A DNA stretch of 33,207 nucleotides. It comes from Rhodospirillales bacterium. GTDB taxonomy: Bacteria > Pseudomonadota > Alphaproteobacteria > UBA828. The position numbers and the translations under genes were made by a program. The notes beneath the pieces are model-generated. The model was not told the origin of the DNA. It was given only the letters and a program-made list of their open reading frames with translations, and searched no databases. Shown here in pieces: positions 1-33,207 of this stretch. Every line of letters begins with the position of its first letter. Within the stretch, counting starts at the first letter, position 1. The stretch spans positions 1 to 33,207 of the forward strand of contig JAPPHR010000137.1 in the NCBI GenBank assembly GCA_028820995.1. Direction: 5' to 3'.

Positions 1-554
1 CGGATGCCGGGCACGACGATATCGAAGTCCGGGCCGTGCGCGGCGCGCAGCGCCGCGATCTCGTGCGGGCTCGCGATGACGCCCGCCAACCCCGCCTCGT
101 GCGCCAATTCGGCGAGCCGCAGCACCTGCTCGCGGGCCGTGGCCGTGACGCCCTGGCGCGCGAGTTCCGGCTCGTCGAGGCTGGTGAGCACGGTTACGCC
201 GAGCAGATTGGGTGGGGCGACGCCCAGCCTGGCGGCTTGTTCCTCCGCAGCCTCGCGCGCCGCCCGCGTCATGGCGAGCCCGCCGGCGGCGTGGATGGTG
301 AGATAGTGCGGCTCCAGGGCGACCACGCTGCGCACGGCGCCTGCCACCGTGTTGGGGATGTCGTGCAGCTTGAGGTCGAGGAAGAGCGGACGGCCCGCGG
401 CGCCCACCGCACGCACGCCCTCCGGGCCATGCGCGCAAAAGTATTCGAGGCCGAGCTTGAGGCCGCCGACCGCCGGCGCCAGCAGATGCGCCAGGGCTTC
501 CACCTCAGAGCGGTCGCGCGCATCGAGGGCGCAGTAGAGAGAGACGTTCGGCAT
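1..554 (-). CDS. pyrF: Orotidine 5'-phosphate decarboxylase (partial, C-terminus off the window)
   Basis: Reading the minus strand gives MPNVSLYCALDARDRSEVEALA, then FLDLKLHDIPNTV around residues 55-70. This is the Asp-x-Lys-x-x-Asp catalytic signature of OMP decarboxylase, which converts OMP to UMP in the last step of de novo pyrimidine synthesis. About 184 residues are visible, and the frame is still open at base 1 near VVPGIR, where the family has its phosphate-binding PGIR loop. The ORF track does not list it because it runs off the edge. I chose the ATG at 554 because AGGA lies at a good distance upstream; an ATG at 560 would add two residues but has a poorer site. The gene is divergent from pyrE, another pyrimidine gene, with about 80 bp between them. 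Identity is nearly certain. Confidence 0.95.
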   Translation of the reverse strand, partial: MPNVSLYCALDARDRSEVEALAHLLAPAVGGLKLGLEYFCAHGPEGVRAVGAAGRPLFLDLKLHDIPNTVAGAVRSVVALEPHYLTIHAAGGLAMTRAAREAAEEQAARLGVAPPNLLGVTVLTSLDEPELARQGVTATAREQVLRLAELAHEAGLAGVIASPHEIAALRAAHGPDFDIVVPGI

Positions 555-637
555 GAGCATCCTGTCCGGGTCGGAACAGTTTACTCGCGCCGGCGGTGCG
601 GGACGACCGGAGAGCGGAAGAGCAGCGGAGGACGGAC

Positions 638-1276
638 ATGAGCGGAACGGCAGAGAAGGTCGCAGCGGTGCTGCTCGATACCGGTGCGTTCCTGGTGCGC
701 CCGCAGGAGCCCTTTCGCCTGACCTCGGGGCTCTACGCGCCGTTCTATGTGAACTGCCGGCTGATCCTGTCGCGGCACGAGGCGCGTATCAGGGCGGCGG
801 CGGCGCTGGCGGCCACGGTGCCGCAGCCCGGTACCACGGTGATCGCCGGTGGCGTCACCGCAGGCGTGCCCTTCGCCACGCTCGTCGCCGACCGGCTGGG
901 GCTGCCCATGGTCTACGTCCGGGCGGAGGCCAAGTCACACGGCACCGTGAGCCGCATCGAGGGCGGCGCTGTCGCCGGCGAGCGCGTGCACCTGATCGAG
1001 GACCTGATTTCCACCGCCGGCAGCATCCTTGCCTTCACGGAAGCGCTGCGCGAGGCCGGTGCGGAGGTGGACGGCGTGAGCGTGCTGTTTTCGCGCGCGA
1101 GCGAGTCGGCGCGACTGGCGCTGGAAGAGGCGGGGCTCGCGATCACCGCGATTTGCGGCCTCGACACGCTGCTTGCGGTGGCGCTGGGAAGCGGGCGCAT
1201 CGACGAGAAGGGGCTCGGCGAGGTCCGTGCCTTCTTCGCCGACCCGGAAGGCTGGTCCGCCCGCCACGCGCCATAG
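638..1276 (+). CDS. pyrE: Orotate phosphoribosyltransferase
   Basis: This 212-aa cytosolic enzyme joins orotate to PRPP to make OMP, the substrate of the neighbouring pyrF product. The family motif VYVRAEAKSHGTVSRIEG, with the catalytic-loop lysine and histidine, lies near residues 97-114. The PRPP-binding segment VHLIEDLISTAGS follows near 122-134. The ORF track starts at 596, but MSGTAEKVAAVLLDTGAFLV at 638 matches the usual family start, and a GGAGGA-like ribosome site (gcggaggacgg) lies just upstream; the 14-residue extension MRDDRRAEEQRRTD looks like untranslated leader. It is convergent with the flavoenzyme gene, only 15 bp away. Alphaproteobacterial PyrE proteins are often a little longer, but all key motifs are present. 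Confidence 0.95.
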   Translation: MSGTAEKVAAVLLDTGAFLVRPQEPFRLTSGLYAPFYVNCRLILSRHEARIRAAAALAATVPQPGTTVIAGGVTAGVPFATLVADRLGLPMVYVRAEAKSHGTVSRIEGGAVAGERVHLIEDLISTAGSILAFTEALREAGAEVDGVSVLFSRASESARLALEEAGLAITAICGLDTLLAVALGSGRIDEKGLGEVRAFFADPEGWSARHAP

Positions 1277-1291
1277 GTTGCGACGGCGCGC

Positions 1292-2617
1292 TCAGAAGTC
1301 GATGGCGCGCCCCTTGCGCTCCCAGTCGCCGTAGCGGGTGGGCTCCGGCCCCGCGGGGCCGCCGATCTCGGGCACGGGTTCGGGTTTGTCTTCGGTGCCG
1401 TTATCCGATGGAGGGGCCGCCGCAACCTCGGCGAGCTTCCGTGCCGCCTTGCCGGGCCGGGCCAGGATGTCCGGGCCGATCGAGGGGATATCGGCGAGCC
1501 CGCAAAGCCCCATGGTGAGGTCGAGCTCGCGGCGGAAGATATCGAAGACGTGCGCCACGCCCGCCTCGCCCGCGACGGTGAGGCCCCAGAACTGCGCCCG
1601 GCCGATGGTGCAGCAGTCGGCGCCGAGGGCCAGCGCCTTGACGATGTGGGTGCCCCGTCTGATCCCGCCGTCGAGCAGGACCGTCGCACGGCCCGCCACC
1701 GCATCGGCCACGCGCGGCAGCGCGTCGAGCGCGCTCGCGGCGCCGTCGAGCTGGCGGCCGCCGTGGTTGGAGACGAACATCCCGTCCACGCCGTTCGCCA
1801 CCGCCTCGGCGGCGTCGGCGGGGTGAAGCACGCCCTTGAGCAGAAGCGGCCCCTTCCAGACGGCGCGCAACGCCGCGACGTCGTCCCACTGCATGCCCTG
1901 ATCGGGCAGTGTCAGCATTCGCTGGTGGAGGGTGGTGAGGTCGTTGGCGCCGCCGGGCCTGCGGTAGTTGCCGAAGGTGATGTTCGGAATGGTGCGCCGC
2001 ATCCGCAGCAGCCAACGCAGCTTGGTTGCCATGTTGGCGATCTCGCCGGCGGAAAAGCGGGGCGGGATGACGAAACCGTTGCGGATGTCGCGCTCGCGGT
2101 TGCCGAGCATCTGGGTGTCGATGGTGACGACCAGCGCCTCATAGCCGGCAGCCGCCGCGCGCTCCGCCATCTCGTGGGTGAGCCCGCGGTCCGTGTAGAT
2201 ATACGTTTGGAACCAGCGGGGCTCGATGCCGGTCTCGGCCAGCTCTTCGAGAGTGCAGATCGAGCCGTGGCTGAGGCAATAGATCGAACCGGCCTTGGTG
2301 GCCGCCCGTGCCGAGGCGGCTTCGCCGTCCGGCCAGAGAAGCCCGGCAAGTCCGGTCGGCGGAACGATGAGCGGCATCGAGATGCGCCGGCCGAAGAGCG
2401 CGGTCGAGAGATCGCGGCTCGCCGACCCCCCGATGGGGCGCGGATAGAGGGGCACGTCGTCGAAGGCGGAGACGTTCCGCCGCAGCGTGTGCTCGTCGCC
2501 GGCGCCGCCGTCGACGAAGTCGAACACCGCGCGCGGCAGCACGCGCCGGGCTTCCTCCCGGAGCGCCGTGATGTTGTAGGCCCGCCGCTTCCAGCGGGGC
2601 TGGCGTTCGCCCGCCAT
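1292..2617 (-). CDS. FMN-dependent alpha-hydroxy-acid dehydrogenase with C-terminal SDHAF4 motif
   Basis: This 441-aa protein is a lactate/glycolate/mandelate-type flavoenzyme of the (S)-2-hydroxy-acid oxidase family, a TIM barrel that oxidises a 2-hydroxy acid to a 2-oxo acid. Visible landmarks are YIYTDR (substrate-side Tyr), VVTIDTQMLGNRERD, the catalytic SNHGGRQLDGA (His and Arg) and LLDGGIRRGTH (FMN phosphate site). The barrel ends near residue 400. The last 40 residues are a charged Pro-rich linker followed by GPEPTRYGDWERKGR and IDF at the very C-terminus, which is the signature of SDHAF4/DUF1674, the succinate dehydrogenase flavoprotein assembly factor. No in-frame ATG separates the two parts. 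I chose the ATG at 2617 because GGCGAGG lies six bases upstream; an ATG at 2623 is possible. It is divergent from hyuA. The substrate cannot be told from sequence. Confidence 0.92.
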   Translation of the reverse strand: MAGERQPRWKRRAYNITALREEARRVLPRAVFDFVDGGAGDEHTLRRNVSAFDDVPLYPRPIGGSASRDLSTALFGRRISMPLIVPPTGLAGLLWPDGEAASARAATKAGSIYCLSHGSICTLEELAETGIEPRWFQTYIYTDRGLTHEMAERAAAAGYEALVVTIDTQMLGNRERDIRNGFVIPPRFSAGEIANMATKLRWLLRMRRTIPNITFGNYRRPGGANDLTTLHQRMLTLPDQGMQWDDVAALRAVWKGPLLLKGVLHPADAAEAVANGVDGMFVSNHGGRQLDGAASALDALPRVADAVAGRATVLLDGGIRRGTHIVKALALGADCCTIGRAQFWGLTVAGEAGVAHVFDIFRRELDLTMGLCGLADIPSIGPDILARPGKAARKLAEVAAAPPSDNGTEDKPEPVPEIGGPAGPEPTRYGDWERKGRAIDF

Positions 2618-2698
2618 CCTCATCCTCGCCGTGATGGCGCGCCAGTATAGGCGGCAAGCGGCGCGCGCGCATGGCCGCGCGAAGGAGCCATCTCGGGT

Positions 2699-2721
2699 GG
2701 GTCGCTTGACCCGATTGGGTC
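2699..2721. promoter_or_regulatory. Possible operator between divergent flavoenzyme and hyu operon
   Basis: The 198-bp divergent gap contains GGGTC-N4-GACCC-N4-GGGTC, which is a perfect five-base dyad plus a third half-site at the same spacing. A TTGACC that could serve as a -35 element overlaps the middle half-site. No matching -10 with standard spacing is convincing. This layout suggests a regulator-binding site, but no regulator gene is adjacent, so the assignment is weak. Confidence 0.3.
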
Positions 2722-2815
2722 CCGGTAAGACACTGCCTCGCCGTCGCCGGTGCGTAGCGGCAGAGACCCAACGACCAGACGCGGCCGCCGGGCCGCAGCA
2801 GCGAGCGGACGGCCC

Positions 2816-4894
2816 ATGAAATTGATCGGCGTCGATGTCGGCGGCACCTTTACCGATCTCATCATCACCGACAGCGAGACGCGCGAGAGCGCCATTCACA
2901 AGGTGCCCACCACGCCGGACGATCCGTCGGACGGCGCGGCGGCGGGCATCGCCGCTCTCTGCGAGCGGAGCGGCACGGCGCCCGACGCCATCGCCCACGT
3001 CTTCCACGGCACCACGATCTCGACCAACGCGGTGCTTCAGTACGATGGCGCGGAGACCGGCATGATCACCTCGGCCGGCTACCGCGACATCATCCACATC
3101 GGTCGCCACCAGCGGCCGCAGAACTACTCGATCATGCAGGACATCCCGTGGCAGGCGCGCCCGCTGGTGCGCCGCCGCCACAGGCTGACCGTGAAGGAGA
3201 GGCGCGTGCCGCCGCAGGGCGCCGTGCTGGAGCCGCTGGACGAAGAGGGTGTGCGCCAGGCCGCGCGCACGTTGCGCGACAAGGGCGTGGAGGCGGTCGC
3301 CATCTGCTTCCTCTTCGCCTACATCGACCCCACGCACGAGGAACGGGCGCGCGCCATCGTGCTGGAGGAGTGGCCCGAGGCCTTCGTCACCACGTCCGCG
3401 CGGGTGGCGCCGCAGTTCCGCGAGTTCGAGCGCTTCACCACGGCGGCGATGAACGCCTTCATCGGCCCCAAGGTGCGCAACTACGTGCGCCGCTTCGAGG
3501 ACCGGCTGAAGCAGGCCGGCGTCGCGGGCGACCTCCACATCATGGGGTCCAACGGCGGTGTCGCGACCGCGGCGATGGTGGCGGACGTGCCGGTCATCAC
3601 GCTGATGTCGGGGCCTGCCGCCGGCGTGCTGGGCGGCGCCTGGGCGGCGGAGCGCTCCGGGCGGCGGCGCCTCATCACCTTCGACGTGGGCGGCACCAGC
3701 GCCGACATCGGCATCGTGATCGACGGCCACTACAACGAAGCCACCGCGCGCGATACCTGGATCGGCGGCTACCCGGTGCTGGTGCCGATGATCGACATCA
3801 CGACCATCGGCGCAGGCGGCGGCAGCATCGCCCGCGTCGATGCCGGCGGGGCCTTCAAGGTCGGCCCCGAGAGTGCCGGCTCGGAGCCCGGCCCCGCCTG
3901 CTACGGCCGGGGCGGCAGCGCGCCCACGGTGACGGACGCCAACCTCGTGCTCGGCCGGCTGGATGCGGACAACTTCCTCGGCGGCGAGATGACGCTCGCG
4001 CCGGAACGTGCGGACAAGGCTCTCACGGACCTTGCCGAGACCCTCGGCGTCGACAAGCACGAAGCGGCGGAAGGCGTGCTCACCATCGTCAACGCCAACA
4101 TGGCGAACGCCATCCGCTCCAAGACGGTGCAGAAGGGGCTCGACCCGCGCGACTTCTCGCTGGTCGCCTTCGGCGGTGCCGGCCCGCTGCACGGGGCCGA
4201 GGTCGCGGCGATGCTCGACGTGCCCGAGGTCGTGGTGCCACCCCATCCCGGCATCACGTCGGCGGCCGGCCTGCTCACAACCGACCTTAAGTACGACCAG
4301 ATCATGACCGCCTTCCAGGTCAAGGGCGCGGTCGACATCGAGCGGATCAACCGCGATTTCGCGCGTCTGAGCCGCGACCTGATGGCCCAATACGAGGCTG
4401 CCGGTCTCGGCGCCGACCGGGTGGAAGAGCGCCGCGCCGGGGACCTGCGCTACGTCGGCCAGGGCTACGAGCTGCGCGTGGCCTTCCCGGCGGGCGAGCT
4501 GGACGCGGCTGGGCTCGACGAGGTCTGGCAGGCCTTCCATGCACTGCACGAGCGGGAATACGGTCACTGCTTCACCGAGAGCCCCATCGAGATCGTGAAC
4601 ATCCGCATCACCGGAGTCGGCCGCATGCCCAAGATCGCGGCGCCGCCCGAGCCAGCCGGCGGCTCGTTGGCCGCTGCGTTGGTCAAGACCGCGCGCTCGG
4701 TCTTCCGTGTGGACGGTGCGCTCGAGGGCTACGACACGGCCTTCTACCGGCGGGATGCGCTGCCGCTGGATGACCCGATCCCCGGCCCCGCGATCATCGT
4801 GCAGAAGGATGCCACCACCGTCGTGCCGCCCGGCTGGTCGGTGCGTGTGGACCGCAGCGCGAATCTCATCCTGCGCCAGGGCGAGGAGGAGTGA
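2816..4894 (+). CDS. hyuA: Hydantoinase/oxoprolinase family protein, subunit A
   Basis: This 692-aa protein belongs to the ATP-dependent HyuA / 5-oxoprolinase / acetone-carboxylase beta-like family, which hydrolyses cyclic amides together with a HyuB partner. MKLIGVDVGGTFTDLI at the N-terminus and ITFDVGGTSADIGIV near residue 285 are the two phosphate loops of the actin/ASKHA ATPase fold, and GGAGPLHGAEVAAML is the conserved later segment. The length is normal for the family. The ORF track start at 2750 adds a basic low-complexity stretch; the ATG at 2816 gives the standard N-terminus. hyuB begins three bases after the stop, so the two are surely co-transcribed. The true substrate (hydantoin, N-methylhydantoin, 5-oxoproline or another ring) cannot be deduced. 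Confidence 0.93.
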   Translation: MKLIGVDVGGTFTDLIITDSETRESAIHKVPTTPDDPSDGAAAGIAALCERSGTAPDAIAHVFHGTTISTNAVLQYDGAETGMITSAGYRDIIHIGRHQRPQNYSIMQDIPWQARPLVRRRHRLTVKERRVPPQGAVLEPLDEEGVRQAARTLRDKGVEAVAICFLFAYIDPTHEERARAIVLEEWPEAFVTTSARVAPQFREFERFTTAAMNAFIGPKVRNYVRRFEDRLKQAGVAGDLHIMGSNGGVATAAMVADVPVITLMSGPAAGVLGGAWAAERSGRRRLITFDVGGTSADIGIVIDGHYNEATARDTWIGGYPVLVPMIDITTIGAGGGSIARVDAGGAFKVGPESAGSEPGPACYGRGGSAPTVTDANLVLGRLDADNFLGGEMTLAPERADKALTDLAETLGVDKHEAAEGVLTIVNANMANAIRSKTVQKGLDPRDFSLVAFGGAGPLHGAEVAAMLDVPEVVVPPHPGITSAAGLLTTDLKYDQIMTAFQVKGAVDIERINRDFARLSRDLMAQYEAAGLGADRVEERRAGDLRYVGQGYELRVAFPAGELDAAGLDEVWQAFHALHEREYGHCFTESPIEIVNIRITGVGRMPKIAAPPEPAGGSLAAALVKTARSVFRVDGALEGYDTAFYRRDALPLDDPIPGPAIIVQKDATTVVPPGWSVRVDRSANLILRQGEEE

Positions 4895-4897
4895 ATC

Positions 4898-6667
4898 ATG
4901 GCAGAGACGCCGAACGTCCGCCCCATCGACGCCGTCACCGCCAGCGTGATCCAGGGCGCGCTGGAGAACATCGCGGTCGAGATGGGCTGGAAGCTCATGC
5001 GCATGTCGTACTCGTCGATCATCCGCGAGTCCGAGGATTTCGGCGCCGCGATTATCGACCGCCACGGCCGCCAGCTTTGCGAATCGAAGCACTCGACGCC
5101 GCTCCAGTCGGGGCCGATCCCCGGCTACGTGAAGGGGATGAACCAGATCCTCGAAGAGCGAGGCCAGACGCTGAACGAGGGCGACGTCATCATCCACAAC
5201 TCCGCCTATCACGGCGCGAGCCACGGGCCGGACGTGGCCTTCATCGTCCCCGTCTTCCACGGCGGCGCGCTGGTGGGCTATGCCGTCACCACGGCGCACC
5301 ACCTCGATATCGGCGCGCTCAGCCCCGGCAGCTGCGGCATCGTCGATGCGATGGACGCCTATGCGGAAGGCCTGCAGTTCAAGGCGCTCAAGGCCTATGA
5401 CCGGGGCGTCGCGAACGAGGCGCTCTGGCACATGATGCGCGACAACATCCGTGCGCCCGACATGGTGGTGGGCGACATGGAGGCGCAGGTCGCCGCCAGC
5501 CGCATCGGCGCCGAGCGTTACCTGGCGCTCATCGAGCGCCAGGGGCTCGACACGGTCGAAGCGGCGGCCGATGCGCTCATGGATTATTCCGAACGCCTCA
5601 TGCGCCAGGCGATCGAGGCGCTGCCCGACGGCACCTACCGGGCCGAGGGCCATGTCGACGGCTTCCTCGACGATCCCGACCGGCGCCACTTCAAGGTCGC
5701 CGTGGCCGTGACCGTCAAGGGCAGCGAGCTGGTGGTGGACCTCGACGGCACCGCCCGGCAGTGCGACGACCGCCCCATCAACATGCCGCTCGAAGGCACG
5801 GTCGATTGCGCGATCTGGCTGACAGTGCGCTCGATCCTGCTGGACAGCGAGTCCTTCGGCCATATCCCGCAGAACTCGGGCCTGATCCGCCCCATCACCA
5901 TCAAGGCGCCAGAGGGGACCATTGCCAATCCCACCTTCCCGGCGCCCACCATCGCGCGCTTCGTCTCCGGCAACATTGTCGCGGACACGCTGATGAAGGC
6001 GCTGGCCCAGGCGGTGCCCGACAAGGTCTCCGCCGGCGTCGGCAACCTCAAGGTGATCGCCTTCTCGGGTATCAAGGACGGCGGACATTGGGTCCACATG
6101 GACATCCACGAGGGCAGCTACGGCGGCCGTGCCGGCAAGGACGCGATGGACGCGGTCGATACCCTCTACGCGAACACCCGCAACAACCCGATCGAGGACA
6201 TCGAGTCCCACCTGCCGCTTCGCATCGCCCGTTACGAGCTGCGCGACGACGCCTCGGCCGCCGGGCGCTGGCGCGGGGGGATCGGGTCGATCCGCGAGGT
6301 CTCCTTCCTCTCGGACAGCTTCATCTCGGTCGAAGGCGATGGCCACGCCTTCCGCCCCTGGGGCTTCGACGGCGGCGCGGAAGGGCGCGAGGCGGCGCTG
6401 GTCTACCACCGCGCCGACGGCGAGGACATTCCGTTCCCCTCGATGATGCCGAACCGCGCGGTCAAGGCCGGCGAGAGGCTGACGCTTACCGGCACCTGCG
6501 GCGGCGGCTACGGCGACGCCGCCGAACGCTCGGCGGACGCCGTGGCGGAAGACGTGCGGGATGGCTACATCTCGCGCGAGACGGCCGAGAGCGTCTATGG
6601 TGTCATTGTCACCGAGTCAGGCCAGCTCGACACTGCGGCCACCGAGGCCCGGCGCGGAAGCGGATAG
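4898..6667 (+). CDS. hyuB: Hydantoinase/oxoprolinase family protein, subunit B
   Basis: This 589-aa protein is the HyuB partner of the upstream HyuA; the two form a cytosolic ATP-dependent ring-opening enzyme. Family landmarks are VTASVIQGALENIAVEMG near the start, IIRESEDFGAAIID around 45-58, the HNSAYHGASHGPDVAF segment near 105-120 and GGRAGKDAMDA near 410. The length is at the upper end of the usual 510-590 range. An excellent ribosome site (GGCGAGGAGGAG) lies inside the end of hyuA, which points to translational coupling. The racemase gene follows 12 bases later. There is no carbamoylase or cyclic-imidase gene nearby, so this looks like the ATP-dependent rather than the classical zinc-hydantoinase route. 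Confidence 0.93.
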   Translation: MAETPNVRPIDAVTASVIQGALENIAVEMGWKLMRMSYSSIIRESEDFGAAIIDRHGRQLCESKHSTPLQSGPIPGYVKGMNQILEERGQTLNEGDVIIHNSAYHGASHGPDVAFIVPVFHGGALVGYAVTTAHHLDIGALSPGSCGIVDAMDAYAEGLQFKALKAYDRGVANEALWHMMRDNIRAPDMVVGDMEAQVAASRIGAERYLALIERQGLDTVEAAADALMDYSERLMRQAIEALPDGTYRAEGHVDGFLDDPDRRHFKVAVAVTVKGSELVVDLDGTARQCDDRPINMPLEGTVDCAIWLTVRSILLDSESFGHIPQNSGLIRPITIKAPEGTIANPTFPAPTIARFVSGNIVADTLMKALAQAVPDKVSAGVGNLKVIAFSGIKDGGHWVHMDIHEGSYGGRAGKDAMDAVDTLYANTRNNPIEDIESHLPLRIARYELRDDASAAGRWRGGIGSIREVSFLSDSFISVEGDGHAFRPWGFDGGAEGREAALVYHRADGEDIPFPSMMPNRAVKAGERLTLTGTCGGGYGDAAERSADAVAEDVRDGYISRETAESVYGVIVTESGQLDTAATEARRGSG

Positions 6668-6679
6668 GGAGATACGCCC

Positions 6680-7438
6680 ATGAAGATCAAGGTGATCAAC
6701 CCCAACACCACCATGGCGATGACCGAGGGGATCGGCGAGGCGGCACGCTCCGTCGCCGGGGCGGGCACCGAGATCGTGGCGGTGAGCCCCGAGTTCGGGC
6801 CGGAGTCGATCGAGAGCTACTACGACGAGCAGGTGGCGGCCTGCGGCGTGCTCGACGAGGTGCGCAAGGGAGAGAGCGAGGGCGTGGATGCCTATGTCGT
6901 CGCCTGCTACGGCGACCCGGGCCTTCACGCTGCGCGCGAGGCGACCGAGAAGCCGGTGGTCGGCATCGCCGAGGCCTCGTTCTACACGGCTGCGATGGTG
7001 GCGGCCCGATTCTCCATTGTTTCGGTCATTCCCCGCGTCCGCACGCTGATGGAAGAGATGGTGCGCGGCTACGGCATGGCGGAGCGCATCGTCGCCATCC
7101 GCACGACGCCGCTCTACGTGCTCGACATCGAGCGTGACCCGGAAGGCTCGATGGAGAAGCTGCGGGACGAGGTGCGCCGCTCGGTCAAGGAGGACGACGC
7201 GGAAGCGGTCTGCCTCGGCTGCGCCGGCTTTGCCCGCTTCGCTGCCGAGCTCGAGGCCGAGCTCGGCGTGCCGATCCTGGACGGCGTGGTCTGCGCCACC
7301 AAGCAGGCGGAGCTGCTGGTGGGTCTCGGCTTGAAGACCAGCAAGCGCAAGACCTACCGCCCGCCGGAGCGCAAGCGCTTCACCGGCATGTTCCGCCACT
7401 TCGGCACCGCCGAGGACGTCGCCGAAGCCGCGGAGTAG
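6680..7438 (+). CDS. Hydantoin racemase / Asp-Glu racemase superfamily protein
   Basis: This 252-aa cofactor-independent racemase has the two catalytic cysteines of the family, Cys76 in VACYGDPGL and Cys181 in CLGCAGF, and the N-terminal KVINPNTT that begins most hydantoin/allantoin racemases. Two-base chemistry by the cysteine pair would interconvert enantiomers of a 5-substituted hydantoin or allantoin. It is the last gene of the hyuA-hyuB operon (ribosome site GGGAGA, 12-bp gap), so it probably supplies the enantiomer the hydantoinase accepts. The C-terminal 25 residues, rich in Lys and Arg (TSKRKTYRPPERKRF), are usual for the family. Hydantoin versus allantoin specificity is unresolved. 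Confidence 0.9.
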   Translation: MKIKVINPNTTMAMTEGIGEAARSVAGAGTEIVAVSPEFGPESIESYYDEQVAACGVLDEVRKGESEGVDAYVVACYGDPGLHAAREATEKPVVGIAEASFYTAAMVAARFSIVSVIPRVRTLMEEMVRGYGMAERIVAIRTTPLYVLDIERDPEGSMEKLRDEVRRSVKEDDAEAVCLGCAGFARFAAELEAELGVPILDGVVCATKQAELLVGLGLKTSKRKTYRPPERKRFTGMFRHFGTAEDVAEAAE

Positions 7439-7465
7439 GGGAGGGCGCCGCCCGCCTGCCGCGGC

Positions 7466-7490
7466 GCCGCGACGACAAGAACGTCGCGGC
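7466..7490. terminator. Strong hairpin after the hyu operon
   Basis: A perfect nine-base stem (GCCGCGACG / CGTCGCGGC) with a seven-base loop lies 28 bases after the racemase stop. There is no following T-run, so it may act with Rho or as an mRNA 3' stabiliser rather than as a classical intrinsic terminator. Confidence 0.5.
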
Positions 7491-7558
7491 GGCCCGTCCG
7501 CGGGCGACGTATCTCGCTCTCGCACAGAGGGCAGTAAATGCTACTTATTCTGGACGTC

Positions 7559-7587
7559 TCAACACATTACGGTATGATCGCGATAAT
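7559..7587 (+). promoter_or_regulatory. Sigma-70-like promoter in an AT-rich island
   Basis: TCAACA, 17 bases, then GATAAT lies in an AT-rich stretch (about 7538-7620) that stands out from the GC-rich surroundings. It is placed to drive the unknown gene at 7634 and the PIN gene. Two ATATCTA direct copies follow directly (near 7586-7603) and could be a control site. Confidence 0.45.
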
Positions 7588-7633
7588 ATCTAAAAAATAT
7601 CTACATAAAATCTATGCATGAGTGGAGGGTACG

Positions 7634-8302
7634 ATGCAAATTCAGGATGTTACGCTCGAAATTGAGCAAAGCCTCGCCAACCTCAAGAGCCTGAAGGCTT
7701 CTGCCCTGCCGCCGGCGCTGCAGGGCTTGCGGCGCCTGCCCTTGGGGGACTACGAGCCTCGGGTGAGCATTCGCTACTGGAACGGGAATCAGTACCGCAA
7801 AGTCCGCAGGACTGCAGACGCAAGCTACTTCGACCCTGATCGTTGCGATGTGGTGATCGAGTTCGTCCCGTCCGACTCCGCTGACGATGGAGACGGATGG
7901 ACCGATGCGGGAGGCGATACCGGCGATACCGCCAGGGCCAGCGCGTTGGATGGCGAAACGGCCATGGACCAGCTTCTCAAGGCGCTCTCGGAGATGGAGA
8001 GGGCGCGGGAGTTAGTGAGCCTGAAATGGTTTCGAGACCAGTACCTCCCGGCATGCGGTTACGACTGGGCCCGTGATCCGAGGGCCTGCGGCACCCTGTT
8101 GCTCCAGGCGACCGGGCAGCGCTTGATCCTGACAAGCCAGGTACCGAACCCGAACAATCCGCTCGACCCGGTCACTGCGATACGGATAAACCGCCGGCAT
8201 CCGCGGTTCGAAACAAATTCCCAGTCGCGCCGCTCCCAGTTCGAGCCGGTTCGTATCCGGGGAGGCGCGATCGCGGATACGGTCATCGGCGACAGACGCT
8301 GA
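7634..8302 (+). CDS. Unknown 222-aa protein paired with a PIN nuclease (candidate antitoxin)
   Basis: I do not recognise a family. The protein has an N-terminal part with regular alternation (residues 1-75), an acidic Gly/Asp-rich linker (SDSADDGDGWTDAGGDTGDT, about 80-105) and a C-terminal part with LVSLKWFRDQYLPACGYDW, GTLLLQATGQRLILTSQVPNPNNP and a basic tail. The start is the ATG at 7634 with GGAGGG at good spacing; the track's GTG at 7622 lies upstream of that ribosome site. The PIN-domain gene begins eight bases after its stop, an arrangement typical of antitoxin-toxin operons, but 222 aa is far longer than usual VapB-type antitoxins and no DNA-binding fold is evident. GC looks lower than in neighbouring genes, which fits acquisition by transfer. 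The antitoxin role is inferred from position only. Confidence 0.75.
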   Translation: MQIQDVTLEIEQSLANLKSLKASALPPALQGLRRLPLGDYEPRVSIRYWNGNQYRKVRRTADASYFDPDRCDVVIEFVPSDSADDGDGWTDAGGDTGDTARASALDGETAMDQLLKALSEMERARELVSLKWFRDQYLPACGYDWARDPRACGTLLLQATGQRLILTSQVPNPNNPLDPVTAIRINRRHPRFETNSQSRRSQFEPVRIRGGAIADTVIGDRR

Positions 8303-8310
8303 TCCGGCCC

Positions 8311-8760
8311 ATGACGAGTGTCTATCTGGATACCAGCGCGCTCATCAAGCTCTACATCAAGGAGGAGGGGACTGAGCGGATCGCCGGCATCGTAGAAGAA
8401 TCCGACGACGTGCGGCTGATCATCCTCTACCTCACACCCATCGAAGTCCGCTCGGCGATCCGCCGGCGCGAGCGTGAGGGCGATATAGCGGCGGCTGATG
8501 CAGAGCGGGTTCTCAGGCAGATCGAGGACGACTGCTCAACGCTCTTTCTGACGCAGCCGTTGTCGTCGCCAGTGATGGAGGAGGCCGCCCGCCTGATCGA
8601 CCGATACCCGCTCAGGGCTTACGACGCGCTTCAGCTTGCGGGATGCCTCGTGGTTCGCGAGGGTATGCCAGGACCGGTAACCTTCGTTTGTGCGGATACG
8701 CGTCTCTGCGACTCGGCAGGTAAGGAAGGATTGGCGGCGCTCAACCCGATAGCGCCGTGA
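8311..8760 (+). CDS. PIN-domain nuclease (VapC-like toxin)
   Basis: This 149-aa protein has the four acidic residues of the PIN fold: Asp7 in [12 protein letters not shown], Glu45 in LTPIEVRSA, Asp105 in YDALQLA and Asp129 in FVCADTRL. These bind Mg/Mn and cut RNA, usually tRNA or rRNA in VapC toxins. The length is normal. It follows the unknown 222-aa gene by eight bases, without a strong ribosome site of its own, so translation is probably coupled to the upstream gene. VapC toxins are normally silenced by a partner encoded just upstream, here apparently a non-standard one. A stand-alone PIN RNase is the alternative. Confidence 0.88.
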
Positions 8761-8784
8761 GCCGGCCGCCAGGCCGCTCCTATT

Positions 8785-8843
8785 GTCCGGATCACCTCCT
8801 CTTCTCAGTTGCCGCGCCGGCAACGGGCGGCGACCATCCGGAC
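8785..8843. repeat. Nested inverted repeats after the PIN gene
   Basis: GTCCGGAT (8785) pairs with ATCCGGAC (8836), and inside lies GTTGCCG-CGC-CGGCAAC (8808-8824). The two dyads have almost the same centre, so a cruciform or a long branched hairpin is possible. It lies in the 221-bp gap before the peroxiredoxin gene and could end transcription from the PIN module, though no T-run follows. Confidence 0.45.
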
Positions 8844-8916
8844 TGCCGTTACTTGGGAGCCATCCCGGCGTGTTCGAGCGTCTCGCCAAATGACGAACGG
8901 GCATACATGCGGTCCC

Positions 8917-8944
8917 TTGACGATAATAATAATAGTTCTAAATT
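8917..8944 (+). promoter_or_regulatory. Likely promoter of the peroxiredoxin gene
   Basis: TTGACG (5 of 6 to the -35 consensus), 16 bases, then TAAATT lies about 40 bases upstream of the peroxiredoxin start. The spacer holds an (AAT)4 run, unusual in this GC-rich DNA. The promoter fits transcription of a single gene. Confidence 0.5.
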
Positions 8945-8981
8945 GCATCTCAGCACACAGTCTGGATCAGGAGCAAGCGAC

Positions 8982-9518
8982 ATGCGTGTACCCGAGGTGA
9001 CATTCAAGACCCGCGTCCGTGACGACAGCCTGGAAGGGCCGAACCCGTTCCGCTGGCAGGATCGGACCAGTGACGAGATCTTCTCCGGCCGCCGGGTCGT
9101 GCTCTTCGCGCTGCCGGGCGCGTTCACGCCGACCTGCAGCAGCAGCCACCTGCCCGGCTACGAAGAGCTGCACCACTGCTTCATGGACGCAGGGATCGAC
9201 GAGGTGGTCTGTCTTTCCGTCAATGACGCCTTCGTCATGTACCAGTGGGGACAGTACCAGGGTGTCGACTACGTCACCCTGCTGCCGGACGGTTGCGGCA
9301 CCTTCAGCCGCCGCATGGGCATGCTCGTGGACAAGGACAACCTCGGCTTCGGCCTGCGCAGCTGGCGCTATTCCATGCTGGTGGAGGACGGCGGGGTCAC
9401 GAAGATGTTCGTGGAGCCGGGGCTTTGCGACAACGCATCGTGTGATCCCTTCGAGGTCTCCGACGCCGAGACCATGCTCAGGTTCGTGGAGTCGCTCGCT
9501 CAGGCCAAGGCCGCCTGA
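8982..9518 (+). CDS. Peroxiredoxin, AhpC/TSA Prx5-like
   Basis: This 178-aa thiol peroxidase reduces hydrogen peroxide and organic peroxides. The peroxidatic cysteine is Cys52 in [16 protein letters not shown], the classic Prx5-group motif, with [16 protein letters not shown] after it. Further cysteines occur in [14 protein letters not shown] near residue 150 and could act in resolution. Some bacterial relatives carry a fused glutaredoxin domain, but this one ends without it. The ORF track begins at 8757, but those 75 residues cross the promoter and have no coding character; the ATG at 8982 has GGAG nine bases upstream. It is convergent with xerC and shares a hairpin with it. Confidence 0.93.
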
Positions 9519-9524
9519 CCACCC

Positions 9525-9564
9525 GAGCCCTGCCCCGCCGCCGGATGGCGCCAGGGCAGGGCTC
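9525..9564. terminator. Bidirectional hairpin between peroxiredoxin and xerC
   Basis: A perfect 11-base inverted repeat, GAGCCCTGCCC / GGGCAGGGCTC, with an 18-base loop fills the 45-bp gap between the convergent genes and reaches the last base of the xerC stop codon. No T-run is present. It is placed to stop transcription from both sides. Confidence 0.6.
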
Positions 9565-10523
9565 TAACCCGCGCGCGGGTGGGCTGCCGTGTAGGCGGCG
9601 AGAAGCCCGGCCTCGTCCACCTCCGTGTAGCGCTGGGTGGTCGAAAGGCTGGCGTGGCCGAGGAGTTCCTGGATCGTGCGCAGATCGCCGCCGCCTGCGA
9701 GCAGGTGGGTGGCGAAGCTGTGTCGCAGCGCGTGCGGCGTCGCCGAGGCAGGCAGACCGAGCGCGCCGCGCAGCCGCGCCATCGTCTGCTGAACCAGGCG
9801 GGGTTGCAGCCGCTTGCCGCGCACGCCGACGAAGAGGGGATCGCCCGGCTCCAGCCGGTGCGGACAGGCGGCGAGGTATTCGGCGACCGCCGCGGCCACG
9901 ACAGGCAGCACCGGAACCACCCTCTGTTTGTTGCCCTTGCCGGTAATCATCAGGCTGTGGACCTTGGCGTCGGCCGCGGGCGCGTCCGCGCGGTCGAGGC
10001 CCAGCGCCTCGCCGATGCGCAAACCGCAGCCGTAGAGCAGCAGCAGCACCGCGGCATCCCGGCGGGCGATCCAGTCGGGCGGGCCGGCGTTCAGTGCCTC
10101 AAGACCCACGACCGCCTTGGCCTGCCCCTCGGTCAGCGGCCGGGGCACGGCGCGCGGCGTGCGTGGCGCCCGCACCAGCGAGAGCGCCGAGGAGACGGGA
10201 ACGCCCTCGCGCTCGAGGTGGCGGAAGAATACCCGAACCGCCGACAGGGCCCGCGCCGTCGAGGTGCGTGCCAGGCCTTCCGCCGCCCGGCGCGCGAGCC
10301 AGGCGCGCAGGTCGCGCACGGTGAGGCTGCCGAGCGCCGCAAGGTCGGGCGCCGCGCCCCGGTGCTCCGCGAGGAAACGCATGAAGTCGTGGAGGTCGCG
10401 CCGGTAGGCGGCGATCGTGTGGTCGGAGCGCCGGCGTTCGTCGGCGAGGCGGGCGAGCCAGGTCTCGACCGCCGTGGCGAGGTCGGCGGCGGCCGGTGTC
10501 GGCCCGCGCGCCGGCGCACTCAT
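9564..10523 (-). CDS. xerC: Tyrosine recombinase XerC
   Basis: This 319-aa site-specific recombinase would work with XerD at dif to resolve chromosome dimers. The catalytic residues are visible: Arg in [11 protein letters not shown], Lys in ITGKGNKQR, His-x-x-Arg in [13 protein letters not shown], His in [13 protein letters not shown] and the nucleophile Tyr in the same segment. The N-terminal SAM-like domain ([19 protein letters not shown]) is complete. Its ATG overlaps the fsa stop codon as ATGA, so the two are translationally coupled. The length and the fsa partner fit a housekeeping XerC, not a phage integrase. Confidence 0.93.
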
Positions 10524-11182
10524 GAGAGGATCGACTGGCCCGTCTTCTGCCAGTCGGCGAGGAAGGCGTCGAGCCCCTTGTCGGTGAGCGGGTGGCTCGC
10601 GAGCTTGCGCAGCACCGCCGGCGGCACCGTCGCCACGTCGGCGCCGAGCCTCGCGGCTTCGACGACGTGGAGCGGGTGGCGGATCGAGGCAACCAGGACC
10701 TCGGTCGCGATGGTATCGGGGTAGGCGCGGTAGATCGTTACGATCTCGCGAATCAGGCCCATCCCGTCCTGGCTGATATCGTCGAGCCGGCCCACGAAGG
10801 GCGAGATGAAGGCGGCGCCCGCCTTGGCCGCCAGCAACGCCTGGGAGGGCGAGAAGCAGAGCGTGACGTTGACCTTGGTGCCGCCCTGGCTGAGCGCGCG
10901 GCAGGCCTTGAGGCCATCCCAGGTGAGCGGCACCTTGACCGCGACGTTGGGCGCGATGGCGGCGAGCTTGCGGCCTTCGGAAAGCATGGTCTCGGCATCG
11001 GTCGCGGTGACCTCGGCGCTGACGGGGCCCGGCACGACGCCGCAGATGTTCCGGATCACCTCGAAGAAGTCGCCGCCGGACTTGGCGATGAGCGAGGGAT
11101 TGGTGGTCACACCGTCGAGCAAACCGGTCGCCGCGAGATCCTCGATCTCGGCGATGTCCGCCGTGTCTACGAAAAACTTCAT
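10520..11182 (-). CDS. fsa: Fructose-6-phosphate aldolase / transaldolase-like protein (TalC/FSA)
   Basis: This 220-aa class I aldolase has the short-transaldolase form. [26 protein letters not shown], the Schiff-base lysine in [15 protein letters not shown] and [16 protein letters not shown] are all family signatures, and the length matches FSA/TalC (about 215-220). It would move or release a dihydroxyacetone unit in the pentose phosphate route. The ORF track extends to 11359, but the MKFFVDT start at 11182 is standard. It overlaps xerC by four bases and is divergent from priA over 155 bp. Whether it is a true transaldolase or an F6P aldolase cannot be told. Confidence 0.93.
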
Positions 11183-11337
11183 GGCGCCGCTCCGTCCGAG
11201 ACCCTTCGCCCTGCGCCGGCCTGTCGAGTCATCGGGCTGGACGCCGTCGCAGGAGTGATGCAGGACGTGAGCATGACCGCAGCATCCACGACTCGACTCG
11301 GCTCCGGGCCGGCGGCTGACGCGGGCGGCCTCATAGC

Positions 11338-13599
11338 ATGTCCCGCGCGCCGTTGCCATTCCGGCGCTGCGGACCGGGTGCCGTGAGCCGATCCGTCGGA
11401 GGCGAGGGAGGGGGCGCGTCTGCGTCTTCGCTCGTGGCGGTTCTGCTGCCGCTGCCGCTCGACCGCGCTTACGACTACGCCGTGCCGGACGAGCTCGCCG
11501 CCGCCATCGCGCCCGGCTCCTTCGTCCGCGTGCCGCTCGGCCGGGTGGAGCGCATCGGCGTGGTCTGGGGCGAGGGCGAAGGCGACGTCGAGCCGGCCCG
11601 GCTCAAGCCGGTGACGGCGGTGCAGGAGGCGCCGCCGATGACCGAGCCGCTCCGCCGCCTGGTCGATTGGGTCGCCGACTACACGCTCGCGCAGAGGGGC
11701 GCCGTTCTTCGCATGGCGATGAGCGTGCCCGGTGCGCTCGAACCTGCGCCGGTCCGGACCGCCTACCGGCTGGGGCAAGGTGAGCCGCCGCGGATGACCG
11801 AAGCGCGGACCCGCGTGATCGCCGTGCTGCAGGACGGGCCGCCGCGTACCGCGACCGAAATCGAGCGCGAGGCCGGCGTGAGCGCCGGTGTGGTGCGCGG
11901 ACTGGAAGCGCTCGGCGCGTTGGAGGCGGTCACGATGCGCGAGGTGGCAACCTTCGATCGACCCGACACGCACGGCGCCGGCCCGATCCTGTCCGCCGCG
12001 CAGGCGGGTGCCGCCCAATCGTTGAGGAGCGCCGCCGCCGCAGGGAATTTCTCGGTCACCGTGCTCGACGGCGTGACCGGCGCCGGCAAGACGGAGGTCT
12101 ATTTCGAGGCCATCGCCGCCGCGCTCGATGCGGGCCATCAGGTGCTGGTGCTGCTGCCGGAGATCGCGCTCAGCGCCCAATGGCTCGCACGCTTTCGCGC
12201 GCGCTTCGGCACAGCGCCTGCCGTCTGGCATTCCGAGCTCGGCACGCGCCGGCGGCGCGAGACCTGGCGCGCCGTTGCCGAGGGCCGGGCGCGGGTCGTG
12301 GTCGGCGCACGGTCCGCGCTCTGGCTGCCCTTCCGCCCGCTCGGCTTGATCGTCGTCGATGAGGAGCACGACACCGCCTTCAAGCAGGAGGACGGCGTCG
12401 TCTATCACGCCCGCGACATGGCGGTCGTGCGCGCACGCCTGGAGGGCTGCCCTGCCGTGCTGGTGTCCGCCACGCCGTCGCTCGAGACGGTCGTGAATGT
12501 CGAGAGGAGCCGCTACGGCAGCGTCCAGTTGCCCGACCGCCACGGCGGCGCGCGGCTGCCGGCGATCGAGACCGTCGATCTGCGCGAGACGCCGCCGGAA
12601 CGAGGCACGTGGCTCGCCCCCGCCTTGCGTTCGGCTCTCGCCGAGACACTGGATGCCGGCGAGCAGGCCCTGCTCTTCCTCAACCGCAGGGGATACGCGC
12701 CGCTCACGCTTTGCCGCGCCTGCGGTCATCGCTTCCACTGCCCGAACTGCAGCGCCTGGCTGGTGGAGCACCGCTTCTCCGGCACGCTCGACTGCCATCA
12801 TTGCGGCTTCCGCGTTGCCCAGCCCGAGGCCTGCCCGGCGTGCGGGGAAGAGGGAAGCTTCGCGGCCTGCGGGCCGGGGGTCGAGCGGCTCGCGGAAGAG
12901 GTGGACGGCGCCTTCCCCGGCGCCCGCTGGGCGGTGCTCACCAGCGACACGGTGCAGCGACCCAGCCAGGTCCAGGACCTGGTCGATGCCATCGCGGCCC
13001 GCGAGATCGACGTGCTGATCGGCACGCAGATGGTGGCCAAGGGGCATCACTTCCCGCAGCTCACCCTGGTGGGCGTTGTCGATGCCGACTTGGGGCTCGC
13101 CGGCGGCGACATGCGGGCGGCCGAGCGCACCTATCAGCTGCTCCACCAGGTGGGCGGGCGCGCCGGGCGCGGCGGACGCCCCGGCCGGGTCGTGCTCCAG
13201 ACCTATGCCGCCGAGCACCCGGTCATCGCGGCGCTCGCCGCAGGCGACCGCGATTCATTCATGGCGCGGGAGGCGGCGGCGCGCGAGGCCCATGGCCTGC
13301 CGCCCTTCGGCCGCCTCGTGGCGGTGATCGCGTCCGGCCCAGGCGAGACCGAGACGCAGCGTGCCGCCTCCGCCCTTGCCCGCGCTGCCCGTGCCGAGGA
13401 GAAGAGCCTCGGAATCCAGGTGCTGGGCCCGGCGCCGGCGCCGCTCAGGCTGCTGCGCGGGCGTCATCGCTTCCGCCTCCTCTTCAAGGCGCCGCGCGGT
13501 GCGCTGCTGCAGCCCCATATGCGGCGCTGGCTGGCGGCCCTCGACCGGCGCACGCGCGCCCGCCTCCAGGTGGACATCGACCCCCACAGCTTCATGTGA
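11338..13599 (+). CDS. priA: Primosomal protein N' (replication restart helicase PriA)
   Basis: This 753-aa superfamily 2 helicase restarts stalled replication forks. Walker [10 protein letters not shown] lies near residue 245 and the DEEH box VVDEEHD near 341. Eight cysteines in four CxxC pairs ([13 protein letters not shown] and [17 protein letters not shown], about 459-505) make the two-zinc insertion typical of PriA, and [14 protein letters not shown] is motif VI. The N-terminal domain ([16 protein letters not shown]) binds the 3' end of the leading strand. The ATG at 11338 is accepted although the first 30 residues are weakly conserved; GTG codons a little downstream are alternatives. 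It is divergent from fsa-xerC. The usual neighbour in many relatives, atpH, is absent. Confidence 0.96.
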
Positions 13600-13611
13600 C
13601 CCGCGCTCACC

Positions 13612-13640
13612 GTGACTCGTTCCCGCGCCTTTGCTAGGGT
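13612..13640 (+). promoter_or_regulatory. Possible promoter of the DUF3891 gene
   Basis: GTGACT, 17 bases, then TAGGGT, with TTTGC before it, resembles housekeeping promoters of high-GC alphaproteobacteria. It lies just after priA and about 50 bases before the start codon at 13691. Confidence 0.4.
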
Positions 13641-13690
13641 CGCACGGGCTTTACCGCCGTTGCGGCCTGTGGGAGCGCAGGGGGGACGCC

Positions 13691-14521
13691 ATGATTATCC
13701 AGACGCAGGCTGAGGAGCGGCCGGACGGCGCCCGCTTCGCCATCACCCTCGACGAGCACCTCCAATTGGTGACTCAGTTCGCCGAGAACTTCGGCAACGA
13801 TGACTTCGCGCGGCCGGAGCCCCGTGATTACTTCATTTACGCCTGCCGCTGGCACGACAAGGGCTGGAAGGACCTGGACGACAACCCGCCGCTCGATCCC
13901 AGGACCGGCCTCCCCTACAACCTGGTGGAGACGCCGATCCCCATCATCACGCTGACCGGCTGCCGCTCGCCCGAATACAATGAAGCGCACCACGCCTATT
14001 GCGGGCTGCTGGACAGCATGCACATCTGGGGGCTCTACAACGGGCGCTACGGCCTCTCGGACAAGGTGCTGATCGACATCGTGCCGGAGGAGCACCGCCT
14101 CGCCGCCGACACCATGCTGAACACCGAGCGCCAGCGCCAGGAGCGACTCACCGCCGTGCTGCAGGACGATCCCGATACCGCACCCTGGGTCGAGCACGAG
14201 CGCCTCTTCGCCAACTACAAGGCGCTGCAGTTCTTCGACACCTTCGCCCTCTACTTCAACTGCGTGCACCCGGAAGGGCGCGGCGAGAGCACGTTCGAGA
14301 ACGTGCCGCGCGGCGTCGAAGACGATGTCAGCATCGAGGTGCGCGCGCTGGGCGACGGCGTCTACAGCCTCGACCCCTATCCCTTCCGCGACGACGGGCT
14401 GGAGGTCTCGTTCACCGGCCGCCATCTCGCGCCCTTCGGCATCGACGACAAGCCCGACATGGCCGCGGTGATGCGGGGGACCCCGCGCGAGCGCCAGAGC
14501 GCCCGGCTGGTCGCAGCCTGA
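13691..14521 (+). CDS. DUF3891 family protein
   Basis: This 276-aa cytosolic protein resembles the DUF3891 family, whose function is unknown. The marks are LDEHLQLVTQFAENFGND near the start, the metal-site-like ACRWHDKGWKDLD around residues 50-62, the LDPRTGLPYNL turn, and EAHHAYCGLLDSMH near 100-113. The histidine and aspartate pattern suggests an all-helical metal-dependent hydrolase of HD type, but this is inference. The ATG at 13691 has a GGGGGGA ribosome site; the track start at 13631 runs through the putative promoter. The VOC gene follows 33 bases later and may share the transcript. Confidence 0.75.
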   Translation: MIIQTQAEERPDGARFAITLDEHLQLVTQFAENFGNDDFARPEPRDYFIYACRWHDKGWKDLDDNPPLDPRTGLPYNLVETPIPIITLTGCRSPEYNEAHHAYCGLLDSMHIWGLYNGRYGLSDKVLIDIVPEEHRLAADTMLNTERQRQERLTAVLQDDPDTAPWVEHERLFANYKALQFFDTFALYFNCVHPEGRGESTFENVPRGVEDDVSIEVRALGDGVYSLDPYPFRDDGLEVSFTGRHLAPFGIDDKPDMAAVMRGTPRERQSARLVAA

Positions 14522-14554
14522 ACGCCGCGCCGCTCGCGTCCGAGGTCCTGAACC

Positions 14555-15067
14555 GTGCCAGCTTCCGCACGCGCTAGTCCCGTCGAAGTGCTCGGACTGG
14601 ACCATGTCGTGCTCCGGGTCGCCGACATCGACGCCTCGCTGGAGTGGTATCGGCGGGTGCTCGGCTGCACCGTCGAGCGGCGGATCGAGAGCTTCGGGCT
14701 CTACCAGCTGCGCGCAGGCGCGAACCTGATCGATCTCGTCCCCGTGGCCAGCAAGGCCGGCAAGCCGGGCGGCGGCGCACCGGGCAAGACGCGGCGCAAC
14801 ATGGAGCATTTCGCCCTCAAGCTCGCGGCCTTCGACGAGACGAAGCTCCGCCGCTACCTCAAGCGGCGCGGTATAGACGCCGGCGAGACGGCACGGCGCT
14901 ACGGCGCGGACGGCCACGGGCCCTCGCTCTACCTCACGGACCCGGACGGCAACACGGTCGAGCTCAAGGGGCCGCCGGATGCGGACCAGAGCGAGAGGGT
15001 TGCCGACGCCGAGTACCCGGCCCGCTCGCGGAGAAGGGCGGCAGCCAAACGGAGTGTTCAGGCATGA
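14555..15067 (+). CDS. VOC superfamily (glyoxalase/bleomycin-resistance fold) protein
   Basis: This 170-aa protein has one vicinal-oxygen-chelate module pair: GLDHVVLRVADIDASLEWYRRVLG at the start and GPSLYLTDPDGNTVELKGP near residue 125-143. The His in LDHV, the His in MEHFAL and the Glu in VELKG are in the positions of VOC metal ligands. The start codon is GTG with GAGG upstream. The C-terminal tail is basic (SRRRAAAKRS). The stop overlaps the dehydrogenase start as ATGA, which implies a joint operon. VOC proteins act on many substrates (glyoxal adducts, catechols, antibiotics) and nothing here fixes the choice. Confidence 0.85.
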   Translation: MPASARASPVEVLGLDHVVLRVADIDASLEWYRRVLGCTVERRIESFGLYQLRAGANLIDLVPVASKAGKPGGGAPGKTRRNMEHFALKLAAFDETKLRRYLKRRGIDAGETARRYGADGHGPSLYLTDPDGNTVELKGPPDADQSERVADAEYPARSRRRAAAKRSVQA

Positions 15068-16110
15068 AGGCGGTCGTCATTCACCGTCACGGCGGACCGG
15101 AAGAGCTCGTCTACGAAGACATCGAGACTCCGGCGGTCGGGCCCGAGGACGTCCTGATCAACCTCGAGACGGTCGGCCTCAATCACTTCGACCTCGACGT
15201 GTGCGACGGTATTTCGGGCTATCTGAGCCTCGACATGCCGCACATCCTGGGCGTCGAGGGCGCAGGCACGGTCGCCGAAGTGGGTTCCTCGGTGACCGCA
15301 TACCGCCCCGGCGACAGGGTGATGCCCTTCCTCACCATCACGTCGGGCCTCTGCCGGCACAAGGTATGCAACTGCGCGCTGGGAATGGACAACATCTGCC
15401 TCGACTTCGAGAAGCTGGGCGTGACCTGCTGGGGCACCTACGCCGAATACGTGAAGGTCTCGCACCACAACGTGATCCGCATTCCAGACGGCGTTCCGGC
15501 GCTGGATGCGGCGGCGGGCCAGGTCGCCTTCGCCACCGCGTGGGAGCTGGTGGTCAAGAAGGCGCAGGTGCGCCAGGGCGAGGACGTGCTCGTCAACGCC
15601 GCCGGCAGCGGCGTCGGCTCGGCCGCGATCCAGTGTGCTCGCGTGGCCGGCGCGCGGGTGATCGCCACCGCCGGCTCCGACGAGAAGCTCGCGCGCGCCC
15701 GCCAATTGGGCGCCGACGACGTCATCAACTATAACGAGGCCCCGGCGATCGGCGAGGCGGTGCGCGATCTCACCGATGGACGCGGAGTCGATGTCTGTAT
15801 CGAGATGGTGGGCGGATCGGTGCTGCAGCAGAGCCTGGATGCGCTCGCGCTTAACGGGCGGCTGGCCACCTGCGGCGCGCACGCGGGCGAGAAGGTCGAG
15901 ATCGACATGATCGAGTTCTTCCGCAAGCAGATCACGATGACGAGCTGCCATTTCGCGCCCAAGTCCACCAACCACGAGGTCCTGCGCCTGATGGAGCAGG
16001 GCAAGCTGAGACCGGTGATCGGTGAGGTCATGCCGTTGTCCGACATGCGCACCGCACACGAGCGCCTTGCCGATCGCGCCGTCTTCGGCAAGATCGTGCT
16101 TGAGGTATAG
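15064..16110 (+). CDS. Medium-chain dehydrogenase/reductase (zinc-type alcohol dehydrogenase family)
   Basis: This 348-aa NAD(P)-dependent oxidoreductase has the GroES-like N-terminal domain (PEDVLINLETVGLNHFDLDV) and a Rossmann domain with VNAAGSGVGSAAIQCARVAGARVIATAG around 180-205. A cysteine cluster CRHKVCNCALGMDNIC near 98-113 fits a structural zinc site. The normally catalytic GHE segment reads LGVEGAG, so the usual catalytic-zinc histidine is missing there and the enzyme may be of the quinone-oxidoreductase-like kind. The start overlaps the VOC stop by four bases; the track start at 14644 is a read-through of the VOC frame. The ABC-like gene follows 11 bases later. The substrate is unknown. 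Confidence 0.9.
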   Translation: MKAVVIHRHGGPEELVYEDIETPAVGPEDVLINLETVGLNHFDLDVCDGISGYLSLDMPHILGVEGAGTVAEVGSSVTAYRPGDRVMPFLTITSGLCRHKVCNCALGMDNICLDFEKLGVTCWGTYAEYVKVSHHNVIRIPDGVPALDAAAGQVAFATAWELVVKKAQVRQGEDVLVNAAGSGVGSAAIQCARVAGARVIATAGSDEKLARARQLGADDVINYNEAPAIGEAVRDLTDGRGVDVCIEMVGGSVLQQSLDALALNGRLATCGAHAGEKVEIDMIEFFRKQITMTSCHFAPKSTNHEVLRLMEQGKLRPVIGEVMPLSDMRTAHERLADRAVFGKIVLEV

Positions 16111-16121
16111 CGAGGGAGCGT

Positions 16122-17105
16122 ATGGCCGAACTGGAATTGCGCGAGGTCGACCGCTGGCACCACCGGCGCGTCGTTCTCGACGGACTCAGCTTCAAGGCGC
16201 CGTCAGGGCGCATCACGGCGCTTCTGGGCGACGAGGAGTCGGGGTGCGTGGCGGCGCTCAAGGTCATCGCCGGGATCGAGAAGGCGCAAGGCGGCTCCAT
16301 CCTGATCGACGGCGAGGACGTGGGCCGAGACAAGGAGGGCGTGCGCGAAGCGGCGACGGTGTTCCGCAGCGCAGCCCTGATGCCGCACAAGACGGCTCTC
16401 GAGAACATCGCCTACCCGCTCCGGATCGCGCGCTTCGACCGGCAGACGATCGAGGAACGCGTGCTTGCGGTTGCCGAGCACTTCGGCCTCATGGACGTGC
16501 TGACCGAGCGGCCGAAGAGGCTGACCGACGTTCAGTGCTATCAGATCGGCCTTGCTCGCGCGCTCGTGCGCGACCCTGGGGTCTACCTCTTCGAACTGCC
16601 GCCGGAGGAGGACAGGGGTATCCGCGAGCTCGCGATCAGCGAGATGCAGCGGCTCAGGGACGAGTTCGGCCGCACCGTGGTCTACGCCGCCGGCACCGTC
16701 GAGGCTGTGCGCGACCTGGCCGACTGGGTCGTCGTGCTCCACGAGGGGCGCAGGCTGCAGATGGGACGCCCGGAGCGCATCGCCCAGTGGCCCGCTTCTC
16801 GCCGGGTCGCAAGGCTCTTCGGCGCCAGGCTCCGGGCCGCGCGCGTGAAGGAGAAGGGCAGGGACTCGGTCACGGTCACTCTCAAGGACGGCGCCATCCT
16901 CACGCTCCCCTGCGAGAGCGACGAGGCGGCGGCAGGCGAACGCGCCACCCTCGCCATCTGGCCGGAGCACATCGGCCGTGACGGCGAGAAGGCGGTTTAT
17001 CCGCCCGAGCACTGCTACCTGTTCAGCGAGCGCGGGCACCTGGTGCTGGGGCCGCATGGACTGCCGCCGAAGCCCAAGAAGAAGAGCACCCGCCGCCGTC
17101 GGTGA
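16122..17105 (+). CDS. ABC transporter ATPase-like protein with all catalytic motifs degenerate
   Basis: This 327-aa protein has the full layout of a MalK/UgpC-type sugar-transport ATPase: nucleotide-binding domain (1-235), then a TOBE-like domain ending in LAIWPEHIG, then a basic tail KPKKKSTRRRR. Yet each motif is altered. Walker A reads GDEESGCVA (36-44) with no Lys or Ser/Thr; the Q-loop Gln is Arg82; the signature LSGGQ is LTDVQ (134-138); Walker B ends FEL (Asp to Glu158, catalytic Glu to Leu159); the switch His is Ala190 in YAAG. Conserved scaffold pieces such as LMPHKTALENIAYPL and GLARALVRDP remain, and the frame is intact, so this is a pseudoenzyme and not a decayed gene. No permease or binding protein is nearby. 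It likely shares an operon with the dehydrogenase upstream. Confidence 0.88.
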   Translation: MAELELREVDRWHHRRVVLDGLSFKAPSGRITALLGDEESGCVAALKVIAGIEKAQGGSILIDGEDVGRDKEGVREAATVFRSAALMPHKTALENIAYPLRIARFDRQTIEERVLAVAEHFGLMDVLTERPKRLTDVQCYQIGLARALVRDPGVYLFELPPEEDRGIRELAISEMQRLRDEFGRTVVYAAGTVEAVRDLADWVVVLHEGRRLQMGRPERIAQWPASRRVARLFGARLRAARVKEKGRDSVTVTLKDGAILTLPCESDEAAAGERATLAIWPEHIGRDGEKAVYPPEHCYLFSERGHLVLGPHGLPPKPKKKSTRRRR

Positions 17106-17379
17106 ACGCCGAGTCGGCCCGTCCGGGCTTCACATTGTGGGTGCTGCGCTATGTTCCCCCACAGTATTTCTCTCGGACGAACGCACTTCGACGCATAAAG
17201 TGATCAACATATAGTAACGAGTGGAGCGAATATACTACGATATATTGTAAGTATTAGTAACGAAAGGCGATGACACACGGCCCCGAACATTGTCTTGTGC
17301 GTGCAGCATCATTGCCATTCTCGCGGTCCGCGCAGTAGAATGAAATAGCAACGTCTGCCTCCAACGGGTTCTCCACACA
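17106..17379. other. AT-rich intergenic control region before pcm
   Basis: This 274-bp gap has no credible gene. Just after the ABC-like gene, GCCCG-TC-CGGGC (17117-17128) could be a weak terminator. Between about 17150 and 17290 the DNA turns AT-rich. There, TAGTAACGA occurs twice (17211 and 17254), exactly 43 bp apart, and the DNA between holds a near-perfect dyad at 17231-17253 (outer arms ATACT/AGTAT, inner core ACGATATATTGT). TATAGT (17209) and TATACT (17230) resemble -10 boxes, without clear -35 partners. It looks like a promoter-operator region, possibly for pcm-rhodanese-tolC, though the pcm start is over 100 bp downstream. Confidence 0.5.
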
Positions 17380-18036
17380 ATGACCGACCACGCCACCGCC
17401 CGCCGCAATATGGTTTCGGGCCAGATCATGACCAACCGCGTCACCGACGAGCGGTTGATCGAGGCGATGGAGGAAATTCCGCGCGAGCGCTTCGTCCCGC
17501 ATGCCAAGCGGGCCGTCGCTTACGTGGACGAGGACGTGGAGATCGCGTCCGGCCGCTATCTGATGGAGCCCATGGTGCTGGCACGGCTGGTGCAGGAGGC
17601 CGGCATCGGGGCCGACGACGTGGTTCTCGATGTCGGCTGCGGCACGGGATACGCGACGGCCGTCATGTCCCGCCTCGCCGGTACCGTGGTTGCACTGGAT
17701 GTCGACGGATCGCTCGCCGCGGAGGCGGAGCGCACGCTGAGCGGGGTGGATGCCGACAACGCGATCGTGGTGACCGGTCCGCTCGCCGAGGGCTACGCCC
17801 GCCAGGCGCCTTACGACGTGATCCTGTTGAGCGGAGCGGTCGATCACCTGCCGCATGCGCTGACGGATCAGCTGGCCGAGGGCGGCAGGATCGTCGGCGT
17901 TCTGCGCGAGCCCGGCAGGGTGGGTCAGGCGACACTCTGGGCGCGGCATCGCGGCGCGCTATCGAGCCGGAGCCTGTTCGAGGCGTCGCTTCCGCCGCTT
18001 CCGGGCATCGCTCGCCCCGTGCGCTTCGAGTTCTAG
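17380..18036 (+). CDS. Protein-L-isoaspartate O-methyltransferase family protein
   Basis: This 218-aa class I SAM methyltransferase belongs to the Pcm family, which repairs isoaspartyl residues in aged proteins. The N-terminal ARRNMVSGQIMTNRVTDERLIEAMEEIPRERFVP is the family's opening segment, and VLDVGCGTGYATAVMSRLAG near residue 84-103 is the SAM-binding loop. The region equivalent to the active-site loop reads YLMEPMVLARLVQ instead of the usual ISxPYxVA, as in the alphaproteobacterial branch that sits before tolC; repair activity in that branch is less certain. The rhodanese gene begins four bases after its stop and tolC follows, an order kept in many Rhodospirillales-like genomes. Confidence 0.88.
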   Translation: MTDHATARRNMVSGQIMTNRVTDERLIEAMEEIPRERFVPHAKRAVAYVDEDVEIASGRYLMEPMVLARLVQEAGIGADDVVLDVGCGTGYATAVMSRLAGTVVALDVDGSLAAEAERTLSGVDADNAIVVTGPLAEGYARQAPYDVILLSGAVDHLPHALTDQLAEGGRIVGVLREPGRVGQATLWARHRGALSSRSLFEASLPPLPGIARPVRFEF

Positions 18037-18040
18037 CGCT

Positions 18041-18370
18041 ATGGACGGGGAGGTGCCGGCGCTTTCGGTCGGGGACTTCGCGGCGCTCCGCGCGAGCCAG
18101 GGAGAGTACGCGCTGCTCGACGTGCGCGAGCCCTGGGAGGTGGCGCTCGGCGCGCTGCCCGAGGCGATGACCATCCCCATGAACGAGTTGCCCGACCGGC
18201 TCGAAACGCTGCCGGCGGACCGCCCGCTGGTGGTGCTGTGCCACCACGGCCAACGCAGCGGTCATGTCACGGCGTGGCTCAGGCGGCTCGGCTACGACAA
18301 TGCGGTCAATCTGGAAGGCGGTATCGACGCATGGGCGCGAACGGTCGATCCCGCCATGCCGACCTACTGA
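18041..18370 (+). CDS. Rhodanese-like sulfurtransferase
   Basis: This 109-aa single-domain rhodanese has the persulfide-forming cysteine in VVLCHHGQRSGHV, plus the flanking family signatures YALLDVREPWEVALG and GYDNAVNLEGGIDAW. It would carry sulfane sulfur in the cytosol (GlpE-like size). It lies between pcm and tolC with gaps of four and 12 bases, so it is in the same operon. The reason for the association with outer-membrane efflux is not known. Confidence 0.92.
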   Translation: MDGEVPALSVGDFAALRASQGEYALLDVREPWEVALGALPEAMTIPMNELPDRLETLPADRPLVVLCHHGQRSGHVTAWLRRLGYDNAVNLEGGIDAWARTVDPAMPTY

Positions 18371-18382
18371 AGGGAGCGGCCC

Positions 18383-19783
18383 ATGATTCGCGATCGACGG
18401 CGCATCACGATTGGCAGGACGGCGTTCCTCGCGCTGCTTGCGGGGCTCCTTGTCGGCACGTCCGCGCAGTTCCAGGGCGCCGTCGCACAGACCCTGGAGG
18501 AGGCGCTCGTCCTCGCCTATCAGAACAATCCGGCCTTGCAGGCCCAGCGTGCTCGCCTGCGGGCGGTGGACGAAGAGGTGCCGGAAGCGCTGGCCGGCTG
18601 GCGTCCCACAATCGAGATCGCGGGGGATGTCGGCGCGCTCTACAGCAACACGGACGGCATGATTCCCAACAGCGGGAGCAGCACGGTCGCCCCCTATGGC
18701 GTGGGCTTCTCGGCCGTCACGCCGCTCTACCAGGGCGGGCGCGTCGCCGCCCAAGTCGAGTCGGCCGAGAACCGGGTCAACGCGGGCCGGGCGCAGCTTC
18801 AGGCGGTCGAGCAGTCGATCCTGCTCGACACGGTGACCGCCTACATGGACGTGCTCCGCTACGGCGCCGAGATCGAGCTCAGCCGCAGCAGCGAGCGCGT
18901 GGTGCGGCGCCAGCTGCAGGCGGCGCAAGACCGGCTCGAGGTCGGCGAGGTGACGCGCACCGATGTGGCTCAGGCCGAGGCCAGGCTCGCGCAGGCGGGC
19001 GCGGAGCGGGTGATGGCGGAGGGCGGCATGATGTCCGCCCGCGCCTTCTTTCGGCAGGTGGTCGGCGCGCCGCCGGGTACGCTCTCCTGGCCGCCGGTTC
19101 CCATGGGCCTGCCGGAGACCGAGGAGGACGCGCTCGCCGCCGCAGCCGGGGGCAACCCGTCGATCGCCGCGTCATCGTTCATCGCGGAGGCGTCGGAGGC
19201 GGAAATCGAAGTGGCCGCATCCGCACTCAGGCCCCAGGTCGCGATCGTGGGCGACGTCCGCCAGCGCTTCGACTCGTCCGACCTCATCGAGTCGAGCACC
19301 GATGCCTCGTTGAAGGCCACCCTGCGGGTGCCGCTCTATCAGGGCGGTGCCGCGAACGCGCGCATCCGCCAGTCGAAGCAGATTTCGGCGCAGCGTCGCC
19401 TCGAGCTCGATCAGACCCGGCGCGCGGTGCAGGAGCAGGTTGCCCATGCCTGGAGGGCTCTCACGTCGGCGCAGGCACAGATCTCCGCGTTCGAGTCTCA
19501 GGTGGCCGCGGCAGCCGTTGCCCTTGACGGCGTCGAGCAGGAGACACGAGTCGGCCTGCGCACGACACTCGATGTGCTGGACGCGGAACAGGAGCATTTC
19601 AAGGCCCAGATCAACCTGGTCCGGGCGCAGCGGGAGGCGATCGTCGCCGCCTATCAGCTGAACGCGGCGGTCGGCGCACTCACGGCGCGGCAACTCGGGC
19701 TCCCGGTCGACCTGTACGACCCCGAGGAACACTACTTGAGCGTGCGCGGGAGTCCTGGCGTGTGGCTATGGTCGGAAGAATGA
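18383..19783 (+). CDS. tolC: TolC family outer membrane protein
   Basis: This 466-aa protein is a trimeric outer-membrane channel of the TolC/OEP family that exports proteins or drugs with type I or RND pumps. The N-terminus has a basic region, a hydrophobic stretch (TAFLALLAGLLVGTSA) and an AVAQT signal-peptidase-like site near residue 36. Two homologous halves follow: the first begins TLEEALVLAYQNNPALQAQRA with TPLYQGGRVAAQVESAENRV, the second has VPLYQGGAANARIRQSKQIS and TTLDVLDAEQEHFKAQINLV. A GGGAG-type ribosome site precedes the ATG. Its place after pcm-rhodanese is typical for alphaproteobacteria. Confidence 0.95.
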   Translation: MIRDRRRITIGRTAFLALLAGLLVGTSAQFQGAVAQTLEEALVLAYQNNPALQAQRARLRAVDEEVPEALAGWRPTIEIAGDVGALYSNTDGMIPNSGSSTVAPYGVGFSAVTPLYQGGRVAAQVESAENRVNAGRAQLQAVEQSILLDTVTAYMDVLRYGAEIELSRSSERVVRRQLQAAQDRLEVGEVTRTDVAQAEARLAQAGAERVMAEGGMMSARAFFRQVVGAPPGTLSWPPVPMGLPETEEDALAAAAGGNPSIAASSFIAEASEAEIEVAASALRPQVAIVGDVRQRFDSSDLIESSTDASLKATLRVPLYQGGAANARIRQSKQISAQRRLELDQTRRAVQEQVAHAWRALTSAQAQISAFESQVAAAAVALDGVEQETRVGLRTTLDVLDAEQEHFKAQINLVRAQREAIVAAYQLNAAVGALTARQLGLPVDLYDPEEHYLSVRGSPGVWLWSEE

Positions 19784-19813
19784 CCGCGACAGACGCGGCG
19801 GAGGAGTGAGCAC

Positions 19814-20410
19814 ATGGAAAAGCCGGCGCTGGCCGATCACCCGATCAACGACACGATGAAGCGGCGCTGGAGCCCGCGCGCGTTTGCGCCGCGCCCGATG
19901 CCGCGCGAGGACATCCTGACCATACTGGAGGCCGCGCGCTGGGCGGCGTCGAGCTTCAACCAGCAGCCCTGGCACTTCCTGGTCGCGACCAGGGACGAGG
20001 AAGAGCGATTCGCGCAGCTGCTCGAATGCCTGGTGCCGGGCAACCAGGTGTGGGCGCGGAACGCGTCGCTGCTCATCCTCACGGTCACCAAGCACACGTT
20101 CGATCACAACAACTCGCCCAACAGCTGCTGCGTCCACGACATCGGCCTCACCGCCTGCCAGCTGGTCCTGCAGGCGACGGAGCTGGGCTACGCTACCCAC
20201 CAGATGGCGGGCATCGAAGCGGACAAGATCCGGGAGACCTACGGCGTGCCCGAGGGTTTCGAGCCTGTGACGGGCATCGCCGTCGGCTATGCCGGGGATC
20301 CGGATACCCTTCCCGACGACCTTCGCGAGATGGAGCTCGGGGCACGGGAGAGGCGCCCGTTCGACGAGTGGGTCTTCGCCGACCGCTGGGGACAGTCCGC
20401 AGGCTTCTGA
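19814..20410 (+). CDS. Nitroreductase family protein
   Basis: This 198-aa FMN-dependent oxidoreductase has the family opening MKRRWSPRAFAPRPMPREDI, the SSFNQQPWHFLVAT segment that contacts FMN, and HDIGLTACQLVLQATELGYATHQMAGIE in the second half, ending with a glycine-rich FMN site (VTGIAVGYAGDP). It would reduce nitroaromatics, quinones or enones with NAD(P)H. A clear GGAGGAG ribosome site precedes the ATG. It is 30 bp after tolC and might be co-transcribed. The substrate is unknown. Confidence 0.92.
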   Translation: MEKPALADHPINDTMKRRWSPRAFAPRPMPREDILTILEAARWAASSFNQQPWHFLVATRDEEERFAQLLECLVPGNQVWARNASLLILTVTKHTFDHNNSPNSCCVHDIGLTACQLVLQATELGYATHQMAGIEADKIRETYGVPEGFEPVTGIAVGYAGDPDTLPDDLREMELGARERRPFDEWVFADRWGQSAGF

Positions 20411-20476
20411 CGGCTCATGCCTGAAGGTTCTCTCGACATCTGAGCGAACTCAGTCAGGTCGCTTTGGGGGCGAACG

Positions 20477-20914
20477 ATGTCCAATTTTCACGTGAGCGTC
20501 GGCGAGCAGGTCACGTTTTCCAAGACCGTCGGCGAGAGCGACGTTTACCTGTTCGCGGGGATCACCGGCGACCTCAACGGTCTCCACGTGAACGAGCATT
20601 ACATGTCCACGACGCCCTATGGGCACCGCATCGCTCACGGCGCCTTGCTGGTGGGATTCATGTCCACGACGTCGACCATGATGATCGCCCGTTGCGCCGA
20701 GCGGGAAGGCGACGAAACGCCCGTTTCGCTCGGCTACGACCGTATTCGCTTCACCGCGCCCGTCTATATCAACGACACCGTGAGCGTGACCTACACGGTT
20801 GTTCGGATCGATGAGGAGCGCCGCCAAGCGTTGTCCGATATCGAAGTCGCCAACCAGCGGGGCGAGACCGTGGCCGTGGCGCAGCACATCATCAAGTGGG
20901 TGCCGCAGGCGTAA
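20477..20914 (+). CDS. MaoC-like dehydratase / (R)-specific enoyl-CoA hydratase family protein
   Basis: This 145-aa single hot-dog protein carries the hydratase-2 signature, FAGITGDLNGLHVNEHYMSTTPYGHRIAHG split over residues 26-56, with the catalytic Asp and His. It would add or remove water at an enoyl-CoA. The length suits a single-domain dimer. GGGGGCGA precedes the ATG at suitable distance. It is followed by the DUF427 gene with 29 bp between; the two may form a small operon. Confidence 0.9.
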   Translation: MSNFHVSVGEQVTFSKTVGESDVYLFAGITGDLNGLHVNEHYMSTTPYGHRIAHGALLVGFMSTTSTMMIARCAEREGDETPVSLGYDRIRFTAPVYINDTVSVTYTVVRIDEERRQALSDIEVANQRGETVAVAQHIIKWVPQA

Positions 20915-20943
20915 GCGGGGAGCAATTCCAGGGAGACCAAGTC

Positions 20944-21228
20944 ATGGAGCGTGCACTCTGGCAGGGGCAGGTCATCGCCGAGTCCGACAGTTACGAGACC
21001 GTCGAAGGCAACGTCTATTTCCCGCCGGGAAGCGTGAACCACGAATTCCTCATGCCGAGCCAGACGACCACCGTTTGCGGCTGGAAAGGCACGGCTCGCT
21101 ACTACTCCATCGAGGTCGGCGGCGCACGCAATGCGGATGCCGCGTGGTATTACCCCGATCCGAAGCCAGCGGCCGAGAACATCCGGGACCACGTCGCTTT
21201 CTGGCGGGGAGTCACGGTCGAGTCCTGA
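20944..21228 (+). CDS. DUF427 domain protein
   Basis: This 94-aa protein has the DUF427 pattern: ALWQGQVIAESDSYETVEGNVYFPP, then TTTVCGWKGTARYYSIEVGG and AAWYYPDPKPAAENIRDHVAFW. DUF427 is a small beta-rich domain of unknown biochemical role. The track extends it to 20896, but the ATG at 20944 follows a GGGAG site and gives the normal domain boundary. It probably shares a transcript with the MaoC gene. No function is claimed. Confidence 0.88.
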   Translation: MERALWQGQVIAESDSYETVEGNVYFPPGSVNHEFLMPSQTTTVCGWKGTARYYSIEVGGARNADAAWYYPDPKPAAENIRDHVAFWRGVTVES

Positions 21229-21297
21229 GCCCGGAGCGCCGTTCGGTCTCGCACGCGTCTCGTACCCGGAGGCGCACAACAGAAGGCAGGAAACCCG

Positions 21298-22587
21298 ATG
21301 CCTCGATACCTGAAGACCGGCATCAGCGATGCCGAAGCGGCGGAGGCGGACGCGAAGGTTCGCCGCGTCGTGGAAGACGCGCTGAACGACATCGCCAAGC
21401 GGGGCGATGCGGCGGTGCGCGAGATGTCGATCAAGTTCGACCGCTGGGAGCGCGAGGATTTCCGGCTGAGCGAGGCGGAGATCGAGGACTGCCTGGGTGC
21501 ACTGACCGGGCAGGACCGCGACGACATCCTCTTCGCACAGGAGCAGATCCGAAACTTCGCCCAGATCCAGCGCGACGCGCTCCAGGACGTCGAGGTCGAA
21601 ACCCTGCCGGGTGTGGTGCTCGGCCACAGGAACATCCCGGTGGGCGCCGTCGGCTGCTATGTGCCGGGCGGCAAGTATCCGCTGCTGGCGTCGGCCCACA
21701 TGTCGGTGGTGACGGCCAAGGTGGCGGGCGTCGAGCGCATCGCGACCTGCGCGCCGCCGTTCGAGGGCAGGCCTGCGCCGGCCATCGTCGCAGCCCAGCA
21801 TCTCGCGGGCGCCGACGAGATCTACGTTCTGGGCGGCATCCAGGCGGTCGGCGCCATGGCGCTCGGCACCGGCAGCATCGAGCCCGTCGACATGCTGGTC
21901 GGCCCCGGCAACGCCTTCGTCGCCGAAGCCAAGCGCCAGCTCTTCGGCCGCGTCGGCATCGACCTGCTGGCCGGCCCCACAGAGACGCTGGTAATCGCAG
22001 ACGAGACCGTGGACGGTGAGCTTTGCGCCGCCGACCTGCTCGGCCAGGCCGAGCACGGCCCGACCTCGCCGGCGACGCTGCTCACCAACTCGGAGAGCCT
22101 GGCTCGGCAGACCATGGCGGAGGTGGAGCGACAGCTAACCATCCTGCCGACGGCCGAGATTGCGGGCCAAGCCTGGCGCGACTACGGCCAGGTGATCGTC
22201 TGCGACACGCTCGACGAGATGGTGGCGGTCGCGGACGAGATCGCTGCCGAGCACGTTCAAGTGATGACCGAGGACCCTGACTGGTTCCTCGAGCGCATGA
22301 CCAACTACGGCGCGCTCTTCCTCGGGCCTCGCACCAATGTCTCATACGGCGACAAGGTGATCGGCACCAACCACACGCTGCCGACACGCAGGGCCGCGCG
22401 CTACACCGGCGGCCTCTGGGTCGGCATGTTCCTCAAGACCTGCACCTACCAGCGGGTGTTGACCGACGAGGCGTCCGCCATGGTGGGCGAGTATTGCTCC
22501 AGGCTCTGCGCCCTCGAAGGCTTCGCCGGGCACAAGGAGCAGGCGGATATCCGCGTTCGCCGCTACGGCGGCAAGAACCTTGCCTGA
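21298..22587 (+). CDS. Histidinol dehydrogenase family protein, HpsN-like (possible sulfopropanediol 3-dehydrogenase)
   Basis: This 429-aa NAD- and zinc-dependent dehydrogenase has the HisD fold. The expected zinc ligands are visible (Gln and His in [10 protein letters not shown], Asp in [11 protein letters not shown], His in FAGHKEQ) and the catalytic pair in AAEHVQV. The central [19 protein letters not shown] differs from the biosynthetic HisD form and resembles paralogues such as HpsN, which oxidises 2,3-dihydroxypropane-1-sulfonate to sulfolactate. There are no other his genes around, while an SDR gene overlaps its 3' end. A catabolic polyol or sulfonate dehydrogenase is therefore more likely than histidine synthesis, but the substrate is not proven. 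GGCAGGA serves as ribosome site. Confidence 0.85.
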
Positions 22588-23365
22588 TCTCCCTGTCGAG
22601 GGCGCGCTGCCGAAGACGCCGTCCTTCCGTCTCGACGGCAAGCGGGCGCTGGTTACCGGCGCGAGCCGCGGCCTCGGCCGCGCCTGTGCCGCGGCGCTCG
22701 CCGAAGCCGGTGCGCAGGTCGTGCTCGCGGCGCGGGGCCGCGACGGGCTGGAGCAAGTCGCGGGCCAGATCGAAGCGGCAGGCGGCGCTGCGGAGATCCT
22801 GCCTCTCGACATCGCCGACGTGGCGCAGGCCGGGGACGCGCTCGCGGCGCTCGGGCCGGTCGATATCCTCGTCAACAATGCCGGCGGCAACCGCCCCGCC
22901 GCGTTGCTCGACGTGACGGTGGAGGACTTCGACGCGGTCATGGGCATCAACGTGCGCGGCGCCTATTTCTGTGCCCAGGCCGTGGCGCGCGAGATGGTGG
23001 CGGCGGAGAAAGGCGGCGTCATCATCAACATGTCCTCCCAGATGGGGCATGTGGGCGGGCCCAGGCGCACGGTCTACTGCGCCACGAAGCACGCGATCGA
23101 AGGCATGACCAAGGCGATGGCGATGGACCTTGCGCCCCACAACATCCGGGTCAACGCCATCGGTCCGACCTTCATCTCCACGCCGATGACCGTGCCGTTT
23201 CTCGAAGACCCCGCGTTCAAGGAAGATACGCTGAACCGGATCGCGCTCGGCCGCCTCGGTGAAATTACCGACGTGATGGGCGCCGTCGTGTTCCTGGCAA
23301 GCGACGCGGCCAGCCTGATAACCGGCGCGAGTCTGTTGATCGACGGCGGTTGGACGGCTCAATAG
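22580..23365 (+). CDS. Short-chain dehydrogenase/reductase
   Basis: This 261-aa classical SDR has the cofactor motif [15 protein letters not shown] (about residues 21-35), [11 protein letters not shown], the catalytic Ser in NMSSQMG and YCATK with Tyr and Lys near 170. It ends with the usual [10 protein letters not shown]. It would use NAD(P) to oxidise or reduce a hydroxy/keto group. The apparent start is TTG at 22580, overlapping the end of the HpsN-like gene by eight bases; no ATG or GTG exists before the Rossmann motif, so the start is uncertain but coupling is likely. The pair may act in successive steps of one catabolic path. Confidence 0.9.
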
Positions 23366-23602
23366 ATGCAAATTCAAGAGCCGTTTTGGTCACATGAACG
23401 GCTGGGTATGCCGTTGCACGCATAGGCGTATCGGAACGCCCAAACCGCATTCTTAGCACAGTTATATCGTCTAACATTATACCCCCAAAATTGATTGGTA
23501 TGCCTATAATGAATATCGACGCTTCTGTTGCTTTCAATCGGCAGTATGTCTGCTATAGGGCGTAAAGTTCCCGAATCGCTGGCATTCGACGGAGGTGAGT
23601 TC
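23366..23602. other. AT-rich gene-free stretch after the SDR gene
   Basis: No credible gene is seen. AGCCGTT (23379) and AACGGCT (23397) form a perfect seven-base stem with an 11-base loop, a possible terminator for the HpsN-SDR operon though without a T-run. From about 23400 to 23540 the sequence is much richer in A and T than the host genes, with several -10-like words (TATACC, TATAAT at about 23505). This is the junction zone between host genes and the phage module and could contain a promoter for the small gene at 23603. No obvious attachment-site repeat was found. Confidence 0.45.
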
Positions 23603-23893
23603 ATGGCGAGACGGTCTGTAACCCAGGTCGACGAGGGCACATTGACGAAGGGGCAGCGTCGCAAACTCGATGCTCTGCGGAAATCGGTCGGTGAGGAGAT
23701 CGGTGAGCGCGCGTTCGCAGCCTGGCTTTCCACGCAGCCGAAGCCCGTCATAGAAACGGTGGATCACGACGCCGCGCTGATCGTCGATACGCTCTGGCCC
23801 CTCGTCCGGGAAGGTTCGCTCGCAATTCCGCGCGGTGGGTACCTGCTTCGCCGCGGACGTCATCGACTTATTTGCGAGCCGGTCAGAAAATAG
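23603..23893 (+). CDS. Small protein of unknown function at the phage junction
   Basis: I do not recognise this 96-aa protein. It has a very good ribosome site (GGAGGTGA) before the ATG at 23603; the track's upstream start at 23528 lies in AT-rich non-coding DNA. The first third is basic and helical (LTKGQRRKLDALRKSVGEEIGERAFAAWL). The second part has DAALIVDTLWPLVREGSL and ends IPRGGYLLRRGRHRLICEPVRK, a basic tail that could bind nucleic acid. It stands alone, with an AT-rich gap on its left and 342 bp of gene-poor DNA on its right, then the phage genes. A phage-cargo gene or a regulator is possible; this is only positional inference. Confidence 0.65.
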   Translation: MARRSVTQVDEGTLTKGQRRKLDALRKSVGEEIGERAFAAWLSTQPKPVIETVDHDAALIVDTLWPLVREGSLAIPRGGYLLRRGRHRLICEPVRK

Positions 23894-24235
23894 AGATGCC
23901 GTGCACCAGCCTCCCAATTTCGGGAAGCGCTGAGCGATAGGGATGCTGCCGGCGCGAGATTATCCCGGCCTTGACCGTAAAGTAGTAGCCATGCGCACGG
24001 CCTCGCGTGCGTTCTCAGACTCCGTCCAATACCAACCTCTTCACTCAGTGAGACGGGTCGCGCACAGGAGCAGATAGCAAAGCTGCGCCGTCCACTAAAC
24101 ACCCCGGACCATGGTGCGGTGCACAGGCGATCCGGCGCGAGGCATTGTCCGCGCCATGAACGCTCTGAACGCTTCTTCGCCCACCCGCCACCCCACCCGA
24201 GCCGCGGCTCGTCGCAACCGCGCGCGGAGCGCACG
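23894..24235. other. Gene-poor gap before the phage protease
   Basis: These 342 bases hold no recognisable gene. A 42-codon ORF (24111-24239, MVRCTGDPARGIVRAMNALN...) ends in an ATGA overlap with the protease start and could be a coupling leader or the scrap of a lost upstream phage gene. In related phages the portal and other head genes occupy this place. Confidence 0.4.
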
Positions 24236-25336
24236 ATGAGCGCGCTCGACGGGTGGATCGACATCTGTCGCGCCGGCATCTGGCGCGACATGCAAGGCCA
24301 CGACGTTCGCCTCGACGAGGATCGGCTGGATCGTATCGTTGCCGCGCACGTTGCCGCCGATCCGGCGCCGGTCGTGATCGGCCATCCCGAAACCGACGCG
24401 CCGGCCTACGCCTGGATCGACGGGCTGCGCCGCATCGGCGATCGGCTGCAGGCGACGCTCCGCGACATCGCTCCCTCCTTCCGCGAGGCGGTGGAGGCGG
24501 GACGCTACAGCGGACGCTCGATCGCTCTCCAGGGCGACACGCTGCGCCACGTCGGATTCCTGGGCGGCCGTGCGCCGGCGGTGCCGGGGCTTGCACCGAC
24601 CCGCTTCTCATCCGCGCCCGAGACGGTGGTCGCCTTCACCAGGGATGGCGAAGGGGAGTCCCCGGACGACTCATCCACGGATGACCCCGACTCTCTCCAT
24701 ACCCCGGGGCGGGGAGAGGCCGGAGAGGAAGACTCCGAGGCCAGCGTTGAGGTCGCAGGCACGGAGAGCCGGGCTGCGGAGCAGCCCGGAGCGAGTGCCC
24801 GGCGACTGAGGGATATAGACGAACAAGAGGCTGCGCTCGCGGTGCGGGAAGAGGCGCTCCTGGCGAGGGAGGCGGCCGCCGCGGCAGACGAGCGCCGGCG
24901 GGCGGCGGAGGCAGCGATTGCCCCCCATGTCGAAGCGGGGCGCGTCCTGCCTGCGGAGCGCGCGGCGCTTGTCGCGCTGTTCGCCGCGCTGGGCGACGAC
25001 TCCGGCAGGGGCGCTGCAGGCGAAAACGCCACCATCGCCTTCGCGTCGGCCTCGGGCGGCGCGGCGCGGATGCTGCCCGCCGCCATTCTGGAACGATTCA
25101 TCGAGGGCCTTCCCAGGCGCGTCGACTACCGGACGCTCGCGGGCCGCCCCGTACCCGGCGCATCGGCGCTTACGGGCACTCATGAAGGTGCGGGTGAGGA
25201 CAGCGAGCGGATCGCTGCCGAGGCCCGCACGTTGATCGCGGCGGAGGCGGAGAAGGGCGTGACCCTTACACCCGCCGAAGCCGTCGACCGGGCGCGCGCG
25301 AAGCGCGGCCTCGGCATCGAAGGAGGAACCCAATGA
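24236..25336 (+). CDS. Mu gpI-like phage protease / scaffold
   Basis: This 366-aa protein combines a head-maturation protease with a scaffold, as in phage Mu gpI/gpZ. The N-terminus WIDICRAGIWRDMQG and VVIGHPETDAPAYAWIDGL are strong marks of the Mu-type protease family. The middle (about 135-185) is an acidic low-complexity linker partly encoded by a palindromic repeat. Residues 190-225 form an Ala/Glu/Arg coiled coil (EEALLAREAAAAADERRRAAEAA), the expected scaffold region, and the C-terminus ends LTPAEAVDRARAKRGL. The ATG at 24236 follows GCGGAGCG; the track's upstream start has no coding character. It is the first gene of a packed structural operon, and the next gene overlaps by four bases. 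Confidence 0.88.
   Translation: MSALDGWIDICRAGIWRDMQGHDVRLDEDRLDRIVAAHVAADPAPVVIGHPETDAPAYAWIDGLRRIGDRLQATLRDIAPSFREAVEAGRYSGRSIALQGDTLRHVGFLGGRAPAVPGLAPTRFSSAPETVVAFTRDGEGESPDDSSTDDPDSLHTPGRGEAGEEDSEASVEVAGTESRAAEQPGASARRLRDIDEQEAALAVREEALLAREAAAAADERRRAAEAAIAPHVEAGRVLPAERAALVALFAALGDDSGRGAAGENATIAFASASGGAARMLPAAILERFIEGLPRRVDYRTLAGRPVPGASALTGTHEGAGEDSERIAAEARTLIAAEAEKGVTLTPAEAVDRARAKRGLGIEGGTQ
24693..24718. repeat. Short GC-rich palindrome inside the protease gene
   Basis: CTCTCC (24693) and GGAGAG (24713) enclose CCCCGGGG, in frame within the protease linker. It resembles the larger repeat at 29904-30012, which has CTCTCC ... GGGGCGGAGAGG. It may be a worn copy of the same element. Confidence 0.45.
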
Positions 25337-25689
25337 GTCATGTGTTGATGTGGCGAGCGGCGGACGCCGGCGGTGCCGTCGCCTCCCACCGAATCGTCAA
25401 GTACGGCGATGCCGACGGCAAGGTGGTGCAGTCCACCGCGGCAGCGGATGCCCACGTCGGGATCTCCGGCCGGGCGTCGGCGGCCTCGGGCGGTCGCGTC
25501 GAGATCGCCCGCGCCGGCATCGCCGACATCGAATACGGCGGCAACGTCGCGCGTGGCGCGCTGCTGACCGCCGATGGCGACGGCAAGGCGGTGACCGCCG
25601 CCGACGGCAATCGCGTCATCGGCATCGCCGAGGTGTCCGGGGTCTCAGGCGACATCGGCCAGGTGCTGCTCGCGCCCGGCCTTCACTAA
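25333..25689 (+). CDS. DUF2190 family capsid decoration protein
   Basis: This 118-aa protein fits DUF2190, small beta-rich proteins found between protease and major capsid genes of many phages, probably head decoration or stabilisation. HVGISGRASAASGGRVEIARAGIADIEYGGNVARGALLTADGDGKAV and a final IGIAEVSGVSGDIGQVLLAPG are typical. The start overlaps the protease stop as ATGA, with AGGAGG seven bases upstream. The capsid gene follows after 10 bases. Confidence 0.85.
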   Translation: MSHVLMWRAADAGGAVASHRIVKYGDADGKVVQSTAAADAHVGISGRASAASGGRVEIARAGIADIEYGGNVARGALLTADGDGKAVTAADGNRVIGIAEVSGVSGDIGQVLLAPGLH

Positions 25690-25699
25690 GGGAAACACC

Positions 25700-26674
25700 A
25701 TGGATCACGAAACCATCCAGCTCGCTTCCGGCCCTTACGAGGTCCAGACCCGGCTCACGCAGATCGCGCAGGCGGCGATGCCGACCGGCCTCATCGCCGA
25801 CGAGGTCTGCCCGCGCGTCCGCACCGGGTATAAGTTCACCTACACGACGCTCACCGAAGAAGACCTGTTGACCATCCCCGACGTGCGGGCTTCCCGCGCC
25901 GGGCGACTCAACCAGGTCGAGTTCGGCGCCACCGACACCACCGCGAGCGTCGTGGATTACGGCCTGGAAGACCCCGTCCCTTCCCGCGACATCGAGGAGG
26001 CGCGTGCCCAGGAGGTCGCCTACGACCCGCTGGAGCAGGCCGCGGTCTCGACCGCCGAGCTGGTGAAGCTCGCCCGCGAGCGGCGTGTCGCCGACCTGGT
26101 GACGACGGCCTCCAACTACACGGCCGGTCATTCCACGACACTCAACGGCAACGCGCAGTGGAGTCACGCCAGCTCGAACCCGCGCAAGGCGATCCTGGAG
26201 GCCCTCGACGTGCCGCTGGTGCGCCCCAACACGCTGGTGTTCGGGCAGAGGGTATGGACCGCGTTGCGTCAGCACCCCAAGATCGTGGAAGCCGTGGCCG
26301 CCACCGGCGCCGGCGATCAGGCCTCCGGCATTGTGATGAAGGAGGCGGTCGCCGAGCTCTTCGAGGTCGAGCGCGTGCTGGTGGGCATGGCCTGGTACCA
26401 GAGCGCCAAGCGCGGCCAGGCCGATAGCTTCGCCCGCCTCTGGGGCAAGCACGCCTGCGCCATCCACGTGCGCCGCGACATGGCCTCCGCACGCGACCGG
26501 ATGCCGAAGTTCTGCTGGACCGCCGATGCCCTCGGCGGGCTGCAGGTCGGCACCTACGAGGAGCCCGGGCGTGGCGTCAATCGCGGCTCGACGGTGGTCA
26601 AGGTCAGCGATTGCGTCAAGGAGCTGGTGGCCTATGGCCGCGCCGGCTACCTCTGGCGCGACGCGGTGGCCTAG
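25700..26674 (+). CDS. Major capsid protein
   Basis: This 324-aa protein sits directly after protease and decoration genes, where the major head subunit is expected. It has an N-terminal YEVQTRLTQIAQAAMPTGLIADEVCPRV, a middle segment with RERRVADLVTTASNYTAGHSTTLNG, and LVRPNTLVFGQRVWTALRQHPKIVEAV, followed by AWYQSAKRG and FARLWGKHACAIHV. These are features of HK97-fold coat proteins of Mu/B3-like siphophages, though it is not a close match to Mu gpT. There is no long N-terminal delta domain, in keeping with a separate scaffold. Confidence rests on position and overall pattern. Confidence 0.82.
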   Translation: MDHETIQLASGPYEVQTRLTQIAQAAMPTGLIADEVCPRVRTGYKFTYTTLTEEDLLTIPDVRASRAGRLNQVEFGATDTTASVVDYGLEDPVPSRDIEEARAQEVAYDPLEQAAVSTAELVKLARERRVADLVTTASNYTAGHSTTLNGNAQWSHASSNPRKAILEALDVPLVRPNTLVFGQRVWTALRQHPKIVEAVAATGAGDQASGIVMKEAVAELFEVERVLVGMAWYQSAKRGQADSFARLWGKHACAIHVRRDMASARDRMPKFCWTADALGGLQVGTYEEPGRGVNRGSTVVKVSDCVKELVAYGRAGYLWRDAVA

Positions 26675-26677
26675 CCC

Positions 26678-27667
26678 ATGGCACCGGCTCCTACCGATCA
26701 CCTGTGCGGCCTCGGCTATTCGCCGGCGGACCAGCGCCAAAGCGCGGCCGAGGGCGAGGTCTGCCGGCACGCCGAGCGCCTGCTCAACATGGTCCACGCG
26801 TACTGCGAGATCCGGGATTCGTGGACCGGATGGCTGCGCTCGGGCGCCATGAGCCGCACCCTCTTCGAGCGGATCGTCCCGGAGATGCGCCACCTCCAGG
26901 GCGCCGAGCGGCGGATCGTCGAGGAGCCGAGCGTGACGCTGCTAGCGGTGCTCGACTACGCCGCTCGCGCCCGGACTGCGGTGCCGGCGTACACGCCCCG
27001 CGAGGGCATCGACTACCCGCAGCCGCCCGTCTCGGACGCGGTGCGGGAAGTCTGCGCGCGGATGATCGAGGACGCCGAGCAGGCTGCGCTCGCGGCTCGC
27101 CGGGCGAGCGCCCGCGCCTATGTCGCGCGCATGACCAGTGCGATCGAGCGCGAGCGGAAGGAGGAGGCCCGGCGCCAGAAGGCGATGGCAGAGGCCGGCG
27201 TGACCGAGACGCCGGAGGAGGCCGAGCGGGCGCAAGCCACGATGGAGGCGCGGATCGCGGTCTATGAGCGTGAGATTCGCCGCGTCTACGACGAGGCAAA
27301 CCTCAGCCCGGACGGCACGCCAACGGACGTAGCGAAGCAGGCGCCTGCAGTCGCCGAACGACCGGCCGATGCGGCCGGGCTCACGGTTGACTGGCAAGTC
27401 CACGCGCGCCGATGGGGCAGGACGATCCTGACACCGACGGCGGAGACCGCGCCGGCGTTCGCGCGCCGGCTGGTGTTGGTCGACCGGGGCAAGCGCGGCG
27501 GCGTGCTGCGTGCGTTTGGCGCGTCCGATCTCGTCGACCGCCTCAAGACGATCAACGGCGTTGCCGTTCGTGTGGCCCACCGCCGCCGCGACCGCTACGA
27601 GGCCCCGCTGACGCCCGCTCAAGTCCGGGAGATGCGCGGTCACGCCGAAAGGCGGGCGGCATCATGA
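26678..27667 (+). CDS. Unknown 329-aa phage protein with coiled coil
   Basis: I do not recognise this protein. It lies between the capsid gene and the gp36-like gene. Residues 1-80 are helical with HLCGLGYSPADQRQSAAEGEVC; about 125-205 is a long Ala/Arg/Glu coiled-coil stretch (RRASARAYVARMTSAIERERKEEARRQ); the C-terminal third has TVDWQVHARRWGRTI and LVLVDRGKRGGVLRAFGASDLVDRL, a more globular fold. Mu carries a much smaller gene (gp35) at this site. The next gene overlaps by four bases. A head-completion, internal virion or adaptor role is possible from position. Confidence 0.7.
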   Translation: MAPAPTDHLCGLGYSPADQRQSAAEGEVCRHAERLLNMVHAYCEIRDSWTGWLRSGAMSRTLFERIVPEMRHLQGAERRIVEEPSVTLLAVLDYAARARTAVPAYTPREGIDYPQPPVSDAVREVCARMIEDAEQAALAARRASARAYVARMTSAIERERKEEARRQKAMAEAGVTETPEEAERAQATMEARIAVYEREIRRVYDEANLSPDGTPTDVAKQAPAVAERPADAAGLTVDWQVHARRWGRTILTPTAETAPAFARRLVLVDRGKRGGVLRAFGASDLVDRLKTINGVAVRVAHRRRDRYEAPLTPAQVREMRGHAERRAAS

Positions 27668-28065
27668 CCTACGCAACGCGCGCGGACCTGGAGGCGCGCT
27701 TCGGCGCGGAAGAGGCGTTGGACCTCGCCGGCATGCAGGACGGGCGCATCGAATCCGCGCTCTCGGACGCGGCGGCCGAGATCGACGCGGCGCTCGCCGC
27801 TGCCTATCGCCTGCCGCTCGAGGGCGGCCCCTGGCCGCGGCTCATCGGCGTCGCCTGCGACCTGGCCCGGCGTGCGCTCTATGACGACGTCTCGCCTGCC
27901 GAAGTGAACGCGCGGGCCGAACGGGCGCAGGCGGCGCTGGCTCGCCTCGCCGCCGGCGGCGAAGCGCTCATCGACGACTCCGGCCACCCGGCGCCCCGGC
28001 GCGACACCGCCAAGCGCGCCGGCTCAACGCCCGCGCTTACGCCCGACAGCCTGGCGGGGCTGTGA
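27664..28065 (+). CDS. Mu gp36-like head-tail adaptor (DUF1320)
   Basis: This 133-aa protein opens with TYATRADLEARFGAEEALDLAG, the typical start of Mu gp36/DUF1320 head-completion proteins, and continues with IESALSDAAAEIDAALAAAYRLPL and ACDLARRALYDD. Such proteins form the connector ring between portal and tail. It overlaps the genes on both sides (ATGA at its start, one shared base at its end). Confidence 0.85.
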   Translation: MTYATRADLEARFGAEEALDLAGMQDGRIESALSDAAAEIDAALAAAYRLPLEGGPWPRLIGVACDLARRALYDDVSPAEVNARAERAQAALARLAAGGEALIDDSGHPAPRRDTAKRAGSTPALTPDSLAGL

Positions 28066-28514
28066 TGGCGGGGCAGGGGAGCAGCGTCGTGGTGGATACC
28101 GCGCCGCTCGACGGGGCGCTTGCGCGCCTGGCAGCGGTGCTGTCGCACCCCGATGGCATCATGGATGCGATCGGCAGATACTTGGTCGGCTCCGCGCACC
28201 GGCGCTTCGAGCGCGAGCGCGCGCCGGACGGCACGCCCTGGCTCAAGAGCGCGCGCGCGATTGCCGAGGGCGGCCGAACTCTCACGAATACCGGCCAGCT
28301 GCGTAACTCCATCGCGCACACGGTCACGGACGGCGGTCGCGCGGTCGAGGTGGGGTCGGGCGTCGTCTACGCCGCCATTCACCAGTTCGGCGGCCACGCG
28401 GGCAGGGGACGACGGGCAAGGATTCCGGCGCGCCCCTATCTCGGCGTGGACGAGCACGACCGCGATGCCATCACGCATATCGTTTCGCGCGCGCTGCAGG
28501 GAGCGCGGCCATGA
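28065..28514 (+). CDS. Mu gpG-like phage virion morphogenesis protein
   Basis: This 149-aa protein fits the phage virion morphogenesis family (Mu gpG type), needed for tail completion or head-tail joining. It has IGRYLVGSAHRRFERERAPDGTPW, LTNTGQLRNSIAHTV and VYAAIHQFGGHAG, then IPARPYLGV, all standard landmarks. The track begins at a GTG at 28062, but the ATG at 28065 shares one base with the previous stop (TGATG) and is preferred. In Mu this gene lies before the protease; here it lies after gp36, so gene order is changed. Confidence 0.87.
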   Translation: MAGQGSSVVVDTAPLDGALARLAAVLSHPDGIMDAIGRYLVGSAHRRFERERAPDGTPWLKSARAIAEGGRTLTNTGQLRNSIAHTVTDGGRAVEVGSGVVYAAIHQFGGHAGRGRRARIPARPYLGVDEHDRDAITHIVSRALQGARP

Positions 28515-28987
28515 CTCTCGCAGCGCTGGAAATGCACCTCGCCGACGCCATGGCGGAGCGGCTCACGGCGCTCAAGACGGACGACGGCGTGCCGGTCTTC
28601 GCCGCCGTTCTCAGCGCGCTCGACACGGCGGCGCTGACGGCCTGGCCCAAGGCTCCGGCAGCCCTGGTGCTGCCGATCTCCGACGAGGCCGAGGGCAGCA
28701 CGACGCGCCGGGTGGAGAGCGCGCCCGTGCAGCACATCGTCCGCGTCGGCGTCTCGGTGATGGTGGCCGCCCCCAACGACCGCGGCGGCGCGCGGGGGCG
28801 GGAGCGGCTCTCCGCCCTGCTCGCCCGCGCCAGGCAGGCGCTCGCCGGCTGGGCACCGCCCAGCCAGCGCGAGGTCCTGTCCTTCCGCCGCGGGCGGCTG
28901 GTCTCGCTGGAGGACGGGCGCCTGCAGTGGCTCGACGAGTACGAGATTCGCCGCGTCGCCCGCGCCGGCGTCGTGGACGTGGAATAG
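28511..28987 (+). CDS. Mu gp37-like / tail terminator-like protein
   Basis: This 158-aa protein lies between the gpG-like and tail tube genes, where the tail terminator is expected. LEMHLADAMAERLTALKTDDGVPVF and VRVGVSVMVAAPNDRGGARGRERLSALLARARQALAGW resemble gp37/DUF1834 and other terminator-like proteins that cap the tail tube. The start overlaps the previous stop by four bases. Fold assignment is by position and weak pattern. Confidence 0.7.
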   Translation: MTLAALEMHLADAMAERLTALKTDDGVPVFAAVLSALDTAALTAWPKAPAALVLPISDEAEGSTTRRVESAPVQHIVRVGVSVMVAAPNDRGGARGRERLSALLARARQALAGWAPPSQREVLSFRRGRLVSLEDGRLQWLDEYEIRRVARAGVVDVE

Positions 28988-28999
28988 GGAGACATCCGA

Positions 29000-29890
29000 A
29001 TGACCGCGCGAAGCATCGACAAGCGCACCGACAACATCCTCATCGGCGCCGGCGAAGTCTACCTCGACATCCACGAGGGAGGCGCTGCGACGGGCGAGCG
29101 CTACCTGGGCGATGCCGTGGGGGCGGAGCTGGAGGTCGCGACCGAGGAAACCACGGTCTTCTCCGGCTCGGGCCCCGTCGCGCGCGAGCTTACGCGCATC
29201 GCCCGCAGCGTGACGCGCACCGTGAGGCTCACGCTCCACGACATCAGCTTGGAGAACCTGGCGCTCTTCACGGTGGGCGAGGTGAAACGGCTCGACGCTG
29301 CGGACCACGTCTCGGGCGAGGCCGCCGTTCTGCGACCCGGCCGATGGTATCAGCTCGGCGGGGCCGACCGGCCCGCCGGCGTGCTCAGGCTGGCTGCGCC
29401 GGCCGACAAGGCCGCTGCGATCGCAGCCGTGACCGTCGCCACCACGGCGCAGGCGCCGGTGACGGCGACGCAGGCGATCGCCGCCGGGCAATTCGGGAAC
29501 GCTGCCAGCGAGACCGAGCAGAAGGGCCAGTACGTGGTGGACTATGCCCGCGCCCGCATCTTCTGGCTGCCTCCCGACCACGCGCTCTACGAAGCCAAGG
29601 CCGGCGTCGAAGCCGGCACCGCTCTCGCCGTCGATTACACGCCCGACGATGCGCCGCGGGACCAGGTGCAAGGCGCGTTCCGACAGTTAATCGGCGCCTT
29701 TCGCTACATCGAGGACGCGGCCGAGGGTCAGGGGCGGAACATCTATGCGCCGCGCTGCTCGATCCAGCCGGCCGGCGGGCTGACCCTGCTCGACGGGCGT
29801 TCGTCCGAGCAGCAGATTAGGCTCGCCGTCTCGATGCTGGAGCCGGGCGGCGGCCAACCCGCGCTCTACATCGACGGGCAGGCCGCCTGA
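29000..29890 (+). CDS. Major tail tube protein
   Basis: This 296-aa protein is placed between terminator-like and chaperone-like genes, as tail tube proteins are in long-tailed phages. ILIGAGEVYLDIHEGG, EVATEETTVFSGSGPVARELTRIARSVTRTVRLTLHDISLENLALF and a C-terminal QIRLAVSMLEP are compatible with the beta-rich tube fold. A Thr/Ala-rich stretch around 130-165 may be a surface insert. There is no sheath gene next to it, so the tail is probably non-contractile. GGGAGA is the ribosome site. Confidence 0.75.
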   Translation: MTARSIDKRTDNILIGAGEVYLDIHEGGAATGERYLGDAVGAELEVATEETTVFSGSGPVARELTRIARSVTRTVRLTLHDISLENLALFTVGEVKRLDAADHVSGEAAVLRPGRWYQLGGADRPAGVLRLAAPADKAAAIAAVTVATTAQAPVTATQAIAAGQFGNAASETEQKGQYVVDYARARIFWLPPDHALYEAKAGVEAGTALAVDYTPDDAPRDQVQGAFRQLIGAFRYIEDAAEGQGRNIYAPRCSIQPAGGLTLLDGRSSEQQIRLAVSMLEPGGGQPALYIDGQAA

Positions 29891-30570
29891 TGGACAGCTT
29901 ATCCCCCACCTCACCCCGGCCCTCTCCGCCCCCAGGGGCGGAGAGGGAGACCGCGCCGTCAACGCCTGCGTCCCCTCTCCGCCCTTCAGAGGGGAGGAGG
30001 ACAGGGGGTGGGCTTTCGGCCGAGAGCACAGTGGAAGCGGAGAGAGGCCTGCACCACCCAAGCGCCGCCGACCACGAGCTCTCCGTGCTGTTCCCGGATC
30101 GGGATGTGACGGTGTGGGACCCTGACACCGGCGACGCAGTATCGCTCACCGTGCGGGAGTTCTGTTTCCGCGAAGGGCTGGAGGCGACGGCGCTGGCGCG
30201 CCCACTGCTCCAGGCCCTCGCCGCCCTGGTGCCAATCGGGGAAGGCGGCTTGGAGGCCGGGGAGGAGGGGCCGGATGCGCTCGCGATCGAAGGCGCGCTC
30301 GCCGCCCATGCGGCGCTCTGGCTGGAGCTCGCCGCCCGCGCCTGCGGCCGGGACGCGGACTGGCTCGCGCGCCTGAGCGATGCGGACGGGCGCGCGCTCT
30401 CGGAGGCGATGTGGGCCGCGAACGGCGCATTTTTTTTGCGCCGCGTCGTGGCCCAGGTGGCGGCGCGGGCGAAGCGCGAGACGGCGAGTCCGTCGCCCTC
30501 TACCGGGTGCTCGACATCCTCGTCCGCGCCGGCCACGGGCGCGGCCACGTCGAGCTCAGCGAGCGCCTGA
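29890..30570 (+). CDS. Tail assembly chaperone-like protein with repeat-encoded N-terminus
   Basis: This 226-aa ORF lies between tail tube and tape measure, the place of the G/GT tail chaperone. The first about 45 residues are Pro/Ser/Gly-rich and are encoded by a palindromic repeat. The real domain seems to begin near HELSVLFPDRDVTVWD and LTVREFCFREGLEATALARPLLQAL. A GTG at 30031 just after the repeat is a possible original start. Coding character is good until about 30482 (AAQVAARAKRE-like segment), after which this frame turns to low-complexity Ser/Thr/Pro, while the -1 frame becomes clearly coding. A run of eight T at 30430-30437 offers a slippery site. The ATG overlaps the tube gene stop (TGATG). 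The product may thus be two proteins, short and frameshifted, or the gene may carry a deletion. Confidence 0.65.
   Translation: MDSLSPTSPRPSPPPGAERETAPSTPASPLRPSEGRRTGGGLSAESTVEAERGLHHPSAADHELSVLFPDRDVTVWDPDTGDAVSLTVREFCFREGLEATALARPLLQALAALVPIGEGGLEAGEEGPDALAIEGALAAHAALWLELAARACGRDADWLARLSDADGRALSEAMWAANGAFFLRRVVAQVAARAKRETASPSPSTGCSTSSSAPATGAATSSSASA
29904..30012. repeat. Palindromic repeat element in frame at the start of the chaperone gene
   Basis: The element has a perfect 13-base inverted repeat (CCCTCTCCGCCCC at 29920, complement at 29935) with a two-base loop, then a second hairpin CCCCTCT (29972) / AGAGGGG (29988), framed by CCCACC (29905) and GGTGGG (30007). This build, about 110 bp with two hairpins, matches the dispersed intergenic palindromes common in high-GC alphaproteobacteria. 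It contains no stop in the gene's frame and lies 14 bases after the start codon. Confidence 0.75.
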
Positions 30571-30629
30571 CGTGGCGGCAGATCGTCCTCTTCTACCGCG
30601 CGGCCACCGAGCCGATGGCAGGCGAATGA
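30438..30629 (+). CDS. -1 frame continuation of the tail chaperone (possible GT-type frameshift product)
   Basis: From about 30485 the -1 frame reads DGESVALYRVLDILVRAGHG and then LSERLTWRQIVLFYRAATEPMAGE, with G or C at nearly all third positions, so it is a real coding segment. The only start in this frame is a GTG at 30411 inside the upstream gene with no ribosome site, and the first part of it (APRRGPGGGAGEAR) has poor coding character. It is therefore most likely the extension of the upstream ORF, reached by -1 slippage on T-TTT-TTG (30432-30438) or cut off from it by a one-base deletion near 30480. It ends 13 bases before the tape measure start. Lambda-like tails use such a G-T extension to recruit the tape measure. 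Confidence 0.55.
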   Translation, partial: APRRGPGGGAGEARDGESVALYRVLDILVRAGHGRGHVELSERLTWRQIVLFYRAATEPMAGE

Positions 30630-30641
30630 GGGACATGAACA

Positions 30642-31361
30642 TTGCCTACTGATCTGGAACTCGCGCTCCGCGTTCGTGCGGACATGCGAGAGGCGCTCCA
30701 GGGAATCGGCACGCTGAACCGGTCCCTCGGCGATACCGCGCGAAGGGGCGGAGAGGCCGGCGCATCGCTGACGGGCGCAACCGGTGCGGCACAGGCGTTC
30801 AGCGTGGCGCTCGGCGCCTTAGGCCGCGAGAGCGGGAGCACCCTCGGCCAGGCCAGAGACGCGGCCGAGACGGTCTTCGGTGCCATGGAGTCGGCGCTCC
30901 AGCGGTTCGTCACCACGGGGAGCGTCTCGTTTTCCAGCTTCGCCGATTCCGTGATCGCGGATCTCGCGCGCATCGCCGCGCGCCGCTACATCACGGGGCC
31001 GCTGGCCGATCTGCTGTTCGGCGGCTTCCTCGGCGGCGCGTCGCCTGGCTCCGCCCGCCTGTTCCACGCCGGCGGCACGGTCGGCGCGTTGGGCGGCGTC
31101 ACACGCAACGCCGGCCTGCGCGCGGACGAGGTGCCGATCGTCGCGCAGCGCGGCGAGACTATCCTGCCGCGCGGCGCGCAGATCGTCGCCCCTTCGATCC
31201 ATGTCAATTTCGAGAATCGCGGCACACCGCAGCGCGAGGTGAGCCGCGAGGTGCGCCTCGATCCGCGCGGCCTCGTGGTCTCGATCGTCACCGACGACAT
31301 CCGGCGCGGCGGGCCGATCCGCCAGACCATGCAACGCGAGCTCGGGCGAGGGCTCTCATGA
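30642..31361 (+). CDS. Very short tail tape measure protein
   Basis: This 239-aa protein has the start TDLELALRVRADMREALQGIGTLNRSL of tape measure proteins and the lambda gpH-like C-terminal segment FGAMESALQRFVTTGSVSFSSFADSVIADLARIAARRYI (quoted in two parts as AMESALQRFVTTGSVSFSSF and ADSVIADLARIAARRYI), then a glycine-rich FHAGGTVGALGG and VPIVAQRGETILPRGAQIV. The long helical middle that sets tail length in normal phages is missing; alphaproteobacterial gene transfer agents have a similarly short tape measure. The start is TTG with GAGGGA eight bases upstream; an ATG at 30684 would remove the conserved opening. The next gene overlaps by four bases. Confidence 0.82.
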   Translation: MPTDLELALRVRADMREALQGIGTLNRSLGDTARRGGEAGASLTGATGAAQAFSVALGALGRESGSTLGQARDAAETVFGAMESALQRFVTTGSVSFSSFADSVIADLARIAARRYITGPLADLLFGGFLGGASPGSARLFHAGGTVGALGGVTRNAGLRADEVPIVAQRGETILPRGAQIVAPSIHVNFENRGTPQREVSREVRLDPRGLVVSIVTDDIRRGGPIRQTMQRELGRGLS

Positions 31362-31726
31362 GTGCGCTGGTCTGGCCTTCCTACGCAGCGGTCGAGGCGG
31401 ACGGCTATGCCGTCTCCGACGATACCGATGTTCAACGGACGCCCTTCGACGACGGGCTGGTGCGTCAGGAGCGGCGCTATTCGAGCGCGCTGACGGCGCT
31501 GTCGATCACCGCCCTGCTCGCAAACGACACCGACTATCGGCGCTTCCGCGCCTGGGCCGGCGACTGCGCGCACCGCTGGTTCGCGTGGACCGCGCCGGAG
31601 AGCGGCCAGGTGCACCAGGTGCGCGTGCGCGGCGGCGCGGGCGGCATCGATTACACGGCGCGCATTGGCCCGGACGGCCGGCGCTCGTGGGAGGCGACCC
31701 TCGATCTTGAGGGCGTCGGGCTCTAG
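31358..31726 (+). CDS. Small phage tail protein, unknown
   Basis: I do not recognise a family for this 122-aa protein. It has YAAVEADGYAVSDDTDVQRT, SALTALSITALLANDTDYRRFRAW and a beta-rich end VHQVRVRGGAGGIDYTARIG...WEATLDLEG. The pattern, with a first half that compares to a reference and a tail-like end, is seen in small minor tail proteins next to tape measures. It overlaps the tape measure stop as ATGA. A distal tail role is inferred from position. Confidence 0.65.
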   Translation: MSALVWPSYAAVEADGYAVSDDTDVQRTPFDDGLVRQERRYSSALTALSITALLANDTDYRRFRAWAGDCAHRWFAWTAPESGQVHQVRVRGGAGGIDYTARIGPDGRRSWEATLDLEGVGL

Positions 31727-31744
31727 CGAACGAAAGGACTCACC

Positions 31745-32137
31745 ATGCCGATTACAGCGGCCGAGCAGAACCGGGCGGTGCTCGCCATCGCGGGTGCCGG
31801 CGACGATTACCTGGCCCTCGCCACCGCCGACCCGACGGCGGCGGGCAACAACCTGATCGCTGCCGCCGGCCGGGCCGAGCTCGACCTCGGCCGCGAGAAC
31901 GCCGACCCTGCGGGCGCAGTGAAGAACCTGGCGGCGGTGGACTTCGCGCCGACGGCGCTGGTCGAGAACGCCACGCACTTCGCCATCATGACGGCTGCGG
32001 GCGGCGGCGCTGTGCGCGCCTGGGGCCGGCTGGTGGACGATCAGGGCCAGGACGCAACGGTCAGCCAACAGTCCACCGACGACATCCTCCGGGTGCCCGC
32101 CGGCGCCGTCGTGATCCGCATTCCCTCGGGCGCCTAG
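31745..32137 (+). CDS. Small phage tail or fibre-associated protein, unknown
   Basis: This 130-aa protein (MPITAAEQNRAVLAIAGAG) is Ala/Asp-rich and seems beta-structured in its second half (FAIMTAAGGGAVRAWGRLVDDQGQ, DILRVPAGAVVIRIPSG). I do not recognise it with certainty; the pattern fits small fibre-base proteins. It starts 18 bases after the previous stop with GAAAGGA upstream and is followed after 27 bases by the large repeat-bearing gene. Confidence 0.62.
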   Translation: MPITAAEQNRAVLAIAGAGDDYLALATADPTAAGNNLIAAAGRAELDLGRENADPAGAVKNLAAVDFAPTALVENATHFAIMTAAGGGAVRAWGRLVDDQGQDATVSQQSTDDILRVPAGAVVIRIPSGA

Positions 32138-32164
32138 AGACGAGCCGGCGGCGGCGGGGGTTCG

Positions 32165-33207
32165 ATGACTCGGCAGGTCCTGGAGCTCACCGGACTCGGC
32201 GGCGAGGGCTGGCGCGGCGCCGAGCTGATCGATCCTGCGCTGATCGCGGGCAGCGGGACCGCCTACCTGCGCCGGGTGCGCCGAAACGGCAACAGCCTGC
32301 AAGTGCGGCTCTCGGCGACGGCCGACGACCGGCCCGAAGATGCCGGGCCGGAGTTCTCGACCGCGCTCGAGACCTCGGCGCGCGCCTTCACCTTCACCGA
32401 CGGCGCGGACACCCTCGTGCTGAAAGGCCCCGGCCACGAGGACAACACCTTCGCCGACGAGACGGAGCCCTACTTCTGGACTCCCGGCAACACCGCCGAA
32501 TTCACGGCGTGGTTCGGAAGCACGCGTCAAGACTTCACCCTCACCCTCGACGACGGCGTGCTCGAACATACGGTGCGCGGCGGGGCTGCGGCCGGCGCGC
32601 CGGAGGCCCGTGCCCGCGTCGACGTGATCCTGCCGCTCGGCCTCGCCGACTTTGACGCGGAGGGGCTCCAGGTCGACGTTCTGGCGCTGATCCGCGCCGG
32701 TGCCGGCCCGGCGGGCACCGTCTATGCCGCGCCGCCGCGCGGCAGCGTGGGCGCGCTGGTGGACGGTGAGCTCGGCCTCGGCGCCGGCGACGCACCGATC
32801 ACTCGCATCCGGCGGCGCAACGGCAACATGCTCCTCATCAACGACGACGATCCGCTTTCGCTTGCCGGCTATTTCAACCCCGGCGGACCCGGGGCCGATC
32901 TCACGCTTCATATTCGGACCCGCGCCGGCGCGGCCTCGCTTCCCGTGATCGAGCACGGCCGCGAGGGCAGCGACTTTATCCAGTTCGGCCCACTCGGCAC
33001 CGATCTCCAGGCTCTCCTCGACGGCATCGGCAACGGCGATCTCTTCATTTTCGCGCTGGCGCGCCCGGCGGCGATCACGGTGCGGGGCGCAGCCGAAGCC
33101 GGCGCGGCCGAAGCGGTGGCCCGCGTGCTGCGCGTCACGCCGCCCATCCGCACGGTCCGGGGCACCGCTACCGCCGGCGAGGCCGAGGCCGGCCGCACCT
33201 GGCTGCT
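32165..33207 (+). CDS. Large repeat-bearing phage tail protein (partial, runs off the window)
   Basis: The frame opens at an ATG (MTRQVLELTGLGGEGWRGAE) and stays open for 347 codons to the window end; the ORF track misses it because it has no stop. A GGCGGGGG-type site lies upstream. The sequence is beta-rich with repeated pieces: RRVRRNGNSL and RIRRRNGNML, and three copies of TVRGxAxAGxxEA (nt 32570, 33077, 33152). FTAWFGSTRQDFTLTLDD and IQFGPLGTDLQALLDGIGNGDLFIFAL look like small beta-sandwich units. It is probably a tail fibre, hub or adhesin with tandem domains. Identity is inferred from position and repeats. Confidence 0.72.
   Translation, partial: MTRQVLELTGLGGEGWRGAELIDPALIAGSGTAYLRRVRRNGNSLQVRLSATADDRPEDAGPEFSTALETSARAFTFTDGADTLVLKGPGHEDNTFADETEPYFWTPGNTAEFTAWFGSTRQDFTLTLDDGVLEHTVRGGAAAGAPEARARVDVILPLGLADFDAEGLQVDVLALIRAGAGPAGTVYAAPPRGSVGALVDGELGLGAGDAPITRIRRRNGNMLLINDDDPLSLAGYFNPGGPGADLTLHIRTRAGAASLPVIEHGREGSDFIQFGPLGTDLQALLDGIGNGDLFIFALARPAAITVRGAAEAGAAEAVARVLRVTPPIRTVRGTATAGEAEAGRTWL
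32570..33190 (+). repeat. Three copies of a 13-residue motif in the tail protein
   Basis: TVRGGAAAGAPEA (32570-32608), TVRGAAEAGAAEA (33077-33115) and TVRGTATAGEAEA (33152-33190) are in frame. The spacing is 507 then 75 bases, so whole domains and short linkers both seem to have been copied. More copies may lie beyond the window. Confidence 0.8.

Follow-up and report, generated by a model that had tools for sequence, protein, structure and literature searches.

The tail assembly chaperone gene of a phage-derived capsid-tail cluster in an uncultured alphaproteobacterial genus very probably undergoes programmed -1 frameshifting as in lambda G/G-T, brought about by ribosomal slippage on the heptamer T TTT TTG. 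Judging from sequence, we give this reading a probability of about 0.87. In the window (the whole stretch of 33,207 bases analysed here) the gene follows that of the major tail protein and precedes that of the tape measure protein, the families being ordered phrog_807, phrog_1442 and tape measure. Its product matched the Pfam family DUF6631 (E 7e-22) and PHROG 1442, a tail assembly chaperone family (E 7e-28). When 289 genomes drawn from the class were searched, this chaperone family was above the cut-off in a single one, the window's own.

The T8 run that forms most of the heptamer is found in a window with 69% G+C. The codons across the site read ...GCA TTT TTT TTG CGC..., so that the heptamer is in phase with the chaperone ORF; the preliminary description had already pointed to this run and heptamer, and both the coordinates and the codon phase bear it out. 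Past the heptamer the 0-frame continues for 43 codons until the TGA at 30568-30570, and the -1 frame remains open beyond it (Table 1). A slip at this point would produce a G-T protein of 246 aa (183 + 63). The codons involved are little used in the window, TTT representing 6.9% of the Phe codons and TTG 6.1% of the Leu codons, and the chance from codon use of Phe-Phe-Leu being encoded as TTT TTT TTG is about 3e-4.

Table 1 Location of the main features in the window
Feature	Position	Strand	Family, evidence or remark
Phage-derived capsid-tail cluster	24242..33207	+	profile families; cut by the contig end
Major tail protein	29000..29890	+	phrog_807
0-frame chaperone gene (gpG-like), 226 aa	29890..30570	+	PF20336 DUF6631, phrog_1442
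Interspersed hairpin-forming repeat in the 5' part of the chaperone ORF	29903..30018	+	MFE -67.7 kcal/mol
T8 run	30430..30437	+	the window's single homopolymer of at least 7 bases
Slippery heptamer T TTT TTG	30432..30438	+	kept in 6 near loci; T TTT TT(T/C) farther out
-1-frame extension (T domain), 63 aa	30438..30629	+	ends at TGA 30627-30629
Variable, indel-rich stretch directly 3' of the slip site	30439..30483	+	homologue alignment
Overlap, constraint apparent in both frames	30484..30567	+	synonymous variation depressed
Short tape measure protein, 239 aa, TTG start	30642..31361	+	Tape_meas_lam_C

The neighbouring major tail protein was used as query against 60 related genomes, and the matches were confined to the genus; a search of IMG/VR added two loci (L016 and L017). 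The slip site was aligned over eight loci (L009-L014, L016 and L017), in seven of which the upstream frame and the extension stand in the same -1 relation, L014 being the exception. Six of them (L009-L013 and L016) have T8 with T TTT TTG and L017 reads CCT TTT TTT, i.e. the heptamer T TTT TTT. Over 40-63 aa the extension is about 70-86% identical in the seven loci. A wider scan of IMG/VR provided more distant versions (L062-L070, 36-45% protein identity to the query) and, with the exception of L063, all of them have a codon ending in T (GAT, TCT, CAT, CGT or CCT) before TTT TTT or TTT TTC, so that the heptamer reads T TTT TT(T/C) and leads into a matching -1 frame. In Pseudomonas phage MP38, whose record lists gpG together with a joined gpGT, the corresponding site reads GGT TTT TTC. 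The link to this phage is based on a weak 0-frame match (E 0.2) along with the order of the genes, the PHROG family and the alignment at the slippery site. The -1 tail alone had no match among phage records because it is short and diverged. The direction of the shift is -1 throughout the homologues save L014 (genome G006) and L063, where the slippery run is shorter by one T. In these two the usual end of G is read in the -1 frame, and only a shift of +1 or -2 would reach the T domain. An assembly error, a mutation or a changed mechanism might account for the missing T.

Selection was followed by computing pN/pS frame by frame over the eight aligned sequences. Upstream of the T run the value was 0.38 in the 0-frame versus 1.5-2.0 in the other frames, directly after the run (positions 30439-30483) it was roughly 0.7-1.2 in all frames, in the overlap it was 0.55 in the -1 frame, and past the 0-frame stop it was 0.28 in the -1 frame versus 1.75 in the 0-frame. 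The T domain gave dN/dS values of 0.27-0.42 with the window as reference. In the overlap, synonymous variation (0.16-0.24) was about half or less of that found outside (0.42-0.44), as in dual coding. The move of coding character into the -1 frame that had been noticed in the single sequence is thus backed by the homologues. It had seemed to happen near 30485 because the stretch directly after the run is weakly constrained in every frame. There the -1 frame reads a Gly/Pro/Ala-rich linker and the 0-frame reads RRVVAQVAARA..., a peptide alike in most homologues, which explains why the preliminary description saw 0-frame coding for some 45 bases more and implies that 0-frame coding does not simply end with the T run.

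The anatomy and phase of the site, its conservation and the selection on both frames can be read directly in the sequences, and from them we infer that slippage occurs and that it is ribosomal. Most ribosomes would stay in the 0-frame from the start at 29890 to the TGA at 30568 and make the chaperone G, of 226 aa. A minority would move back by one base at T TTT TTG, the P-site Phe codon TTT re-pairing with TTT and the A-site Leu codon TTG being exchanged for TTT, and would resume at GCG 30438 to make G-T, with the T domain at its C-terminus. The G protein would then coat the tape measure protein and T would bring in the major tail protein, starting tube growth. The gene position, the chaperone family, the in-phase heptamer and the conserved -1 extension all fit the lambda-like reading proposed originally.

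No stimulatory element was supported. Folding of the single sequence downstream gave a z of -1.24 for a stem-loop, and a conserved downstream RNA structure, sought by consensus folding with six and with eight sequences, scored z values of -0.57 and -0.27. No internal Shine-Dalgarno motif consistently placed across the homologues was seen, and a GGAGG-like motif about 25 bases upstream was rejected as stimulator since it is not kept in all of them. Strong heptamers may need little stimulatory help.

Slippage might also take place during transcription, the RNA polymerase slipping on T8 and producing some mRNAs with U9, with identical protein products. A run of seven or eight Ts amid 69% G+C suits this mechanism as well, and mixed mRNAs could still arise in L014 and L063 despite the T that they lack. 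Sequence cannot separate the two kinds of slippage. However, conservation bears on the codon phase, the preceding codon ending in T, and MP38 and L070 (CCT TTT TTC) retain the phase of the heptamer with six Ts, probably too few for efficient polymerase slippage, and we consider the transcriptional origin unlikely. Even more improbable would be a separate small gene in the -1 frame with its own internal start and no frameshift. This frame is open upstream of the T run and contains in-frame GTG codons, but the alignment revealed for it no conserved start accompanied by a ribosome-binding site, and a separate gene leaves the conserved in-phase heptamer of rare codons unexplained. Finally, a single-frame gene broken near 30480 by the deletion of one base or by a sequencing error, regarded as a fair rival in the preliminary description and favoured by the conserved peptide past the T run, has a negligible probability and, as a deletion, is refuted by the homologues, since all the aligned loci but L014 keep the frame relation, their indels in the variable stretch are of 6, 12 and 6 bases (multiples of three), distant relatives and the annotated phage MP38 share the arrangement, and not one reads through in a single frame with an extra base.

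The frameshift is a device common among long-tailed phages and already described in D3112-like ones. Compared with MP38 (gpG/gpGT, ORF42/43) and the D3112/Casadabanvirus group, the chaperone is related, occupies an equal place in the gene order and has the -1 shift at T TTT TT(C/G) on the same Phe-Phe. In contrast, the heptamer of the window is found one codon further downstream, the protein identity is below 40%, the tape measure has about 240 aa versus more than 1100 in those phages, and the element of the window is located at a fixed chromosomal site. The chaperone of lambda belongs to another protein family and uses another slippery heptamer. What both have in common is a chaperone and a minor frameshifted fusion just ahead of the tape measure gene (PMC5009743). 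In Pseudomonas Mu-like phages a -1 shift on T TTT TTC, 43 codons before the stop, has been reported, and PaMx73 has the same 43 codons of 0-frame after the heptamer as the window (PMC4378225). The cluster also resembles phage Mu in its other genes (Gp36, Portal_Mu, Phage_tail_S), but the tail chaperone genes of Mu use a -2 shift (PMC5009743, PMC4378225), whereas that of the window is -1 and only L014 and L063 would call for -2 or +1.

Host genes occupy most of the window from 1 to 23.4 kb and the phage genes begin at about 24.2 kb with the protease and capsid genes. The cluster codes for a maturation protease, the 25333 ORF, the major capsid protein, a gp36-like adaptor, a Phage_tail_S neck protein, the tail terminator, the major tail protein, the chaperone, the tape measure and tail-tip genes; no terminase, portal or transposase adjoining it was found within the window. 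The tape measure has 258-280 aa in the congeners and, judging by the record coordinates, 1232 aa in MP38; in L017, on a contig that also bears a Mu transposase, it reaches at least 752 aa. The junction of the cluster with fabG-hisD-maoC was also found in two other genomes (G007 and G001) and in contig L044, G005 has the junction at gene 23528 in common with the window, and the other end of the cluster adjoins the atp operon in G007, G006 and G002. The major capsid protein is present in all eight genomes of the genus. There is a second shared site, with a terminase and a Mu-type portal beside pyruvate carboxylase, in G001, G002, G005 and G007. In the window's own genome (a 67%-complete assembly) the portal appears between pyruvate carboxylase and secF, and TerL was not found; in G006 the terminase adjoins the capsid cluster. 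The dN/dS values of the cluster genes against the congeners were mostly 0.1-0.45 and their dS mostly within the range of the host genes. To judge by these values, the cluster is under purifying selection and diverging at host-like rates. By this evidence it is no ordinary prophage and has been passed down vertically at a constant place in the chromosome.

These features make the cluster a candidate gene transfer agent (GTA) of Mu-like (D3112-like) origin. They fit the genomic criteria put forward for GTAs as viriforms (PMC9662315). As regards endogenisation over several loci, the genes are found beside the atp operon and/or the fabG-hisD cluster and at the TerL/portal site of the four genomes mentioned above. 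Vertical inheritance and co-divergence are indicated by the shared flanks, the presence of the major capsid protein throughout the genus and dS values mostly in the range of host genes. As to the set of head, packaging and tail genes, TerL was not found in the incomplete genome of the window and tail genes are missing in G002. The GTA_TIM domain (PF13547) was found in none of 15 genomes, including the eight of the genus, the Caulobacter control being positive, and with this domain absent an origin of the RcGTA type (Rhodogtaviriformidae) is unsupported. Like RcGTA, the gene transfer agent of Rhodobacter capsulatus, the cluster combines capsid and tail genes retained by vertical descent and has a very short tape measure, that of RcGTA (g11) having about 216 aa as estimated from segment lengths (PMC7296036). 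It differs in that its genes are of the Mu/D3112 type. Because the RcGTA marker is absent, and packaging and transfer are only candidate functions, we have not assigned the cluster as a member of the GTAs.

Tentatively, and at slightly less than even odds, we propose that a Mu/D3112-like transposable phage was domesticated here into a GTA, separately from the three recognised families of such agents. Its genes would have been distributed over at least two loci, its tape measure reduced at least about threefold, and the G/G-T frameshift retained by selection for building a very short tail. The alternative would be a slowly decaying ancestral prophage, or a prophage kept for another use. No description of a Mu-like GTA was found in the titles and abstracts available to us, which cover the literature incompletely.

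If the slippage reading is right, a device of D3112-like phages is now confirmed in an uncultured alphaproteobacterial genus and DUF6631 gains a likely function. The surroundings merit more attention than the frameshift itself. Were the cluster a GTA, it would represent an additional origin of these agents, from a transposable phage, and the retained frameshift would suggest that the chaperone ratio still matters with a tape measure of only about 240 aa, which would help to test the need for G/G-T in tail initiation, beyond length alone.

Some individual genomes of the genus show further peculiarities. In G002 (L047, G002:C87) the tail genes between the homologue of gene 26678 and the J-like gene have been lost, and the capsid and J genes kept. 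In G006 (L076) a short ORF beyond the terminase, perhaps Mor-like, resembles an ORF at the contig end of L017, and a further one has the look of an HTH regulator, both judged by eye; they are possible remnants of an ancestral Mu-like prophage. The major tail protein of the window is 99% identical to that of G007 (L018), with a dS of 0.04 versus about 0.3-0.6 in the neighbouring genes, and has likely been recombined recently between species. The repeat located in the 5' part of the chaperone ORF belongs to an insert of some 174 bp that does not interrupt the reading frame and is missing from the homologues, no copy of the repeat having been found in the chaperone gene of the relatives. Within the same genome it gave 17 other matches, a few being the reverse complement of the repeat itself.
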